Part shown: piece by piece, positions 1 through 64,000 of the stretch | Layout: every line of letters starts with the position of its first letter | Numbering within the stretch: the stretch's first letter is position 1 | Source of the DNA: Streptomyces sp. A1277 | Lineage (GTDB): Bacteria > Actinomycetota > Actinomycetes > Streptomycetales > Streptomycetaceae | NCBI RefSeq assembly: GCF_004795015.1 | Contig: NZ_SSBI01000001.1 | Coordinates: forward strand, 124,001 to 188,000 | Length of the DNA: 64,000 nt | Direction of reading: 5' to 3' | Notes under the pieces: generated by a model | The model's database searches: none | The model's input: the letters and a program-made list of their open reading frames with translations, nothing else | Told to the model about the DNA's origin: nothing | Program-made: the position numbers and the translations under genes

Positions 1-53
1 GTGAGGCCACGGCGGGGCTGGTCCGGGTGCGGGAGGCCGGTTAGCGTCGGTCC

Positions 54-1277
54 ATGGAACAGCCCAGCGCGCCCCGCGCCCCGTTCGACCCCTGGTCGGC
101 GGCGTTCGTCGCCGATCCGTACCCCGCCTACGCCGAGCTGCGGGCCACCGGCCGGGCGCACTACTTCGAGCCCACCGACCAGTGGCTCGTCCCGCACTAC
201 GCCGACGTGTCGGCGCTGCTGCGCGACCGGCGGCTGGGGCGGACGTACCTGCACCGGTTCACCCACGAGGAGTTCGGCAGGACGCCGCCGCCCCCGGAGC
301 ACGAGCCGTTCGAGACGCTCAACGGGCAGGGGCTGCTGGACCTCGAACCGCCGGACCACACCCGCATCCGGCGCCTGGTCTCCAAGGCGTTCACCCCGCG
401 CACCGTCGAACAGCTCGTCCCGACCGTCCGCCGGCTGGCCGCCGGGCTCGTGGACGACTTCGTCGAGCGGGGCGGGGGCGACCTGCTCGCGGCCGTCGCC
501 GAGCCGCTGCCCGTCGCCGTGATCGCCGAGATGCTCGGCATCCCGGAGTCCGACCGGGCGCCGCTGCGGCCCTGGTCGGCCGCGATCTGCGGGATGTTCG
601 AGCTCAACCCCTCCGAGGAGACCGCCCGCGCCGCCGTCCGCGCCTGCCTGGAGTTCTCCGCGTATCTGCGCGAGCTGATCGCGGAGCGGCGCACCAACCC
701 GGGCCCGGACCTGATCTCCGCCCTGGTCGCCGCCCACGACGAGGGCGAGCGGCTGACCGAGCAGGAGATGGTCTCCACCTGCGTCCTCCTGCTGAACGCC
801 GGGCACGAGGCGACCGTCAACACCACGGCCAACGGCTGGTGGACGCTGCTGCGCCACCCCGAGCAGCTGGCCGCTCTGCGCGCCGACCACGGGCTGCTGC
901 CCACTGCGGTGGAGGAGCTGATGCGCTACGACACCCCGCTCCAGATGTTCGAGCGCTGGGTCCTGGACGACATCGAGATCGACGGCACGGTCATTCCACG
1001 CGGCTCCGAGGTGGCCCTGCTCTTCGGCTCCGCCAACCGCGACCCGGCCCGCTTCACGGACCCGGACATGCTGGACCTCGCCCGCCGCGAGAATCCGCAC
1101 ATCACCTTCGGCGCGGGCATCCACTTCTGCCTCGGCGCCCCGCTGGCCCGCGTCGAACTCGCCGCCTCCTTCGGCGAGCTGCTGCGCAAGGCGCCCGGCC
1201 TGCGACTGGCCGCGGAACCGGAGTGGAACCCGGGCTACGTCATCCGGGGTGTGAAGGAGCTGCGGGTGGAGGTGTGA
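54..1277 (+). CDS. Cytochrome P450 monooxygenase
   Basis: Cytosolic heme-thiolate monooxygenase of 407 residues, the usual size for a bacterial P450. All landmarks are visible: the I-helix oxygen-activation motif AGHEAT at residues 249-254, the K-helix ExxR at E288-R291, and the heme-ligand loop FGAGIHFCLG at 352-361 with Cys359 as axial ligand. The ATG at 54 gives a normal N-terminus with no membrane anchor, as expected for a soluble bacterial enzyme. It faces the next gene convergently, 12 bases away, with no ferredoxin or ferredoxin reductase beside it, so redox partners must come from elsewhere. The substrate and CYP subfamily cannot be read from the sequence. Confidence 0.95.
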   Translation: MEQPSAPRAPFDPWSAAFVADPYPAYAELRATGRAHYFEPTDQWLVPHYADVSALLRDRRLGRTYLHRFTHEEFGRTPPPPEHEPFETLNGQGLLDLEPPDHTRIRRLVSKAFTPRTVEQLVPTVRRLAAGLVDDFVERGGGDLLAAVAEPLPVAVIAEMLGIPESDRAPLRPWSAAICGMFELNPSEETARAAVRACLEFSAYLRELIAERRTNPGPDLISALVAAHDEGERLTEQEMVSTCVLLLNAGHEATVNTTANGWWTLLRHPEQLAALRADHGLLPTAVEELMRYDTPLQMFERWVLDDIEIDGTVIPRGSEVALLFGSANRDPARFTDPDMLDLARRENPHITFGAGIHFCLGAPLARVELAASFGELLRKAPGLRLAAEPEWNPGYVIRGVKELRVEV

Positions 1278-1289
1278 GGGGGGTACTCG

Positions 1290-3179
1290 TTACGTCGCGA
1301 CGGGCCCCAGGCCGAAGCGTGTGTCCAGGTCCTGCGCGTCGGCCGGGGCGATGTCCTCGTAGACGTTCTGCGGCCAGTACGGGCAGCCGTCGATCCATGC
1401 GACGGCCAGCGGCAGCCCGTCGAGCCAGCCGCGCAGCTCCACCGTGCCGGTGGGCGCGGGCAGCCCCGCCCAGGGATCCTTCACCGGCCCCGGCGGCAGG
1501 AGCGGCAGCAGCCCCACCGGCCGCGCGCCGGCATCGGGCTCCCCGGCCTCCCCGGCGTCCACCGACTCCCCGGCGTTCACCGACTCCCCGGCCGGGAAGA
1601 GCACGAGCGTCGGCCCGTCCTCCCTGCCGTCGTACAGAAGGGCGTACCGGTGGACCTGGGGCGCGGGTGCGGTCGCGGCGGCGGCCAGCATGCGGGCGTT
1701 CGGGATGCCCGCGGTGACCGCGCGCCAGAGCCTGAAGAGCCCGAAGGCGCCGAGGACCGCCCCCACCACCAGGGGCCCGGACGCGACCGTGCCGACGCCC
1801 GTGACCAGGGCCAGGACGACGACGCCGCCGGTGTACGACAGGGACCACAGGGCCGGCGCGATGCCGGTGGCGTTCCGCAGCGTGGGCACCCGCCACCAGG
1901 TCAGCGGCTCTCCCGGGTGCATCCGGTCCGGCACGGCAGGCTTCACCGGGGGCGCGGCTCGCAGCCGGGCCTGAAGCCCGGCCTCGGCGGCGTACGCCGC
2001 GTAGGACAGGGGCGCGGGCGGCTGTGGTGCGGCGGCCTCCAGGCTCGGGCCGGGTTCCGGCGCCCGCTCCTGGCGCGGGATCGTGAACGACGGGAGGGGC
2101 CGGTTCCGCAGCCGCCGGCCCCGTACGATCCGGATCGCTCCGCCCACCAGGCCGACCGCGATGAGCGCCAGTCCGCTCAGCCCCACGACGTCCGTGGTGG
2201 ACACGGCCGCGGTGCCGCGCAGGTTCTCGTCGTACAGATCGCCCTTGAACGGCGGGTACGAGACGACGAAGCCGGTGTCCCAGCCCTTGAGCAGGCCCGT
2301 GTTCCCGTGACAGTGGAAGGGGCCGGTGCGGGTGCGGCCGTCGAAGGGGTCGGTCCAGCGCACCTCGCAGCGGCCGTCGGCGCGCTCACTGATGACCGTC
2401 AGGTCGACCTGCGGGTCGTTCTCGGCGGCCGCGATCCAGACGGTGGCGAGGGCCGCCAGGAGCAAGCCCATGAGCAGCAGCCAGCGGAAGGTGCCCCGCC
2501 ACCACGGCCGCCGGCGCAAGGTCTCCGTCGGCGGGGCGGGGTCGAAGGGGACGGGTTCCTGCCCCCGAGCGGACTGCGGCTGCGGCAGGGCGGGGCGTGT
2601 CAGCAGGGTTTTGACCTGCGGCCGGGCCGCGATCGAACGGGCCCGTCGACCGCGGACCGGCCTGGCCCAGATCAGTTGCGTGCCGTCCGGCGGCGCCAGC
2701 ACCCCGCCGGTGCGTGGATCGCCGCACCACCACAGCACCGAGCCGGGGCGGTCCAGCAGGTCCGCGCGCCACCGGGTGGCCCACGGCGTCAGCGCGAGCA
2801 GCTCGTCAGGTCCCGGCCCGCCCAGCACCACGGCGGCACCACGCGCGCCGGACTGGAGGAGGACCGATGTGTGGGCCGTCCACGGCCGGGCCGCCAGGGT
2901 CCTGCGCATGCGGCGGGCCTGCAGCGGCACGACGGCCCCGACGAGCAGCAACAGCACGCCGATCGTGCCGAGCTGCGGTACGAAGGACCGGAGGAACCTG
3001 TCGGCGAACACGGCGATGAGCACCGCGGCGGCCACGGCCGCCGCTCCTGCCGCGCACCACCGCCAGGCCGATGCCCGGTAGCGGTCCAGTCCCTCCGCCG
3101 TACCCGGCAGATCGAGCGCGACCGCCCCCGCGGCCGTTGCCGGTCTGCCACTGCCGTCCGATATGCTGGTGTCCGACAT
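1290..3179 (-). CDS. Large multi-pass membrane protein, function unknown
   Basis: I do not recognise a characterised family. The 629 residues have about six hydrophobic segments: a pair near residues 45-90, one near 230-250, one near 335-355 and a pair near 455-490. Between them lie soluble stretches, including a segment rich in Cys and Asp around DGRCEVRWTDPFDGRTRTG (about residue 270) that looks extracytoplasmic. The C-terminal part is rich in Pro, Ala and Gly. An AAAGGGG stretch lies upstream of the ATG at 3179. The gene is convergent with the P450 and reads the same way as the kinase-like gene behind it. A conserved actinobacterial membrane protein is the safest description. Confidence 0.75.
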   Translation of the reverse strand: MSDTSISDGSGRPATAAGAVALDLPGTAEGLDRYRASAWRWCAAGAAAVAAAVLIAVFADRFLRSFVPQLGTIGVLLLLVGAVVPLQARRMRRTLAARPWTAHTSVLLQSGARGAAVVLGGPGPDELLALTPWATRWRADLLDRPGSVLWWCGDPRTGGVLAPPDGTQLIWARPVRGRRARSIAARPQVKTLLTRPALPQPQSARGQEPVPFDPAPPTETLRRRPWWRGTFRWLLLMGLLLAALATVWIAAAENDPQVDLTVISERADGRCEVRWTDPFDGRTRTGPFHCHGNTGLLKGWDTGFVVSYPPFKGDLYDENLRGTAAVSTTDVVGLSGLALIAVGLVGGAIRIVRGRRLRNRPLPSFTIPRQERAPEPGPSLEAAAPQPPAPLSYAAYAAEAGLQARLRAAPPVKPAVPDRMHPGEPLTWWRVPTLRNATGIAPALWSLSYTGGVVVLALVTGVGTVASGPLVVGAVLGAFGLFRLWRAVTAGIPNARMLAAAATAPAPQVHRYALLYDGREDGPTLVLFPAGESVNAGESVDAGEAGEPDAGARPVGLLPLLPPGPVKDPWAGLPAPTGTVELRGWLDGLPLAVAWIDGCPYWPQNVYEDIAPADAQDLDTRFGLGPVAT

Positions 3180-3313
3180 GCCCGCCCCTTTGGCCTCTGA
3201 ATGAACCGGTTCTCCGCGTCGCCGGCCTCCTCGCGGGCGCGGCCCTGTGCCTCGTACCGCTTGACGAGCGCTCCGGGGCGGCGCCCCACCCCGCCCCCGG
3301 CGCAGAGCGGAGG

Positions 3314-4177
3314 CTATCCCTCCGCCGGTAGTGCCGGAAGAATCAGCCCCCAGGCCCCCGCACGCACCGTCCAGGTCCGCGTCCGCACCGGCCCGCCGAC
3401 CTGTATGTCCGCCCGGTAGCGGAAGTCCGCCCCCGAGACCGTCACCGCCTTGGCCTCCGTGGTGACCGGGGCGGTGTCAGGCGCGTCGATCGTCACCTCG
3501 GCCACGCCGTCGTCACCGCACCCGGAGGTCACCGTCACCGAGGCGACCGGGCGGTCCAGGTCGTTCAGCACGACACCGTCGGCCTCCACGCGCAGCCGGT
3601 GCGTCGGGGGAGTGGCGGGCGGTTCCGGGGGCGCGGGGCGCACCAGGGTGCGGACCAGGGAACGGCAGCTGTCCCAGACCGCCGTGACGCCCGTGCGGCC
3701 GGTGCCCGCGCCCGGGGCGCCGTTCAGGGCCGGGATGCGCAGCGCCCCCAGGACCACGCCGTCGCTGTCGTCGACGAGCAGGTCCAGCCGGCGTACCGAC
3801 CCGTCCAGCGCCGTGCGCGCCGCCGCGACCGCGTCCGTCGGCACGCCGAGCGAGTGCGCGAGTTCCAGGGCGGCCGACGTGCCGACCGGTACCAGCGAGA
3901 GCGCGCTCATGGCCGGTTCCCGCTCCCGGTGCAGCAGGGACACCGCGCGCCGCAGCGCGCGGTCGTCGCCGATCACCACCGGCCGCCGGCCGCCCCGCCG
4001 GGACAGGGCCCGGGCGAATTCCCCGGGGCTGTCCGGGAGGCAGATCTTGGCGTGCGAGCCGGCGCTCAGGACGTCCTTGGCGATGCGGACGGACTCGCCG
4101 TCCGTCCGGCGGGCGACCGGATCGATCACCACCAGCAGATGGGGCGCACCGTTACCGGGGGGCTGGGCAGCCGACAC
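3314..4177 (-). CDS. Diacylglycerol kinase catalytic-domain protein
   Basis: The N-terminal third resembles the lipid kinase (DAGK_cat) fold: a hydrophobic strand LLVVIDPVARRT, a segment with RPVVIGDDRALRRAVS in place of the usual GGDGT loop, then SLVPVGTSAALELAHSLGVP, which matches the GTxNxxARxLGxP loop. GGDGT is altered to GDD, so kinase activity is uncertain. I chose the GTG at 4177 over the ATG at 4210 because GAGGAAGGA lies five bases before it, giving 287 residues. It is divergent from purA with a gap of about 186 bases. A role in phospholipid or lipid-messenger phosphorylation is inferred from the fold only. Confidence 0.75.
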   Translation of the reverse strand: MSAAQPPGNGAPHLLVVIDPVARRTDGESVRIAKDVLSAGSHAKICLPDSPGEFARALSRRGGRRPVVIGDDRALRRAVSLLHREREPAMSALSLVPVGTSAALELAHSLGVPTDAVAAARTALDGSVRRLDLLVDDSDGVVLGALRIPALNGAPGAGTGRTGVTAVWDSCRSLVRTLVRPAPPEPPATPPTHRLRVEADGVVLNDLDRPVASVTVTSGCGDDGVAEVTIDAPDTAPVTTEAKAVTVSGADFRYRADIQVGGPVRTRTWTVRAGAWGLILPALPAEG

Positions 4178-4211
4178 CTCGGTCCTTCCTCGGGTAGCAT
4201 CTTGGTGCAAG

Positions 4212-4239
4212 AGCCCCTTGCGCTATTGCGCCAGGGGCT
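4212..4239. other. Imperfect hairpin in the purA upstream region
   Basis: A 12-base inverted repeat (AGCCCCTTGCGC / GCGCCAGGGGCT, one mismatch, 4-base loop) lies between the divergent kinase-like gene and purA, about 125 bases before the purA start. It could be a leader structure of purA or a terminator. The sequence alone does not decide. Confidence 0.4.
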
Positions 4240-4363
4240 TCGTCTATTCCGGGGCACCCGGTTCGACGGTTCAGGCTGTGCCGTACAACGTCGTACGGCA
4301 TGTACGGCGTTTTGGTACGCCCCCTGACCTTGGACATGCCCCGCCCGGAAGGGGTGTACGCCT

Positions 4364-5647
4364 GTGCCCGCACTTGTGCTGCTCGGTGCTCAGTGGGGTG
4401 ACGAGGGCAAGGGAAAGGCCACCGACCTCCTCGGTGGATCCGTGGACTACGTGGTGCGCTACCAAGGCGGCAACAACGCCGGTCACACGGTCGTCGTCGG
4501 CGACCAGAAGTACGCACTGCATCTCCTCCCCTCCGGAATCCTTTCACCGGGATGTACCCCGGTCATCGGTAACGGTGTCGTCGTCGACCCGGCGGTCCTG
4601 CTCTCCGAGCTGAGTGGGCTGAACGACCGCGGCGTGGACACGTCGAAGCTGCTGATCAGCGGCAACGCCCATTTGATCACCCCGTACAACGTCACCGTCG
4701 ACAAGGTGACGGAACGGTTCCTCGGGAAGCGCAAGATCGGCACGACCGGGCGCGGCATCGGCCCGACGTACGCCGACAAGATCAACCGGGTCGGCATCCG
4801 CGTCCAGGACCTCTACGACGAGTCGATCCTGGAGCAGAAGGTCGAGGCGGCCCTGGAGCAGAAGAACCAGCTTCTGGCCAAGGTCTTCAACCGGCGCGCC
4901 ATCGAGGCCGGCAAGGTCGTCGAGGACATGCTCCAGTACGCGGAGCAGATCAAGCCCTACGTCACCGACACGACGCTCGTCCTGAACAACGCCATCGACG
5001 CGGGCAAGGTCGTCCTCTTCGAGGGCGGTCAGGGCACGCTGCTCGACGTCGACCACGGCACGTACCCCTTCGTCACCTCCTCGAACCCGACCGCGGGCGG
5101 CGCCTGCACCGGTTCCGGCGTGGGTCCGACCAAGATCAGCCGGGTCATCGGCATCCTCAAGGCGTACACGACGCGCGTCGGCGCCGGCCCGTTCCCGACG
5201 GAGCTGCTGGACGAGGACGGCGAGGCGCTGCGCCGGATCGGCGGCGAGCGCGGTGTCACCACCGGCCGCGACCGCCGCTGCGGCTGGTTCGACGCGGTCA
5301 TCGCGCGGTACGCGACCCGGGTCAACGGCCTCACCGACTTCTTCCTCACCAAGCTGGACGTGCTGACCGGCTGGGAGCAGATCCCGGTGTGCGTGGCGTA
5401 CGAGATCGACGGCAAGCGCGTCGAGGAGCTTCCGTACAGCCAGACCGACTTCCACCACGCGAAGCCGGTCTACGAGATGCTCCCGGGCTGGTCCGAGGAC
5501 ATCACCAAGGCGAAGACCTTCGCCGACCTGCCGAAGAACGCGCAGGCGTACGTGAAGGCGCTGGAGGAGATGTCCGGCGCCCCGATCTCCGCGATCGGCG
5601 TCGGCCCCGGCCGTACCGAGACCATCGAGATCAACTCGTTCCTGTAG
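4364..5647 (+). CDS. purA: Adenylosuccinate synthetase
   Basis: Catalyses the GTP-dependent joining of IMP and aspartate to adenylosuccinate, the first committed step to AMP. The 427 residues match the family length. The N-terminal P-loop-like motif [16 protein letters not shown] holds the catalytic Asp, and the family signatures [11 protein letters not shown] and [14 protein letters not shown] are intact, as is the C-terminal part ending [10 protein letters not shown]. The GTG start at 4364 is preceded by GGAAGGGG at a normal spacing. It stands alone as a single gene followed by a strong hairpin. Confidence in family and activity is very high. Confidence 0.98.
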
Positions 5648-5662
5648 GCACACGGGCACGGA

Positions 5663-5697
5663 GGAGGGCCGGGGCGGAGGTCGCGCCCCGGCCCTCC
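5663..5697 (+). terminator. Rho-independent terminator after purA
   Basis: A 13-bp perfect GC-rich stem (5663-5675 with 5685-5697) begins 15 bases after the purA stop. It lacks a strong T-run, as is common in Streptomyces. Confidence 0.7.
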
Positions 5698-5718
5698 GGC
5701 ATGTCCGCCCACCGACGG

Positions 5719-5760
5719 CCGCTGCTGGTCTAGACCTTGACAGGTCCAGACCAGCAGCGG
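5719..5760 (+). promoter_or_regulatory. Chitinase-type operator palindrome overlapping the -35 box
   Basis: A 19-base inverted repeat with one mismatch (arms 5719-5737 and 5742-5760) has the core TGGTCTAGACCT / AGGTCCAGACCA. The centre of the palindrome reads TTGACA, a consensus -35 hexamer, so a protein bound here would block or assist RNA polymerase directly. Repeats of this 12-base type are known upstream of Streptomyces chitinase genes, and the core resembles the DasR site. A near-identical copy precedes the next chitinase. Control by chitin and N-acetylglucosamine is inferred. Confidence 0.8.
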
Positions 5761-5845
5761 TTGGGTGTCGGGATGCCCGGACGGCCCGCCCCCGCTGAGG
5801 TGTGCGGCGAGCCATGCCCCGTCCTCGTCGAAGGAGTGAGCAGCG

Positions 5846-6724
5846 CTGAACCGCATCAAGAGCGTCCTGACCGTACTGAGCGCCGTCATCGCGACGGCTG
5901 CCTTCCTGCCCGGCGCCGCCAGTGCCGCGCCGGCCGCCGATCCGGCTTCGTGCGCGCCCCTGTGGAACTCCTCGACCGCCTACTCGGCGGGCGGCATGGT
6001 CTCGCACCACGGCCGCAACTGGACGGCGAAGTGGTGGACGCAGAACGAGAACCCGGGCGCCACCACCGTCTGGGCCGACGCGGGTGCCTGTACCGGTGGG
6101 GTCTTTGACTTCGTCATCAGTGAGGCGGAGTTCAACGAGATCTTCCCCGATCGCGACCCCTTCTACACGTACCAGGGCCTGATCGACGCGTTGCACGCGT
6201 ATCCGCGGTTCGCGAACACCGGGACCGAGCAGACCAGGAGCCGGGAGGCGGCGGCGTTCCTGACGCACGCCGACTTCGAGTCGGTCGGTCTCCAGTACGT
6301 GAAGGAGATCAACGAGGCCAACTACTGGATCAAGTGCGACTACAGCCAGCCGTTCGGCTGCCCGGCCGGCCAGTCCGCGTACTACGGGCGCGGACCGATC
6401 ATGTTCAGCTGGAACTTCAACTACAAGGCGGCGGGGGACGCCCTCGGCCTCGATCTGCTCAACGACCCCTGGCTGGTGGAGCGCGACCCGTCGGTGGCCT
6501 GGCAGACCGCGCTCTGGTACTGGAACACCCAGAACGGCCCCGGGACCATGACCTCGCACGAGGCGATGGTCGGCGGTGCGGGCTTCGGCGAGACCATCCG
6601 CTCGCTCAACGGATCGCTGGAGTGCAACGGCGGCAACCCCACCTCGGTACAGGCGCGGGTGGCCGAGTACGAGCACATCACCGATGTCATCGGGGTCAAT
6701 CCGGGTTCTGGTCTCACCTGCTGA
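5846..6724 (+). CDS. Secreted GH19 family chitinase, divergent copy, CTG start
   Basis: Secreted protein of about 292 residues: signal peptide (LNRIKSVLTVLSAV... to ASA), a chitin-binding CBM5/12-like module (CAPLWNSSTAYSAGG to VWADAGAC), then a GH19 domain. An in-frame stop at 5837-5839 and the absence of any ATG or GTG before 5996 leave CTG at 5846 as the only start that keeps the signal peptide. AAGGAG lies nine bases before it. Both GH19 catalytic Glu are kept (E145, E154), but the normally invariant HETGG around the first is FESVG, and GRGPIQLS is GRGPIMFS. The linker present in the downstream paralogue is missing. Activity may be altered or weak. Confidence 0.88.
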   Translation: MNRIKSVLTVLSAVIATAAFLPGAASAAPAADPASCAPLWNSSTAYSAGGMVSHHGRNWTAKWWTQNENPGATTVWADAGACTGGVFDFVISEAEFNEIFPDRDPFYTYQGLIDALHAYPRFANTGTEQTRSREAAAFLTHADFESVGLQYVKEINEANYWIKCDYSQPFGCPAGQSAYYGRGPIMFSWNFNYKAAGDALGLDLLNDPWLVERDPSVAWQTALWYWNTQNGPGTMTSHEAMVGGAGFGETIRSLNGSLECNGGNPTSVQARVAEYEHITDVIGVNPGSGLTC

Positions 6725-6740
6725 CGCCATGTCGCCGACT

Positions 6741-6778
6741 CGGGGCCCGCGGTGATCCCGCAGCGTGGGCGGGCCCCG
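6741..6778 (+). terminator. Terminator after first chitinase
   Basis: A 10-bp GC stem (6741-6750 / 6769-6778) is followed by GAGGTTTTA, a short T-run. It separates the two chitinase transcription units, so the second must use its own promoter. Confidence 0.65.
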
Positions 6779-6804
6779 AGGTTTTACCTTCGGAAGCCCG
6801 CCAT

Positions 6805-6838
6805 TGTTGGTCTAGACCTTGACAGGTCCAGACCAACA
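6805..6838 (+). promoter_or_regulatory. Second chitinase operator palindrome with internal -35
   Basis: Arms 6805-6819 and 6824-6838 contain the same core as the element at 5719-5760 (TGGTCTAGACCT, TTGACA centre, AGGTCCAGACCA). It precedes the second chitinase at nearly the same distance, so the two genes probably share one regulator. The identity of that regulator is inferred. Confidence 0.8.
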
Positions 6839-6910
6839 GCGCTTGAGTGGCGGGAACCCCCCACAGCGGTGCACCGGGTCAGCGACGCACCGCGCCGAAG
6901 GAGTGTGCAG

Positions 6911-7807
6911 ATGTTCCGACGTGTCATGGGCCTGCTCGCCGCGCTGGGCGCGGTCGTCGCAGGGCTCGTCGTACTCCCCGCCACGACCGCATCGGCCGCC
7001 GACTGCGCGGCCGCCTGGAACTCCTCGTCCGTCTACACGGGCGGCGGCTCCGCCTCGTACAACGGGCACAACTGGACCGCCAAGTGGTGGACGCAGAACG
7101 AGAAGCCCGGCAGCTCCGACGTCTGGTCCGACAAGGGTGCCTGCGGCAGCGGCGGCGGCACGGACCCGGGCGGCCCCGGCTCCTCCTCCGGCTTCGTCGT
7201 CAGCGAGGCGCAGTTCAACCAGATGTTCCCCGGCCGCAGCTCCTTCTACACCTACAGCGGCCTGGTCGCCGCCCTTGACGCCTACCCGGGCTTCGCCAAC
7301 ACCGGCAGCGACACCGTCAAGAAGCAGGAGGCCGCGGCCTTCCTCGCCAACGTCAGTCACGAGACCGGCGGCCTCGTCTACATCGTCGAGCAGAACACCG
7401 CCAACTACCCGCACTACTGCGACAGCAGCCAGCCCTACGGCTGCCCGGCCGGCCAGGCCGCCTACTACGGGCGCGGCCCGATCCAGCTCAGCTGGAACTT
7501 CAACTACAAGGCCGCGGGCGACGCGCTCGGCATCGACCTGCTGGGCAACCCGTACCTGGTCGAGCAGAACGCCGCCGTGGCCTGGAAGACCGGCCTCTGG
7601 TACTGGAACACCCAGAACGGCCCCGGCACCATGACGGCCCACAACGCCATCGTGAACGGCGCCGGCTTCGGTGAGACGATCCGCTCCATCAACGGCTCGA
7701 TCGAGTGCAACGGCGGCAACCCCGCACAGGTCCAGAGCCGCATCGACAAGTACCAGGCGTTCACGCAGATCCTCGGCACCACGCCCGGCACCAACCTCAG
7801 CTGCTGA
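6911..7807 (+). CDS. Secreted GH19 family chitinase
   Basis: Extracellular endo-chitinase of 298 residues. It has a signal peptide ending TASA, a CBM5/12-type chitin-binding module (CAAAWNSSSVYTGG to DKGAC), a Gly/Ser/Pro linker (GGGTDPGGPGSSSG) and a full GH19 catalytic domain. The catalytic pair is E151 in HETGG and E160 in VEQN, and the substrate-cleft motif GRGPIQLSWNFNY is intact. ATG at 6911 has AAGGAG seven bases upstream. It is a tandem paralogue of the preceding gene, but this copy keeps all family-conserved cleft residues and is likely the main active enzyme. The domain order resembles Streptomyces ChiF/ChiG-type enzymes. Confidence 0.96.
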   Translation: MFRRVMGLLAALGAVVAGLVVLPATTASAADCAAAWNSSSVYTGGGSASYNGHNWTAKWWTQNEKPGSSDVWSDKGACGSGGGTDPGGPGSSSGFVVSEAQFNQMFPGRSSFYTYSGLVAALDAYPGFANTGSDTVKKQEAAAFLANVSHETGGLVYIVEQNTANYPHYCDSSQPYGCPAGQAAYYGRGPIQLSWNFNYKAAGDALGIDLLGNPYLVEQNAAVAWKTGLWYWNTQNGPGTMTAHNAIVNGAGFGETIRSINGSIECNGGNPAQVQSRIDKYQAFTQILGTTPGTNLSC

Positions 7808-7826
7808 CCGACGAATTCACACGTGT

Positions 7827-7864
7827 GGGGGACGCCCCCGGCCACTCGGCCGGAGGCGTCCCCC
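7827..7864 (+). terminator. Terminator after second chitinase
   Basis: A 17-bp stem with one mismatch (7827-7843 / 7848-7864) and a 4-base loop lies 20 bases after the stop codon. Confidence 0.75.
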
Positions 7865-7943
7865 GTCCCGTTGTCAGTGGTGGCCCCTAACGTCGAAGTC
7901 GTCGGGACCGCAGGCGGTCGGCGCACGAGGGAGAGGCACCACG

Positions 7944-9086
7944 ATGGAGTTCCGGATCGAACGCGGCGAGCTGGCGGACGCCGTCGCCTGGGCCGCCCGC
8001 GTGCTGCCCACCAGATCACCCGTGCCCGTCCTGGGCGGCCTGCTGCTGGAGGCGGTGGACGGCAGGCTGAGCATCTCGGGGCTGGACTACGAGGCGTCCG
8101 CCCGCATCGAGGTGGCGGCGCGGACCGAACGGCCCGGGAAGGTGCTCGTCATGGGCCGCCGCCTGCTCGACGTGTGCAAGGTGCTGCCCGAGGGCGCGGT
8201 GGAGTGCGCGGTCGAGGGGTCGCGGTTCACGGTGACGGGCGGCGGCGCAGGATTCGGCCTGTCGGTCCTGCCGTTGGACGACTACCCGGCGCTGCCGCCG
8301 CTGCCCGATGTCCTCGGCGCGGTGGACGGGCAGGAGTTCGCGGCGGCCGTCGCCGATGTGTCGGTGGCCGCGGGCCGGGACGACACCCTGCCCGCGCTCA
8401 CCGGTATCCGGCTGGGCCTCGACGGCGAGCGGATGACCCTGGCGGCCACGGACCGCTACCGCTTCGCGGTCCGTACGCTCGACTGGCAGCCCGCGGAGCA
8501 GGGGGTCACGGCGGACGTCGTCGTCTCGGCCCGCCGGCTCAGTGAGATCGCCCGGTCCGTCGGCGCACGCCCGGGACCGGTTCGCCTCGCGTTGGACAAC
8601 GGTTCGGCGGGCTTCGAGCGGGAAGGCATGCGCACCACGGTCCGGCTGCTCGACGGCCGGCTCCCGCGCCACGACAAGCTCTTCGTGCTGAGCGGCCCGG
8701 TCAAGGCGGTGACCGAGCGCGAACCGCTGGTCGAGGCCGTGAAGCGGGTCGCGGTGGTGGCGGACGGCGACAGCCCGCTCCAGTTCGCCTTCTCCGCCGG
8801 TTCCGTCCTGCTCCAGGCGGGTTACGAGGACGACGTGGCCTCCCAGCGCCTGCCCGCCGGGCTCGCGGGCGCCGACGAGATCACGGTCGCGTTCAACCCC
8901 TCGTACCTGATGGACGCGCTGGCCTCGTTCGACACCCCGGTCGTCAGGTTCCAGCTCATGGGCCAGGGCCAGCGCGCCATGATCACCGGGCACCGGGACC
9001 ACGAGGACGCGGCGGCCGCGCCGGACGGGGCGGGGGACACGGTCCACCAGCACCTGCTCATGTCGGTCAAGCCGCTGGTCCAGTGA
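7944..9086 (+). CDS. DNA polymerase III beta-clamp paralogue (second DnaN-like protein)
   Basis: The 380 residues have the three-repeat sliding-clamp layout, with typical segments such as LPTRSPVPVLGGLLLEA near the N-terminus, FAAAVADVSVAAGRDDTLPALTGI at the start of domain 2, and a C-terminus HLLMSVKPLVQ related to the YLLMPVRL end of DnaN. The replicative dnaN normally sits beside dnaA at the origin. Here the neighbours are chitinase genes and no replication genes, so this is a stand-alone paralogue. ATG at 7944 follows GAGAGGCACC. It could serve DNA repair, a specialised polymerase or sporulation-time replication; none of these is shown by the sequence. Confidence 0.9.
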   Translation: MEFRIERGELADAVAWAARVLPTRSPVPVLGGLLLEAVDGRLSISGLDYEASARIEVAARTERPGKVLVMGRRLLDVCKVLPEGAVECAVEGSRFTVTGGGAGFGLSVLPLDDYPALPPLPDVLGAVDGQEFAAAVADVSVAAGRDDTLPALTGIRLGLDGERMTLAATDRYRFAVRTLDWQPAEQGVTADVVVSARRLSEIARSVGARPGPVRLALDNGSAGFEREGMRTTVRLLDGRLPRHDKLFVLSGPVKAVTEREPLVEAVKRVAVVADGDSPLQFAFSAGSVLLQAGYEDDVASQRLPAGLAGADEITVAFNPSYLMDALASFDTPVVRFQLMGQGQRAMITGHRDHEDAAAAPDGAGDTVHQHLLMSVKPLVQ

Positions 9087-9096
9087 GGACGACGGA

Positions 9097-9133
9097 CGCG
9101 GGGCCGGGGACGGCCTCCCGCCCCGGCCCCGCG
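9097..9133. terminator. Bidirectional terminator between convergent genes
   Basis: A 13-bp perfect stem CGCGGGGCCGGGG / CCCCGGCCCCGCG with an 11-base loop lies between the clamp paralogue and the convergent secreted protein gene. It can serve both strands. Confidence 0.7.
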
Positions 9134-9157
9134 TTCGCAGCTCCTCGGATTCCTGGA

Positions 9158-11167
9158 TTACTTGGTGAAGATGAAGTACTTCCAGGCGCCGTGGGTCGTC
9201 GTGTTCACGGTGTCGCCCGACGAGCCGTCCACGTAGGAGGCGCGGACCCGCATCCGGTAGCCCGTCTCATGGGCGCCGGTCAGCGTCACGTTGGTCTTGC
9301 CGCTGGTGCCGAGCTTGAAGTACTGCGAGCCCGCGCCGTACCACTTGCCCTGGTAGTAGACCTCCATGGCCAGGCGGAACTTGCGGTTCTTGTAGTAGCT
9401 CATCTTCGTGGCGAAGACCGGGTTGGTCTTCTTGTGGAAGTAGGCGTACGACCGAGAGCCGATCTTCGCGGTCCGGTACTGCTTGGAGACCGAGGTCGAG
9501 ACCTTCACCCTGGCGTACGCCGTGGAGGTGACCGTCCTGGACGCGGAACGCCCGTCGCCCTTGAAGACGGCGGTGACGGTCGTGTCCCGGGTCATGTCGA
9601 CGGTCGTGGCCAGGTTGCCCTTGGAGTTGACCTTGCCGGTCTTCACCAGCTTCTTCGGCTTGTCCTTGCCGTACGGGTCCACCCAGAGCTCGACGGTGCG
9701 GTTCTTGTACGTCTTGCCGAGATGCGCGGTGAACGAGACGTCGGCTCCGTAGGAGTAGACCGCCTTGTTGCGGTTCAGGGTCAGCGAGGTGGCCGCCCGG
9801 GAGACGGCGACCTTGTCACTGCCCGACGCCGCGGAGTGCGTGGCGTCACCGGCGTAGGAGACCTTGTACGTGACCGTGCCGCCCGCGGGCGGGGTGTCGC
9901 CGAAGGAGAACGAGCCGTCCGACTTCAGCTTCACGGCGGCCAGCGCCTTGCCCTTGGGCGACTCGATGTCGGTACGCGTCACCGTCACCTTGGCGCCCGA
10001 CGGGAAGGCGCCGTCCGACTTCGCCTTGCCGGTCACCGTGAGCTTCTTGCCGCGGGACGCCTTCGCCGGAGCGCTGACCGTGACCGTGGTCCGGAACTTG
10101 ACCGGGTCGGTGAGCACCCGCAGCGAGCGGACGCCCTCGCTGTTGACCGTGACGGCGAACAGCCGGCTGGTGTCCGGCGCCCAGGCCAGACCGGACGGGT
10201 CCAGGGTGTCCGCGCCGCTGCTCTTCCCGGTGTTGGGGAAGTCGTACGTCCGGACCGGCTTTGCGGTGGAGCCCTGCTTGTAGACGTACACGTCCGGCTC
10301 GTACCAGCCGTCGATGCCGGCGGCGACCGTCCCGTCCGGGGCGATGTCGACCGCGTTGGGGTACGCGTCCGCCGGATAGGCGATCGTCGGCGCGAGGTCC
10401 GAGGTGCGGTACGCCTGGTGGTAGTACGGGGCACTGCCGGCCACCACGAGCTGCGTGCCGTCCGGGCTGAGCGCGAGATCGTGCAGGTTGCCGCCGTCCG
10501 TGCTGGTGTAGGCGGTTCGTACGGCCGCGCCCGAGGCCACGTCGTACACGGCCAGCTCTGTCGGGCTCTGGGTCTCGATGCCGGCGGCCAGCACGCCGGG
10601 CGCGCCGGGAGTGGAGGCCAGGGTCGGCGCCGCGTACCACCTGCCGTCGGCGTCCTGCTCCAGGGTCACCACCGGCTCGGCGCCGGACAGGTCGAGCGAC
10701 CCGATGTGGCCCGAGCCGGCCGAGCCGTACCCGAACCAGAGCTTGCCGCCGGCCAGCGCCGGGAACTTCGGGTCCGTGCCGGTCCCCGTCGCATACCGGG
10801 CGGACACCTTGAGCGCCGCCGTGTCGATCGTGACGATGGCGTCGGCGCCCGGCACGGCGGCGTACAGCGTGCCCGAGTCCGCGGACAGTTCGAGCCCGGT
10901 CACCCCGGGCAGTGAGTTGATCTTCGCGATGACCGTGCCGCTGTAATCGGCGACGACGACCTTGCCCCCGGCCGGGTCGCTGATGAAGACGCGCTTGTGC
11001 ACGCCGTCGGCGACGATGTCGCCGACGGACGCGGCGGCGATGACCTTGCTGGAGTCGGCGGCGGCCGGGTTGGCCGCGCCGCCGATCAGCACGACTGAGC
11101 TGAAGAGCACCGCGATCGAGGTCGCGGTGGAGATTCTGCGCGTACGCAAGACGGTGTCTACCCCCAC
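9158..11167 (-). CDS. Secreted beta-propeller-like protein with Ig-like repeats
   Basis: Exported protein with a clear signal peptide (LRTRRISTATSIAVLFSSVV to NPAAA). The first half contains repeated strand-rich units of the YncE/NHL-propeller style (for example HDLALSPDGTQLVVAGS, AVDIAPDGTVAAG, GLAWAPDTSRLFAV). The second half has several Ig-like, SCP1.201/Big3-type modules (TTVTVSAPAKASRGKKLTVTGKAKS, ATSLTLNRNKAVYSYGADVSFTA) and a basic, Tyr-rich C-terminal domain. The start is uncertain: GTG at 11167 or TTG at 11149, the latter behind GGGGG, both keep the signal peptide. A cell-wall-associated or extracellular binding role is likely; no catalytic motif is seen. Confidence 0.8.
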   Translation of the reverse strand: MGVDTVLRTRRISTATSIAVLFSSVVLIGGAANPAAADSSKVIAAASVGDIVADGVHKRVFISDPAGGKVVVADYSGTVIAKINSLPGVTGLELSADSGTLYAAVPGADAIVTIDTAALKVSARYATGTGTDPKFPALAGGKLWFGYGSAGSGHIGSLDLSGAEPVVTLEQDADGRWYAAPTLASTPGAPGVLAAGIETQSPTELAVYDVASGAAVRTAYTSTDGGNLHDLALSPDGTQLVVAGSAPYYHQAYRTSDLAPTIAYPADAYPNAVDIAPDGTVAAGIDGWYEPDVYVYKQGSTAKPVRTYDFPNTGKSSGADTLDPSGLAWAPDTSRLFAVTVNSEGVRSLRVLTDPVKFRTTVTVSAPAKASRGKKLTVTGKAKSDGAFPSGAKVTVTRTDIESPKGKALAAVKLKSDGSFSFGDTPPAGGTVTYKVSYAGDATHSAASGSDKVAVSRAATSLTLNRNKAVYSYGADVSFTAHLGKTYKNRTVELWVDPYGKDKPKKLVKTGKVNSKGNLATTVDMTRDTTVTAVFKGDGRSASRTVTSTAYARVKVSTSVSKQYRTAKIGSRSYAYFHKKTNPVFATKMSYYKNRKFRLAMEVYYQGKWYGAGSQYFKLGTSGKTNVTLTGAHETGYRMRVRASYVDGSSGDTVNTTTHGAWKYFIFTK

Positions 11168-11310
11168 GGTGAAGGGACCGCCCGGCACCTGGAGATGAGA
11201 GAGGTGCGCGGTCCGGATCGCAGAGTATGACATGAGGGTGACAACTCGTACGCATGGCCGGATTCCAACCGGCCCGCAGGCGCTCCCGGAGAGCTGAGGA
11301 CGGCGGTCCG

Positions 11311-13509
11311 TCAGCCGGACTTCGTGTACGTGAGCTTCTCGCCGCTGGACGTGTTCTCGCGGCTCAGCGTGCCGTCCGGGAGCAGGGTGAGCGTGGTCGG
11401 GCTGCCGGGGGTGCAGGACGCGGCGGGCTCGCCCTCCGTCACGGTGGACGGGCCGATCTCCACCGACTCGCCCTCGGCCGCCTCGGCCGTCAGCGGCGCC
11501 TCGAAGACGCAGCGGTAGGTGCCGCCCGTGGCCAGCGGGCCCTCGGCGGTCAGGGTGAGGACGGTGTCGCCCGCCTCGCCCTGCCGGATGACCAGTTCAC
11601 GGGTGGAGTGGCCGGTGGCGTTGTCGATGCTGCCGGACCAGGACCCGAGGTAGCCCTCGGGGACCCCGCCCTCTTCGCCGTTGCGCCCGTCGTCGCTGGG
11701 CGAGGGATCCGGGGAGCCGTCCGGGGACGGGGAGTTGACGACGTCCTTGCTCGGGGTCGGGCCGGCGGAGTGGGTGGGGCCCGCCGTGGTCGTTCCGTCC
11801 TTGTCGTTCATGAGCGCGTAGACGGACCCCCCGGCCGCTATCGCGACCAGCACGGCGACGACGACGAGGGCGATGGTCGGCCCTCTGCGGCGGGCCGGCT
11901 CCGGTGCGGGAGCCGGGTGCGGGGCGCCGGCCGGGTAGCCGGGACCGTACGGGGGCGTCGGGCCGTAACCGGGCTGCTGCGGGTACCCGTAGGGGTAGCC
12001 GTGGTCCGGGCTCGGCTGCTGCGGATAGCCGTAATCGGGGGCGGCGTTGGGCTGCTGCGGGTGTCCGTAGCCCGGGGCCGGCAGCGGCTGGGCCGGCTGG
12101 TGCGGGTAGCCGTATCCGGGGGAGGGCGCCGTGGCCGGGGGCGGCCCGCTCGGTGGCGGTGCGGCGGGGCCCGGGGAGGCGGGGCCCGGCGCGGCGATGG
12201 CGGTGGGAAGCGCGTGGACGGACGCGGGCGGGGTGGCCGGCTCGGCGGGTGGCGCGGGGAGCACCGCGGTGTCCGGCTCGGCCGGGGACCCGGACACCGG
12301 CCCGGAGGTGGCGCCGGTCGCCGCTCCGGCCGCGGGCGGCTTGGTCAGGGCCACCCCATTCCGGGGCGTCGCGTCCCCGGCCACCCCATTCCGGGGCGTC
12401 GCGTCCCCGGCCACCGCGTCCCGGGGCGTCGCGTCCTGCGGCACGGCGTCCTGGGGCGCGTCGTCCTGTCGGCCCGCGCCTCCCGGTCCCGTGCCTCCCG
12501 GTCCCGTGCCTCCCGGTCCCGCGCCTCCCGGTCCCGCGTCGGCAGGCACCGCGTCGGCAGGCACCGCGTCCTCGGGGTCCTCCGAGTCGAGCAGTTCCAC
12601 GGCGTGGCGGCCGAGCTGGGCGATGAGGGCGCCCGGCAGCCAGGGCTCCGTGCTGTGGTCGTCGTCCGCCAGCAGGGCCAGGATGTCGTCCGTGGACGGC
12701 CGGGCCTGGGGATCCTTGTGCAGGCAGCCCCGGATCAGGTCGTCGAGGCCGGCCGTCACCCCGGTCAGGTCGGGGTCCTCCTGCGCGATGCGGAACAGCA
12801 GGGCGTGCATCTCGTTGGCCGCCGCGCCGAAGGGCAGCCGTCCGGTCGAGGCGTACGTCAGCACCGAGCCCAGGCAGAACACGTCGCTCGCCGCGCTCAC
12901 GCGCTCGCCCCGCACCTGCTCGGGCGACATGAAGCCGGGCGAGCCCACCAGTGCGCCGGTGCGGGTGAGACCGCCGTCGGTGACGGTGTCCAGGGCTCTG
13001 GCTATCCCGAAGTCGATGACGCGCGGACCGTCGATCGTGAGGAGGATGTTGGACGGTTTCAGGTCCCGGTGGATGAGGCCGGCCGTGTGGATGGCCTTCA
13101 GGGCGTGCGCGAGACCGGCGCCCAGGATGCGGACGGACCGTTCCGGCAGGGGGCCGTACGTGCCGGGTGCGGGCCCGGACGAGGTGCCCGGCCGGCCCGA
13201 CACGGTGGCGTGGAGGGAGGGTCCGGCGACATATCCGGTGGCGACCCACGGCACGTCGGCCTCGGTGTCGGCGTCCAGCACGGGCGCGGTCCAGGTCGAG
13301 CCCACCCGGCGGGCGGCCCGCACCTCCTGCCGGAACCGGTCGCGGAATACCTGCTGAGCGGCGAGCTCCTCGCGTACGAGCTTGAGCGCGACCGTACGGC
13401 CGCGGTCGGAGCGGGCCAGATACACCTGGCCCATCCCGCCCGCGCCGAGGCGCCCCAGCAAGCGGTAGGCGCCGATGCGCTGTGGATCGGTGGACCCGAG
13501 CTTCTCCAT
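11311..13509 (-). CDS. Membrane Ser/Thr protein kinase (PknB type) with repetitive linker
   Basis: The 732 residues begin with a complete kinase domain (about 15-270): glycine loop RLGAGGMGQVY, ATP-binding Lys in VALKLV, catalytic loop HRDLKPSN, DFG and the SPEQVRGE activation-segment end. A low-complexity Pro/Ala/Gly/Gln linker follows, then one transmembrane helix (IALVVVAVLVAIAAGGSVYAL) and an extracytoplasmic C-terminal domain of about 120 residues with two Cys. There are no PASTA repeats, so muropeptide sensing of the PknB kind is not supported. The linker contains tandem DNA repeats (annotated separately). ATG at 13509 begins MEKLGSTDPQRIG, which leads straight into the kinase fold. Confidence 0.93.
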   Translation of the reverse strand: MEKLGSTDPQRIGAYRLLGRLGAGGMGQVYLARSDRGRTVALKLVREELAAQQVFRDRFRQEVRAARRVGSTWTAPVLDADTEADVPWVATGYVAGPSLHATVSGRPGTSSGPAPGTYGPLPERSVRILGAGLAHALKAIHTAGLIHRDLKPSNILLTIDGPRVIDFGIARALDTVTDGGLTRTGALVGSPGFMSPEQVRGERVSAASDVFCLGSVLTYASTGRLPFGAAANEMHALLFRIAQEDPDLTGVTAGLDDLIRGCLHKDPQARPSTDDILALLADDDHSTEPWLPGALIAQLGRHAVELLDSEDPEDAVPADAVPADAGPGGAGPGGTGPGGTGPGGAGRQDDAPQDAVPQDATPRDAVAGDATPRNGVAGDATPRNGVALTKPPAAGAATGATSGPVSGSPAEPDTAVLPAPPAEPATPPASVHALPTAIAAPGPASPGPAAPPPSGPPPATAPSPGYGYPHQPAQPLPAPGYGHPQQPNAAPDYGYPQQPSPDHGYPYGYPQQPGYGPTPPYGPGYPAGAPHPAPAPEPARRRGPTIALVVVAVLVAIAAGGSVYALMNDKDGTTTAGPTHSAGPTPSKDVVNSPSPDGSPDPSPSDDGRNGEEGGVPEGYLGSWSGSIDNATGHSTRELVIRQGEAGDTVLTLTAEGPLATGGTYRCVFEAPLTAEAAEGESVEIGPSTVTEGEPAASCTPGSPTTLTLLPDGTLSRENTSSGEKLTYTKSG
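12351..12470 (-). repeat. Four degenerate 30-bp tandem repeats in the kinase linker
   Basis: Units at 12351-12380 and 12381-12410 are identical; 12411-12440 and 12441-12470 are diverged copies. They encode a 10-residue repeat of the form VAGDATPRNG. All units are multiples of three, so copy-number change would alter linker length without a frameshift. Confidence 0.85.
12479..12538 (-). repeat. 15-bp tandem repeats in the kinase linker
   Basis: Four copies of a 15-bp unit related to CCTCCCGGTCCCGTG encode GPGGT/GPGGA pentapeptides in the Ser/Thr kinase linker. Confidence 0.8.
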
Positions 13510-13652
13510 GGTGTGCGGCCTCCCCCGTACGACAACACGCCGGACGGGGACGAGAATAGCGGCGTGGATCGCCGCGCCGCGGCCCCTCCGGGGCTCAGGG
13601 CCGCTCCGGCACCGGTCTAAGGTGTCCCGGAATCGAATCGGGGAGGGGCGCC

Positions 13653-14357
13653 ATGTGCGCGAGCGGAGCCGTCACGCGCAGCACCCTGCGGCAGCAGATC
13701 GCGGACGCGCTGCGCGACGAGGTGCTCGCCGGACGCCTGCTGCCGGGCCGGGAGTTCACCGTCAAGCAGATCGCCGAGCAGTACGGGGTCTCCGCGACGC
13801 CCGTCCGCGAGGCGCTGTTCGACCTGTCCGCGCAGGGGCTCCTCGAATCCGACCAGCACCGCGGGTTCCGGGTCCACCAGTTCACCGTCGCGGACTACCG
13901 GGCGATGGTGGAGGCCCGCGCCCTGGTCATGGACGGCGTCATCCGGGACGTCTTCCACGAGCCGGTCCCGGCGCAGCAGGCCGGTTACCGGGACGCGCTC
14001 GTCTCCGTACGCCGCCGTGCCGAGGAGGCGTCCCGCGCGGCGCGCGGCGGGGACCTGGACATCCTCATCGGCTACGACCTGCGCTTCTGGCGGGAGCTGG
14101 GCGGGCTCATCGGCAACGGCTACATCGGCGACTTCCTGCACCGGCTGCGCGTCCAGGCATGGATGTTCGCCGTGCCCTACCTGCGTGGCGACGCCGATGT
14201 GCGGGACTGGCTGTGGAACGGCCACACCGAGCTCGTCACCGCGATCACGCACCGGGACCGCGAGGCCCTGCGCGCGGTGATCGACGACTACAACGGCCAC
14301 GCGCTGAGCTGGGCCGACCGGCTGGCGGGCCCCCCGCCCGCCCCGGAGCGCGCCTGA
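13653..14357 (+). CDS. GntR family transcriptional regulator (FCD-type)
   Basis: 234-residue regulator. The N-terminal winged helix (residues about 8-75) carries the GntR pattern: LRQQIADALRDEVLAGRLLPGREFTVKQIAEQYGVSATPVREAL. The C-terminal two thirds is an all-helical ligand domain of the FadR/FCD kind, with the usual second-half helix AITHRDREALRAVIDDYNGHA. ATG at 13653 is preceded by GGGGAGGGG. Divergent from the kinase and upstream of an unrelated small gene, so no target pathway is indicated. The ligand, probably a small organic acid, cannot be predicted. Confidence 0.9.
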   Translation: MCASGAVTRSTLRQQIADALRDEVLAGRLLPGREFTVKQIAEQYGVSATPVREALFDLSAQGLLESDQHRGFRVHQFTVADYRAMVEARALVMDGVIRDVFHEPVPAQQAGYRDALVSVRRRAEEASRAARGGDLDILIGYDLRFWRELGGLIGNGYIGDFLHRLRVQAWMFAVPYLRGDADVRDWLWNGHTELVTAITHRDREALRAVIDDYNGHALSWADRLAGPPPAPERA

Positions 14358-14486
14358 CCCCGGCCCGGCACCGGCCCCCCGCCCGCACCGCGCCCCGAGC
14401 CCGTCACGGGCGACCACTGTGCGCGGGGTGCCGCCCGCATTACGCTGTCCCGACCACCGCACGCCCCCGTTGGAGAGCGAGACTTC

Positions 14487-15134
14487 GTGGCCTGTGACCT
14501 GTGGCTGGTCCCCCTCGTCGATGTGCTGTGCCACAGCCCCGACAACCCCTTCGCCGAAGAGATAGCCGTCTACGACAAGGCCCTGGGTGAGGCGGGACTG
14601 CCGCCCGTCCCGGTCTACGCCTACATGCCGGGGCTGACCGGCGACGTGGCTCCCGTCGCGGGCTTCGACTACGACGCGCTGCACCTCCTGCGCCGCGCCT
14701 ATCTGCTCCAGCTCAGCGGGCTCGCCGTCACCCCGGTCGACGCGCTGAGCGGGGACTACGAGCAGCTGTTGGAGATGTTCGAGCCGACGGCCAGGCAGTC
14801 GCACCTGGTGTGGCACTTCGACCACGCGGGGGCGTACGTGCCCCTCGACTTCCCCGCCCCGGTCTCCACCGACGACCTCATGGAGGCCGGCGGACCGCTC
14901 GGTTCGGCGCACGGGCTGCTGCGCGAGTTGGAGTTCGTCGCCCCGGGCATCGGCATCGACCCGGCGAACCCGCCGGCCGCCCCGCTGCCCCCGGCAGCGC
15001 CCACCGAACTGGAGGAGCCGGCGAGCGTCCCCTACGACGACAACCCCTTCGCCCGGGAACGCCACGTCTGGCTCGGCCTGCACGCCGCGGCCACCCGCAG
15101 CCTCGCCCAGGGATCGATGATCGTCTTCAGCTGA
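14487..15134 (+). CDS. Conserved actinobacterial protein of unknown function
   Basis: I do not recognise a characterised domain. The 215-residue acidic protein has no signal peptide and no membrane segment. It has a mixed alpha/beta look with short motifs LVPLVDVLCHSPDNPF, HLVWHFDHAGAYVPLDFP and ARERHVWLGLHAAATRSL. GTG at 14487 follows TTGGAGAGCGAG. It is convergent with a SLATT-type membrane protein, the two sharing one terminator hairpin. A functional link between the two is possible but not shown. Confidence 0.75.
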   Translation: MACDLWLVPLVDVLCHSPDNPFAEEIAVYDKALGEAGLPPVPVYAYMPGLTGDVAPVAGFDYDALHLLRRAYLLQLSGLAVTPVDALSGDYEQLLEMFEPTARQSHLVWHFDHAGAYVPLDFPAPVSTDDLMEAGGPLGSAHGLLRELEFVAPGIGIDPANPPAAPLPPAAPTELEEPASVPYDDNPFARERHVWLGLHAAATRSLAQGSMIVFS

Positions 15135-15150
15135 CGCGGTCCGGCACCCA

Positions 15151-15202
15151 CCGCCGGAGTCCCCGCACTGCCCGAGAGCGGTCAGCGCGGGGACTCCGGC
15201 GG
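15151..15202. terminator. Bidirectional terminator overlapping the SLATT coding end
   Basis: A perfect 16-bp stem (15151-15166 / 15187-15202) with a 20-base loop. Its right arm is made of the last codons of the convergent gene on the minus strand, so terminator and coding sequence overlap. Confidence 0.75.
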
Positions 15203-15982
15203 CCGCTGCCGCGGCATGTTCGGCCGGCCCATCGACTGGAGCGGGAAGCGGCCGGGCGCGGTCCCCTGCTCCGGGCGCCCGCTTCCGGAACCGCCGGTGA
15301 TCAGCGCCTGCATCCCCATCGGGGCGGGTCCGGCCCGGAATTCCACCATCCAGTCGGCGGTCTCCGACCGGACGAGCTCCGTGATGTCCTCGGAGAAGCG
15401 CCGCAGCACCCCCAGGCACCGCTCGGTCGCCTCGCTCGCCGTGCCCTCGGTCGGGCCGAGCACCTCCCGTACGCACTCCGACGACCAGTCGAACCGGAGC
15501 ACCTGGAGCCGCCGCTGCACGGCCTGCGCGGTCGCGAGGTTCCTTATCCAGCCCGAGGTGAGGCCGAAGTACCGGTCGCACGCCATGCACGCGGCGCCCA
15601 GCAGCAGCGACAGATAGCCCCAGCCGGCCGCGTCGTGCAGCGCGCCCGTCAGGTCGAGCAGCGGCAGGGCGGCGCCCGCGACCACACCGGCGGCGGTGCC
15701 CATCCGCAGCGCCCTGGCCGCGCGCCGCTTCCACAGGCGGTCGTTCAGATACCAGTCGGCGGTGCGCAGGGCGTCCGCTTCCGCCCATCGGTACAGCTCG
15801 TCCAGCCGCTGGGACGGTTCGCCCCAGTCGCCCAGCGGGAACGGCTCCCCGGTCAGGTCACGGCCCCGGCCGCCGTGGCCCTCGGCGCCGGAGCCCGTAC
15901 CGGAGGGAGCGGCCGCACCCGCCGGACCGGGCGTGCCGGACTTGCTGGGCGGCACTTCGGGCTGCATCTCCGGCTGACTCAC
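15182..15982 (-). CDS. SLATT-domain membrane protein
   Basis: About 266 residues. The N-terminal 60 residues are low-complexity Gly/Pro/Ala. Then comes the typical SLATT arrangement: a helix with LYRWAEADALRTADWYLNDRLWKRRAARALRM, two closely spaced transmembrane helices (GTAAGVVAGAALPLLDLTGA and GYLSLLLGAACMACDRYFGL), and a long C-terminal helix (WIRNLATAQAVQRRLQVLRFDW). I chose the GTG at 15982 because GAGGAG lies seven bases before it. SLATT proteins have been proposed from comparative genomics to be membrane-perturbing effectors of nucleotide-signalling conflict systems. No nucleotide cyclase or sensor is adjacent here, so that role is only a hypothesis. Confidence 0.8.
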   Translation of the reverse strand: MSQPEMQPEVPPSKSGTPGPAGAAAPSGTGSGAEGHGGRGRDLTGEPFPLGDWGEPSQRLDELYRWAEADALRTADWYLNDRLWKRRAARALRMGTAAGVVAGAALPLLDLTGALHDAAGWGYLSLLLGAACMACDRYFGLTSGWIRNLATAQAVQRRLQVLRFDWSSECVREVLGPTEGTASEATERCLGVLRRFSEDITELVRSETADWMVEFRAGPAPMGMQALITGGSGSGRPEQGTAPGRFPLQSMGRPNMPRQRPPESPR

Positions 15983-16356
15983 CGGGGTACTCCTCTGCAT
16001 GCTGCGTGGCGACGCGTGCTCTCGACCGCGTACTCGACGACGGGGCGGATCTCTGCTTCCTGGCTGCTCCATGCCCCTGGACGCGACGGGCAGTCCCCCA
16101 TGCGTAACCATGCGTGACGGGGGGTGCGCGTGTACGTACCGGGACGCATGCCCTTCCTACCGCCGAATGGTGGGCCGCAGGGTCGAAATCGCGGTATTCC
16201 CGGGCACCTACGGCCTCTGGTCAGGTATAGGAGTCCCGGCACCGCTCTCTCGATCTCACTCGAAAGAGTTGCTCGTCGGCGGGTGGGGCGCGCCGCCCGG
16301 GGACCACGTAGGCTCGGCGTACCGAAACAATTGTCGTCGAAATGCCTGGAGTGACC
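15983..16356. other. Intergenic region, divergent promoters expected
   Basis: 374 bases between the divergently oriented SLATT gene and ybaB. I see no convincing gene here. Promoters for both flanking genes should lie here, but I cannot name a clear -10/-35 pair. Confidence 0.5.
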
Positions 16357-16695
16357 GTGATTCCCGGTGGTGGTCAGCCCGATATGCAGCAGCTGCTGCA
16401 GCAGGCCCAGAAGATGCAGCAGGACCTCGCCCAGGCCCAGGAGGAGCTTGCCAGGACCGAGGTGGACGGCCAGGCGGGCGGCGGCCTGGTCAAGGCGACG
16501 GTCAACGGCTCGGGTGAGCTGCGCGGCCTCGTGATCGACCCGAAGGCGGTGGACCCGGAGGACACCGAGACCCTCGCGGACCTCGTCGTCGCGGCGGTCC
16601 AGGCGGCCAACGAGAACGCCCAGCAGCTCCAGCAGCAGAAGCTCGGCCCGCTGACCCAGGGCCTGGGCGGCGGCATGCCCGGCCTGCCGTTCTGA
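16357..16695 (+). CDS. YbaB/EbfC family nucleoid-associated protein
   Basis: Small DNA-binding protein of 112 residues that typically coats DNA as a homodimer. The N-terminal amphipathic helix [23 protein letters not shown] and the core [29 protein letters not shown] are characteristic. The GTG at 16357 is chosen because GGAG lies five bases upstream. The ATG at 16342 would place that GGAG inside the coding region. It lies 79 bases before recR, the classical ybaB-recR pairing, but the usual upstream dnaX is absent. Confidence 0.93.
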
Positions 16696-16774
16696 CCGTC
16701 CGCATACCCAAGACCGTACGTACCCCCTACGGTACGTACCACGACTCAGCCGACTCAGCCAGGAAGGCGTTCCG

Positions 16775-17374
16775 TTGTACGAAGGCGTGGTTCAGGACCT
16801 CATCGACGAACTGGGCAGGCTGCCCGGCGTCGGTCCCAAGAGCGCGCAGCGGATCGCCTTCCACATCCTGCAGGCGGAGCCCACGGATGTGCGGCGCCTG
16901 GCCCACGCCCTCCTGGAGGTCAAGGACAAGGTCCGCTTCTGCGTGGTGTGCGGCAACGTGGCCCAGCAGGAGGAGTGCGGCATCTGCCGCGACCAGCGCC
17001 GCGACCGGTCGGTCATCTGCGTGGTCGAGGAGCCGAAGGACGTCGTCGCGATCGAGCGGACCCGTGAGTTCCGGGGCCGCTACCACGTGCTGGGCGGGGC
17101 GATCAGCCCCATCGAGGGCGTCGGCCCGGACGATCTGCGCATCCGCGAGCTGCTGGCCCGCCTCGCCGACGGTTCCATCACCGAACTGATCCTGGCGACC
17201 GACCCCAACCTGGAGGGCGAGGCGACCGCGACGTACCTGGCGCGGATGGTCAAGCCGATGGGCCTGCGCGTCACCCGGCTGGCCAGCGGTCTGCCGGTGG
17301 GCGGCGACTTGGAGTACGCGGACGAGGTCACCCTCGGCCGCGCCTTCGAGGGGAGGCGACTGCTGGATGTCTGA
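16775..17374 (+). CDS. recR: Recombination protein RecR
   Basis: 199-residue recombination mediator that works with RecF/RecO to load RecA on gapped DNA. Visible are the N-terminal helix-hairpin-helix ([18 protein letters not shown]), the four-Cys zinc motif ([16 protein letters not shown]) and the Toprim region starting [16 protein letters not shown] and including [12 protein letters not shown] at 16775 preceded by GGAAGG matches the family start [10 protein letters not shown]. It lies downstream of ybaB in the same direction, likely one transcript. Confidence 0.97.
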
Positions 17375-17472
17375 CGCCCCGGCTCCCGTCCCCGCCTCTC
17401 ACAGCGGCTTTACGTTCAGCGCGGTTATCTTCTACCCACCGTCTCCGACCGTGCCCACGGGAGGTCTCCTCG

Positions 17473-18132
17473 ATGTCTGACGCCACGTTGAACACCGTCA
17501 CGCAGGACCCCGGCGACTTCGCGGTCCAGATCGCCGACCAGATCAAGACGTTCATCGTCGCGGTCACCGAGGTGTCCAGGGTCGAGGAGCCGGAGGAGGC
17601 CGTTCCGGTCCTGCTCCTCCAGGTCTCCCAGCTCCTGCTGGCCGGCGGCCGGCTCGGCGCGTACGAGGACATCGTCCCCGACGAGCGCTACGAGCCGGAC
17701 CTGGGCGCCGAGCCGGACGCGGACGGCCTGCGCGAGCGCTTCGCGGCCCTGCTGGAGCCGATCGACGTCTACTCCGAGGTCTTCGACCCGTACGAGCCCC
17801 GCAAGGCCCCGGTCGCCGCCCGCATCTCCGACGACCTGGCCGACCTCGTCACCGACCTGCGCCACGGCCTGGCCCACTACGAGGAGGGCCGCACCACCGA
17901 GGGACTGTGGTGGTGGCAGTTCTCCTACTTCTCCAACTGGGGCTCGACCGCCTCCGCCGCTCTGCGCGCCCTCCAGTCCCTCATCGCCCACATCCGCCTC
18001 AACCAGCCCCTCCAGGAGCTGGACGGCCTGGACACCGACCAGGACGCCGCCGACGACGACCTGGCCGAGGAGGCGGGCCGCGTCATGGTCGAGGAGATCG
18101 CGGGCCCGCTGGGGCTGCGGCCGGTGAAGTAG
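17473..18132 (+). CDS. DUF5063 family protein
   Basis: 219-residue soluble acidic helical protein matching the actinobacterial DUF5063 type, recognised by VLLLQVSQLLLAGGRLGAYEDIVPDERYEPDLG and by LADLVTDLRHGLAHYEEGR followed by a Trp-rich stretch (LWWWQFSYFSNWG). The function is unknown. ATG at 17473 follows GGGAGG. Its place between recR and ask is conserved in Streptomyces as I recall it; it may share a transcript with recR. Confidence 0.85.
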   Translation: MSDATLNTVTQDPGDFAVQIADQIKTFIVAVTEVSRVEEPEEAVPVLLLQVSQLLLAGGRLGAYEDIVPDERYEPDLGAEPDADGLRERFAALLEPIDVYSEVFDPYEPRKAPVAARISDDLADLVTDLRHGLAHYEEGRTTEGLWWWQFSYFSNWGSTASAALRALQSLIAHIRLNQPLQELDGLDTDQDAADDDLAEEAGRVMVEEIAGPLGLRPVK

Positions 18133-18342
18133 CGGGGCGGCTCTCGTCGCTGCGTGTGGGCTGGGCCACATAGGGGAATGCGTACGGGTTCGGTGGGCAG
18201 CAGCGCGGTACGAGCGGTTCGGAGCGACACGCCGATGATCACGTGGTGAGCGGGACATCTCAGCATGTGGTATCAGCGGGGCGTTTCCGGACTGCTCGTT
18301 AAACTGAGCCGACCGCAGTAATGGACTGAGCGAGGAGCGCAC

Positions 18343-19614
18343 GTGGGCCTTGTCGTGCAGAAGTACGGAGGCTCCTCCGTAGCCGATGCCGAGGGCATCA
18401 AGCGGGTCGCCAAGCGAATCGTCGATGCCAAGAAGAACGGCAACCAGGTGGTTGTCGTGGTGTCAGCGATGGGCGACACGACGGACGAGCTGATCGATCT
18501 CGCCGAGCAGGTATCCCCGATACCGGCCGGGCGTGAGTTCGACATGCTGCTGACCGCGGGAGAGCGGATCTCCATGGCGCTGCTGGCCATGGCGATCAAA
18601 AACCTGGGCCACGAGGCCCAGTCGTTCACCGGCAGCCAGGCCGGCGTCATCACCGACTCGGTCCACAACAAAGCGCGCATCATCGATGTGACGCCGGGCC
18701 GTATCCGTACGGCGCTGGACGAGGGGAACATCGCGATCGTCGCGGGGTTCCAGGGTGTGTCCCATGACAAGAAGGACATCACCACCCTCGGCCGGGGCGG
18801 GTCCGACACCACAGCCGTCGCGCTCGCGGCCGCGCTGGACGCCGAGGTCTGCGAGATCTACACCGACGTGGACGGCGTCTTCACCGCCGACCCGCGGGTC
18901 GTGAAGAAGGCCCGTAAGATCGACTGGATCTCCTTCGAGGACATGCTGGAGCTGGCCGCGTCCGGTTCCAAGGTGCTGCTGCACCGGTGCGTCGAGTACG
19001 CACGCCGTTACAACATCCCGATCCACGTCCGCTCGTCCTTCTCCGGACTGCGAGGCACCTGGGTCAGCAACGAGCCGCAAGGGGACCAGAAGGTGGAGCA
19101 CGCGATCATCTCCGGAGTCGCCCATGACGTCTCCGAGGCCAAGGTCACCGTCGTCGGCGTGCCCGACAAGCCGGGCGAGGCCGCCGCGATCTTCCGTACG
19201 ATCGCGAATGCCGAGGTCAACATCGACATGGTGGTGCAGAACGTCTCCGCCGCCTCGACCGGCCTGACGGACATCTCTTTCACGCTCCCGAAGGCCGAGG
19301 GCCGCAAGGCCATCGACGCCCTGGAGCGCAACCGCGGCGTGATCGGCTTCGACTCGCTGCGCTACGACGACCAGATCGCCAAGATCTCCCTGGTCGGCGC
19401 GGGCATGAAGACCAACCCCGGTGTCACCGCGGGCTTCTTCGAGGCGCTTTCGGACGCCGGTGTGAACATCGAGCTGATCTCGACATCCGAGATCCGCATC
19501 TCGGTGGTCACCCGCGCCGACGACGTCAACGAGGCCGTGCGCGCCGTGCACACCGCCTTCGGCCTCGACAGCGACTCCGACGAGGCAGTCGTGTACGGGG
19601 GCACCGGCCGATGA
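18343..19614 (+). CDS. ask: Aspartate kinase
   Basis: Phosphorylates aspartate, the first step of lysine, threonine, methionine and isoleucine synthesis and of diaminopimelate for the wall. The 423 residues comprise the kinase domain (KYGGSSV at 6-12, [16 protein letters not shown] near 150, [13 protein letters not shown] near 180) and two C-terminal ACT domains, the usual seat of lysine/threonine feedback. GTG at 18343 follows GAGGAG. It overlaps asd by four bases. An internal in-frame start probably yields the separate beta subunit (annotated). Confidence 0.97.
19093..19614 (+). CDS. Aspartate kinase beta subunit from internal start
   Basis: Within ask, GTG at 19093 is preceded by AAGGGG eight bases upstream and begins [18 protein letters not shown], exactly where the regulatory ACT region starts. 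It would give 173 residues. Actinobacterial aspartate kinases such as that of Corynebacterium are known alpha2/beta2 enzymes with an in-phase beta subunit of this size, so the same arrangement is inferred here. Confidence 0.65.
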
Positions 19615-20675
19615 CCGTACGCCGCCCTTCGCTCGCGGTCGTCGGCGCGACCGGGGCGATCGGCGGCGTCATGCTCCAGATCCTCTCGCAGCACGCGGAC
19701 ATCTGGGGCGAGGTCAGACTCGTCGCCTCATCGCGCTCGGCCGGCCGCAAGCTGGTCGTGCGCGGTGAGGAGAGCGAGGTCCTCGAACTCACCGAGGACG
19801 TCTTCGACGGCATCGACGTGGCGCTCTTCCTGGTGCCCGCCGAGGTCTCCGCGCGCTGGGCCCCGCTCGCCGCGTCCAAGGGCGCCGTCGTCATCGACGA
19901 CTCCACGGCGTTCCGTACGGACGGTGACGTTCCGCTCGTCGTGCCCGAGATCAACCCGCACGCGGTACGGATCAGGCCGCGCGGCATCGTCGCGAACCCG
20001 AACTGCACCACGCTGGCGCTGATCGTCGCGGTCGGCGCCCTGCACGCCGAATTCGGCCTGCGGGAGCTGGTCGTCTCGTCCTACCAGGCCGTCAGCGGCG
20101 CCGGACGCGACGGCGTCGCCGTGCTGCGGGAACAGCTGTCGATGGTGGCCGGCACCGAACTCGGTACGAAGCCCGGCGACGTACGACGCGTCGTGGGCGA
20201 CACGCACGGCGGCCCGTTCGCCGCGCCGGTCGCGCTCAACGTCGTCCCGTGGGCCGGGACGGACGCCGGGGACGGCTGGTCGTCCGAGGAGCTGGCCATC
20301 CGCGACGAGTGCCGCAAGATCCTCGACCTGCCGAGCCTGCGCGTGTCGGCGACCTGCGTCTACGTACCCGTCGTCGCCACGCACTCGATGTCCGTGCACG
20401 CCCGCTTCGAGAACGACGTCGCGGTCGACCGGGCCCACGAGATCCTGGCGACCGCCCCCGGCGTGGTGCTGTACGACAGCCCGGGCGCCGGTGACTTCCC
20501 CACCCCGTCCGACGTGGTGGGGACCGACCCGACCTGGGTCGGCCGGGTCCGGCGCTCCCTGGACGACCCCCGGGGGCTGGAACTCTTCGTCTGCGGCGAC
20601 AATCTCCGCAAGGGCGCGGCGCTGAACGTGGCCCAGATCGCGGAGTCGGTGGCGGCCGAATTCCCCCGGTCCTGA
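19611..20675 (+). CDS. asd: Aspartate-semialdehyde dehydrogenase
   Basis: Reduces aspartyl phosphate with NADPH to the semialdehyde, the branch point to diaminopimelate/lysine and homoserine. The 354 residues show the Rossmann start [16 protein letters not shown], the catalytic Cys in NPNCTT, the [10 protein letters not shown] segment and a later catalytic His in [11 protein letters not shown]. The ATG overlaps the ask stop (ATGA), indicating translational coupling in an ask-asd operon. Confidence 0.96.
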
Positions 20676-20776
20676 CGGAAGACGATCATCGTGTTCCGAT
20701 CGAACCTGTTTTGTACGTTCTGTGGACGGCCTGTGAGCAACTCGCTGGTCTGAACCTCTTGAGCTGGGGAGTCGCC

Positions 20777-20833
20777 GTGACAGACGATGACCTTTCGGTT
20801 CGTGCAACCGCGGGTCGGGCGCCAGGCGTCTAA
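20777..20833 (+). CDS. Possible 18-codon upstream ORF
   Basis: GTG at 20777 with GGGGAG five bases upstream opens an 18-codon frame ending TAA at 20831. It lies in the 295-base gap between asd and the sigma factor gene. The ribosome-binding site is good but the peptide is too short to judge by codon use. It could be a leader peptide or chance. Confidence 0.3.
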   Translation: MTDDDLSVRATAGRAPGV

Positions 20834-20970
20834 GCGGTCACTTCTTGCGCGGCGGGGCGCATGTGCGGGGCATCTGGGGAAGAGCGGGTACGTATGAAGG
20901 CATATCGCAGGGCCTCAAACGCGGTGCCGTATGCGTACAACCCTGACGGGGGGAAGCGTGTCCAACTGGC

Positions 20971-21633
20971 GTGGCAGAGGTTCTCGATATCACAGTGGTG
21001 GGCCCCTTGCGCGGCGCTTCGGTGCGACCGCTCCGACGGGCCCGTACAACCGGCGGCATGCCGGTGATCGCGCCCATGCCCGCCGCGCGTCGGACGGGGC
21101 TGCCGACGCAGCGCGAGGGCGCTGAGGAGGGCGTGGCAGCCGGAACCACCGTCGACCATCTCACCGAGACCTACCGCGCCCACTACCGTTCGCTGCTCGG
21201 CCTCGCGGCCCTGCTGCTGGACGACACGGCGTCCTGCGAGGACGTCGTGCAGGAGGCGTTCATCCGCGTGCACTCGGCGCGCAACCGGGTCCGGGAGCCC
21301 GAGAAGACCCTCGCGTACCTGCGCCAGACCGTCGTCAACCTCTCCCGCTCCGCGCTGCGCCGCCGCATCCTCGGGCTGAAGCTGCTCTCCAAGCCCATGC
21401 CGGACATGGCGAGCGCCGAGGAGGGCGCGTACGACCAGCTGGAGCGGGACGCGCTGATCAAGGCGATGCGGGGTCTGCAGCGGCGTCAGCGCGAGGTGCT
21501 GGTCCTGCGCTACTTCGCGGACATGACCGAGGCTCAGGTCGCCGAGACGCTGGGGATATCCCTGGGCTCGGTGAAGGCGTACGGGTCCCGGGGCATCGCG
21601 GCACTGCGCGTGGTGATGGAGGCGCAGGCATGA
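20971..21633 (+). CDS. ECF-type RNA polymerase sigma factor (SigE-like family)
   Basis: 220 residues. Region 2 (YRAHYRSLLGLAALLLDD to EDVVQEAFIRVHSA) and region 4 (LQRRQREVLVLRYFADMTEAQVAETLGISLGSVKAYGSRGIAAL) are both clear, with the region 1.1/3 parts lacking, as in group 4 sigma factors. The 50-residue N-terminal extension before region 2 is unusual; if translation began at the ATG at 21058 it would be 29 residues shorter. It overlaps the next gene by four bases, so a membrane partner is made in step with it. Target promoters are unknown. Confidence 0.9.
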   Translation: MAEVLDITVVGPLRGASVRPLRRARTTGGMPVIAPMPAARRTGLPTQREGAEEGVAAGTTVDHLTETYRAHYRSLLGLAALLLDDTASCEDVVQEAFIRVHSARNRVREPEKTLAYLRQTVVNLSRSALRRRILGLKLLSKPMPDMASAEEGAYDQLERDALIKAMRGLQRRQREVLVLRYFADMTEAQVAETLGISLGSVKAYGSRGIAALRVVMEAQA

Positions 21634-22979
21634 GCCGGCGCGGCGACCACCACGATCACGACCATGAACAGGACCTGCGGCCCCGGGGCGGGAGCGGACC
21701 CGGGCGCAGTTCCTCGCGCGGACTGCCGACAGACCGGACTGGAAGCGGAACTGTGAACCACGGGCCGGAGAACGCCCCGCACGCGGGCCGCGACGAGGGA
21801 CCGGACGCGCGTACCTCCGGGGACATGGCCGCCGGTGACGGCGAGGCCGCTCGCTTCGCGACCCCGGCCGATCTCTTCGGCGGTGGTGGTCCCTTCGGCG
21901 GCGGCCCCTCGGGCGGTGGCTCGTTCGGTTTCGGCGAAGGCGAAGACGACGGCGTCGACGAGGACGCGCTGCGCCGGATGATGCACGGCGTCGTGCAGGG
22001 CCTGGAGCCCAGCGAGGGCAGCCTCGACCGCCTGTACCGCGCGGTGCCCGCCCGGCGCGCCCGGCGGCGGCAGGCCCTCGTCGGTGTGGCGGCCGCGGCA
22101 CTGCTCATCGGTACGGCGATCCCCGCCTTCGTCCACGTCGCCAACTCGAAGGGCTCCAGCACGGCGAGCCCCGCCATCGCCGGCCACGGCGAACAGGCGC
22201 AGGGCGGCAACGGCGACGCCCCCGGCGCGGACTCCGGCAACGGGAGCGGCGGCGACGGCGGCGACGGCCGGCACAACGGCGGCCAGGGCCTCCCGCGGAG
22301 CACCGCGAGCCCGTCCGACAGCAGCGGCCAGGGCATGGACGGCGACGCGACCGGTGCCTCCGCCGACCCGACGGTGAGCACGGAGGGCGTCATGCCCGCG
22401 TGCGACCCGGGGCAACTCGGCGTCAAGTCGGCCAGGACCGGCGCCGCCGGGGCCGACGGCACGGTGTACGGGGCCTTCCGCATCGCCAACGTGTCCAGCG
22501 AGGACTGCTCGGTGAGCAGCGGCGGCACCGTGGGCTTCGAGGCGATGGGCGCGGCCGACCCGGCCCGGATCGAGGTCGTCCGGCACACCGAGGGCGACCC
22601 GGCGTCCGGTCTGCCCGACCCCTCGACCGAGGAGGCCACCGTCCTGCTGAAGCCGGACATGGTCTACGAGGTGCAGTTCGCCTGGGTCCCCAAGGACACC
22701 TGCCCGTCCACCGGCGGCTCGCCCACCCCCACCCCGACGGACGGCGCGGCGGGCAGCGGCAACGGCGGCACGGCCGGGTCCGCCGCGGGCAGCGGGACCG
22801 AGGAGAACGAAGCGGGTACGGAGACCCAGTTCGGCACCGCGGACGGCGGCGGTGCCGCGCAGGGCAGCATCTCCGTGCAGCACACCCCGGAGCCCGGGGC
22901 CCCGGTCGCCGCGACCAAGATCGACAACGCGTGCGCGGGCACGATCTATCGGACCGGCGTCCTGGAACCTTCGTCGTAG
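21630..22979 (+). CDS. Single-pass membrane protein, putative sigma-factor partner
   Basis: 449 residues, start ATG overlapping the sigma gene stop (ATGA). Order: a His/Asp/Gly-rich low-complexity cytoplasmic N-terminus (about 1-100), a short helical segment EDALRRMMHGVVQGLEPSEGSLDRLYRAVPARRARR, one transmembrane helix (ALVGVAAAALLIGTAIPAFV), a long Gly/Ser/Asp linker, and an extracytoplasmic domain with paired Cys (CDPGQLGVKS, SSEDCSVSSGG, DTCPSTG, NACAGTIY). No HxxxCxxC zinc anti-sigma motif is present. Anti-sigma activity is inferred from operon position only. Confidence 0.75.
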   Translation: MSRRGDHHDHDHEQDLRPRGGSGPGRSSSRGLPTDRTGSGTVNHGPENAPHAGRDEGPDARTSGDMAAGDGEAARFATPADLFGGGGPFGGGPSGGGSFGFGEGEDDGVDEDALRRMMHGVVQGLEPSEGSLDRLYRAVPARRARRRQALVGVAAAALLIGTAIPAFVHVANSKGSSTASPAIAGHGEQAQGGNGDAPGADSGNGSGGDGGDGRHNGGQGLPRSTASPSDSSGQGMDGDATGASADPTVSTEGVMPACDPGQLGVKSARTGAAGADGTVYGAFRIANVSSEDCSVSSGGTVGFEAMGAADPARIEVVRHTEGDPASGLPDPSTEEATVLLKPDMVYEVQFAWVPKDTCPSTGGSPTPTPTDGAAGSGNGGTAGSAAGSGTEENEAGTETQFGTADGGGAAQGSISVQHTPEPGAPVAATKIDNACAGTIYRTGVLEPSS

Positions 22980-23091
22980 GGGCATAGGGGCGGGGCGTGG
23001 GGGCGTAGGGAAGTAGGGGCGTAAGGCAGGCGGGGACCCCGCACGGGGCGGCCGGCCTCGCGTCCTCGGCATCCGCCCGGTCCTCCCCGGC

Positions 23092-23946
23092 TCACGCCTC
23101 GGAAGGGGCCTCCGCGTCAGGCACCAGGCCCAGCTCCAGGTCCCTGGCGGCCTCGGCCTCGCGCCGCAGCAGCCGGAACCACATGAAGACGACGAACGCG
23201 GCGAAGACGAACCACTCACCCGTGTATCCGAGGTTCTGGAACGCCTTCAGGTCGAGCCCGCCGCCCTCCGGCACGGTGGCCGGTACGGGGCGCAGGGCGG
23301 TCGCACCGCTCCGCGCGGTGCCGCCCGCCGCGCCCGCGGACGCACCCGAGGTCCCGGAGGCGCCCGAGCCGCCGGTGTCGCTCGTCTGCAGCGTCACCCA
23401 CGCGTCGTACACGTCGTACGGCACGAGGTTGACCAGCGACGCCGCGCTGATGATGCCCACCTGGCCCTCGGGCAGCCCGCCCGCCGCGTTGACCCCCGCG
23501 GTGCCCGCGCTCTCCGATGCCTGGAGGTCGCCGGTCACCGTGACCCGCCCGGCCGGTGCGGCCGGTACCGGTGTCTGCCCCGCCTTCCCGGGCAGCCAGC
23601 CGCGCACCACCGGAAGCGCCTTGCCGCTGTCGGTCCGCAGCATGTCCAGGACGTAGAAGCCCTGCCGGTCGTCCAGCTTCCGGCCGGGCACCAGGAAGCG
23701 GTCCGCGTACCGGCCGGTCGCGGTGGCGGGCCGGCCGGAGGTCTCCGTGTCGACGGGCAGCAGCGCGTCGAGCGGCTTGGCGGCCCGGGTGCCCGGCGCG
23801 GGCTGCTTCTCGGCGGCCTCGTGCGTGTGCACGCGGTCCTCGAAGCGGCCGAGCTGCCAGGTGCCCATGAACACGCAGAACGGGATGGCCAGCACGACGA
23901 AGAGGTTGATCCCCCACCATCGCGGGGTCAGCAGGAACCGGTACAC
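23092..23946 (-). CDS. SURF1 family protein (cytochrome oxidase assembly)
   Basis: 284 residues with the SURF1 plan: an N-terminal transmembrane helix (WWGINLFVVLAIPFCVFMGTWQLGRFEDR), a periplasmic-side domain containing GRYADRFLVPGRKLDDRQGFYVLDMLRT and VVRGWLPG, and a C-terminal helix (WFVFAAFVVFMWFRLL). SURF1 proteins help insert heme into the aa3 oxidase. The segment around residues 190-215 is a Gly/Ser/Ala insertion not seen in short family members. GTG start at 23946. Convergent with the preceding sigma operon. Confidence 0.92.
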   Translation of the reverse strand: MYRFLLTPRWWGINLFVVLAIPFCVFMGTWQLGRFEDRVHTHEAAEKQPAPGTRAAKPLDALLPVDTETSGRPATATGRYADRFLVPGRKLDDRQGFYVLDMLRTDSGKALPVVRGWLPGKAGQTPVPAAPAGRVTVTGDLQASESAGTAGVNAAGGLPEGQVGIISAASLVNLVPYDVYDAWVTLQTSDTGGSGASGTSGASAGAAGGTARSGATALRPVPATVPEGGGLDLKAFQNLGYTGEWFVFAAFVVFMWFRLLRREAEAARDLELGLVPDAEAPSEA

Positions 23947-24018
23947 CCCTCCACGGTACGGTCCCCGCTCCGGCCGGCCGGAGCGGGGGCACCCGAAAAG
24001 CCGCCCCTTATCCCGGCC

Positions 24019-25944
24019 CTACGCGTCGCCGACCGCCTCCCCCCGGCCGGGCCCACCGGAGCCCCCGGAGCCGGCCGGGTCCGCCGTGCCGACCACCGGG
24101 CCGCCGGGCCCGGCGGGCGAGATCCCCGCCAGGTGGCGCTGCGCGAAGTCGAGCTCCAGCCGGACCTGTTTGATCCGCTCCTCCACGACCAGCGAACCGT
24201 GCCCCGCGTCGTACCGGTAGACCTCGTGCACCGCGTCGCGGGCCTTCAGCCGGTCCACGTAGTTCTCCACCTGGCGGATCGGGCAGCGCGGATCGTTGAC
24301 GCCCGCCGAGATGTAGACGGGGGCCCGCACGGCGTCGACGTACGTCAGGGGCGACGATGCCTCGAACCGCTCGGGCACCTCTTCCGGTGTCCCGCCCAGC
24401 AGCGTGCGGTCCATCGCCTTCAGGGCCTCCATCTCGTCGTGGTACGCCGTGACGTAGTCCGCGACGGGGACCGCCGCCAGGCCGAGGGCCCAGTCGCCCG
24501 GCTGCGTACCGAGACCGAGCAGGGTCAGATAGCCGCCCCAGGAGCCGCCGGCCAGGACCAGCTTCGCCGGGTCCGCGAGGCCGGACTTCACCGCCCACTC
24601 CCGGACCGCCCCGATGTCCTCCAGCTCGATCAGCCCGACCCTGTGCTTCAGCGCGTCCGTCCACGCCCGTCCGTAGCCGGTCGAGCCGCGGTAGTTGACC
24701 CGGACGACCGCGTACCCGTGGTCCACCCAGGCGGCGGGCCCGGCCGCGAAGGCGTCGCTGTCGTGCCAGGTGGGGCCCCCGTGGATCTCGAAGACCGTCG
24801 GGAACGGCCCCTCGGCCGGGGCCGCCGGGCGTTGGACGAGCGCGTGGATCCGGCCGCCCGGGCCGTCCACCCACACGTCCTGGACCGGCACGGACTCCGG
24901 CGCCTTGGCCCCCGGCGGGTCGAGCACCACCGCACCGGTCGTGGAGCGGACGACGGGCGGCTCGGCCGCCGACGACCACAGGTACTCCACCGTCCCGTCC
25001 GGCCGGGCCGTGGCGCCCGAGACCGTGCCGGTGGGCGTCTCCACCCGTACCAGCGCGCCACCGGCCGCGGCGGGCTCGTACCGCCACAGCTCGCTGCGGG
25101 CCTCGAAGCCGTGCTCGATGAGCAGCGCGGAGCCGTCCGGATACCACTCGGCGCCCACATCGCCCGGCAGGTCGATCGCCAGGTCCGTCTCCGTGCCCGC
25201 CACCGGGTCCCAGATCATCGGCTCCCAGCGCCCGCGCCTCTGGTGCCCGACCAGCAGCCGGGTGTCCCCGTCGACCGGTGCGAAGCCGAGGACCGCGAGG
25301 CCCAGCTCCTTCGTACCGCCCTCGGTGTCGTCCAGCTCCGCGACGGTCGTACCGTCCGGCCGCACCACGCGCAGCGCGGAGTGCATCGCGTCCCCGTGCT
25401 CCGTGTGCTCCAGGGCGATCAGCGTCCCGTCGTGCGACAGGTCGCCGACCCCCGCCGACTCGCGGTGGCGGTAGATCTCCACCGGGGCCGCGCCGGGCCG
25501 TACGACGTGGACCGTCGTGCCGTCCTCGTCCGTCGAACGGCCGATCACCGCCGTGTTGTCGCGGCCGATCGCGAGACCGGCCGGGTAGGACGCTTCGAGG
25601 CCGGGCGCGGCGGGCTCGACCTCCACGTCCACACCGCCGTGGAACGGCCGGCGCATCCACACCCCGAACTCGTCCCCGTCGGTGTCGTTGAACCACCACA
25701 CGGCCTCGCCGTCCGGCGTCAGCACGCCGTCCGTCGTCCCGTTCAGCCGGTCGGTCACCTGGCGCTGCTCTCCGGTGGCCCGGTCCCAGGTATACAGCTC
25801 ATAGGTCCCCGTCGCATTGGAGACGAACAACGCGCGGTCCGGCGCGTCCTCGGCCCAGTCGGGCAGTGACACCCTGGGAGCCCGGAAACGCTGCTCCCAC
25901 GGCGGGACGGATGCGGTCGTCGACGAACCAGTGGCCTCAGTCAT
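24019..25944 (-). CDS. S9 family peptidase (prolyl-oligopeptidase type)
   Basis: 641-residue serine peptidase acting on short peptides in the cytosol. The N-terminal two thirds is a beta-propeller (repeated units such as APDRALFVSNATGTYELYTW and GDLSHDGTLIALEHTEHG). The C-terminal alpha/beta-hydrolase domain has the nucleophile elbow GGSWGGY, catalytic Asp in GVNDPRCPIRQ and His in DAGHGSLVVEE. I chose ATG at 25944 (MTEATGSSTTASVPPWEQRF). The frame stays open for another kilobase upstream, but that region is the coding strand of a methyltransferase. Confidence 0.93.
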   Translation of the reverse strand: MTEATGSSTTASVPPWEQRFRAPRVSLPDWAEDAPDRALFVSNATGTYELYTWDRATGEQRQVTDRLNGTTDGVLTPDGEAVWWFNDTDGDEFGVWMRRPFHGGVDVEVEPAAPGLEASYPAGLAIGRDNTAVIGRSTDEDGTTVHVVRPGAAPVEIYRHRESAGVGDLSHDGTLIALEHTEHGDAMHSALRVVRPDGTTVAELDDTEGGTKELGLAVLGFAPVDGDTRLLVGHQRRGRWEPMIWDPVAGTETDLAIDLPGDVGAEWYPDGSALLIEHGFEARSELWRYEPAAAGGALVRVETPTGTVSGATARPDGTVEYLWSSAAEPPVVRSTTGAVVLDPPGAKAPESVPVQDVWVDGPGGRIHALVQRPAAPAEGPFPTVFEIHGGPTWHDSDAFAAGPAAWVDHGYAVVRVNYRGSTGYGRAWTDALKHRVGLIELEDIGAVREWAVKSGLADPAKLVLAGGSWGGYLTLLGLGTQPGDWALGLAAVPVADYVTAYHDEMEALKAMDRTLLGGTPEEVPERFEASSPLTYVDAVRAPVYISAGVNDPRCPIRQVENYVDRLKARDAVHEVYRYDAGHGSLVVEERIKQVRLELDFAQRHLAGISPAGPGGPVVGTADPAGSGGSGGPGRGEAVGDA

Positions 25945-25995
25945 GACCCCATTCTGCGTCGGACGGCCGACAATCCGTTCGCTTCGTCCGCAGCC

Positions 25996-26004
25996 TGTGG
26001 ATAA
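25996..26004 (-). promoter_or_regulatory. Perfect DnaA-box-like nonamer
   Basis: TTATCCACA read on the minus strand, in the 69-base gap between the divergent peptidase and methyltransferase genes. It is a single site, so a replication role is unlikely. DnaA binding as a transcription factor is possible. Confidence 0.4.
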
Positions 26005-26013
26005 CCTCGCGGG

Positions 26014-26856
26014 ATGTCCACCGCTCCGATACCTCCCGTACCTCCCGACTGGCGCGAGGCCAACCGCAGGATGTGGGATGAGCGTGTGCCCATCCACGCA
26101 GGCAGTGACTTCTACGACCTCGACTCCTTCCGCGCGGGCAAGGACGCCCTCCGGCCCTTCGAGGTGGCCGAGGTCGGCGACGTGACGGGCCGGACTCTGC
26201 TGCACCTTCAGTGCCACATCGGCCTCGACACGCTGTCCTGGGCACGGCGCGGCGCCGCTCAGGTCGTCGGCCTGGACTTCTCGGAACCGGCCGTCGAGAC
26301 CGCCCGCTCCCTCGCCGAGGACCTGGGATTCGGCCCCGACCGCGCGGCGTTCGTCGCCGCCGACGTGTACGACGCGGCCCAGGCGGTCCCCGACTCCACG
26401 TACGACATCGTGTACACGGGCGTCGGCGCGCTGAACTGGCTGCCCGACATCGACCGCTGGGCCGAGACGGCGGCCTCGCTGGTCGCGCCCGGCGGCTTCC
26501 TCTACCTGGCGGAGTTCCATCCGCTCACGGACTGCCTCGACGACGAGACGGGTTCGCGGATCGTGCACGACTACTTCAGCCGCGAGGCATGGGTGGACGA
26601 GACGCCGGGTACGTACGCGGACTTCGACGCGCCGACCGTCCACAACCGCAGCGTCGAGTGGCAGCACCCGGTGGGCAGCGTGGTGTCCGCGCTGGCCGCG
26701 GCGGGCCTGCGGATCGAGTTCCTCCACGAGCACGACGCGTCGCTCTTCGCGCGTTTCCCCGTGCTCAAACGAGGCTCGGACGACTTCTACCGCTACCCGC
26801 CGGACCGCCCCCGCATTCCGCTCATGTACTCGCTCAGGGCGGCGCGCCCCGCATGA
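26014..26856 (+). CDS. SAM-dependent methyltransferase (class I)
   Basis: 280 residues. Motif I TLLHLQCHIGLDTLSWARRGA (a variant of GxGxG with CHIGLD), then VVGLDFSEPAVETARS (acidic loop binding the SAM ribose) and the TYDIVYTGVGALNWLPDIDRW strand are typical of small-molecule methyltransferases. No recognisable substrate domain. Divergent from the peptidase. The next gene downstream is a broken SGNH hydrolase, so its original context may have been lost. Confidence 0.9.
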   Translation: MSTAPIPPVPPDWREANRRMWDERVPIHAGSDFYDLDSFRAGKDALRPFEVAEVGDVTGRTLLHLQCHIGLDTLSWARRGAAQVVGLDFSEPAVETARSLAEDLGFGPDRAAFVAADVYDAAQAVPDSTYDIVYTGVGALNWLPDIDRWAETAASLVAPGGFLYLAEFHPLTDCLDDETGSRIVHDYFSREAWVDETPGTYADFDAPTVHNRSVEWQHPVGSVVSALAAAGLRIEFLHEHDASLFARFPVLKRGSDDFYRYPPDRPRIPLMYSLRAARPA

Positions 26857-26927
26857 CAGAGGCGCGGCGGCGCCCCGGACGGAACCGGAACGCCACCGCA
26901 CCTCTTCTGCCTGTGCTGCTTCCTGCC

Positions 26928-27247
26928 CTACGCCGCTGAGCGGAACGCGGGCAGATAGCCGCCCGACTGCCCCTCGGGCTTGGGGTGGTACGAGTTGCTG
27001 ACGGGGATCGAGACGCTGTGCAGCCACGGGTCACCGGAGCACAGCTCGTGCCCGGTGAACTCGTCCGCGACCCCGGAGAAGGTGAACCCGGCGTTCGCGG
27101 CCTGCTTGGCGATGACGCCGTTCAGCACGTCTGACGCATTGTTGACGGCTGTGCGTTCCTTGTCGGAGAGCCCGGCGACGCAGCTTCCGCCGATCTCGTA
27201 GAAGCGGGGATAGCCCAGCACCACGACGTGGGCCTGCGGGGCCCGGG
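26928..27247 (-). pseudogene. 5'-truncated SGNH/GDSL hydrolase remnant
   Basis: Only the C-terminal 106 or so residues remain, reading APQAHVVVLGYPRFYEIGG to the end. They match the C-terminus of secreted Streptomyces SGNH esterases: the strand VVVLGYP, the Cys pair (GGSCVAGLS, HELCSGDPWL) and the catalytic His block SYHPKPEGQSGGY. The catalytic Ser block (GDS) and signal peptide are missing. Homology stops at about 27247, where integrase coding sequence begins on the other strand, so the gene was cut by a rearrangement. Confidence 0.8.
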
Positions 27248-27250
27248 AGC

Positions 27251-28537
27251 TGGTACGAGGCCCAGGATCTGGCCGCCTCGACCATGCAGAACTACAAGCG
27301 CCACATCGAGGAGCACCTCCTCCCCGACTTCGAGGACCATGCGCTCGCCGGCATCCTGCGCTCGGACGTCGACCGGTGGGAGAAGAAGGAGAGGGCGCTG
27401 TACGCGGCCTCCAGCGTCAAGACCTGGCGCTCCACGTTCCACCTGATATTCGAGGACGCGATCGACGAAGGGCTGATCACGTCGAACCCGGCGACCAGGC
27501 GACGTGGGCGGGGAAAGCGCGCGGGCCGCTCCCGTGACAGAGGCCCGGAGAAGGTCGTCACCGATCCGCTGGGCATCCTGCTCACCGCCGAACGGGCAGC
27601 CCTGCTGTCCGGCCGCGACGACGAGTTCGTCGGCGTGGTCCTCAAGGGGTACACCGGCATGCGCTGGGGCGAAGTCGTCGGCCTGGAGACCGAGTTCGTC
27701 CGCGCCGGATCCGTCCGTGTCGAGTGGCAGCTCTACGAGCTCGACTCGGGTGAGATGGTGCGCTGCCCGCCCAAGGACGACAGCTATCGCACCCTCGACT
27801 CGATGGACTGGCTGTCCGCCCTGGTCGCCAACCACGTCGCCCGCACGAAGCCGACGCCCTGCCCCTGTCACGGCAGGACCTACGTCTTCCGTGGCCAGGG
27901 CGCGGCTCGTACCGGAGGGCACCAGGGAGCGAAACTCGTCGACGTCGCACGCCGGGCCGAGGTCTCCACGGGGACGGTGTCCAACGTCCTCAACCACCCT
28001 GACCGCGTCGCCGAGGCCACCCGCACACGGGTGGAGAGGGCCGTCAACGACCTCGGGTTCGTGCGTGGCGGAGTTGTGGCGGAACATGCGGCTCACTGGC
28101 GCAGGACCGGCTTCGGGACCTGGCTGTTCACCCCGGCGGTGTCAGGCTGGTACCCGAAGAAAGCCCCGCAGGAGGCGCGCCCCGTTCCTCTGCTCGGCGA
28201 GCCGTGGCCCGGCGTCCCAGTACAGGGGCGCGGCGCCAGCAACCGGGCCGACGCCTGCTGGCTCCCGATCGCGAGGGGCCTCACGCCCCATGGCCTGCGC
28301 CACACCCATCGAACCGTGATGGAAGACCTCGGTACCGAGAAGGTCCTCATGGACCAGCGCATGGGCCACATCGACGGCTCCGTATCGGCGCGCTATGCCC
28401 ACGTCACCCCGGGCATGCGCATGCGGCTCATGGCCGGGATGACAGAGCAGTGGGAGTCGGCCCTCGACGCCCGGCCGGCCATGTGCGCCGCATCTCCCGT
28501 GCGGGCACTCGACGACCTTCTGCGACTGCGCGGGTAG
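27251..28537 (+). pseudogene. 5'-truncated tyrosine recombinase with embedded LacI-type HTH
   Basis: Phage-type integrase lacking its N-terminus. Coding starts abruptly at WYEAQDLAASTMQNYKRHIEEHLL, the core-binding SAM-like domain; the first internal ATG is at 27284. Catalytic residues are all present: Arg I in TGMRWGEVVGLE (codon 27662), HGLR (28289-28300), MGHIDGS, and Tyr in ARYAHV (28394). Between Arg I and HGLR lies an insert with KLVDVARRAEVSTGTVSNVL followed by RVAEATRTRVERAVNDLGF (27932-28072), the DNA-binding domain of a LacI repressor including its hinge side. If translated from 27284 it is 417 residues. Probably inactive for lack of the arm-binding domain. Confidence 0.8.
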
Positions 28538-28971
28538 TTACGGGCCGACATGACGACCGTACGGCGAGGGCGCCGAGGGCTGCAGTTCGAAAAGCTGCGG
28601 ACCCACTGAGCAGGGGCCTCCCCCTCCTGATCTTGCGAATGTCGCGGTTAGGCGGTGCGCGGAAGGCTGAGCCGGCGGAGGAAGGGGCCACGGAGAGGCC
28701 GTGTTCTGCCAGCAGCCCTGCCGTCCAGGGCCACTGACTTCGTGGCATTCATCCCCGATCAGCCAAGGAGCGCCACACTCGCGAGGGTGGGCGGCTTGAC
28801 CGGACAGATGGGGGCCGCGTGACGATGCGCCGAAACGCCAGCTGAGCGGAGCGACTTGGGAGAGTCGTCCCGCCGGAGATTCTCTGCTTCCGGGGTGCGG
28901 CCTCCGTGCCACCCTGCAGCCCCATGACTGCAAGCTCACGTGACCATCAGGGCCATGAACACCCGTGGACG
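28538..28971. other. Sparse DNA downstream of the recombinase remnant
   Basis: 434 bases in which I see no supported gene. Frames on both strands give unstructured Arg/Ser/Pro-rich translations. It probably represents decayed element DNA. Confidence 0.5.
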
Positions 28972-29094
28972 TCAGGTGCCGACGATCACGCTCTTGAGGA
29001 AGGTCGAGTCGCACTTCGAGCACTTCAGGCGATTGGTGCTGGTCGGATGTAGCGTCTGGGTACCGCAAACCGGACACTTGTGACCCTTGGGCAT
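28972..29094 (-). CDS. 40-residue zinc-ribbon protein
   Basis: A small gene: ATG at 29094, AGGAG seven bases upstream, TGA at 28972. The product has two knuckles, CPVC near residue 7 and CSKC near residue 30, spaced like a rubredoxin-type or treble-clef zinc ribbon, and a basic N-terminus MPKGHKC. It has no helix-turn-helix. Such microproteins often modify transcription or bind nucleic acid, but the role here is unknown. The strong ribosome-binding site and the Cys spacing argue that it is real. Confidence 0.7.
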   Translation of the reverse strand: MPKGHKCPVCGTQTLHPTSTNRLKCSKCDSTFLKSVIVGT

Positions 29095-29728
29095 CTCACT
29101 ACTCCTAATATCAGATGGGTGCGCTTCGCGCGATAACCGCGAGAGTACGCGCGTCCTGCACTATTAACCGCGTTTCGGCCTAATCATTGAGAATCTGCTG
29201 GAAGCTGATATGTAGCCGCATCAACGCAGGTCAACGTCCTGATGCTGGGCCTGTGGGCGGACGCTACTGACGCAGCATCAGGTCCTGATGAGGGGTAGAA
29301 CACGTGCTGACCTGGTCGTACAGCTCCTGGATCAGATGCGGTAATAGCTGGGCTTGGGCTCGGCAATGCCCATGCATCGCCGAGTCGTGGGCCACGCGGG
29401 CCCTGTGGCCCCGGCCTTGGGCCAAGGTCCCTCGCCCGTCCGGGACTAGCTTGGCCGCCCTCTTCGAGCGTGCTGTGTGTCTTCCATCGCGGCGAGAGCT
29501 GGGTGGGCAGGGCTACGCGGAGGGGGTGTGGCTGTCCGGCCGTCGATGGTGAAGAGATGCTCCACGGTGCCCCATCGTGCGCCGGACGCCCAGAGCGTAC
29601 GTGGCGGGGCACCCCTCCAGACACTCGGCTCAGCTGCGCGCACCGCTCACAGAATGAAGCCCACGCGGGCTTCGAAACTGTCATGCTCCGCTGAGCCGAA
29701 TGAACGTTCCGCACTCTGGAGGAGTCAC
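29095..29728. other. Long non-coding stretch in the accessory region
   Basis: 634 bases with no convincing gene. The first 150 bases are less GC-rich than the surroundings and should hold the promoter of the zinc-ribbon gene. A 10-bp inverted repeat lies at 29238-29247 / 29273-29282, and a 7-bp hairpin GAAGCCC/GGGCTTC at 29656-29673, just before the next gene. Confidence 0.5.
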
Positions 29729-30043
29729 GTGGCAATCCGTAAGAGCATGGAGGAGGTCCTCGTGGTCGCCGGGCAGCGCGAGGAGTGGCTTACCCGTTGC
29801 GAACAGGGCCTCATTGCCGCAGGGTTCAAGGACGTGCGGACACTCGCAGACCTCGGGCAGGTGACGGGCACGTACAGAAAGTTCCCCACCTGGGGCGAGC
29901 TCACGATCACGGTCGTCCCGGGCGCTCAGTCGGGATACATACGACTGACGCTTCACTCGACCGCCGCAGTCGACAACATCTACGCCATTTTCTCCAGCCC
30001 GAACAAGAAGGTTCTCGAGGCTGCGAAGGCCGGTTTCGCGTGA
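29729..30043 (+). CDS. Small conserved protein of unknown function
   Basis: 104 residues, GTG at 29729 with a near-perfect GGAGGAG site four bases upstream. The sequence is a compact alpha/beta type: an N-terminal helix (RKSMEEVLVVAGQREEWLTRCEQGLIAAGF), then strands TGTYRKFPTWGELTITVVP and YIRLTLHSTAAVDNIYAIF, and a C-terminal helix. No signal peptide or metal motif. I do not recognise a named family. It lies convergent to the toxin-antitoxin pair, so it is not part of that operon. Confidence 0.7.
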   Translation: MAIRKSMEEVLVVAGQREEWLTRCEQGLIAAGFKDVRTLADLGQVTGTYRKFPTWGELTITVVPGAQSGYIRLTLHSTAAVDNIYAIFSSPNKKVLEAAKAGFA

Positions 30044-30098
30044 GCGCAGCACCGTCCGGAACTCGGAGTTGCGGCGTGGTCGGAACAGCCGTTGCGGA

Positions 30099-30551
30099 TC
30101 AGCCCGTGGGCCAGAATTTGGGTGCGTCCGCCTGAGGGTCGACGGTGCGGACACGGGTGGCGCGAGTTGGGTCGACAGAGGTGAGGGAGACCAGACGTTG
30201 GCCGTCTGCGACCGATAGCTCGGCCAGAGCGTGGGGGAGACCCGCGCAAACCGTGGCGATGGCCGAGCCGAGGCCGACCAGCCCGCCGTGCTTGTTGTTC
30301 TGGCGGTACTCGATCCGATGGAGCCCGGATGCGGCGATCGCCGCGACTTCAAGGTGCCGGCTCATCTGTTTGGTGTCGTTGGTGAGGACCGCGTCGAAGC
30401 CTTCAGCGCGGGCCTTCTCGAACAGCTCGATGTCTTTGGTGCCAGCCCATCCGGGCAGGTCATGCACGTGCAGGACGTCATGAGCTTTGAGGAGGATGCG
30501 GACGATGTCGGCCATAGGGCGCGGCACGTTCTCGTCGAGCAGCAGTTTCAA
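30099..30551 (-). CDS. DUF5615-type PIN-like toxin
   Basis: 150 residues beginning MKLLLDENVPRPMADIV, the hallmark first strand and acidic residue of the DUF5615/Mut7-C PIN-like family, followed by DLPGWAGTKDIELFEKARAEGFDAVLTNDT, which carries the other conserved acids. PIN domains are metal-dependent ribonucleases. The last 40 residues form an extension rich in Val/Thr/Asp. The start overlaps the upstream DUF433 gene by four bases (ATGA), the usual layout for antitoxin before toxin. Toxicity is inferred from family and pairing. Confidence 0.82.
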   Translation of the reverse strand: MKLLLDENVPRPMADIVRILLKAHDVLHVHDLPGWAGTKDIELFEKARAEGFDAVLTNDTKQMSRHLEVAAIAASGLHRIEYRQNNKHGGLVGLGSAIATVCAGLPHALAELSVADGQRLVSLTSVDPTRATRVRTVDPQADAPKFWPTG

Positions 30552-31222
30552 GCGGCGCCTCGGCTCGCACCTGCGCCTGCACCGGTTGACGTTCCGGTGT
30601 AGCTGTCGACGTAATCGGTGAAGTCGGTTGCTTCGAGTGCTGCTCCGGCACTGACCCCGGGGAAGAAATCGGCGATCTGCTCCGGCGGAATTCCATCTCG
30701 GATCAGGGCTGCGACCTCGGCTGCGGGGACGCGGGTGCCACGGATCACCGGCTCACCGCCGCGTACGGATGGATCCACGGCGACATCTGGGCGGGGAGAC
30801 AGCAGGTCGGGAATGTGCCGGCCGTTCCGATAGAACGGGGCAAGGACATCGACGAGCTGGTGGATGACGAGGTTGCTTTTGCCACCCTTGCGGCCGATCA
30901 GGTCGACGGCATGATCAGGGTCGGCCAGGTACACCGTGCCCCCGTCGGTGACGAGCTGGTAGGCCGAGAGGTGCTCTCGCTCGCCCAGATCGTCCCTGAG
31001 GGAGTCCACTGCGCGACGGATCCGCTGCAGCGAGGTCTCCTGCCGGAGGCGCACGCAGGTTCGCAGCGCAACGACATCTCGGAAGGAGTACAGGATCGGC
31101 CGTATAGCCGAGATCTCCGGGATGAGGACGGCGCCTCCCGCCCCTGAGGCGTGACGCCAGTGAGAGAGCTGGGCCATCGTCGCGCCGGACAGCGCCGCTG
31201 CGAGCTTCGGTTCGTACGACAT
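30548..31222 (-). CDS. DUF433 antitoxin with MerR-like N-terminal domain
   Basis: 224 residues. The N-terminal half (PILYSFRDVVALRTCVRLRQETSLQRIRRAVDSLRDDL) resembles a MerR-type helix-turn-helix and coiled segment. The C-terminal part has the DUF433 signature DPSVRGGEPVIRGTRVPAAEVAALIRDGIPPEQIADFFPGVS. DUF433 proteins are predicted DNA-binding antitoxins paired with DUF5615 PIN-like toxins. The gene precedes and overlaps the toxin, so autoregulation of a two-gene operon is likely. ATG at 31222 follows GAGGAGGG. Confidence 0.85.
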   Translation of the reverse strand: MSYEPKLAAALSGATMAQLSHWRHASGAGGAVLIPEISAIRPILYSFRDVVALRTCVRLRQETSLQRIRRAVDSLRDDLGEREHLSAYQLVTDGGTVYLADPDHAVDLIGRKGGKSNLVIHQLVDVLAPFYRNGRHIPDLLSPRPDVAVDPSVRGGEPVIRGTRVPAAEVAALIRDGIPPEQIADFFPGVSAGAALEATDFTDYVDSYTGTSTGAGAGASRGAA

Positions 31223-31418
31223 GAACCCTCCTCTCTGTGCCTACCCGTATGAGCGCGACCGTACTGCATTCTCTGTCGAGGCCCCGCTCAGTGCGACCCT
31301 TCGAGGCAGGGGAGCCTGAACGTCTTGCTGCGCGGCGGCGCCCCTGCAGCGCCGGGATCTGGGGAGCCGCCTCCCGCACTTGGCTCCCAAACGGCTCCCA
31401 AGACGCCCCCAGGAACGA

Positions 31419-31457
31419 GTCAGGGGCCTGATCCACTTAGTGGATCAGGCCCCTGAC
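31419..31457 (-). terminator. Strong hairpin downstream of tRNA-Pro
   Basis: A perfect 18-bp stem (31419-31436 / 31440-31457) with a 3-base loop, starting 16 bases after the tRNA 3' end. It would end tRNA transcription and also separate the tRNA from the accessory region. Confidence 0.75.
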
Positions 31458-31472
31458 CTGGTGTTTCAGCTG

Positions 31473-31546
31473 TCGGGGTGGCGGGATTTGAACCCACGAC
31501 CTCTTCGTCCCGAACGAAGCGCGCTGCCAAGCTGCGCTACACCCCG
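31473..31546 (-). tRNA. tRNA-Pro (anticodon CGG)
   Basis: Full cloverleaf on the minus strand: acceptor stem CGGGGTG/CACCCCG, D-arm TAGCGCAGCTTGGCAGCGCG, anticodon stem CTTCG/CGAAG with loop TTCGGGA (anticodon CGG), and T-loop GGTTCAAATCC. 74 nt including the discriminator A; CCA is not encoded. tRNA 3' ends are frequent integration sites and the accessory stretch lies on the 3' side of this gene, though I find no second copy of the tRNA end. Confidence 0.95.
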
Positions 31547-31642
31547 ATCGCCGCCGGTCTCCCGGCGACATCGATTACTTTAGCCCACCGGCGCCCGGAG
31601 ACGAAATCCGGTTTTTGTCGCGATCGGTCGGTGCGGCGTGGA

Positions 31643-32584
31643 TCACGCCTCCCGGGGCGTCAGTGTCAGCAAAGTGGCCTCCGGGGGGCAGGCGACGCGG
31701 ACCGGGGCGTAGCGGCTGGTGCCGCAGCCGGCCGAGACGTGGAGGTAGGCGCGGTTGCCGTGGGCGTAGTGGGTGGAGAGGCCCTTGACGCGGTCCGTAT
31801 CCAGGTCGCAGTTGGTGACCAGGGCTCCGTAGAAGGGGATGCAGACCTGGCCGCCGTGGGTGTGACCGGCCAGGATCAGGGGGTAACCGTCCGTGGTGAA
31901 GGCGTCGAGCGAGCGCAGGTAGGGGGCGTGGACGACGCCGATCGAGAGGTCGGCGCCCGTCTCGGGACCGCCCGCGACCTCGGCGTAGCGGTCGCGCTTG
32001 ATGTGGGGGTCGTCCAGGCCGGTGAAGGCGAGCTCCAGGCCGTCGAGCTTGAGGCGGCCGCGCGTGTTGGACAGGTTCAGCCAGCCCGCCTCGTCGAAGG
32101 CGTCACGCATCGGCTCCCACGGGTTGTGGACGACGCCGACCGCCGGGGCGTTGCCGTTGAGGCCGTGCTTGCCCGACGCCTTCTCGAAGAGGTAGCGGAC
32201 CGGGTTGCGGAGCTTGGGGCCGTAGTAGTCGTTGGAGCCGAAGACGTACACCCCCGGGAACTCCATCAGCGGGCCGAGCGCGTCCAGCAGCTCCGGCACG
32301 GCTTCGGGGTCGGAGAGGTTGTCGCCGGTGTTCACGACGAAGTCCGGGCGCAGCCCGGCCAGCGACTGGAGCCAGGCGCGCTTCTTGCGCTGGCCGCTGA
32401 CCATGTGCACGTCGGAGACCTGGAGGACGCGCAGCGGGCGCGCCCCCTGGGGGAGCACCGGGATCGTCACCCTGCGCAGACGGAACGAGCGGACCTCGAA
32501 GCCTGCCGCGTAGGCGAGACCGGCGACGCCGGCCGCGGCGGTGACCGCCGTGATTTTCAGGGGTACTCCGTAGCGTGCGCGCAT
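31643..32584 (-). CDS. Membrane-anchored metallophosphoesterase
   Basis: 313 residues with an N-terminal hydrophobic anchor (VPLKITAVTAAAGVAGLAYAA) and a calcineurin-like fold: VSDVHM, VVNTGDNL, GSNDYYGPK (Asn kept where GNHD is usual, His replaced by Asp), and GHTHGGQVC. This YkuE-like subgroup is usually extracytoplasmic and metal dependent, with lipid or nucleotide phosphate substrates. ATG at 32584 gives the usual short signal anchor; the frame is open 24 codons further but without a sensible start. It is divergent from the YqeY gene. Confidence 0.9.
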   Translation of the reverse strand: MRARYGVPLKITAVTAAAGVAGLAYAAGFEVRSFRLRRVTIPVLPQGARPLRVLQVSDVHMVSGQRKKRAWLQSLAGLRPDFVVNTGDNLSDPEAVPELLDALGPLMEFPGVYVFGSNDYYGPKLRNPVRYLFEKASGKHGLNGNAPAVGVVHNPWEPMRDAFDEAGWLNLSNTRGRLKLDGLELAFTGLDDPHIKRDRYAEVAGGPETGADLSIGVVHAPYLRSLDAFTTDGYPLILAGHTHGGQVCIPFYGALVTNCDLDTDRVKGLSTHYAHGNRAYLHVSAGCGTSRYAPVRVACPPEATLLTLTPREA

Positions 32585-32663
32585 GCGCCCATCGTTGCAG
32601 ACGACGCGGGCCCGCAGGAAAACAGGCGGGCACAGTGCGCCCCGCACCTGCCACAATCACCCC

Positions 32664-33128
32664 ATGACCACGCTCAAGTCCAAGCTCAAGGAAGACCTCA
32701 CCACGGCCATGAAGGCGCGTGACGAGCTGACCTCGTCCACGCTCCGGCTGACCCTCACCGCGATCACCAAGGAGGAGGTCGGGGGCAAGACCGCCCGCGA
32801 ACTCTCCGACGACGAGGTGCAGAAGGTGATCGCCAAGGAGGCCAAGAAGCGCCGCGAGGCGGCCGATGCCTTCGCCAAGGGCGGCCGGACCGAGCAGGCC
32901 GAGCGGGAGAAGGAGGAGGGCGAGCTGCTCGAGACGTACCTCCCGCAGCAGTTGAGCGACGAGGAGCTGGCCGCGATCGTGGCGTCCGCCGTCGACGAGG
33001 CGAAGGCCGCCGGGGCCGAGGGGCCGCGTGCGATGGGCGCCGTCATGAAGATCGTCAACCCGAAGGTCGCGGGCCGCGCCGACGGCGGACGGGTGGCCGC
33101 CGCGGTGAAGAGGCTCCTCGCGGGCTGA
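32664..33128 (+). CDS. GatB/YqeY domain protein
   Basis: 154 residues, almost entirely a YqeY domain: KLKEDLTTAMKARDELTSSTLRLTLTAITKEEV at the N-terminus and the C-terminal MGAVMKIVNPKVAGRADGGRVAAAVKRLL. This domain resembles the tRNA-binding tail of GatB, and stand-alone YqeY proteins have no firmly established role. ATG at 32664. Convergent with the penicillin-binding protein gene through one strong shared terminator. Confidence 0.92.
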   Translation: MTTLKSKLKEDLTTAMKARDELTSSTLRLTLTAITKEEVGGKTARELSDDEVQKVIAKEAKKRREAADAFAKGGRTEQAEREKEEGELLETYLPQQLSDEELAAIVASAVDEAKAAGAEGPRAMGAVMKIVNPKVAGRADGGRVAAAVKRLLAG

Positions 33129-33166
33129 GGCCGGCGGGCGGGGTCACCCGCGGATACGCGCACGGC

Positions 33167-33218
33167 GATACGAAGGAGGGGCGCCCCGGTTCGTTCCGGG
33201 GCGCCCCTCCTTCGTATC
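33167..33218. terminator. Perfect 23-bp bidirectional terminator
   Basis: Arms 33167-33189 and 33196-33218 are perfect complements with loop TTCGTT. It lies between convergent yqeY and penicillin-binding protein genes and is the longest perfect hairpin I found in the window. Confidence 0.85.
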
Positions 33219-33233
33219 ACTGTCCGCGGCGGC

Positions 33234-35489
33234 TCAGGGGCCGTTCATGCCGCCGTCGTTCTGGCCGCGGCCGTGGCCGTGGCCGTTGTTCCCGCCGGTC
33301 AGGTCCGGCGGGATGCTGATGCCGGGGAACGGGTTGTTGTCGTCGTCACCGGGCTTGTTGTCGTCGCCCGGCTTGTTCTTGTCCTGGTCCTTGTTCTTGT
33401 CCTTCTCTTCCTTCTGCTTCGCCCGCGGTACGTCGACCGGGTGGAAGGCCGGTGTCTCGGAGGAGCTGAGGGAGCCGGTCATCGCCGTACGCCATATCGG
33501 GCCGGGGAGGCAGCCACCGCAGACCTTGTCGTAGTACTGGCCACCGATGACGATGTCGGTCATTTGTTCCTGCTTGGCGCCGTCGCTGCCGACCCACACC
33601 GCCGTGGACAGGTTGGGCGTGTATCCGACGAACCAGACGTTCTTGCGCTCGTCGGTGGTACCGGTCTTGCCCGCGTTGTCACGGTCGCTGAGGCCGGCCT
33701 GCGTACCGGTGCCGTCCTCGACGACACCCTTCAGCATCTGGTTGATCGTGTCGGCCGTGTGCTCGCTCATGGCCCGGTTGCAGCTCGTCTTCGGCACGTC
33801 CATCTTCTTGCCGTCCGGCTTGGTCACCGAGAGGAGCGCGACCGGAGTGCAGTACGTGCCGCGGTTGGCGAAGGTGGCGTACACCGAGGCCATGGCCAGG
33901 GGCGTCGACTCCTGGCTGCCGAGGGTGGTGGTGGGGATCTGCAGCAGCTTCTTGTTGTCGCCGCGGTCGTAGCCGACCTTCTTCGCCATCGCGAGCGTCT
34001 CGCAGAGGCCGGCCTTCTGCTCCAGCTTGGCGAAGTAGGTGTTGATCGACTTGCCCAGCGCGCTGGTCATGTCGAACATGCCCTTTTCCGACTCCGTCTC
34101 GTTCTCCACGTCCCACGGCTTGTCGTCCGCGGGTCCGCCTTCACACGTGCGGAAGGCGTCGGCGGGCAGCGTTATCGAGGAAGGAGTGTCGAAACTCTGC
34201 GCCGGGCTGATCCCCTTCTCCAGCGCCGCCGCCGCGGTGATCGGCTTGAAGGTCGACCCCACCTGGAAGCCGGCGTAGCTGCCGCCCATCTTGTGGTCGA
34301 CGGAGAGGTTCAGCACGGTCTGGTGCTTGGCCGCGTCGAGACCGTACGGCCTGGACTGGGCCATCGCCAGGATCTGCCCGGTGCCGGGCTGGACCTGGAC
34401 GAGCGCGGCCGCGACCTTGTCGTCCTTGTTGACCCGGGAGGTGGCCGCCTGGTTGGACGCGGCCTGCGACCGGGGGTCCAGGGTCGTCTTGATGGTCAGT
34501 CCGCCGGTCGCCCAGAGCTTGGCGCGGTCCTTCGAGGTCTTGCCGAAGGCCAGGTCGCTCGTGACGATCTGGCGTACGTAGTCGCAGAAGAAACCGGCAC
34601 CGCTGACGGCGGTGATGCAGCCGTTCTGCGGGCGCTTGACCTTCAGCTTGATCGGGGTGTCCTTGGCCTTGTCGGCCTGCTTCTGCGAGATCTTCCCGAC
34701 GTCCGCCATCCGCTGGAGCACGGTGTTGCGGCGCTTGGTCGCTTCCTCCGTGTCGTTGATGGGGTCGTAGCGGCTGGGCGACTGCACGATCCCGGCCAGC
34801 AGCGCCGCCTCCTCCAGCTTCAGGTCCTTCGCGGACTTGGAGAAGTAGCGCTGGGAGGCCGCCTCGACGCCGTACGCCTGCTGACCGAAGAAGGTGATGT
34901 TGAGGTAGTTCTCCAGGATCTTCCTCTTGCCGAGCTCTTCCTCGACCTGGATCGCGTACTTCAGCTCCTGGACCTTGCGGCCCAGCGTCTGCTGGGTGGC
35001 CTCGGCGACCTTGGCCGGGTCGTCGCCCGCCTCCTCGACGAAGACGTTCTTCACGTACTGCTGGGTGAGGGTCGACGCGCCCTGCGCGGTCCCGCCCGCC
35101 TGTACGTTGCTGTTCATCGCGCGCAGGATGCCCTTGAGGTCGACCGCGCCGTGCTCGTAGAAGCGGGCGTCCTCGATAGCGATGATCGCGTTCTGCATGT
35201 ACGGGGAGATGCTCGTGAGCGGCACCACCGTGCGGTCGCGTGAGTAGACCGTGGCGATCAGGCCGCCCTTGTTGTCCAGGATCTTGGTGCGCTGGCTCAG
35301 CGGCGGAGTCTTCAGGTTGGCCGGGATCTCGTCGAACCCGTCGACCGTCCCCTTGGCGGCGAGGCCCAGTGCTCCGGCGGCCGGCAGCGCGATGCCCGCC
35401 AGAACGACTCCCGAGAGTGCGGCGACACCGAGGAACTTGGCGGCCTGCTGGGTCGTCGTGAGACCCCCGCCCGAGCGCTTCTTTGGCAT
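33234..35489 (-). CDS. Class A penicillin-binding protein (bifunctional peptidoglycan synthase)
   Basis: 751 residues. After an N-terminal membrane helix (LGVAALSGVVLAGIALPAA) comes the GT51 glycosyltransferase domain (AIEDARFYEHGAVDLKGILRA, GASTLTQQYVKN, KILENYLNITFFGQQAYGVEAA) and the transpeptidase domain with SxxK (GSTFK), SxN (KSINT) and KTGT. The C-terminal 100 residues are a Lys/Asp/Asn/Gly-rich disordered tail. It makes and cross-links peptidoglycan at the outer face of the membrane. It is divergent from wblA. Confidence 0.95.
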   Translation of the reverse strand: MPKKRSGGGLTTTQQAAKFLGVAALSGVVLAGIALPAAGALGLAAKGTVDGFDEIPANLKTPPLSQRTKILDNKGGLIATVYSRDRTVVPLTSISPYMQNAIIAIEDARFYEHGAVDLKGILRAMNSNVQAGGTAQGASTLTQQYVKNVFVEEAGDDPAKVAEATQQTLGRKVQELKYAIQVEEELGKRKILENYLNITFFGQQAYGVEAASQRYFSKSAKDLKLEEAALLAGIVQSPSRYDPINDTEEATKRRNTVLQRMADVGKISQKQADKAKDTPIKLKVKRPQNGCITAVSGAGFFCDYVRQIVTSDLAFGKTSKDRAKLWATGGLTIKTTLDPRSQAASNQAATSRVNKDDKVAAALVQVQPGTGQILAMAQSRPYGLDAAKHQTVLNLSVDHKMGGSYAGFQVGSTFKPITAAAALEKGISPAQSFDTPSSITLPADAFRTCEGGPADDKPWDVENETESEKGMFDMTSALGKSINTYFAKLEQKAGLCETLAMAKKVGYDRGDNKKLLQIPTTTLGSQESTPLAMASVYATFANRGTYCTPVALLSVTKPDGKKMDVPKTSCNRAMSEHTADTINQMLKGVVEDGTGTQAGLSDRDNAGKTGTTDERKNVWFVGYTPNLSTAVWVGSDGAKQEQMTDIVIGGQYYDKVCGGCLPGPIWRTAMTGSLSSSETPAFHPVDVPRAKQKEEKDKNKDQDKNKPGDDNKPGDDDNNPFPGISIPPDLTGGNNGHGHGRGQNDGGMNGP

Positions 35490-35876
35490 GGGGGCAGCCT
35501 ACGTTCTCATTCGCCGGACACACGTATATGCCTTGGCCTAAGCTGCTCTCAACTGTCACAGCAGCCCGGTTCCGTATCAACCCCCGTGCACGATCCGGCC
35601 ACACGCTCCGGCGCTCCCGAATTCGCCTCGTGTGTCACCGAACGTCCGTTGTGGTTCTGGTGAACTGTCCCGATTTTGACGGGATAGTCGCGCATGTCCT
35701 CACCTCACTCCCCTGGGTGATCTGCCGCATACGCATAGTCCGTTCGGGCCATTCAAGATTGGGCCCGAAGGGGGTGTTGTGCTGTCGCCACCTTCCGTAA
35801 CGTCCTCAACTGGCAGCGGGTGAATATGCCGCTGCCGCCGTGGGGGAGCCTCGATTCGGGAGAGGACGGCGCCGGG
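35490..35876. other. Divergent regulatory region between the PBP gene and wblA
   Basis: 387 bases with no gene seen. The stretch about 35500-35700 is less GC-rich than average and must hold promoters for both genes. wblA is a developmental control gene and a long upstream region is expected for it. Confidence 0.5.
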
Positions 35877-36227
35877 ATGGGCTGGGTAACCGACTGGAGT
35901 GCGCAGGCAGCCTGCCGCACTACTGATCCGGATGAACTGTTCGTACAAGGGGCAGCGCAGAACAGGGCCAAGGCGGTGTGCACCGGATGCCCGGTGCGGA
36001 CCGAGTGCCTGGCCGACGCGCTGGACAACCGCGTCGAGTTCGGCGTGTGGGGCGGGATGACCGAGCGGGAACGCCGCGCGTTGCTGCGCAGGCGTCCGAC
36101 CGTGACGTCCTGGCGCCGGCTGCTGGAGACCGCCCGCAGTGAGTACGAGCGGTCCACGGGCATCCTGCCCGTGGCGATCGGGCTGGAGGACGACGAGCTG
36201 CACGAGACGTTCGCCGCCGTGGGATAG
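35877..36227 (+). CDS. wblA: WhiB-family iron-sulfur regulator WblA
   Basis: 116 residues with the WhiB four-Cys set that binds a [4Fe-4S] cluster: ACRTT, then CTGCPVRTEC, and the GVWGGMTERERR turn followed by the basic tail LLRRRP. The sequence DWSAQAACRTTDPDELFVQGAAQ is that of WblA rather than WhiB or WhiD as I remember them. In Streptomyces WblA represses antibiotic production and drives sporulation-related change. The ATG at 35877 gives the standard start MGWVTDW; ATG at 35826 would add 17 residues. Confidence 0.92.
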   Translation: MGWVTDWSAQAACRTTDPDELFVQGAAQNRAKAVCTGCPVRTECLADALDNRVEFGVWGGMTERERRALLRRRPTVTSWRRLLETARSEYERSTGILPVAIGLEDDELHETFAAVG

Positions 36228-36264
36228 ACCGGCGGTAGTACGTACGGCTTACGAGTACGAGGGG

Positions 36265-37653
36265 CTAGGCAGCTCCGGCCGGGGAGGAGCCGGTCGCGAG
36301 CCGGTCCCCGATGGCTCGCAGCCCCGAGAGGTCATGGACGTCTCCGGGCAGCGCGGCCACGGCGGTCACGGCCACCTCGGGGTGCAGCGCGGTGAAGCGG
36401 TCGCGGGTGTCCTGTTCGCGCGCGACCATCTGCATCCGTTCGGCGTGCAGACGCAGCAGGGCTGCCGTGAGTTCTTCGGTCGTGACATCCGGTGTGACCT
36501 CTGTGATGGCGTCTGCCGTGACGTCGGTTTCGGGCGTGGCGTCCGCCTCGGCCTCGGGGGTGCCGGCTCCGGCGGTGTCAGGGGGCGGTGCGGACCCGGC
36601 CGCGGGGGAGTCGGCGGGCTCACGAAGTCCAGCCTTCCCGGCCGTCTGATCCACAATGCCGTCTGCTTCAAGATTTTCTGCGGCGGCCAGCGCCTGCTCG
36701 GCGGAGAGCCGGGCCGCGGCACTGCCGTGGACCCGGTTGAGGACCAGACCCGCCAGCGGCATGTCCTCCGCGGCCAGGCGTTCCACGAAGTACGCCGCTT
36801 CGCGGAGCGCGTCCCGCTCCGGCGTCGCGACGACGAGAAACGCGGTGCCGGGCGCCTGAAGCAGTTTGTACGTGGCATCGGCCCGGGTACGGAAGCCGCC
36901 GAACATGGTGTCCATGGCGGCGACGAAGGTCTGTACGTCACGCAGGAACTGTCCGCCGAGCAGCTTGCCCAGCGTCCCGGTCATCATCGACATTCCCACG
37001 TTGAGGAACTTCATTCCGGCCCGGCCGCCCATCTTCGCCGGTGCCATCAGCAGCTTGATGAACTTCCCGTCCAGGAATGAGCCCAGCCGTTTCGGCGCGT
37101 CCAGGAAGTCCAGCGCGGACCGCGACGGCGGGGTGTCGACGACGATCAGGTCCCACTCGTCGCGCGCCCGCAGCTGGCCGAGCTTCTCCATTGCCATGTA
37201 CTCCTGCGTGCCCGCGAAGCCGGCCGACAGGGACTGGTAGAAGGGGTTCTCCAGAATCGCGCGCGCCCGCTCACCGTCCGCGTGCGCCTCGACGATCTCG
37301 TCGAAGGTCCGCTTCATGTCGAGCATCATGGCGTGCAGTTCACCGGCGCCCGCGCCTTCGATGCCCTTCACCCGGCGCGGGACGTTGTCCAGGGAGTCGA
37401 TGCCCATGGACTGGGCGAGCCTGCGGGCCGGGTCGATGGTGAGGACGACGACCTTGCGGCCGCGCTCCGCCGCCCGTACGCCGAGCGCCGCGGCGGTGGT
37501 CGTCTTGCCGACGCCGCCCGAGCCGCAGCACACGATGATCCGGATGCCCGGATCGTCGATCAGGGCGTCGGTGTCCAGCGAGGGGACGGGGGCCGCCCTG
37601 TCCGCCTCCTCGCCCGTGTCCCCGGCCGCTCCCGCGTTCGTGCTTGCTGTCAT
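36265..37653 (-). CDS. ArsA-like ATPase (second of a pair)
   Basis: 462-residue cytosolic P-loop ATPase of the ArsA/Get3/MinD class. Deviant Walker A GSGGVGKTTTAAALG at about 42-56, switch motif LTIDPARRLAQSMG and strand DLIVVDTPPSRSALDFL are visible. A Pro/Ala/Asp-rich insertion (roughly 330-395) follows before the C-terminal helix. Arsenic-binding Cys are not evident, so arsenite efflux is unlikely. It overlaps the upstream partner by four bases. Pairs of such ATPases next to wblA are typical of Streptomyces as I recall; function unknown. Confidence 0.88.
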   Translation of the reverse strand: MTASTNAGAAGDTGEEADRAAPVPSLDTDALIDDPGIRIIVCCGSGGVGKTTTAAALGVRAAERGRKVVVLTIDPARRLAQSMGIDSLDNVPRRVKGIEGAGAGELHAMMLDMKRTFDEIVEAHADGERARAILENPFYQSLSAGFAGTQEYMAMEKLGQLRARDEWDLIVVDTPPSRSALDFLDAPKRLGSFLDGKFIKLLMAPAKMGGRAGMKFLNVGMSMMTGTLGKLLGGQFLRDVQTFVAAMDTMFGGFRTRADATYKLLQAPGTAFLVVATPERDALREAAYFVERLAAEDMPLAGLVLNRVHGSAAARLSAEQALAAAENLEADGIVDQTAGKAGLREPADSPAAGSAPPPDTAGAGTPEAEADATPETDVTADAITEVTPDVTTEELTAALLRLHAERMQMVAREQDTRDRFTALHPEVAVTAVAALPGDVHDLSGLRAIGDRLATGSSPAGAA

Positions 37654-38639
37654 GAACCCGCCCCTCGTCCGGACTCCCCTGTGCCCGCGCCCTGGTCCCG
37701 GAGCGCGACCGCCAGGTCGTACAGCCCGGCCCGGTCCACCCCCTCGCCGATCAGCGGAAGCTCGTATCCCGGCAGGCCGAGGCCGGCCAGTACGGCGCGC
37801 TGCTCACGCTCCAGTGCGACCCGCTGGGTGTGCTCGGCGGCCTGCTCGACCAGGGGGCGCACGAGGCCCGCGGCGCCGGTCACGCCGGACCGCGTCAGCG
37901 TCTTGGCGATCTCCTTGCGCCGGCCGCCGGCGGTCGTGCGCAGCGCGTCCCCGTCCAGCAGTTGGGGGCGCACCATGTTCACCATGACCCGGCCCACGGG
38001 CAGTTCGGCGGCCCGCAGCTCCGCGATGCCGTCCGCGGTCTCCTGGACCGGCATCTCCTCCAGCAGCGTCACCAGGTTCACCGCGGTCTCCGGGGACTTC
38101 AGCACCCGCATCACGGCCTGTGCCTGATTGTGTATCGGGCCGATCCGGGCGAGTCCGGCCACCTCGTCGTTCACATTGAGGAAGCGGGTGATGCGGCCGG
38201 TCGGCGGGGCGTCCATGATCACGTAGTCGTAGACGAACCGGTTCTGCCGGTCCTTGCGGCGCACGGCCTCGCACGCCTTGCCGGTCAGCAGGACGTCCCG
38301 CACACCGGGCGCGATGGTGGTCGCGAAGTCGATCGCGCCGAGCTTCTTGAGCGCCCGGCCCGCGCTGCCGAGCTTGTAGAACATCTGGAGGTAGTCGAGG
38401 AGCGCGAGCTCCGCGTCGATCGCGAGCGCGTACACCTCGCCGCCGCCCGGGGCGACGGCGATCTTGCGCTCCTCGTACGGCAGGGAGTCCGCCTCGAAGA
38501 GCTGGGCGATGCCCTGTCTGCCCTCGACCTCCACGAGGAGGGTGCGCCTGCCCTCGGTCGCGAGGGCGAGCGCGAGGGCGGCGGCGACCGTGGTCTTACC
38601 GGTACCGCCCTTACCGCTGACGACCTGGAACCTGCTCAC
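37650..38639 (-). CDS. ArsA-like ATPase (first of a pair)
   Basis: 329 residues starting MSRFQVVSGKGGTGKTTVAAAL from GTG 38639, an exact deviant Walker A. LLVEVEGRQGIAQLFE replaces the usual switch I, and FVYDYVIMDAPPTGRITRFL is the Walker B strand. Compared with the partner it is shorter and lacks the low-complexity insert. The two genes overlap by ATGA and presumably encode a heterodimer or a matched pair. Divergent from the small DUF4177 gene, 82 bases away. Confidence 0.88.
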   Translation of the reverse strand: MSRFQVVSGKGGTGKTTVAAALALALATEGRRTLLVEVEGRQGIAQLFEADSLPYEERKIAVAPGGGEVYALAIDAELALLDYLQMFYKLGSAGRALKKLGAIDFATTIAPGVRDVLLTGKACEAVRRKDRQNRFVYDYVIMDAPPTGRITRFLNVNDEVAGLARIGPIHNQAQAVMRVLKSPETAVNLVTLLEEMPVQETADGIAELRAAELPVGRVMVNMVRPQLLDGDALRTTAGGRRKEIAKTLTRSGVTGAAGLVRPLVEQAAEHTQRVALEREQRAVLAGLGLPGYELPLIGEGVDRAGLYDLAVALRDQGAGTGESGRGAGS

Positions 38640-38721
38640 GTATTCGAGCCTAACCAGTCGCACCGCAGGCTACGCACGAGGCTGCGCGTGCCCGGGATTG
38701 CGCAGGCATTACAGTCGGGCC

Positions 38722-38880
38722 ATGACCAAGTGGGAATACGCGACCGTGCCCCTTCTCGTGCACGCGACCAAGCAGATTCTGGACACCTGGGGCGAGGACG
38801 GCTGGGAGCTGGTCCAGGTCGTTCCCGGCCCGAACAACCCCGAGCAGCTCGTGGCCTACCTGAAGCGGGAGAAGCAGTAG
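38722..38880 (+). CDS. DUF4177 family small protein
   Basis: 52 residues: MTKWEYATVPLLVHATKQIL then DTWGEDGWELVQVV, the DUF4177 pattern of one beta-hairpin and helix. Function unknown. Its TAG stop overlaps the GTG of the next gene by one base, so the two are translated in tandem. Confidence 0.85.
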   Translation: MTKWEYATVPLLVHATKQILDTWGEDGWELVQVVPGPNNPEQLVAYLKREKQ

Positions 38881-39350
38881 TGGCGGGCACCGTCGAGGCG
38901 AAGCTCGCCGAGCTCGGGCTGCCCCTGCCGGCCGTCGTGCCGCCGCTGGCCTCGTACCAGCCGGCCGTGCAGTCCGGGGTGTACGTGTACACCTCTGGGC
39001 AGCTGCCGATGGTGGACGGCAAGCTGGCCGTGACCGGCAAGGTCGGTGCGGAGGTCACGGCCGACGAGGCGAAGGAGCTGGCGAAGACCTGCGCGCTCAA
39101 CGCCCTCGCCGCCGTGAAGTCGGTCGCGGGCGACCTGGACCGGATCGCACGCGTCGTGAAGGTCGTCGGCTTCGTCGCGTCGGCCACCGACTTCACCGGC
39201 CAGCCCGGCGTGATCAACGGTGCCAGCGAGCTGCTGGGCGAGGTCCTCGGGGACAAGGGTGTGCATGCCCGCAGCGCCGTGGGCGTCGCCGTGCTGCCGC
39301 TGGACGCTCCCGTCGAGGTCGAGATCCAGGTCGAGCTGACCGAAGCCTGA
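38880..39350 (+). CDS. RidA family protein (enamine/imine deaminase)
   Basis: 156 residues, start GTG overlapping the upstream stop (TAGTG). The RidA fold is seen in YQPAVQSGVYVYTSGQLPMVDGKL and the C-terminal ARSAVGVAVLPLDAPVEVEIQVEL. RidA proteins hydrolyse reactive enamines from PLP enzymes. The canonical Arg of active RidA (in the R/K-x-S-x-V segment) appears as HARSAVGV, so the catalytic Arg is plausible. Cytosolic, likely co-transcribed with the DUF4177 gene. Confidence 0.88.
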   Translation: MAGTVEAKLAELGLPLPAVVPPLASYQPAVQSGVYVYTSGQLPMVDGKLAVTGKVGAEVTADEAKELAKTCALNALAAVKSVAGDLDRIARVVKVVGFVASATDFTGQPGVINGASELLGEVLGDKGVHARSAVGVAVLPLDAPVEVEIQVELTEA

Positions 39351-39373
39351 GCCGGGCCCCGTCCCCGCCTTCT

Positions 39374-39406
39374 GATCCCGTCCGGTCGCGAAGACCGGAC
39401 GGGATC
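39374..39406 (+). terminator. Terminator after the RidA gene
   Basis: A 14-bp perfect stem GATCCCGTCCGGTC / GACCGGACGGGATC with a 5-base loop. It is followed by three 9-bp direct repeats of GTGCATCCG (last copy GTGCCTCCG) at 39409-39435. Confidence 0.75.
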
Positions 39407-39511
39407 ATGTGCATCCGGTGCATCCGGTGCCTCCGGGCGTATCTGTGTACGGGCCATGTACAGATCACCACACCTCTCGAACATCGACGCGGTTCCGGAT
39501 AGCCTCCGGCC

Positions 39512-40477
39512 ATGTCCAATGGTCAGTGGTACCCCCCGGAATGGCCCGGCCGCATCAGGGCCCTCGCGGCAGGCGAGCTGACCGCCGCTGTGCCCCGGCG
39601 GGCCGCCACCGTGATGCTGCTGCGGGACGACGCCACCGGCACCGGGGGCGCGCCCGCCGTCCACATGCTGCGCCGGCGCACCTCGATGGCCTTTGCCGGA
39701 GGGGCGTACGCCTATCCGGGCGGCGGCGTCGACCCCCGTGACGACGACCGGCTCGTCGGCTGGGCCGGGCCCGCGCTGGGGACCTGGGCGCAGCGGCTCG
39801 GCGTCACCACGCCGGCCGAGGCGCAGGCGATCGTCTGCGCGGCCGTCCGCGAGACGTACGAGGAGGCAGGCGTCCTGCTCGCCGGGCCGACCCCCGGGAC
39901 CGTCGTCACGGACACCACGGGCGACGACTGGGAGGCCGACCGCGAGGCGCTGGTCGCGCGGGAGCTGTCGTTCGCGGAGTTCCTGGAGCGGCGCGGGCTG
40001 GTGCTGCGGTCGGATCTGCTCGGGGCGTGGGCGCGCTGGATCACCCCCGAGTTCGAACCGCGCCGCTACGACACCTGGTTCTTCGCCGCCGCGCTCCCGG
40101 CCGGCCAGCGGACCCGCAACGCCTCGACGGAGGCCGACCGCACGGTGTGGATCACCCCGGGCGACGCGGCCGACGGATACGACCGGGGCGAACTGCTGAT
40201 GATGCCGCCGACCGTGGCGACGCTGAGGACCCTGCGGCCGTACGCCACCGCCGCGGAGGCTCTGGCGGCGGCCTCGGCGCAGGACCTCACCCCCGTACTC
40301 GCACAAGCCCGTCTGGACGGTGACGAACTGGTGCTGAGCTGGCCGGGGCACGAGGAGTTCACCAAGAACATTTCCAAGGCCGGTAAGGACGAAACGCGCG
40401 GCGGGGATGAAACGCCCCGCAAGGGTGGAACGCGTGCCGAGGAGAAAACGGACGGCGCGGAAGGCGGTGCGGTATGA
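39512..40477 (+). CDS. NUDIX hydrolase
   Basis: 321 residues. The Nudix helix lies in AIVCAAVRETYEEAGVLLAG with the REx2EE core, preceded by FAGGAYAYPGGGVDP. The remaining C-terminal half is helical (LSFAEFLERRGLVLRSDLLGAW, TWFFAAALPAGQRTRN). The last 50 residues are a charged tail with repeated DETRGGDETPRKGGTRAE. Substrate unknown. ATG at 39512; the end overlaps the metallo-hydrolase gene by four bases, forming an operon. An ATCTGT/ACAGAT inverted repeat at 39441-39465 is a possible operator. Confidence 0.88.
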   Translation: MSNGQWYPPEWPGRIRALAAGELTAAVPRRAATVMLLRDDATGTGGAPAVHMLRRRTSMAFAGGAYAYPGGGVDPRDDDRLVGWAGPALGTWAQRLGVTTPAEAQAIVCAAVRETYEEAGVLLAGPTPGTVVTDTTGDDWEADREALVARELSFAEFLERRGLVLRSDLLGAWARWITPEFEPRRYDTWFFAAALPAGQRTRNASTEADRTVWITPGDAADGYDRGELLMMPPTVATLRTLRPYATAAEALAAASAQDLTPVLAQARLDGDELVLSWPGHEEFTKNISKAGKDETRGGDETPRKGGTRAEEKTDGAEGGAV

Positions 40478-41304
40478 GTGATGCGGCGGCGCTGCCGGGA
40501 CAGCCGCGCGGCGGGGTGCTGTCGGGCCCCGCGACGGCCCGCGCGGTCAACGTCCTGGCTCCCAACCCGTCGGCGATGACGCTGGACGGCACCAACACGT
40601 GGATCGTCGCCGAGCCCGACTCGGACCTGGCGGTGGTCATCGATCCGGGCCCGCTGGACGAAGCCCATCTGCGGGCCGTCATCGACACCGCCGAGCAGGC
40701 GGGCCGCCGGGTCGCGCTGACGCTTCTCACCCACGGCCACCCCGACCACGCGGAGGGCGCGGCCCGGTTCGCGGAGCTGACCCGGACGAAGGTGCGGGCG
40801 CTCGATCCGGAGCTGCGGCTCGGTGACGAGGGCCTGGGCACGGGCGACGTGATCACGACCGGCGGTCTTGAGATGTACGTGGTGCCGACGCCGGGCCATA
40901 CGGCGGACTCGCTGTCGTTCCACCTGCCGGCCGACCGCGCGGTGCTGACCGGGGACACGATCCTCGGCCGGGGTACGACACTGGTGGCGCATCCGGACGG
41001 GCGGCTGGGGGACTATCTCGACTCGCTGCGGCGGCTGCGCTCGCTGGCGGTCGACGACGGGGTGCACACGGTGCTGCCCGGGCACGGCCCGGTCCTGGAG
41101 GACGCGCAGGGGGCGGTCGAGTTCTACCTGGCCCATCGTGCGCACCGGCTGGCCCAGGTGGAGACGGCGGTGGAGTCCGGCTACCGGACCTCCTCCGAGG
41201 TGGTGGCCCATGTGTACGCGGACGTGGACCGTTCGCTGTGGCCGGCGGCGGAGCTGTCGGTGCGGGCGCAGCTGGAGTACCTGGTCGAGCACGGCCTGAT
41301 CTGA
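40474..41304 (+). CDS. Metallo-beta-lactamase-fold hydrolase
   Basis: 276 residues. The zinc motif is complete: THGHPDHAEGA (HxHxDH), PTPGHTADSLSF, LTGDTILG and LPGHGPV. The C-terminal helix-rich region (FYLAHRAHRLAQVETAV to QLEYLVEHGLI) is typical of the LACTB2/RNase-like group. ATG overlaps the NUDIX gene stop. The fold acts on esters, thioesters or RNA ends; the substrate is not determined. Confidence 0.92.
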   Translation: MSDAAALPGQPRGGVLSGPATARAVNVLAPNPSAMTLDGTNTWIVAEPDSDLAVVIDPGPLDEAHLRAVIDTAEQAGRRVALTLLTHGHPDHAEGAARFAELTRTKVRALDPELRLGDEGLGTGDVITTGGLEMYVVPTPGHTADSLSFHLPADRAVLTGDTILGRGTTLVAHPDGRLGDYLDSLRRLRSLAVDDGVHTVLPGHGPVLEDAQGAVEFYLAHRAHRLAQVETAVESGYRTSSEVVAHVYADVDRSLWPAAELSVRAQLEYLVEHGLI

Positions 41305-41323
41305 CGGGCCGTCCCCGGCATGA

Positions 41324-41358
41324 GTGAGGGGCCCCACCGAGCCGGTGGGGCCCCTCAC
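41324..41358. terminator. Bidirectional terminator before crp
   Basis: A 16-bp perfect stem GTGAGGGGCCCCACCG / CGGTGGGGCCCCTCAC with a 3-base loop between the convergent hydrolase and crp genes. Confidence 0.85.
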
Positions 41359-41386
41359 ACGCGCAAGCGGCGTACTGCGGCGGGGG

Positions 41387-42061
41387 TCAGCGGGAGCGCT
41401 TGGCCAGCCGCTCCACGTCGAGCAGGATCACCGCACGGGCCTCCAGGCGCAGCCAGCCGCGCCCCGCGAAGTCGGCGAGGGCCTTGTTGACCGTCTCGCG
41501 GGAGGCGCCGACCAGCTGGGCCAGCTCTTCCTGCGTCAGGTCGTGCACCACGTGGATGCCTTCCTCGGACTGGACGCCGAAGCGGCGCGAGAGGTCCAGG
41601 AGGGCGCGGGCGACGCGGCCCGGGACGTCGGAGAAGACCAGGTCGGACATCTGGTCGTTGGTCTTGCGCAGGCGGCGGGCGACGGCGCGCAGCAGGGCCG
41701 TGGCCACCTCGGGGCGTGCGTTGAGCCAGGGCTGCAGGTCGCCGTGGCCGAGGCCGAGGAGCTTGACCTCGGTCAGCGCGGTGGCGGTGGCGGTGCGCGG
41801 GCCCGGGTCGAAGAGCGAGAGCTCGCCGATCAGCTCGCCGGGGCCGAGGACCGCCAGCATGTTCTCGCGTCCGTCGGGGGAGGTGCGGTGGAGCTTCACC
41901 TTGCCCTCGGTGACCACATAGAGGCGGTCGCCCGGGTCACCCTCGTGGAACAGCGCGTCGCCGCGCGCGAGGGTCACCTCACTCATCGAGGCGCGGAGCT
42001 CCGCGGCCTGCTCGTCATCGAGCGCCGCGAAAAGCGGGGCGCGCCGCAGAACGTCGTCCAC
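41387..42061 (-). CDS. crp: Crp/Fnr family transcriptional regulator
   Basis: 224 residues. The cyclic-nucleotide domain carries GELIGELSLFDPGPRTATATA (phosphate-binding cassette with the Arg), followed by the dimer helix and a C-terminal winged helix LTQEELAQLVGASRETVNKALADFAGRGWLRLE. Streptomyces Crp controls germination and secondary metabolism in response to cAMP, and position and sequence fit that protein. GTG start at 42061. It is divergent from nth. Confidence 0.94.
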   Translation of the reverse strand: MDDVLRRAPLFAALDDEQAAELRASMSEVTLARGDALFHEGDPGDRLYVVTEGKVKLHRTSPDGRENMLAVLGPGELIGELSLFDPGPRTATATALTEVKLLGLGHGDLQPWLNARPEVATALLRAVARRLRKTNDQMSDLVFSDVPGRVARALLDLSRRFGVQSEEGIHVVHDLTQEELAQLVGASRETVNKALADFAGRGWLRLEARAVILLDVERLAKRSR

Positions 42062-42245
42062 GAGTTCTCTCCTTGTCGGCCTGTTCAGGGAACCGTGGTC
42101 CCCATCATGCCGGACGGTAAAACAGTGCGATCAATCACAAACCAGTTTGACGCACGTGCGTGCCGGACCATACGGCAGGGGGCCGATTGGGGCTGGATCA
42201 CCGGTGACCGGGGCGGATGTCAGTGGCGGGCTCTAGGCTGGCCGG

Positions 42246-43268
42246 GTGTCCAGAATCACCGGTGAGAGCGCAGGCCAAGGGGCTGACGGGGTGTCGGAGG
42301 GCCGCAATTCCGCTGTGGGCGAACAGGGTGCGGGCAACCGGAAGAACCCGGGGAAAGCGACAGGAAACCGGCCCGGGAGGGTGTCAGGTTCCAATTCGGC
42401 CAAGAGGGCGAAGCCCGACGGGGAGGAAGCGGTGACCGCAGAATCGAAGGGTGACGGCGCGACGACGGCCGGAGCGGGCCGTCCGAAGAAGAAGCCGGGG
42501 CGGCCGGAGTCGCACCTGGCCATGGTCCGCCGGGCCCGCCGGATCAACCGTGAGCTCGCCGAGGTCTATCCGTACGCCCATCCGGAGCTGGACTTCAGGA
42601 ACCCGTTCGAACTGCTCGTCGCCACGGTCCTCTCCGCCCAGACCACGGACCTGAGGGTCAACCAGACCACTCCCGCCCTCTTCGCCGCCTATCCCACCCC
42701 CGAGGACATGGCAGCCGCCGTCCCGGAGGAACTGGAAGAGATCATTCGGCCGACCGGCTTCTTCCGGGCCAAGGCCAAGTCGCTGCTGGGCCTGTCCGCC
42801 GCCCTCCGGGACGACTTCGGCGGCGAGGTGCCGGGACGGCTCGCGGATCTCGTGAAGCTGCCGGGGGTCGGCCGCAAGACGGCCAACGTGGTTCTGGGCA
42901 ACGCGTTCGGAGTACCAGGCATCACTGTGGACACCCACTTCGGCCGGCTGGTCCGGCGGTGGAAGTGGACCGGGCAGGAGGAGCCGGAGAAGGTCGAGGC
43001 GGAGATCGCGGCGATCTTCCCCAAGAGCGAGTGGACCATGCTCTCGCACCGCGTCATCTTTCACGGCCGCCGTGTCTGCCATTCCCGCAAACCCGCCTGC
43101 GGCGCCTGCCCGATCGCCCCGCTGTGCCCTTCGTACGGTGAGGGCGAGACGGACCCGGAGAAGGCCCGCAAGCTGCTGAAGTACGAGATGGGCGGCAAGC
43201 CGGGCCAGCGGCTGAGCCCGCCGCCGGACTACCCCGGAAGCCCGGCACCGCCCCTGGGCGCCGACTGA
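42246..43268 (+). CDS. nth: Endonuclease III (DNA glycosylase/AP lyase)
   Basis: Removes oxidised pyrimidines and nicks abasic sites. The HhH-GPD core holds the hairpin [15 protein letters not shown] with catalytic Lys, the Asp in ITVDTHFGR, and the C-terminal [4Fe-4S] cluster C-x6-C-x2-C-x5-C ([17 protein letters not shown]). From GTG 42246 it is 340 residues, about 110 longer than usual at the N-terminus. That part is low complexity (Gly/Lys/Ser/Ala) and may be a disordered extension or a wrong start; GTG at 42432 would shorten it by 62 codons. Confidence 0.92.
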
Positions 43269-43394
43269 CGCGGGCCGCCGCTGTGGATCGTCACCGCGAT
43301 GCGCGCCCCCGGTCTCCGGGTGCGCTCTCGGCTGCGGTTCCCGATCGCGGAACGAATCGTGTGACGACAGGCGTTGTGAGACGGAGGGGTGCCT

Positions 43395-44117
43395 ATGAAG
43401 ACGCATGAACCCGGCACGGAGCAGTACGGCGGCACGGAGAGCGGTGAGGGCGCGGTCACCGTCTCGGCCGAAGGGCTGCCCGGCTGGCTCGACCCGGTGG
43501 CCCGTGCCAGCCGGACCGTACGGCCGCAGCAGCTCAGCCGCTTCCTGCCGCCCGAGAGCGGTGCGGGGCGCCAGTCGGCCGTGCTCGTCCTGTTCGGCGA
43601 GGGGGCGCGAGGCCCCGAGCTGCTTCTGATGGAACGGGCCGGAAGCCTGCGTTCCCATCCGGGCCAGCCGTCCTTCCCCGGCGGCTCCCTCGACCCGGAG
43701 GACGGCGACCAGGCGACGACCGGGCCGCTCAGGGCCGCGCTGCGGGAGGCCGAGGAGGAGACCGGCCTCGATCCGCGCGGAGTGCAGATCTTCGGCGTGC
43801 TGCCCCGGCTCTACATCCCGGTGAGCAGCTTCGTGGTGACGCCCGTGCTCGGCTGGTGGCGCACGCCCAGCCCGGTGGGCGTCGTCGATCCCGGGGAGAC
43901 GGCGCGGGTCTTCACGGTTCCCGTGGCGGATCTCACGGACCCGGCCAACCGGGCGACGGCCGTTCACCCCAGCGGGCATCGGGGCCCGGCATTTCTGGTC
44001 GAATCCGCACTCGTCTGGGGGTTCACGGCCGGGGTGATCGACCGGATTCTGCACTTCGCGGGCTGGGAGCGCCCGTGGGACAGGGCCAAGCAGGTGCCGC
44101 TCGACTGGCGCGCATGA
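43395..44117 (+). CDS. NUDIX hydrolase, CoA pyrophosphatase type
   Basis: 240 residues from ATG 43395, preceded by GGAGGGG. It contains the UPF0035-like signature LLLMERAGSLRSHPGQPSFPGGSLDPED followed by a Nudix box LRAALREAEEETGLDP and the ILHFAGWERPW C-terminus, a pattern shared with CoA diphosphatases (NudL type). It probably cleaves CoA or its derivatives. It sits between nth and the membrane protease, all in the same direction. Confidence 0.92.
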   Translation: MKTHEPGTEQYGGTESGEGAVTVSAEGLPGWLDPVARASRTVRPQQLSRFLPPESGAGRQSAVLVLFGEGARGPELLLMERAGSLRSHPGQPSFPGGSLDPEDGDQATTGPLRAALREAEEETGLDPRGVQIFGVLPRLYIPVSSFVVTPVLGWWRTPSPVGVVDPGETARVFTVPVADLTDPANRATAVHPSGHRGPAFLVESALVWGFTAGVIDRILHFAGWERPWDRAKQVPLDWRA

Positions 44118-44204
44118 CAGGCTGGCTCCCGTGCTCCGCAGCCCCGGGCCGCCCGGACCACGGAGACGTACGGGTCCGGTGACGAATCTGCGAGGCTACA
44201 GACG

Positions 44205-45410
44205 GTGAACGTGCTGGACATCCTGCTGCTGGCCGGTGCCGTGTGGTTCGCGGTCATCGGTTACCGCCAGGGGTTCGTCGTCGGCATCCTGTCGGTGATC
44301 GGGTTCCTGGGCGGCGGCCTCGTCGCCATCTATCTGCTGCCGGTCCTGTGGGACCAGATGACGGACGGTTCCGAGGTCTCCTCCACCGCGGCCGTCGTGG
44401 CGGTCGTCATCGTGATCGTGTGCGCGTCGGTGGGCCAGGCATTCACCACCCACCTGGGCAACAAGCTGCGCCGGCACATCACGTGGTCGCCCGCGCGCGC
44501 CCTGGACGCCACCGGCGGCGCCCTGGTCAACGTCGTGGCGATGCTGCTGGTCGCCTGGCTGATCGGCTCGGCCCTGGCAGGCACCTCGCTGCCGACGCTG
44601 GGCAAGGAGGTCCGCAGCTCCTCCGTCCTGCTGGGCGTCTCCCGGGTGATGCCGCCCCAGGCGTCCACCTGGTTCACGGACTTCTCGTCGGTCCTCGCGC
44701 AGAACGGCTTCCCGCAGGTCTTCAGCCCGTTCGCCAACGAACCGATCACCGAGGTCAGGGCCCCCGACCCGGCTCTGGTCGGCAGCCCCGTCGCGGCGCG
44801 CGCCAAGCAGTCCATCGTCAAGGTCGTCGGTACGGCCCCGAGCTGCGGCAAGGTCCTCGAAGGCACCGGTTTCGTGTTCTCCGACCGCCGCGTGATGACC
44901 AACGCCCACGTCGTCGGAGGCGTCGACGAGCCGACCGTCCAGATCGGCGGCCAGGGACGCCTGTACGACGCGAAGGTCGTCCTCTACGACTGGCGGCGCG
45001 ACATCGCCGTACTCGACGTCCCCGATCTCCACGTGAAGCCGCTGCAGTTCGCCACCACGGACAACGACGCGGAGACGGGCGACAGCGCCATCGTCGCGGG
45101 CTTCCCGGAGAACGGCTCGTACGACGTACGCTCCGCGCGCGTCCGCGCCCGCATCGACGCCAGCGGCCCCGACATCTACCACCGGGGTACGGTCCGCCGC
45201 GATGTGTACTCGCTCTACACCACGGTCCGCCAGGGCAACTCCGGCGGCCCGCTGCTGACCCCCGAGGGCAAGGTGTACGGCGTCGTGTTCGCGAAATCGC
45301 TCGACGACCCGGACACGGGCTACGCGCTGACGGCGGACGAGATCCGCGACGACATCACGCAGGGCCGTACCGCCAACCAGCAGGTCGACAGCCAGGGATG
45401 CGCCCTTTAG
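44205..45410 (+). CDS. MarP-type membrane serine protease
   Basis: 401 residues from GTG 44205. The first 160 residues form a CvpA-like four-helix membrane domain (ILLLAGAVWFAVIGYRQGF, IGFLGGGLVAIYLLPVL, STAAVVAVVIVIVCASVG, LVNVVAMLLVAWLIG). The rest is a trypsin-like protease outside the membrane with His in RVMTNAHVVGG, Asp in DIAVLDV and Ser in RQGNSGGPLL. Mycobacterial MarP is an acid-resistance protease of the same architecture, so a periplasmic stress role is inferred. Confidence 0.93.
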   Translation: MNVLDILLLAGAVWFAVIGYRQGFVVGILSVIGFLGGGLVAIYLLPVLWDQMTDGSEVSSTAAVVAVVIVIVCASVGQAFTTHLGNKLRRHITWSPARALDATGGALVNVVAMLLVAWLIGSALAGTSLPTLGKEVRSSSVLLGVSRVMPPQASTWFTDFSSVLAQNGFPQVFSPFANEPITEVRAPDPALVGSPVAARAKQSIVKVVGTAPSCGKVLEGTGFVFSDRRVMTNAHVVGGVDEPTVQIGGQGRLYDAKVVLYDWRRDIAVLDVPDLHVKPLQFATTDNDAETGDSAIVAGFPENGSYDVRSARVRARIDASGPDIYHRGTVRRDVYSLYTTVRQGNSGGPLLTPEGKVYGVVFAKSLDDPDTGYALTADEIRDDITQGRTANQQVDSQGCAL

Positions 45411-45476
45411 GGCGTCGTACACCCTTCAGGGGGTCGGCAGGCGGGCCCCTGAAGCATTGCGGGGGCCGTGAGCGGG

Positions 45477-45680
45477 TCAGTTGCGAGGATGGCGCAGCCG
45501 CGCCGAGACCCAGCGGGCCCGGCGGCGGAGGATGCGCGAGATGCCGAGCCGGGGATCATCCAGAACGTGCAATGTGTGCACCCGGCCCCGAAGGCCGTCC
45601 CCCTCTTGAATGCCCGGAACCGCCGTGGCGGTCGAGCGACGGTTGCGTGCTGCGTCACCGAAGTCGTGCGTCCAGCCCAT
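45477..45680 (-). CDS. Small ORF of 67 codons in the MarP-epoxide hydrolase gap
   Basis: The reading frame MGWTHDFGDAARNRRSTATAV to SARLRHPRN has a C-terminal Arg-rich end and G/C-biased third positions, suggesting a real gene. The ribosome-binding site is weak. The 375-base gap 45411-45785 contains nothing else I can support. Confidence 0.4.
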   Translation of the reverse strand: MGWTHDFGDAARNRRSTATAVPGIQEGDGLRGRVHTLHVLDDPRLGISRILRRRARWVSARLRHPRN

Positions 45681-45785
45681 ACCCGGACGTCTGCCCGTGC
45701 CTCATGGTCCGTAACCGCCTATCCGTCAGCCAATTGGCCTATGCGTCAGGCACGTGGCCATTTCTCGGGCGCGTGTGCCCACCGG

Positions 45786-46811
45786 CTAGCGGTCGGGCTC
45801 GGAATCCTTGAGCCAGTTGATGAGTTCGGCCGAGAACCCGGCCGGATCCTCCTCGTGGGGGAAGTGACCCAGACCGTCGAAAAGTCGCCACCGGTACGGT
45901 GCCTCGACGTATTCGCCGGACCCCGCGGCGCTGCGGGTGCGGACCGCCGGATCGAGTGAACCGTGCAGGTGCAGCGTCGGCACCCGCACGGGCCGTTTCA
46001 TACGCCGGTTGAACTGGATGCCGTCCGGGCGCGCCAGTGAGCGCACCATCCAGCGGTACGGCTCGATCGAGCAGTGTGCCGTCGAGGGGATGGACATGGC
46101 GCGCCGGTAGACCCCCAGCGCGCTCTCGTCGGGGAACTCCGCGGTGCCCGGCCCCGCCCAGTCGGTGATCAGACGGGCCACCAACGCCGCCTCGTCGGCC
46201 ACGAGCTGACGTTCCGGCACCCAGGGCCGCTGGAAGCCCCAGATGTACGAGCCGGCCCGGGACTGCGCGAAGTCGGAGAGCATCGAGGAGCGCCACCGCC
46301 GCGGGTGGGGCATCGAGGAGACGACCAGCCGGCGCACCAGCTTCGGGCGCATCACCGCGGCCGTCCAGGCCAGGTAGCCGCCCATGTCGTGGCCGACCAG
46401 GGCGGCGTCCGGCTCGCCGAGGGACCTGATCACGCCGGTGATGTCGAGCGCCAGGTTGGCGGGGTCGTAACCGCGGGGCGTGCGGTCGCTGCCGCCGACC
46501 CCGCGCAGGTCCATCGCCACGGCCCGGAAGCCCGCATCGGCGAGCGCGGGCAGCTGGTGGCGCCAGCTCCACCAGAACTGCGGGAAGCCGTGCAGGAGGA
46601 GGACCAGCGGTCCTTCACCCATTTCAGCGATGTGGAAGCGGGCGCCGTTCGCCGCGACGTCCCGGTGGGTCCAGGGGCCGTCGAGGCGGACGGGGCCGCC
46701 GGCCGGGGCGAACGGGGCGGGGGCGGGGTCCGCCGGGCCGTCCGGCCCTTCGTGGCCCGCCCGGTTTTCCGGGCCCAGTGGGCCGAACGCGCTGGAATCG
46801 GGGACCGTCAT
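45786..46811 (-). CDS. Alpha/beta-hydrolase, epoxide-hydrolase-like
   Basis: 341 residues. HGFPQFWWSWRHQLP (HGxP oxyanion motif), DLRGVGGSD, nucleophile elbow LVGHDMGGYLAW with Asp as nucleophile, and the C-terminal DGLGHFPHEEDP (His) are those of epoxide hydrolases or haloalkane dehalogenases. Asp as nucleophile excludes a lipase. The 45-residue N-terminus is disordered. ATG at 46811 overlaps the holin-like gene stop by four bases, so the two are co-translated. Confidence 0.9.
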   Translation of the reverse strand: MTVPDSSAFGPLGPENRAGHEGPDGPADPAPAPFAPAGGPVRLDGPWTHRDVAANGARFHIAEMGEGPLVLLLHGFPQFWWSWRHQLPALADAGFRAVAMDLRGVGGSDRTPRGYDPANLALDITGVIRSLGEPDAALVGHDMGGYLAWTAAVMRPKLVRRLVVSSMPHPRRWRSSMLSDFAQSRAGSYIWGFQRPWVPERQLVADEAALVARLITDWAGPGTAEFPDESALGVYRRAMSIPSTAHCSIEPYRWMVRSLARPDGIQFNRRMKRPVRVPTLHLHGSLDPAVRTRSAAGSGEYVEAPYRWRLFDGLGHFPHEEDPAGFSAELINWLKDSEPDR

Positions 46812-47338
46812 GTGGTTGAGCGTGCCACAGCCGACGCGTTGTCCTGGACCGGAACGTTCTCGATGGCCCGGTCCGCGAGGGTGCTGCCGCCGACCGGGAG
46901 GATCGCGTCGGCGGCGATGCCCGGACGGGGGTGCGGCTTGACGCCCTGGAGGACGGCGGCGGTCTGCTTCGCGGAGGCGATGGACTTCTCCGGCGGCTTG
47001 ACCTTCTTGAACTTCGCGTAGCCGAAGAGCGCGAGCAGGATCCCCAGAAGGATGAACGCACCGCCCACGATCAGGAACGACAAGGCGAGGCCCAGGCCCA
47101 GGTTGTGGATTCCGTACGCGGCCGCGAAGCTCAGCACCGGGATCGCGAACAGGAGCAGCACGCCCGTGACGATGAACGCCACGCTGCCGATGACGCCTCG
47201 CTTGACGTCCTGCCGCACCTCGGCCTTGGCCAGGGCGATCTCGTCGTGCACCAGCGCCGACAGTTCGGCCGTCGCCGACGCGACCAGCTGGCCGAGACTG
47301 CGGTCGGCGCTGCCCGCGTAATTGCCGGGGTCGCTCAT
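46808..47338 (-). CDS. Phage-holin-family (Actinobacterial holin-X) membrane protein
   Basis: 176 residues: ELSALVHDEIALAKAEVRQDVKRG amphipathic helix followed by two transmembrane helices (GVIGSVAFIVTGVLLLFAIPV and GLALSFLIVGGAFILLGILLALFGY) and a charged C-terminus. This phage-holin-type family is common in actinobacterial chromosomes and is not evidence of a prophage. Stop overlaps the hydrolase start. Confidence 0.85.
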   Translation of the reverse strand: MSDPGNYAGSADRSLGQLVASATAELSALVHDEIALAKAEVRQDVKRGVIGSVAFIVTGVLLLFAIPVLSFAAAYGIHNLGLGLALSFLIVGGAFILLGILLALFGYAKFKKVKPPEKSIASAKQTAAVLQGVKPHPRPGIAADAILPVGGSTLADRAIENVPVQDNASAVARSTT

Positions 47339-47377
47339 CCCTGACTCCCTCTCCTGTTCAACACGTCCGATGTCAGA

Positions 47378-48784
47378 TCATGCCGGACTGTCCGGCTTGT
47401 TGCTCGCTGCCCCCGCCAGTCGGGCAAGGCGGCGGTGCTCGGCCGCCTTCTTCTCGTGGATGGCGGCCATCCGCAGGTGGTACTCCGGGTCGTCCTGTTC
47501 GTAGACGTCCGGCACTCCGGATCCGTCCTCGTCGAGTTCCTCGGCGTCGGACAGCGCTCTGTATCTGCGTACCCGCAGTTTGAGCAGTACACCGGAGAGT
47601 ACGGCGGCAATCAGGGAGCCGAGCAGAACCGACGCCTTGATCTCGTTGATCATGTCGTCGTCACCGGCGAAGGCGAGCTCCCCGATCAGCAGCGAGACGG
47701 TGAAACCGATGCCGGCGAGTGTGGCGATCGCGAAGACGTCCGCCCAGGCCAGGTCCTTGTTGAGCTCCGCCTTGGTGAGCCGGGTGGTCAGCCACGTACC
47801 GCCGAACACGCCGATCGTCTTGCCGGCGACGAGTCCCAGAACGACGCCGAGCGTTTCGGGGCGGCTGAATACACCGGCCAGCGCGCCGCCGGAGAGGGAG
47901 ACGCCGGCGGAGAACAGCGCGAACACCGGGACGGCGAAGCCTGCCGACAGCGGGTGGACCAGATGCTCGGTGCGTTCACCGGGTGAGTGGTCCTCGCCCT
48001 CGCGGCGGGTGCAGCGGAGCATCAGGCCCATGGCGACACCGGCGATGGTGGCGTGGATGCCGCTGTTGTACATCAGCCCCCAGATGACCAGGGCGAGCGG
48101 GACGTAGACGTACCAGCCGCGCACGCCCAGCCGCAGCAGCAGGTAGAAGATGCCGAGGCCGGCGAACGCGCCGACGAGCGTCAGGAAGTTGATGTCCTCG
48201 GTGAAGAAGACGGCGATGATCAGGATCGCGAAGAGGTCGTCCACGACGGCGAGGGTCAGCAGGAAAGCGCGGAGTGCGGCCGGCAGCGAGGTGCCGATGA
48301 CTGCGAGTACGGCGAGTGCGAAGGCGATGTCGGTGGCGGTGGGCACCGCCCACCCGTCCGTGGAACCGTCGCCGAACACGTTGACCAGCGTGTAGACGAC
48401 CGCCGGCACGGCCATGCCGCAGAGCGCGGCGGCCACCGGGAGCGCGGCGGCCTTGGGGTCACGCAACTCACCCGCGACGAGTTCCCGTTTGAGTTCGACG
48501 CCGGCGACGAAGAAGAAGACCGCGAGCAGTCCGTCTGCGGCCCAGTGCGCCACGGAGAGATGGAGTCCGAGGGCCTCGGGCCCGAAATGGAAGTGGCTGA
48601 CGGCCGCGTAGCTCGGTCCGAAGGTGTTCGCCCATACCAGCGCGGCCACGGCGGCGACCAGCAGGATGACACCGCCGACGGTCTCCGTCCGCAGGGCGTC
48701 GGCGACGAAGTTGCGCTCAGGGAGCGGCAGCAGGCCCAGAAACGTACGGCGGGGGCCGGTGGGTGCGGGGTTGGGCGTGGCCAC
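47378..48784 (-). CDS. nhaA: Na+/H+ antiporter NhaA
   Basis: 468 residues, GTG at 48784 behind GGAGG. Twelve-helix NhaA fold with the core LTLAVVDDLFAILII containing the two Asp that carry Na+ and H+, and the helix-loop region FFFVAGVELKRELVAGELRD. It exchanges sodium for protons across the cell membrane to regulate pH. The C-terminal 60 residues are cytosolic and acidic. Upstream lies a rare A/T-rich block (48867-48886) and downstream the holin-like gene 40 bases away. Confidence 0.95.
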   Translation of the reverse strand: MATPNPAPTGPRRTFLGLLPLPERNFVADALRTETVGGVILLVAAVAALVWANTFGPSYAAVSHFHFGPEALGLHLSVAHWAADGLLAVFFFVAGVELKRELVAGELRDPKAAALPVAAALCGMAVPAVVYTLVNVFGDGSTDGWAVPTATDIAFALAVLAVIGTSLPAALRAFLLTLAVVDDLFAILIIAVFFTEDINFLTLVGAFAGLGIFYLLLRLGVRGWYVYVPLALVIWGLMYNSGIHATIAGVAMGLMLRCTRREGEDHSPGERTEHLVHPLSAGFAVPVFALFSAGVSLSGGALAGVFSRPETLGVVLGLVAGKTIGVFGGTWLTTRLTKAELNKDLAWADVFAIATLAGIGFTVSLLIGELAFAGDDDMINEIKASVLLGSLIAAVLSGVLLKLRVRRYRALSDAEELDEDGSGVPDVYEQDDPEYHLRMAAIHEKKAAEHRRLARLAGAASNKPDSPA

Positions 48785-49097
48785 GGGGAGAGACCTCCGG
48801 GTCGGTACGGCAGCGATGGCATGGCTGATGCACTTGCCGACCAGACTTCCCGGCACCCCTGTGGACTTTTTTCTTATCTTTTTATCGATCAGCTGCCACT
48901 GTACCCGGGGACATGGGGGCGGGGGTGTGGGTAGTGATCTTCACTTTAAGTGCCTGAAGGGCATCCGGCGCGTTGCCGGATGCCCTTCAGGACTCAGTCC
49001 CCGCACTTGGCCCTGGGCTCGGCCGCCGGCCTGGGCAAGCGGCCTGGGCAAGCGGCCTGGGCCGGCGGCCCCAGGCCCGTGGTCTCGTGCCCTGGTC
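48785..49097. other. Intergenic region between nhaA and acs
   Basis: 313 bases. It contains an A/T-rich 20-mer (48867-48886) that stands out in this GC-rich DNA, a strong hairpin at 48953-48991, and a GGCCTGGGCAAGC direct repeat near 49024-49060. No gene seen. It should hold the nhaA promoter and the acs terminator. Confidence 0.6.
48953..48991 (-). terminator. Terminator of acs
   Basis: A perfect 16-bp stem CCTGAAGGGCATCCGG / CCGGATGCCCTTCAGG with loop CGCGTTG, 107 bases after the acs stop. Confidence 0.8.
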
Positions 49098-51053
49098 TCA
49101 GTCCTCGGAGGGGGCCGACGGCAGCTGGGTCTGGATGAGGTCCATGACTGAGGCGTCGGTGAGGGTGGTGACGTCTCCGAGGGCGCGGTTTTCGGCGACG
49201 TCGCGCAGGAGGCGCCGCATGATTTTGCCGGAGCGGGTCTTGGGTAGTTCGGCGACGGGCATGATGCGCTTGGGTTTGGCGATCGGGCCGAGTGTGGTGC
49301 CGACGTGGTTGCGTAGTTGTGCCACCAGTTCGTCGGAGGCGGTTGCCGTGCCGCGCAGGATGACGAAGGCGACGATGGCCTGGCCGGTCGTCTCGTCGGC
49401 GGCGCCGACCACGGCGGCTTCGGCGACCGAGGGGTGCGAGACGAGCGCGGATTCGACCTCGGTGGTGGAGATGTTGTGCCCGGAGACCAGCATGACGTCA
49501 TCGACCCGGCCCAGCAGCCAGATGTCGCCGTCCTCGTCCTTCTTGGCGCCGTCGCCGGCGAAGTACTTGCCTTCGAAGCGTGACCAGTAGGTGTCGAGGA
49601 ACCGCTGGTCGTCGCGCCAGATGGTGCGCAGCATGGAGGGCCACGGTTCGGTGAGGACGAGGTAGCCGCCTCCGCCGTTGGGCACCTCGCGGGCCTCGTC
49701 GTCGACGACGGTGGCCGAGATGCCCGGGAGAGCGCGCTGGGCGCTTCCCGGCTTGGTCTGTGTGACGCCGGGCAGCGGCGAGATCATCATCGTGCCGGTC
49801 TCGGTCTGCCACCAGGTGTCCACGATCGGGCACTTGTCGGCACCGATGTGCTTGCGGTACCAGATCCAGGCTTCGGGGTTGATGGGCTCGCCGACCGAGC
49901 CGAGGACGCGCAGGGAGGTCAGGTCGAACTTGGCGGGGATGTCGTCCCCCCACTTCATGAACGTACGGATCGCGGTCGGCGCGGTGTAGAGGATCGTGAC
50001 CCCGTACTTCTGGACGATCTCCCAGAAGCGCCCCTGGTGCGGGGTGTCGGGGGTGCCCTCGTACATCACCTGCGTGGCGCCGTTGGCCAGCGGCCCGTAG
50101 ACGATGTACGAGTGCCCGGTCACCCAGCCGATGTCGGCGGTGCACCAGTAGACGTCGCTCGAAGGCTTGAGGTCGAAGACCGCGTGGTGGGTGTAGGCCG
50201 CCTGGGTGAGGTAGCCGCCGGAGGTGTGCAGGATGCCCTTGGGCTTCCCGGTCGTGCCCGACGTGTACAGGATGAACAGCGGCTGCTCCGCCTCGAACGC
50301 CTGGGGGGTGTGCTCGGCGGACTGGCGGGTGGTGATCTCGTGCCACCAGATGTCGCGGCCCTCGGTCCAGGCGGTGTCCTGGCCGGTGCGGCGGACGACG
50401 AGGACGTGCTCCACGCTGTCGATGCGGGAGACGGCGTCGTCGACGGCGGGCTTGAGCGCAGAGGGCTTGCCGCGGCGGTATCCGCCGTCTGCGGTGATGA
50501 CGACCTTCGCGTCCGCGTCCTGGATGCGGGCGGCGATGGCGTCGGCGGAGAAGCCGCCGAAGACGACCGAGTGTGCTGCACCGATGCGGGCGCAGGCCAG
50601 CATCGCGACGGCGGCCTCGGGAATCATCGGGAGGTAGACGGCGACCCGGTCGCCCTTGGCGACACCGAGCTCGGTGAGGGCGTTCGCGGCGCGGGAGACC
50701 TCGTCCTTCAGCTCTGCGTAGGTGATGGCGCGGCTGTCACCGGGCTCGCCCTCGAAGTGGATGGCGACCCGGTCACCGTTGCCGGCCTCGACGTGGCGGT
50801 CCACGCAGTTGTACGCGACGTTGAGCTCGCCATCCGCGAACCACTTCGCGAAGGGCGGATTGCTCCAGTCGAGCGTCTCGGTCGGTTCGGTGGCCCAGGT
50901 CAGGCGGCGGGCCTGCTCGGCCCAGAAGCCCAGCCGGTCCGCTTCGGCCTGCTCGTACGCCTCTGCTGTGACGTTGGCGTTGGCGGCCAGCTCGGCAGGC
51001 GGAGCGAACTTCCGCTCTTCCCGAAGCAGGTTGGCCAGGCTCTCGTTGCTCAC
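49098..51053 (-). CDS. acs: Acetyl-CoA synthetase
   Basis: 651 residues, the family length. AMP-forming ligase: ATP motif [18 protein letters not shown] acyl-adenylate motif, and the C-terminal hinge and Lys motif [11 protein letters not shown] whose Lys is the usual acetylation site. Converts acetate and CoA to acetyl-CoA. I prefer GTG at 51053 ([10 protein letters not shown]) because GGGAG lies five bases upstream; an ATG at 51095 would add 14 residues. It is the last gene before the SulP-carbonic anhydrase gene on the same strand, 234 bases away. Confidence 0.96.
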
Positions 51054-51287
51054 GACTTCTCCCAGTCCCAGGGTGTCCGTTGTGTCCCGGGGCATAGCTC
51101 ATCAGGCCCAAGGCCGGGTGACAAGTGTCTGCCGGGAATTGGTTTAGACCTGTGTCTCGTGTATAGAGGCATGATCCCGCTTCCACGCCCGGTGGGCGCG
51201 GTGGGGTACGGCGCCGGTGTGGCGGTGTGGCATGTGGTGACGTGGAAACGGGATCACAAGGTCTCACGGACCCGGGGCCTGCGCGGT

Positions 51288-54200
51288 TCAGGTGCCGATG
51301 TGTGCCAGCTCGGCCGGATGGGCGGGCGCGATCAGGTCGAAGACCTCATCCGGCCCGTTTCCGGCGCTCGCGCGGTCAGTCAGCAGATACGACTGTGCCT
51401 CGGCGACATGGAAGTACATGCCGTGGAGCTGAAGAGTGCCGTCGGCGATGCGGCGCGCCACCGATGGATGGGCCCGCAGATGATCGAGCTGCTGGACCAC
51501 GTTGGTCAGACAGAGTTGCTCCACCGCGTCGGCGGGCAGTCGGCCGGAGAGCCTGGCGGGGGCGTGATTGCCCGAGGCCACCCGCTCCAGGCTGGAAAGC
51601 CCGTGCCGTAGCCAGCGCCACAGCGACGTTTCCCGGGTGTCCGGCTCGGCCCCGAGGAGCGCGTTCATCGCGCCGCAGCCGGAGTGCCCGCACACGGTGA
51701 TGGACTGGACGCCGAGCATGTCCACCGCGTACTCGATAGCGGCCCCCACTGAATGGTCGCCGTCCTCGGCGTCCGGCGGTGGTACCAGGTTGCCGATGTT
51801 GCGCACGGTGAACAGGTCGCCCGGCCCACTGGCCGTGATCATGCTGGTCACCAGACGGGAGTCCGCGCAGGTGATGAAGAGCTGTGAGGGACGCTGACCT
51901 TCCTCGGCGAGCCGTGCCAGCTCCCCACGGACCAGGGGCGCCGTATCGCGCTGGAACGATCTGAGACCTCTGACCAGCCGGTGAGCGGCCATCGCGAGCG
52001 CGGGCCGGGTGGTGGGTGCGGGCTGCACAGGGCGTGGAGCCGGTGCGGGGCGCGGAGACGAGGCGGGGTGCGGAGACGAGGCTGGGTGCGCAGACGAGGC
52101 TGGGTGCGCAGACGAGGCGAGGTACGGAGCCGACGCGGGGTGCGCAGACGAGGCGAGGTACGGAGCCGACGCGGGGTGCGCAGACGAGGCGAGGTACGGA
52201 GCCGACGCGGGGTGCGCAGACGGGGCGAGGTACGGAGCCGACGCGGGGTGCGTGGGCTGCTGGGCTGGTTGGGTCGGGCCGGGGGCCCCGTCCGATTCGG
52301 TGCGGGGCATGGCCGGGGATGTGGTGTGGCTGGGGGTGGGGCCGGGGATGTGCTGGGCGGCGGCGGGGGGAGCGTTGTTGGTGGCGGGGCCGGTGGGGGC
52401 GGATGTGGCCTCGGGGGGCTCGGTGGGCGTGGCCGCGTGAGTGGAGGCGGCGGTGCCAGTGGCCGAGATTGGGGCAGGGGCAGGGGCAGGGGCAGGGGCA
52501 GGGGCAGGGGCAGGGGCAGGGGCAGAGCCGGTGGTGGGCTGGTGGTCGGGTCGGTCGGCGGTCGATCCTGTGGGCGGCGGCGCGTGTTCGGGCTGGTCGT
52601 GGCAGTGGTGGTTGCGCCACGGGGTCCACGGGCGGCAGCAGGAATGAGCCGCGGAGGCGGGCTCGGCGATTCTGTCGCCCGGTCTGCCGGCGAAGGCCAC
52701 TCGGCCGCCGTGCGCGGTATGGGCGTTGCTCCAGTCCTGGATTGCCTCGTATGCCGCGTGATCCATGAAGAAACCGTCCAGCTCGAGGAGTACGTCGGCG
52801 TCCTGGGGCAGCCGACCAAATGTTCGGCTGAGCCGTGGCACGGCCAGGAAGGTCAACTGCCCGCGTACGACGACGAGGTGCCGGCCGTGCTGTTCGTCGA
52901 CCGAAATGCGGGTGCGGGCCAGCCGATGCAGGGCGACCGCCACCGCCGCCGCGATCCCGATCGCCACGCCATTGAGAACGCCGACGAGCAGCACCCCGGC
53001 GATCGTCGCGCCGTACACAAGGAACTCGCGGTGCCTGTGGACGTTGCGGATGTGCGCCAAGCTCACCATCTTGAGGCCGACCATCATCACCAGCGCACCG
53101 AGAGCGGCCAGTGGGATGCGCTCCAGGGCGGTGACAAGCAGGGCGGAGGCGAGCAGAATCCACACGCCGTGCAACACGGTCGAGGCACGGCCGGTCGCCC
53201 CGGCCCGCACATTCGCCGAGCTGCGAACGGCCCCGCCGGAGACCGCCAGCCCACCCAGCAGGCCCGATACCGCATTGGCAACGCCTTGTGCGCGGAGCTC
53301 CCGGTCCAGGTCGGAGCGTCTGAGCGGGGGACCGGGCCGACCGGAGGCGGCTGCCTTCTGCCCGTTTCCTGCCACCGCTGCTCCGGCCGGCTGCTCACGG
53401 TTTCGGTCGGCGGCCAGCTTGTCCACGGCGACGGCGGCGAGCAGCGACTCGAGGCTGGCCACCAGCATCATCGTGAAGACGGCTGTAGCCAGTCCGAGCA
53501 CGGGGCCCTGCGGCATTTCGGGGAAGGCGTGCGAGCGCCAGGACGGCAGATCGACCCGGGCGATCGATGGCGCCGCCCATGCTGCAGCGGCGGTGGCGAG
53601 CCCTACGGAGGCCAGGGCTGCCGGAACGCGGCGCAGGAGCAGACCTGCCCGTCCGGGCATGCGCGGCCACAGCATCAGAATCGCGATGGTGAGCGCGCCG
53701 ATCAAGGGAGCCGCTGGACTGATACGTGCCAACTGCTCGGGTAGATGGAGAGCGTTGGAGACGGCGGAGCTCTGCGGTGAGCCGCCCAGCACGATGTGCA
53801 GTTGAGCGAGGGCGATAGCCACACCGATCCCGGCGAGCGTGCCATGCACGATGGCGGGACTGACGGCGAGTGCGCTGCGCGCTGCGCGCAGCGAACCCAG
53901 TGTGAGCTGAAGCAGTCCTGCTCCGATGGTGATGGCGCAGGTAGTGCGCCAGCCGTAGATCTGGATCACCTCGGCCGTCACCACGGTCAGTCCGGCGGAC
54001 GGGCCGGAGACCTGGAGGGGAGTCCCGCCGAGCAGTCCGGCGACGATGCCGCCGACCGCGGCGGAGATGAGGCCCGCTTCAAGCGGGGCGTTCATGGCGA
54101 CGGCCAGGCCCAGCGACATGGGGATGGCGAGCAGGAAGACGGTGATGGACGCGGACACGTCGGCGCCCGCGATCGGGAATCGGCCACCGCGCTGCGGTGG

Positions 54201-54290
54201 CGGGCTGTGTGGTCGCTTGACTCCCGAGGACCGGGGAGGGCGCGAGCTGCGGGACGAGCGGTCGTGACGAGTGGGTACGCAGGCAGACAT
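51288..54290 (-). CDS. SulP transporter-STAS-beta-carbonic anhydrase fusion
   Basis: A single 1000-residue frame: about 10-12 transmembrane helices of a SulP anion permease (40-470, e.g. SITVFLLAIPMSLGLAVAMNAPLEAGL), a STAS domain (about 480-560), a 200-residue Pro/Ala/Ser linker with tandem repeats, and a C-terminal beta-carbonic anhydrase (780-1000) with zinc ligands C808-D810 in CADSR and H869, C872 in CGHSGCG. Start ATG at 54290 behind AGGAGGAGA. SulP plus carbonic anhydrase suggests bicarbonate uptake coupled to hydration. The fusion is known in other bacteria, but the linker is unusual. Confidence 0.9.
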   Translation of the reverse strand: MSACVPTRHDRSSRSSRPPRSSGVKRPHSPPPQRGGRFPIAGADVSASITVFLLAIPMSLGLAVAMNAPLEAGLISAAVGGIVAGLLGGTPLQVSGPSAGLTVVTAEVIQIYGWRTTCAITIGAGLLQLTLGSLRAARSALAVSPAIVHGTLAGIGVAIALAQLHIVLGGSPQSSAVSNALHLPEQLARISPAAPLIGALTIAILMLWPRMPGRAGLLLRRVPAALASVGLATAAAAWAAPSIARVDLPSWRSHAFPEMPQGPVLGLATAVFTMMLVASLESLLAAVAVDKLAADRNREQPAGAAVAGNGQKAAASGRPGPPLRRSDLDRELRAQGVANAVSGLLGGLAVSGGAVRSSANVRAGATGRASTVLHGVWILLASALLVTALERIPLAALGALVMMVGLKMVSLAHIRNVHRHREFLVYGATIAGVLLVGVLNGVAIGIAAAVAVALHRLARTRISVDEQHGRHLVVVRGQLTFLAVPRLSRTFGRLPQDADVLLELDGFFMDHAAYEAIQDWSNAHTAHGGRVAFAGRPGDRIAEPASAAHSCCRPWTPWRNHHCHDQPEHAPPPTGSTADRPDHQPTTGSAPAPAPAPAPAPAPAPAPISATGTAASTHAATPTEPPEATSAPTGPATNNAPPAAAQHIPGPTPSHTTSPAMPRTESDGAPGPTQPAQQPTHPASAPYLAPSAHPASAPYLASSAHPASAPYLASSAHPASAPYLASSAHPASSAHPASSPHPASSPRPAPAPRPVQPAPTTRPALAMAAHRLVRGLRSFQRDTAPLVRGELARLAEEGQRPSQLFITCADSRLVTSMITASGPGDLFTVRNIGNLVPPPDAEDGDHSVGAAIEYAVDMLGVQSITVCGHSGCGAMNALLGAEPDTRETSLWRWLRHGLSSLERVASGNHAPARLSGRLPADAVEQLCLTNVVQQLDHLRAHPSVARRIADGTLQLHGMYFHVAEAQSYLLTDRASAGNGPDEVFDLIAPAHPAELAHIGT
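52105..52248 (-). repeat. Four 36-bp tandem repeats in the SulP-carbonic anhydrase linker
   Basis: Units at 52105, 52141, 52177 and 52213 are identical except for one substitution in the fourth. Each codes for the dodecapeptide HPASAPYLASSA, with shorter degenerate copies on both sides. Being a multiple of three, copy number can change without loss of the carbonic anhydrase domain. Confidence 0.95.
52471..52524 (-). repeat. Nine-copy GGGGCA hexanucleotide repeat in the fusion linker
   Basis: An uninterrupted 54-base run of GGGGCA units coding for alternating Pro-Ala on the minus strand. It is typical slipped-strand sequence. Confidence 0.95.
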
Positions 54291-54574
54291 GTTTCCCGTC
54301 TCCTCCTGAGTGGCGCGGTCGCGAAATGCGGTGACGCGGGCCGTGGATCACGGCGTGCAGCAGCGGGATATCTCAACTCTTGGTAAATAGATCGTAATGG
54401 AGAGTAAAGAACCGTGTCCAGGGTTAGTGGCAAATGGGCCATCTGACCACCCATTCCGGTGAATAGGCAGCTTTTCATTCGGCCTGTCGTGCTGATCGCC
54501 GTGTCATGCGTGCGACCTTGGCCGCGCCGTGTCGGCACTCGGCGCAAGCTACCTGCGAGAAAGAGGGTGGGCGG

Positions 54575-55888
54575 ATGATGGCCGCCACGAAGAAGATCGC
54601 CTTGGGCGTCATGGCCGTCGCGCTGGCCGTGGGGGCGGCCGGATGCGCGGCCTCGGGTCCGGAGTCACAGGCTTCGGGGCTCGGAGCCGTGAACGGCGCC
54701 GCCGGGGAGAAGAAGAAGGCTGCGGAAGCGGCACCCAAGAGTGTGTTCCGGGCCATCGGTGACGGATCCACCGCGTTCACGGGCCTTCAGCCCAAGCAGC
54801 CGGCGGTGCAGCGCCTGACGGCCGGCCAGAAGCCGCCGCAGTTCGTGGTGTTCTCATGGGACGGGGCGGGTGAGGACAGCCAAAAACTCTTCTCGCACTT
54901 TCGCGCGGTCGGCAAGAAGTACCACGCCAACATGACGTACTTCCTGAGCGGCGTCTATCTGCTGCCCGAAGCGAAGCGGACGCAGTACGACCCGCCCAAG
55001 CACAACGCCGGAAGCTCCGACATCGGCTTCAACGACACCAAGGGCATCCGGAACACCCTCACCGAGCTGCGCGGCGCCTGGCAGGACGGGAATGAGATCG
55101 GCACCCACTTCAACGGGCACTTCTGCGGCAAGGACGGCGGCGTCGGCACCTGGTCCGTCGACGAGTGGAAGAGCGAGATCAACCAGGCCAAGTCCTTCGT
55201 GAAGAGCTGGAAGACCAACGATCCGGACCTGAAGAGCGAGAAGGCACTCCCCTTCGACTACGACAAGGAACTCGTCGGCGGACGCACCCCCTGCCTGGAG
55301 GGCCAGAAGAACATGGTGGCGGCGGCACGCTCCATGGGATTCCGCTATGACTCCAGCGGCGTCAACAACCAGGTCTGGCCGAAGAAGAAGGACGGGATCT
55401 GGGACCTCTCCATGCAGCTCGTCCCGGTGCCGGGACGCGGCTTCGAGACGCTGTCGATGGACTACAACTTCATGTTCAACCAGTCCGGTACGACGCAGGG
55501 GGACCCGGACCAGCGTGAGTACTGGGGCAACCAGATGCGGGACGGCCTTCTCCAGGCATTCGACCGCGCGTATGACGGCAACCGCGCGCCGCTGATCATC
55601 GGGAACCACTTCGAGTCCTGGAACGGTGGCACGTACATGCGTGCCATCGAGGAGACGATCGCGACGGTCTGCACCAAGAAGGACGTGCGTTGCGTTTCGT
55701 TCAGACAGCTGGCGGACTGGCTCGACGCGCAGGATCCGGCGACGCTGGTGAAGCTCGAAACGTTGAAGGTCGGCCAGGCGCCGAAGGCCGGGTGGCCCGC
55801 CTTCCTCGAAGCAGGCACTGCCTCCGGCCGGGACCAGACGGCTTCGAAGGCACCCGCGGCGGCCGCGGGCAATCCCGCCGGCCGATAG
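54575..55888 (+). CDS. Polysaccharide-deacetylase-like lipoprotein
   Basis: 437 residues with a lipoprotein signal (MMAATKKIALGVMAVALAVGAAGCAAS, lipobox Cys). The mature part looks like a NodB-type deacetylase: FVVFSWDGAGED in place of the catalytic DD motif and EIGTHFNGHFCG with a HxxxH metal pair, plus CLEGQKNMVAAARSMGFRYD and LIIGNHFESW. The first Asp of the TFDD pair is replaced by Trp (FSWDG), so the metal site may be unusual. The C-terminal 60 residues are low complexity. ATG at 54575 follows GAGGGTGGG. Confidence 0.75.
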   Translation: MMAATKKIALGVMAVALAVGAAGCAASGPESQASGLGAVNGAAGEKKKAAEAAPKSVFRAIGDGSTAFTGLQPKQPAVQRLTAGQKPPQFVVFSWDGAGEDSQKLFSHFRAVGKKYHANMTYFLSGVYLLPEAKRTQYDPPKHNAGSSDIGFNDTKGIRNTLTELRGAWQDGNEIGTHFNGHFCGKDGGVGTWSVDEWKSEINQAKSFVKSWKTNDPDLKSEKALPFDYDKELVGGRTPCLEGQKNMVAAARSMGFRYDSSGVNNQVWPKKKDGIWDLSMQLVPVPGRGFETLSMDYNFMFNQSGTTQGDPDQREYWGNQMRDGLLQAFDRAYDGNRAPLIIGNHFESWNGGTYMRAIEETIATVCTKKDVRCVSFRQLADWLDAQDPATLVKLETLKVGQAPKAGWPAFLEAGTASGRDQTASKAPAAAAGNPAGR

Positions 55889-56018
55889 GAGCTGAGGCGC
55901 CCTCCTCGCCGGGCGCCGGGCAAATGGCATGCCCGGCGCCGTCCGGCCGCATCGGGGCGAATGGCCCGGCTGCGCCCCAGCCGGGCCGGGCTCGGCCCGG
56001 TCCCCTGGCGCCGCCCGC

Positions 56019-57014
56019 TCAGACAGGCTGCACGGCTTCGGCCCCAATGCGGCGCTCGTCGAGCACGAAGGCCGGATCGACCTGGGCAGCGAGATCGGCA
56101 CCGGTCTTCTCGTTGCCCCAGCTCTCCGCGTTCCGCAGGTGGAAGTGGACCATCTGCCGTGTGTAACGGCCCCAGTCCCGCCGCTCGTACGAGTCCTCCG
56201 CGGCATTCTGCAAGGCTTGCAGGGCCATCCTGTTGTCCGCCTCCAGCAACTCGAAGCGTGCGGGACGGCCCTTCTCCATGGCCCGCACCCAGTCGGAGTG
56301 GCCGACGGTGACCAACAGGTCATCGCCCGCCTCGTCGCGCAGGAACTCCAGGTCGTCCTCGCCCTGCACCTTGTTGCCGACGACCTTCAGGTCAACGCCG
56401 AAGTCCCGTGCGTACTCCTTGTACTGGCGGTAGACGGAGACGCCCTTCCGGGTCGGCTCGGCGATGAGGAACGTCATGTCGAAGCGGGTGAACATCCCCG
56501 AGGCGAACGAATCCGAGCCGGCGGTCATGTCGACCACCACGTATTCGTCGGGTCCGTCAACGAGGTGGTTGAGACAGAGCTCAACCGCGCCGACCTTGGA
56601 GTGGTAGCAGGCCACACCGAGATCCGACTCGGTGAACGGCCCGGTCGCCATCAAGCGGACGTCTCCGTCGTCGAGCCGCACCGTGCGGGCGCAGGCGTCG
56701 TAGATCGGGTTGTCCTCGCGCACGCGCAGCAGGCGTGAGCCCTCGCCCGGCGGGGTCGTCTTGATCATCGTCTCGGCCGAGGCGATGCGCGGATTGCTGC
56801 CGCGCAGATACTCCTTGATCAGAGGCAGTTGCGCTCCCATGGCGGGCAGCGCTGCGGATTCCTCCTCGTCGAGGCCGAGAGCGGCCCCGAGGTGCTGATT
56901 GATGTCGGCGTCCACCGCGACGACGTGGGCTTCATTGGCGGCGAGGTGGCGGATGAAGAGCGAGGACAGCGTGGTCTTGCCGCTGCCGCCCTTCCCTACG
57001 AAAGCGATCTTCAT
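56019..57014 (-). CDS. MinD/CooC-like P-loop ATPase
   Basis: 331 residues from ATG 57014. Deviant Walker A FVGKGGSGKTTLSSLF, VVAVDADINQHLGAALG and VVVDMTAGSD are typical of the CooC/MinD group, and the N-terminus is unadorned. No arsenic- or nickel-binding Cys is evident. The C-terminal part (NRMALQALQNAAEDSYERR onward) is helical. Divergent from a protein with a degenerate Fic motif, 102 bases away, so a shared regulatory region is likely. Function unknown. Confidence 0.85.
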   Translation of the reverse strand: MKIAFVGKGGSGKTTLSSLFIRHLAANEAHVVAVDADINQHLGAALGLDEEESAALPAMGAQLPLIKEYLRGSNPRIASAETMIKTTPPGEGSRLLRVREDNPIYDACARTVRLDDGDVRLMATGPFTESDLGVACYHSKVGAVELCLNHLVDGPDEYVVVDMTAGSDSFASGMFTRFDMTFLIAEPTRKGVSVYRQYKEYARDFGVDLKVVGNKVQGEDDLEFLRDEAGDDLLVTVGHSDWVRAMEKGRPARFELLEADNRMALQALQNAAEDSYERRDWGRYTRQMVHFHLRNAESWGNEKTGADLAAQVDPAFVLDERRIGAEAVQPV

Positions 57015-57116
57015 GTTCACCTAAGGTAGTCGATCGATTGCTTTGTGTTGCAGGGTTTCGTGAAGAAGGCCACTCCCGGCCGGTGGTCGTGTCTGAGGCG
57101 CGTAGCCTCGCTACTT

Positions 57117-57941
57117 ATGAGTACGACTTCCTCGGACCCGCTTGTCGCTCTGGGTGCTCTGCCGGGCGTCACCGACGCGGTGGACTCGGTACGCAAGGCC
57201 GTCGACCGCGTCTACGGCCACCGCGTGATGCGGCGTCGCAGCAACGAGGTCACCGCGGAGGCCGCACTGCGGGGGGCCCGCGGGTCGGCCGCGCTGTCCG
57301 GCGCCGACTGGAACCTTGAGGAGGTGCGGCGGCGCACCGACTTCAGTGGTGACGGCGAGGCAGGTGTGATCGGGGCCGCTCTTCGCCTGACGGCGGAAGC
57401 GGGGCAGCTTCTGTCCATCTGGCGGCAGTCTCCGCTGCGCGTCCTGGCCCGGCTTCACCTGGTGGCTGCGGGCAGTGCCGCACCCGAGGATGCGGTGGGT
57501 CGACCCCGGCTCGCTGGTGAGCCGGTGGACGAGCCGCTGATCGAAGCGCCGTTGCCGAGCGCGGACGAAGTCGCGGGCCGACTGGACGGGCTGAGCCGGC
57601 TCATCCTCGCGGGAAGCGAGGCGCCCGCCCTGGTGACGGCCGCCGTCGTCCACGGAGAGTTGCTGGCCCTGCGTCCCTTCGGCTCCTGCAACGGCCTGGT
57701 GGCACGGACCGCGGAACGGATTGTGCTGATCGGAAGCGGGCTCGACCCGAAGTCGATCTGCCCGGCCGAAGTCGGTCACGCCGAACAGGGGCGGGCCGCA
57801 TATGTGGCGGCCTTCGACGGTTATCTGTCGGGATCGCCGGAAGGTATGGCGGCCTGGATCAAGCACTGCGGCCGCTCGGCGGAACTGGGTGTCCGCGAGT
57901 CGACGGCCGTGTGTGAGGCGCTTCAGCGGGGCGCCGCGTAG
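57117..57941 (+). CDS. Protein with degenerate Fic-domain motif
   Basis: 274 residues. At 186-197 the sequence RPFGSCNGLVAR aligns position by position with the Fic motif HPFxxGNGRxxR, but the catalytic His is Arg, Gly is Cys and the first Arg is Leu. Earlier, EAALRGARGSAALSGADWNLEEV (about 44-65) resembles the Fic inhibitory/substrate region. The rest is helical. With the His lost, AMP transfer is unlikely; it may be a binding or regulatory protein. ATG at 57117. Divergent from the MinD/CooC-like ATPase. Confidence 0.75.
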   Translation: MSTTSSDPLVALGALPGVTDAVDSVRKAVDRVYGHRVMRRRSNEVTAEAALRGARGSAALSGADWNLEEVRRRTDFSGDGEAGVIGAALRLTAEAGQLLSIWRQSPLRVLARLHLVAAGSAAPEDAVGRPRLAGEPVDEPLIEAPLPSADEVAGRLDGLSRLILAGSEAPALVTAAVVHGELLALRPFGSCNGLVARTAERIVLIGSGLDPKSICPAEVGHAEQGRAAYVAAFDGYLSGSPEGMAAWIKHCGRSAELGVRESTAVCEALQRGAA

Positions 57942-58003
57942 CGCGCTCCCCGCAGCCGGTGCCGGGGCACGTGTGGGTGGTGCGGGAACGGCGGGAAAGA
58001 ATT

Positions 58004-58030
58004 GCGGCGGTACCGGTCCGGTACCGCCGC
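58004..58030. terminator. Hairpin after the Fic-like gene
   Basis: A perfect 11-bp stem GCGGCGGTACC / GGTACCGCCGC with a 5-base loop, 63 bases after the stop codon. Confidence 0.65.
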
Positions 58031-58039
58031 CGGCACGTC

Positions 58040-58350
58040 CGCCCAGTTACCAAGCGTCCTCGATATGTGCCCATCAGGTCGGGTTCTTTGCCCGTTCCTG
58101 GTGCGGCTGGCCCGTAATCGACGGGTCGACGTCGCGTGGGTGCTGGGTCTCCGTGCGCGGTCCGTGGGGCCTTTACTGCGTCATCAGGTCATCCTCTCGG
58201 ATGTCCTTGGTCTCGCGGGCCGTTGAATCCTTTGTACTCCAGGTGCCGGGTGAGCGGTAGTGCTGGCTGCTCTTCTTTACTTTTAGGTTCAATTACGGAC
58301 GAGTTGGTCCAACGCGCCGTGCCAGTCGCCCCAGGTCGCGGCACTCGGAT
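58040..58350. ncRNA. Candidate 6S-like RNA region
   Basis: The 413-base gap between the two convergent genes lacks coding sequence and includes a less GC-rich stretch (58250-58300) and two copies of CATCAGGTC. From memory, in S. coelicolor the intergenic region between these two orthologues (SCO3558 and SCO3559) encodes a 6S-like RNA, scr3559. Strand and ends cannot be fixed from sequence alone, so this rests on synteny. Confidence 0.45.
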
Positions 58351-58354
58351 CGTC

Positions 58355-59194
58355 CTACGCGGAGGCCGTTGCTGAGCGCCGGCGGGCGGCGTACCAGACG
58401 ATGCCCGCGGTGAGGGCGGCCGCGCTCACCGCTGCCGCAGCCATGAGCGCCGGACGCGGCGGCAGGGAGAACGTAGGCACTCGTTGCTTGAGTCGGACGG
58501 GTCGGTCGAAGACGAGAATCGGCCACTCCCTCAGGGTCGCCTCCCGGCGCAGCGCGCGGTCCGGGTTGACCGCGTGCGGGTGGCCGACGGATTCCAGCAT
58601 CGGGACATCGGTCGCGGAGTCGCTGTACGCGTAGCAGCGGGCCAGGTCGTAGCCCTCGGACACCGCGAGCGCCTTGATGGCCTCGGCCTTCGTGGGGCCG
58701 TAGGCGTAGTACTCCACCTCACCGGTGAAGCAGCCGTCGTCGCCGACGACCATGCGGGTGGCGACGACGCGGTCGGCGCCGAGCAGCTCGCCGATCGGCT
58801 CGACCACCTCGGCGCCCGACGTGGAGACGATCACCACATCGCGTCCGGCGGTGTGATGCTCCTCGATGAGCGTCGCCGCTTCGTCGTAGATGATCGGGTC
58901 GATCAAGTCGTGCAGGGTCTCGGCCACGAGTTCCTTGACCTGCTGCACGTTCCAGCCCTTGCAGAGCGCCGAGAGGTATTCGCGCATCCGCTCCATCTGG
59001 TCGTGATCCGCACCCCCGGCAAGGAACACGAACTGTACGTACGCGGTGCGCAGCACGGCGCGGCGGTTGATCAGCCCGCCATGGTAGAAGGACTTGCTGA
59101 AGGTCAGTGTCGAAGACTTCGCAATGACCGTCTTGTCCAGGTCGAAGAAGGCGGCTGTGCGCGGCAAGAAGCGGTTTTCCACAAGGCAGAGCAT
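58355..59194 (-). CDS. HAD-superfamily IB phosphatase with C-terminal membrane helix
   Basis: 279 residues. Motif I FFDLDKT (D-x-D), motif II in VVIVSTSGAEV, motif III/IV YAYSDSATDVPMLE and the cap region fit the SerB-like subfamily IB. A C-terminal transmembrane helix (LMAAAAVSAAALTAGIVWYAA) anchors it. It resembles the S. coelicolor protein annotated as differentiation-associated (SCO3558 as I remember). ATG or an upstream start at 59194. It is divergent from ssd, with 499 bases between. Confidence 0.88.
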   Translation of the reverse strand: MLCLVENRFLPRTAAFFDLDKTVIAKSSTLTFSKSFYHGGLINRRAVLRTAYVQFVFLAGGADHDQMERMREYLSALCKGWNVQQVKELVAETLHDLIDPIIYDEAATLIEEHHTAGRDVVIVSTSGAEVVEPIGELLGADRVVATRMVVGDDGCFTGEVEYYAYGPTKAEAIKALAVSEGYDLARCYAYSDSATDVPMLESVGHPHAVNPDRALRREATLREWPILVFDRPVRLKQRVPTFSLPPRPALMAAAAVSAAALTAGIVWYAARRRSATASA

Positions 59195-59693
59195 AGGGGC
59201 CCGCCATTCGGCGTAAACCCCAGCGCGTGGGTTTGCCTGAGAAGGCAGTCGGGTACACCATGGAAGTCACGGATCGTTCGCGACCGTGCTAACCCGGTCC
59301 GGCTCCTCCCCCCCCGAGTCGGCCGTGGGGACGACCCCCGCTCTCCCCCCCGGCGGGGGTCGTCGCATGTCCGGACGCGGTTCTCCGGTGCGGAACCAAT
59401 CATTTCTCCTCCTTCTTGCCCATGTCGGGCCATGTCTGTGCACGACTCCCTTCAGAGTGCGCTGTAACGCTGGGTAGCGAAAGAGTTGCAACCCGAAGTC
59501 ACTGGTACGGGCGATGGAGTTATTCACAACCGCTGAGTTGTCCACGGTTTTCGACCAAGATCCACTTGATTTCCCGAAGCGCTGCACCGTGATTCCACCC
59601 GTGAAGTCCACGGGTACCGGAATCACCGTTCTCGGAAGGCTCCGAGATCGTCGTCAACCACGACGAAGGTGAGCGATGTAGGGGGTGGAGAAC
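59195..59693. promoter_or_regulatory. Divergent region with hairpin and DnaA-box-like sites
   Basis: 499 bases between HAD phosphatase and ssd with no gene seen. A perfect 12-bp stem GACGACCCCCGC / GCGGGGGTCGTC lies at 59330-59364. At 59520-59528 TTATTCACA and at 59538-59546 TTGTCCACG are one-mismatch relatives of the Streptomyces DnaA box, 18 bases apart. Promoters for both genes should be here. Confidence 0.5.
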
Positions 59694-60821
59694 GTGGCTG
59701 AATCCAGTGCACGGGATCGTCTGCCGACTGCCGGCATGCGACGCGGCGGGCCGCTGATCGTGACCGAGGATGTGGAGCTGCTCGACGATCTGCTCAGGCT
59801 GTGCGCGGCCGCCGGTGCGGAGCCGGAAGTGCATCACACGCTGCCCGAGCGCAGAGGGGGATGGGATCACGCTCCGATGGTGCTCGTCGGTGACGACGCG
59901 GCCGCGCGGTGCCGAGGGGCGACGCGCAGGCGGGGCGTAATGCTCGTGGGCCGGGACCAGGACTCACCCGACGTCTGGCGCCAAGCCGTCGAGATCGGGG
60001 CCGAGTATGTGCTTCGGCTGCCCGATTCCGAAAGCTGGCTCGTGGATCAGATCGCCAACGCGGCGGAGGGTGTCGGCCGGCCCGCGCTCACGGTAGGCGT
60101 GATCGGGGGTCGGGGTGGTGCCGGTGCCTCCACCTTGGCGTGTGCTCTTGCCGTGGCTGCGGCGAGAGCCGGCCAACGAACGATGCTCATCGACGGGGAC
60201 CCGCTGGGGGGCGGTATCGACGTGCTGCTCGGTGGTGAGAGGGCCGAGGGAATGAGGTGGCCTGATTTCGCCCATTCCCAAGGGCGGGTCGGTGGGGGCG
60301 CCCTGGAGGAGTCGCTGCCCGCGTTGCATGGGTTGCGGGTACTCAGCTGGGGCCGTGACGACTGGGTCGTCATTCCGCCGCCGGCCATGAGGTCGGTTCT
60401 GGCTGCGGCGCGCAGGCTCGGCGGAGTGGTGGTGGTCGATCTGCCGCGTCGGGTGGACGAGGCGGTGGCCGAAGCCCTTGCCCAGCTCGACCTGGGCCTT
60501 GTGGTCGTTCCGGGGGAACTGCGTGCGGTCGCGGCGGCGAAGCGGGTGGTGTCGATGGCGGGGATGGTGCTGGACGACCTCCGGGTGGTGGCACGGGGGC
60601 CGTACGCGTCCGGACTCGACGAGCAATGGGTGGCCGATGCCATGGGCCTGCCACTGGCCGGTGAAGTCCCCCTGGAGAGGGGCTTGCTGGCCGAGCAGAA
60701 CATGGGCGAGCCTCCCGGTGGTAGTGCGCGGGGCCCGCTTGCCAGGTTCTGCACCGCATTCTGGGAACAGGCTCTCGTCGGGGAGGCCACCAAGGGCCCG
60801 ATCGTGGGGGGCGTCTCATGA
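59694..60821 (+). CDS. ssd: Septum-site-determining protein Ssd / TadZ-like ATPase
   Basis: 375 residues. An N-terminal receiver-like part (GGPLIVTEDVELLDDLLRLCAAAGAEPEV) and a CpaE/MinD-type ATPase domain (VGVIGGRGGAGASTLACALAVAA as deviant Walker A, MLIDGDPLGGGIDVLLG, VVVDLPRR). It is the TadZ/CpaE position in a Tad locus, and related actinobacterial proteins were described as septum-site regulators. I chose GTG 59694 over 59685 because the SD GGGGG fits only the former. It overlaps tadA by four bases. Confidence 0.9.
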   Translation: MAESSARDRLPTAGMRRGGPLIVTEDVELLDDLLRLCAAAGAEPEVHHTLPERRGGWDHAPMVLVGDDAAARCRGATRRRGVMLVGRDQDSPDVWRQAVEIGAEYVLRLPDSESWLVDQIANAAEGVGRPALTVGVIGGRGGAGASTLACALAVAAARAGQRTMLIDGDPLGGGIDVLLGGERAEGMRWPDFAHSQGRVGGGALEESLPALHGLRVLSWGRDDWVVIPPPAMRSVLAAARRLGGVVVVDLPRRVDEAVAEALAQLDLGLVVVPGELRAVAAAKRVVSMAGMVLDDLRVVARGPYASGLDEQWVADAMGLPLAGEVPLERGLLAEQNMGEPPGGSARGPLARFCTAFWEQALVGEATKGPIVGGVS

Positions 60822-61966
60822 CCGAGGCACTGCTCGATGCCGTACGGCAACGGCTTGCGCACAGCGGCACAGCGCCGACCCCGGCCGGGGTGGCTGCCGC
60901 GTTGCGCGCGCAGGGACGGTTGCTCGGCACGGCGGAAGTGCTCGGCAGAGCCGATGAGCTGCGCGGTGAGCTGATCGGTACGGGCGTGCTGGAACCGCTC
61001 TTGGCCGACCCCCGGGTCACGGATGTCCTGGTGTCCGCGCCCGATCGGGTGTGGGTGGACCGGGGAGGCGGACTTGAACTCACCGAGGTGACCTTCGCCG
61101 ACGCGGCGGCCGTCCGCAGGCTGGCGCAGCGGCTCGCGGCCGTGGCGGGGAGGCGGCTGGACGACGCCCGACCCTGGGTGGACGCGAGGCTTCCGGACGG
61201 GACCCGGATGCATGCTGTGCTGCCCCCGGTGTCCGTCGGTTCGACGTGCCTGTCGCTACGGGTGGTCAGACCCAGGGCGTTCTCGCTGGCGGAGCTGGTC
61301 GAAGCCGGAACGGTGCCGCCGGGAGGCGACCGGGTGCTGAGGGCTCTGGTGGAGGCCCGGGTCTCGTACCTGATCAGCGGGGGGACGGGAGCAGGGAAGA
61401 CCACCCTCCTTTCGAGCCTGCTGGGTGCGGTGGGGGAACGCGAGCGGATCGTGCTCGCCGAGGATTCGGCGGAGCTGCGGCCGGACCACCCGCACGTCGT
61501 GCGGCTGGAGTCGCGCCCCGCGAATCAGGAGGGTGCCGGACGGGTGACCCTCAGGGATCTGGTGCGCCAAGCCCTGCGCATGCGTCCCGACCGGCTGGTG
61601 GTCGGTGAGGTGCGGGGAAGCGAGGTCACCGAGCTCCTGGCTGCCCTGAATACGGGACATGAAGGCGGGTGCGGGACTGTTCATGCCAATGCCGCAGGAC
61701 GTGTTCCGGCCCGGTTGGAGGCGCTTGGGACTGCGGCGGGCCTGGACCGGGCAGCGTTGCACAGCCAGTTGGCGGCGGCCTTGTCAGTGGTCGTTCACCT
61801 TGCGCGTGACCGTGCGGGGCGTCGCCGGATTGCCGATGTCCACGTGCTGGAACGGGATGCGACGGGCCTGGTGGTCACGGTGCCGGCGCTGCGTTGGAGC
61901 GCTGCGGGTTTCGAGCGGGAACGGGGCTGGGAGCGGCTGCGGGAGCTTACCGGGGGCGTGTTGTGA
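60818..61966 (+). CDS. tadA: Tad pilus ATPase TadA (CpaF)
   Basis: 382-residue secretion ATPase of the type II/IV superfamily. Walker A GGTGAGKTTLLSSLLG, the Asp-box region LAEDSAELRPDHPHVVRLESRP, Walker B LVVGEVRGSE and His-box GHEGGCGTVHANAA are all clear. It powers assembly of Tad/Flp pili. ATG overlaps the ssd stop; its own stop overlaps tadB start, so the four genes are translationally coupled. Confidence 0.96.
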   Translation: MTEALLDAVRQRLAHSGTAPTPAGVAAALRAQGRLLGTAEVLGRADELRGELIGTGVLEPLLADPRVTDVLVSAPDRVWVDRGGGLELTEVTFADAAAVRRLAQRLAAVAGRRLDDARPWVDARLPDGTRMHAVLPPVSVGSTCLSLRVVRPRAFSLAELVEAGTVPPGGDRVLRALVEARVSYLISGGTGAGKTTLLSSLLGAVGERERIVLAEDSAELRPDHPHVVRLESRPANQEGAGRVTLRDLVRQALRMRPDRLVVGEVRGSEVTELLAALNTGHEGGCGTVHANAAGRVPARLEALGTAAGLDRAALHSQLAAALSVVVHLARDRAGRRRIADVHVLERDATGLVVTVPALRWSAAGFERERGWERLRELTGGVL

Positions 61967-62844
61967 CCAGGGGGCCGGCATCGGCGGGAGCGCCGGAGCT
62001 CGTGTATGCCGCAGCACTGTGTGCGGCGACGGCGCTCTGGCTGGTGGTGGGGCACGGGAGCGCACTGCGGAGGGCCCAGGGGCTGTTCTCCGCCGAGGAG
62101 AGGCCGACGCGGTCCGAGAAGCGGTGGGGGAGCGTCCGCAGCCGGGTTCAGGCGAGGCTGAAGGGGCGGCGGGAGTGGCTCTGCCTGCCGGTGGCCTCTG
62201 TTCTGGCGGTTCTTGGTCAGTCAATGCTGCCGGTGATCGCTGGGGTGGTCGCGATTCCTGTGGTGCGGAGGTGGCTGCGCAGGAGGAGGCTTCGTGCGGA
62301 ACGAGAGGCACGGGCCGACGGAGTAGTGGACCTGTGCGGCGCGCTGGTCGGTGAGTTGAGAGCGGGGCACGAGCCGGGGGAGGCGCTGCTCGTCGCGGTG
62401 CGCAGCACGGGCGTGATGGGCGAAGCCGGATTCAGGGTGTCGGCCGCGGCGCGGTTCGGCGGCGATGTTCCGCAGGCGCTGGTCCAGGCGTCGGATGAAC
62501 CGGGCCTGGAAGGGCTGGCCGGAGTGGCTGCCTGTTGGCGGGTGGCAGTAGGCAGCGGGGCGGGTCTGGCGGCTGGCCTGGACCGGCTCGAGAGCGCATT
62601 GCGGGCCGAGCGTCGCCAACGTGAGGAGCTGCGGGCGCAACTTGCGGGCGCGTGGTCGACGGTCGCGGTGCTCGCTCTGCTGCCGGTGCTGGGCATGGGA
62701 CTTGGCGCCGCGCTGGGAGCGGATCCGCTGAGGGTGCTGTTCCACAGCACCGTCGGGTTGGTCTGCCTGGTCACGGGCGGGCTGCTGGAGGCATGCGGGC
62801 TTCTGTGGGCCGCCCGGATCGTGCGGGCGGGAGAAGTGGCATGA
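61963..62844 (+). CDS. tadB: Tad pilus inner-membrane protein TadB
   Basis: 293 residues from GTG 61963 overlapping the tadA stop. Type II secretion F-domain: FVDLCGALVGELRAGHEPGEALLVAV-like core (written VDLCGALVGELRAGHEP here), membrane helices LVYAAALCAATALWLVV and WLCLPVASVLAVLGQS at the N-terminus, and VAVLALLPVLGMGLGAALGA with VGLVCLVTGGLLEACGL at the C-terminus. Platform protein of the pilus machine. Its stop overlaps tadC. Confidence 0.9.
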   Translation: MTRGPASAGAPELVYAAALCAATALWLVVGHGSALRRAQGLFSAEERPTRSEKRWGSVRSRVQARLKGRREWLCLPVASVLAVLGQSMLPVIAGVVAIPVVRRWLRRRRLRAEREARADGVVDLCGALVGELRAGHEPGEALLVAVRSTGVMGEAGFRVSAAARFGGDVPQALVQASDEPGLEGLAGVAACWRVAVGSGAGLAAGLDRLESALRAERRQREELRAQLAGAWSTVAVLALLPVLGMGLGAALGADPLRVLFHSTVGLVCLVTGGLLEACGLLWAARIVRAGEVA

Positions 62845-63788
62845 GGGTCTTGGCCGCCGATGTCGTTCATGTGGTGGGGGCGCTCGGGGTGGCCCTGGGC
62901 CTCTGCTGCCAGGTGGTTCTGCCCTTGGCCAGGCGGCAGACCGGTCGGCGGGTGCGACGGCGGGGCGAGTGGCTTCTGGAGGTGGCTCCGGTGGCGCCTG
63001 CCACGTGGCCGGGACCACGGTGGGCGGCCATGTCGCCGGTAGGGCAGCCGGTGTCCGCTGGGCAGGTCAAACGGTGGGCGGCCATGTCGCCGGTAGGGCA
63101 GCCGGTGTCCGCTGGTCAGGTCAAACGGTGGGCGGCCACGTCGCCGGTAGGGCAGCCGGTGTCCGCTGGTCAGGTCAAACGGTGGGCGGTGCTGCTGGGC
63201 GTCGTGCTGACCGGCTGGTTCCTCGTCGGTGGCCCGGCGGGATGGGCGGTCGGTCTGGCGTCGGCCTACGGCGCCTGGTGGTGGCAGCGGGCTCGCCTCG
63301 GGCAGGCTTCGGGGCACGCGGCGCAGGAGAAGGCCCGGGCGGTGGAGGCCGCGCGGCAACTTCCTCTGGCAGCCGACCTGCTGGCGGCCTGTATTTCCGC
63401 CGGCGCCGGTCCGACGGAGGCGGCCGAGGCGGTGGGTGAGTCCCTGGGCGGCCCTGTGGGTGAGCAGCTTGCCCGCACCGCGGCGGAAATCCGGCTCGGA
63501 GGCGACCCTGCTGTCGCCTGGGGGCGGTTCGGTGACATACCGGGTGCTGCTGCCCTGGCCCGTTGCCTGGACCGGGCGGGTTCGACCGGTGCTCCGGCGG
63601 CGGAGCCGGTTGCCCGGATGGCCGAAGCGTTGCGGGCCGAGCGGGCGAGGGCGGCTGTGGCTCGGGCTCAGCGGGCCGCCGTGATGGTCACCGCTCCTGT
63701 CGGGCTCTGCTTCCTCCCCGCTTTCTTGGCGGTGGGGGTGGCCCCCGTGGTGGTCGGGCTGGCGGGGGGCTTGTTGCAACCCGCATAG
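62841..63788 (+). CDS. tadC: Tad pilus inner-membrane protein TadC with internal tandem repeat
   Basis: 315 residues, ATG overlapping the tadB stop (ATGA). N-terminal helix (VVGALGVALGLCCQVVLPLA), then a 54-residue insert of three repeats, then helices VLLGVVLTGWFLVGG and GWAVGLASAYGAWWW and an F-domain (AARQLPLAADLLAACISAGAGPTEAAEAVGESL) ending in two helices. The repeat insert (residues 60-113) is not part of the family and looks like a recent expansion. Confidence 0.9.
   Translation: MRVLAADVVHVVGALGVALGLCCQVVLPLARRQTGRRVRRRGEWLLEVAPVAPATWPGPRWAAMSPVGQPVSAGQVKRWAAMSPVGQPVSAGQVKRWAATSPVGQPVSAGQVKRWAVLLGVVLTGWFLVGGPAGWAVGLASAYGAWWWQRARLGQASGHAAQEKARAVEAARQLPLAADLLAACISAGAGPTEAAEAVGESLGGPVGEQLARTAAEIRLGGDPAVAWGRFGDIPGAAALARCLDRAGSTGAPAAEPVARMAEALRAERARAAVARAQRAAVMVTAPVGLCFLPAFLAVGVAPVVVGLAGGLLQPA
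63018..63179 (+). repeat. Three 54-bp tandem repeats inside tadC
   Basis: Units at 63018-63071, 63072-63125 and 63126-63179 differ at only a few bases. Each codes for 18 residues of the form RWAAMSPVGQPVSAGQVK, so copy number changes keep frame. Confidence 0.95.
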
Positions 63789-63856
63789 CCGGAAAAAAAG
63801 GTTGTAAGGAAAATTTCAGTCAATCAGGTCTTCAAGTGGGATATCGGGGGTTTGAA

Positions 63857-64000
63857 ATGGTGCGCAAAATCATGCACTGGGTGCGGTCCGTGGTCGGCGT
63901 CGTCCGGGCCCGAGCTGATAGCGGAATGACCACATCCGAGTATGCGGTGGGCACGATCGCGGCCTGCGCCTTTGCCGCGGTGCTCTACAAGGTGGTCACC
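63857..64000 (+). CDS. DUF4244 / Flp-type pilin-like protein (cut by window end)
   Basis: Partial gene of at least 48 codons, ATG at 63857 with GGGGG six bases upstream. Short basic leader ending ADSGMTTSEYAVGTIAACAF: a G-M junction followed by Glu at +5 and a hydrophobic helix, the prepilin cleavage pattern. It fits the DUF4244 family, small Tad-associated pilin-like proteins. The C-terminus lies outside the window. Confidence 0.8.
   Translation, partial: MVRKIMHWVRSVVGVVRARADSGMTTSEYAVGTIAACAFAAVLYKVVT

What the first reader, a model, noticed from the sequence alone, without database searches (positions are those of the whole stretch)
56019..57941. Divergent pair: MinD/CooC-like ATPase and a Fic-like protein without the catalytic His
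Seen: RPFGSCNGLVAR at residues 186-197 matches HPFxxGNGRxxR except for H-to-R, G-to-C and R-to-L, while Phe, Asn, Gly and the last Arg are kept. An upstream segment resembles the Fic inhibitory helix region. The ATPase gene lies 102 bases away in the opposite direction. Known: Fic proteins need His for AMPylation. Inference: a pseudoenzyme or new nucleotide-binding chemistry, possibly sensing or regulating the ATPase. Close to the 6S-like RNA, HAD phosphatase and Tad locus.
Basis: partly seen in the sequence, partly recalled or inferred. Interest (0 to 1): 0.6.

Follow-up and report, generated by a model that had tools for sequence, protein, structure and literature searches.

The report
Inactive-looking Fic protein kept across actinobacteria
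Most sampled actinomycetes carry, beside a cell-division and pilus gene cluster, a protein folded like the Fic enzymes that tag other proteins but lacking the residues Fic enzymes use for that, so it probably works as a sensor or binding partner and not as a tagging enzyme.

Summary
Window 57117-57941 (+) encodes a 274-aa protein with RPFGSCNGLVAR at residues 186-197. Its AlphaFold2 model (pLDDT 93.7) is a complete Fic fold with the N-terminal inhibitory-helix segment (Z 25.9 over 249 residues to M. marinum Fic 7cb8). It is no private oddity: 150 of 150 sampled Streptomycetaceae carry it, and 217 of 297 genomes of the class match strongly. By position it is S. coelicolor SCO3559 and M. tuberculosis Rv3662c. 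Purifying selection is strong (dN/dS 0.06-0.14). With the motif columns left out, the tree needs one loss of the motif Asp shared by the whole lineage and one loss of the catalytic His: deep relatives read HPFDAANGRLAR or QPFEAANGRVAR, class members RPF..NG.VAR. A new Asp-Pro/Glu signature replaces canonical residues, so it is most likely a non-AMPylating Fic pseudoenzyme. The long-lived neighbours are Ssd/TadA (Ssd within 12 kb in 66 of 72 genomes), a HAD-IB phosphatase and Ms1 RNA. Function remains inferred.

The parts
57117..57941 (+). Fic-fold protein without the catalytic His (SCO3559/Rv3662c-position gene), 274 aa
57672..57707 (+). degenerate Fic motif RPFGSCNGLVAR (residues 186-197); canonical HPFx(D/E)GNGRxxR
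57285..57302 (+). inhibitory-helix motif SAALSG (residues 57-62), Glu replaced by Ser
57738..57770 (+). lineage signature region GLDPKSICPAE (residues 208-218; D210, P211, E218), not found in canonical Fic proteins
   Evidence: numbers there are 5 lower
56019..57020 (-). CooC/MinD-like P-loop ATPase (GKGGSGKTT), divergent neighbour; adjacent only in Streptomycetaceae
57021..57116 (.). divergent promoter region with the conserved element GTGAAGAAGGCCACTC at 57060-57075
58001..58245 (-). conserved structured RNA in the position of Ms1/scr3559 (6S-like, binds RNA polymerase core in S. coelicolor), ends in a terminator-like hairpin
   Evidence: PMC9130861
58355..59194 (-). HAD-IB family phosphatase (TIGR01490), SCO3558/Rv3661 position
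59293..59368 (+). 6C RNA (RF01066), 43.4 bits, just under the curated cut-off of 47
59685..60821 (+). septum site-determining protein Ssd (TIGR03815), CpaE-like ATPase
60818..61966 (+). TadA-like secretion ATPase, first gene of the Tad cluster (named from its sequence; used as the TadA query)

Best explanation
The gene encodes a class II-type Fic fold that has lost AMPylation and is kept as a regulatory pseudoenzyme. Shown: the fold; loss of the catalytic His, the motif acid, the first motif Arg and (in the window protein) the inhibitory Glu; strict retention of Pro-Phe and of the last motif Arg (R197); a new invariant Asp (D210) and a Glu (E218) found throughout this lineage but not in canonical Fics; strong purifying selection; and long-lived linkage to Ssd/TadA and, in other classes, to a HAD-IB phosphatase. 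Inferred: the remodelled pocket still holds a phosphate-bearing ligand (nucleotide or similar) through R197, and the protein works by binding. Ligand state, read out through the former inhibitory helix, would decide whether it docks on a partner encoded at the same locus, most plausibly Ssd (itself a MinD/CpaE-type ATPase) or the HAD-IB phosphatase, linking envelope or stationary-phase state to septum or pilus placement. The CooC/MinD-like ATPase next door is a neighbour particular to Streptomycetaceae.
For: Fold: pLDDT 93.7; Z 25.9, 249 residues, rmsd 2.6 to 7cb8, and Z 23-25 to SoFic and FICD; profile E 1.1e-15. Catalytic loss: R in all Streptomycetaceae inspected, R/A/K/Q/E elsewhere in the class; the motif acid is absent in 46 of 46 lineage members and present in 21 of 21 canonical Fics, one change on a tree built without the motif columns; His loss needs one change. 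Remodelling: D210 at 100% in both branches, E218 at 85% and 92%, neither in canonical Fics. Selection: dN/dS 0.06-0.14. Locus: Ssd within 12 kb in 66 of 72; Ssd in 213 of 217 genomes with a strong match versus 49 of 80 without; HAD upstream on the same strand in 12 of 13 deep loci. Regulation: SCO3559 is in the sigma-E regulon table (PMC6767563); Rv3662c rises 5.8-fold when whiB1 is underexpressed (PMC5741622). Rv3662c was not among the clones that affected growth of M. smegmatis (PMC6504116).
Against: Long synteny does not prove physical interaction: Ms1, HAD, Ssd and Tad may simply be a stable block. Some class loci lack the HAD gene near the Fic gene (HAD in 16 of 27). An invariant Asp and a conserved Glu are also what a rebuilt active site would look like. 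An IbpA His-to-Ala mutant keeps some activity (reported in PMC4454073), so His loss alone does not prove inactivity.
Confidence: 0.55

Rival explanations
1. It is an active enzyme with a rebuilt site: the His/acid/Ser set of AMPylating Fics was replaced by D210, E218, R197 and R201, which catalyse a different transfer or hydrolysis.
For: D210, P211, R201 and E218 are conserved across the whole lineage, including deep HAD-linked members, and not shared by canonical Fics. Very strong purifying selection. Fic folds with altered motifs do phosphocholination or phosphorylation (PMC8401265).
Against: The residue at the His position itself drifts (R, A, K, Q, E), and the two Gly and the Asn of the loop also vary, which is unusual for a working phosphotransfer site.
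Confidence: 0.2
2. One reading: it senses a nucleotide and regulates the divergently transcribed CooC/MinD-like ATPase.
For: 127 of 136 Streptomycetaceae keep the divergent pair with gaps of 67-370 bases, and the shared promoter region holds a conserved 16-base element.
Against: Outside the family the two genes are never adjacent (0 of 26), and most class genomes with the Fic gene lack the ATPase (58 of 297 have it). Nine listed Streptomycetaceae lack an adjacent intact copy while keeping the Fic gene (L021).
Confidence: 0.08
3. It keeps weak AMPylation, or deAMPylation, despite the His loss.
For: Residual activity of an IbpA His-to-Ala mutant is reported, and H-to-Q Doc clades persist (PMC4454073). 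F188 and R197 are kept.
Against: The motif acid and the first motif Arg are gone together with the His, and the Asn is D or S in many members.
Confidence: 0.09
4. It is a FicTA/Doc-like toxin or part of a toxin-antitoxin module.
For: Rv3662c was listed as a putative toxin by TASmania from an InterPro hit (PMC6504116).
Against: In the same paper it was among eleven candidates tested and not among the six that affected growth. No small antitoxin gene was noted beside it; it is single-copy here and universal in the family.
Confidence: 0.03
5. A decaying pseudogene.
For: Catalytic residues lost.
Against: dN/dS 0.06-0.14, no stops inside the listed Streptomycetaceae matches, 150 of 150 presence, high-confidence fold.
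Confidence: 0.01

Closest known systems
Class II Fic AMPylators (SoFic 3zcn/3eqx, Dde_2494 4rgl, human FICD, M. marinum Fic 7cb8)
   Same: Whole-length fold including the N-terminal inhibitory helix (Z 23-26); conserved GxxR, H179, Pro-Phe and last Arg of the motif.
   Different: No catalytic His, no motif Asp/Glu, no first motif Arg, no inhibitory Glu in the window protein; new D210-P211/E218 signature.
Degenerate Fic domains: Bartonella BepC and Bep8, Doc clade D2 (His to Gln)
   Same: Fic folds whose motif no longer supports, or has not been shown to support, AMPylation; BepC acts by binding GEF-H1 (PMC8401265).
   Different: Those are host-targeted effectors or Doc proteins; this lineage is chromosomal, widespread in actinomycetes and linked to Ssd/Tad and Ms1. 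It forms its own clade apart from canonical actinobacterial Fics (support 100/99).
SCO3559 / Rv3662c, the Ms1-flanking gene annotated 'oxidoreductase' or 'Fic' (PMC9130861)
   Same: Same position: Fic-like gene, Ms1 RNA, HAD-IB phosphatase, 6C RNA, Ssd.
   Different: That paper treats 'oxidoreductase' and 'Fic' as synonyms; no fold, motif loss or evolution of the gene was found in the passages read. Orthology is inferred from position here, as those two sequences were not compared directly.
CooC/MinD-type ATPases (3kje CooC)
   Same: The neighbour ATPase matches CooC over residues 3-236 (E 1.4e-11), with a deviant Walker A GKGGSGKTT.
   Different: Streptomycetaceae-only neighbour of the Fic gene; no CO dehydrogenase was sought at this locus.

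Membership tests
Fic (Fido) fold superfamily | Fic core fold with the active-site loop between two helices | tested here: met
   AlphaFold2 model pLDDT 93.7, Z 25.9 over 249 residues to 7cb8.
Fic (Fido) fold superfamily | Pfam PF02661 match above the curated cut-off | tested here: not met
   16.9 bits against 24 for the window protein; 31 of 42 family members match PF02661 at E <= 0.01, best 1.6e-7.
AMPylating Fic proteins | Motif HPFx(D/E)GNGRxxR with catalytic His | tested here: not met
   RPFGSCNGLVAR; no His in any class member aligned.
AMPylating Fic proteins | Acidic Mg-binding residue in the motif | tested here: not met
   Absent in 46 of 46 lineage members, present in 21 of 21 canonical Fics.
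AMPylating Fic proteins | Transfer of AMP to a target protein | not testable with these tools
   Needs labelled-ATP assays.
Class II (N-terminal inhibitory helix) Fic | Helix with (S/T)xxxE(G/N) N-terminal to the core | tested here: inconclusive
   Helix and Ser/Gly kept (SAALSG); the Glu is S, A, D or E within the family.
FicTA/Doc toxin modules | Toxicity and an adjacent small antitoxin | not tested
   No antitoxin-like gene noted beside it; a published assay of Rv3662c listed no growth effect (PMC6504116).
Functional pair with the CooC/MinD-like ATPase | Co-occurrence and adjacency across lineages | tested here: not met
   127 of 136 in Streptomycetaceae but 0 of 26 outside; ATPase in 58 of 297 class genomes.
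Ssd/Tad locus member | Conserved position near Ssd/TadA | tested here: met
   66 of 72 non-Streptomycetaceae genomes have Ssd within 12 kb, 61 within 5 kb.

The most novel reading that the evidence does not exclude
An ancient actinobacterial branch of the Fic superfamily in which the AMPylation site was dismantled stepwise (motif acid first, then His) and the pocket rebuilt around an invariant Asp-Pro and a Glu, giving either a ligand-gated adaptor or a new chemistry that works with the HAD-IB phosphatase and the Ssd ATPase at the Ms1 RNA locus, in organisms from Streptomyces to mycobacteria.
Probability: 0.3. Interest if true: 0.75.

Novelty: new variant of a known kind. Interest (0 to 1): 0.5.

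Why it matters
The gene is annotated 'oxidoreductase' or hypothetical in organisms that include, by position, S. coelicolor and M. tuberculosis, although its fold is clearly Fic. If the pseudoenzyme reading is right, it is a widespread, strongly selected non-catalytic Fic family kept in one place on the chromosome, unlike the scattered degenerate Fics known so far. It also gives a concrete candidate partner for Ssd (which promotes filamentation in M. tuberculosis, PMC3095998) and for the CicA-like HAD phosphatase beside Ms1, whose roles are open. The series HPF, QPF, RPF is a natural experiment in how a Fic enzyme stops being one.

Tried and rejected
Pfam and NCBIfam on the single protein: below cut-offs; PHROGs: nothing. 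Rfam at the gathering threshold did not report 6C or Ms1; 6C appeared only with the E-value threshold, and Ms1 was recognised from conservation, a folded alignment and its published position. The conserved 16-base intergenic element was tested as a regulon marker: the only exact copy in the genome is here, so no regulon. The toxin reading was dropped after the published growth assay. A first tree included the motif columns; it was rebuilt without the motif and inhibitory columns and without the longest branches, with the same split. Clustering neighbouring ORFs in all frames was noisy from high-GC overlapping frames; only families confirmed by profile or position were used. Direct comparison with the Rv3662c and SCO3559 sequences was not made (the single genome-collection scan did not return those species), so orthology rests on position. 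Distances inside the modelled pocket were not measured, because model coordinates are not exposed. The ATPase was not modelled, and the context of its paralogs was not examined.

Full report
What is there. The ATPase gene runs 56019-57020 on the minus strand and the Fic-like gene 57117-57941 on the plus strand, with 96 bases between them (102 if the ATPase begins at the in-frame ATG 57014). Against HPFx(D/E)GNGRxxR the changes are H to R, the acid to S, the first G to C and the first R to L; P, F, N, second G and last R are kept.

Is it Fic? On its own the protein scores 16.9 bits against Pfam's Fic model (cut-off 24), which may explain why it is annotated otherwise. Better tests agree that it is. 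phmmer against the PDB returns a mycobacterial Fic protein first; a profile of 42 relatives gives that protein at E 1.1e-15 and FICD, Dde_2494 and IbpA below it; PADLOC's SoFic model hits at 2.2e-6. An AlphaFold2 model from the window protein plus 41 relatives has mean pLDDT 93.7. Foldseek's 40 matches at E <= 0.001 are all Fic proteins, and VIA-align gives Z 25.9 over 249 residues to 7cb8 and 25.0 to SoFic, spanning residues 5-274, so the N-terminal inhibitory-helix part is present too. At the end of that helix the window has SAALSG where class II Fics have (S/T)xxxE(G/N); the family has S, D, E or A at the Glu position.

How widespread and how constrained. One copy exists in this genome, and the gene was found in 150 of 150 sampled Streptomycetaceae genomes. 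In a sample of 297 genomes of the class, 239 match at E <= 0.001; leaving out 22 weak ones (E above 1e-20, probably other Fics), 217 match strongly. dN/dS between Streptomyces orthologs is 0.06-0.14, so it is not decaying.

History of the motif. In the class the His position is R in most members and A, K, Q or E in others, never H. Distant relatives elsewhere in the phylum (L118-L130) read HPF(D/E)(A/S)ANGRLAR, or start with Q, R or M as in QPFEAANGRVAR. A tree built without the motif and inhibitory-helix columns separates canonical actinobacterial Fics from this lineage (100/99), puts the class members in one clade (100/100), and needs one change for loss of the motif acid and one for loss of His. 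The root is not fixed by the data, so the order acid-then-His is the reading in which canonical Fics are the outgroup. The inhibitory Glu changed many times (15 by the same count; its alignment in the deep members is poor). Columns that distinguish this lineage from canonical Fics include R201, G208, D210, P211 and E218 (where numbers are 5 lower); D210 is invariant in both branches and E218 stands where canonical Fics mostly have Ser, possibly the ribose-contacting Ser/Cys described for Bep proteins (PMC8401265; this equation is an inference).

The locus. Downstream, on the minus strand at about 58001-58245, lies a conserved structured RNA ending in a terminator-like hairpin; its long imperfect stem shows compensatory changes. 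Its place between the Fic-like gene and the HAD gene is that of Ms1/scr3559, which binds the RNA polymerase core in S. coelicolor (PMC9130861), and of MTS2823/Ms1 between rv3661 and rv3662c (PMC8628891). Then come the HAD-IB phosphatase (TIGR01490, 200 bits), a 6C RNA, Ssd (TIGR03815, 355 bits) and TadA. By position the Fic-like gene is therefore SCO3559/Rv3662c. PMC9130861 used 'oxidoreductase' and 'Fic' as interchangeable annotations of this flanking gene.

Which neighbour matters. The ATPase is a CooC/MinD-type P-loop protein (Pfam CbiA 31.3 bits; CooC 3kje E 1.4e-11). It is the divergent neighbour in 127 of 136 Streptomycetaceae whose Fic coordinates were listed. In the other nine no adjacent ATPase was listed; it is absent, broken or only present as a distant paralog, with the Fic gene kept. 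In the class sample only 58 of 297 genomes, Streptomyces included, have the ATPase, and in the 26 non-Streptomycetaceae with both coordinates listed it is never near the Fic gene. By contrast Ssd lies within 12 kb of the Fic-like gene in 66 of 72 non-Streptomycetaceae genomes, the other six being on different contigs; Ssd is found in 213 of 217 genomes with a strong Fic-like match and 49 of 80 without (counted; test; related genomes are not independent). The HAD gene is beside it in 16 of 27 class loci and, immediately upstream on the same strand, in 12 of 13 deep loci.

How it most likely works. Shown: Fic fold, loss of the AMPylation set, retention of the last motif Arg and of Pro-Phe, a lineage-specific Asp/Glu signature, strong selection, and linkage to Ssd/Tad, HAD-IB and Ms1. 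Inferred: it binds a phosphate-bearing ligand and a partner from the locus, and acts as a regulator without transferring AMP. Published expression data fit a regulated role: SCO3559 is in the sigma-E regulon table (PMC6767563) and Rv3662c rises 5.8-fold when whiB1 is underexpressed (PMC5741622). Rv3662c was tested as a possible toxin and is not among those that affected growth (PMC6504116). A rebuilt active site with another chemistry is the main rival and is not excluded.

Novelty. Degenerate Fic domains are known (BepC, Bep8, Doc clade D2; PMC8401265, PMC4454073). No description of this lineage as a Fic pseudoenzyme family turned up in the papers searched, but that library is partial. It is best called a new variant of a known kind.

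Noticed in passing
window 57060-57075: A 16-base element GTGAAGAAG(A/G)CCACTC between the divergent ATPase and Fic-like genes is conserved in most Streptomyces aligned and has no other exact copy in the genome.
   Followed up: partly
L118-L130 (other classes of the phylum): The deep His-bearing or Gln-bearing relatives share a flap-region motif like EQAVHDGAxGRxxY and lie directly downstream of a HAD-IB gene on the same strand, which suggests an operon.
   Followed up: partly
window 59293-59368: The 6C RNA scores 43.4 bits, just under Rfam's cut-off of 47, so a default Rfam run misses it here.
   Followed up: no
window 51288-54290: A 1000-aa minus-strand ORF looks like a SulP-type transporter fused to a carbonic anhydrase, with a Pro/Ala/Ser-rich linker of repeated HPASAPYLA units.
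   Followed up: no
genomes G083, G089, G095, G009, G103 and others: Several Streptomycetaceae carry a second CooC/MinD-like ATPase (about 62-67% identical to the query) elsewhere in the genome, similar in identity to the copies found outside the family; its context was not examined.
   Followed up: no
G000:C60, C56, C34: The genome has three other proteins that do pass Pfam's Fic cut-off, so ordinary Fic or Doc-type genes coexist with this one.
   Followed up: no
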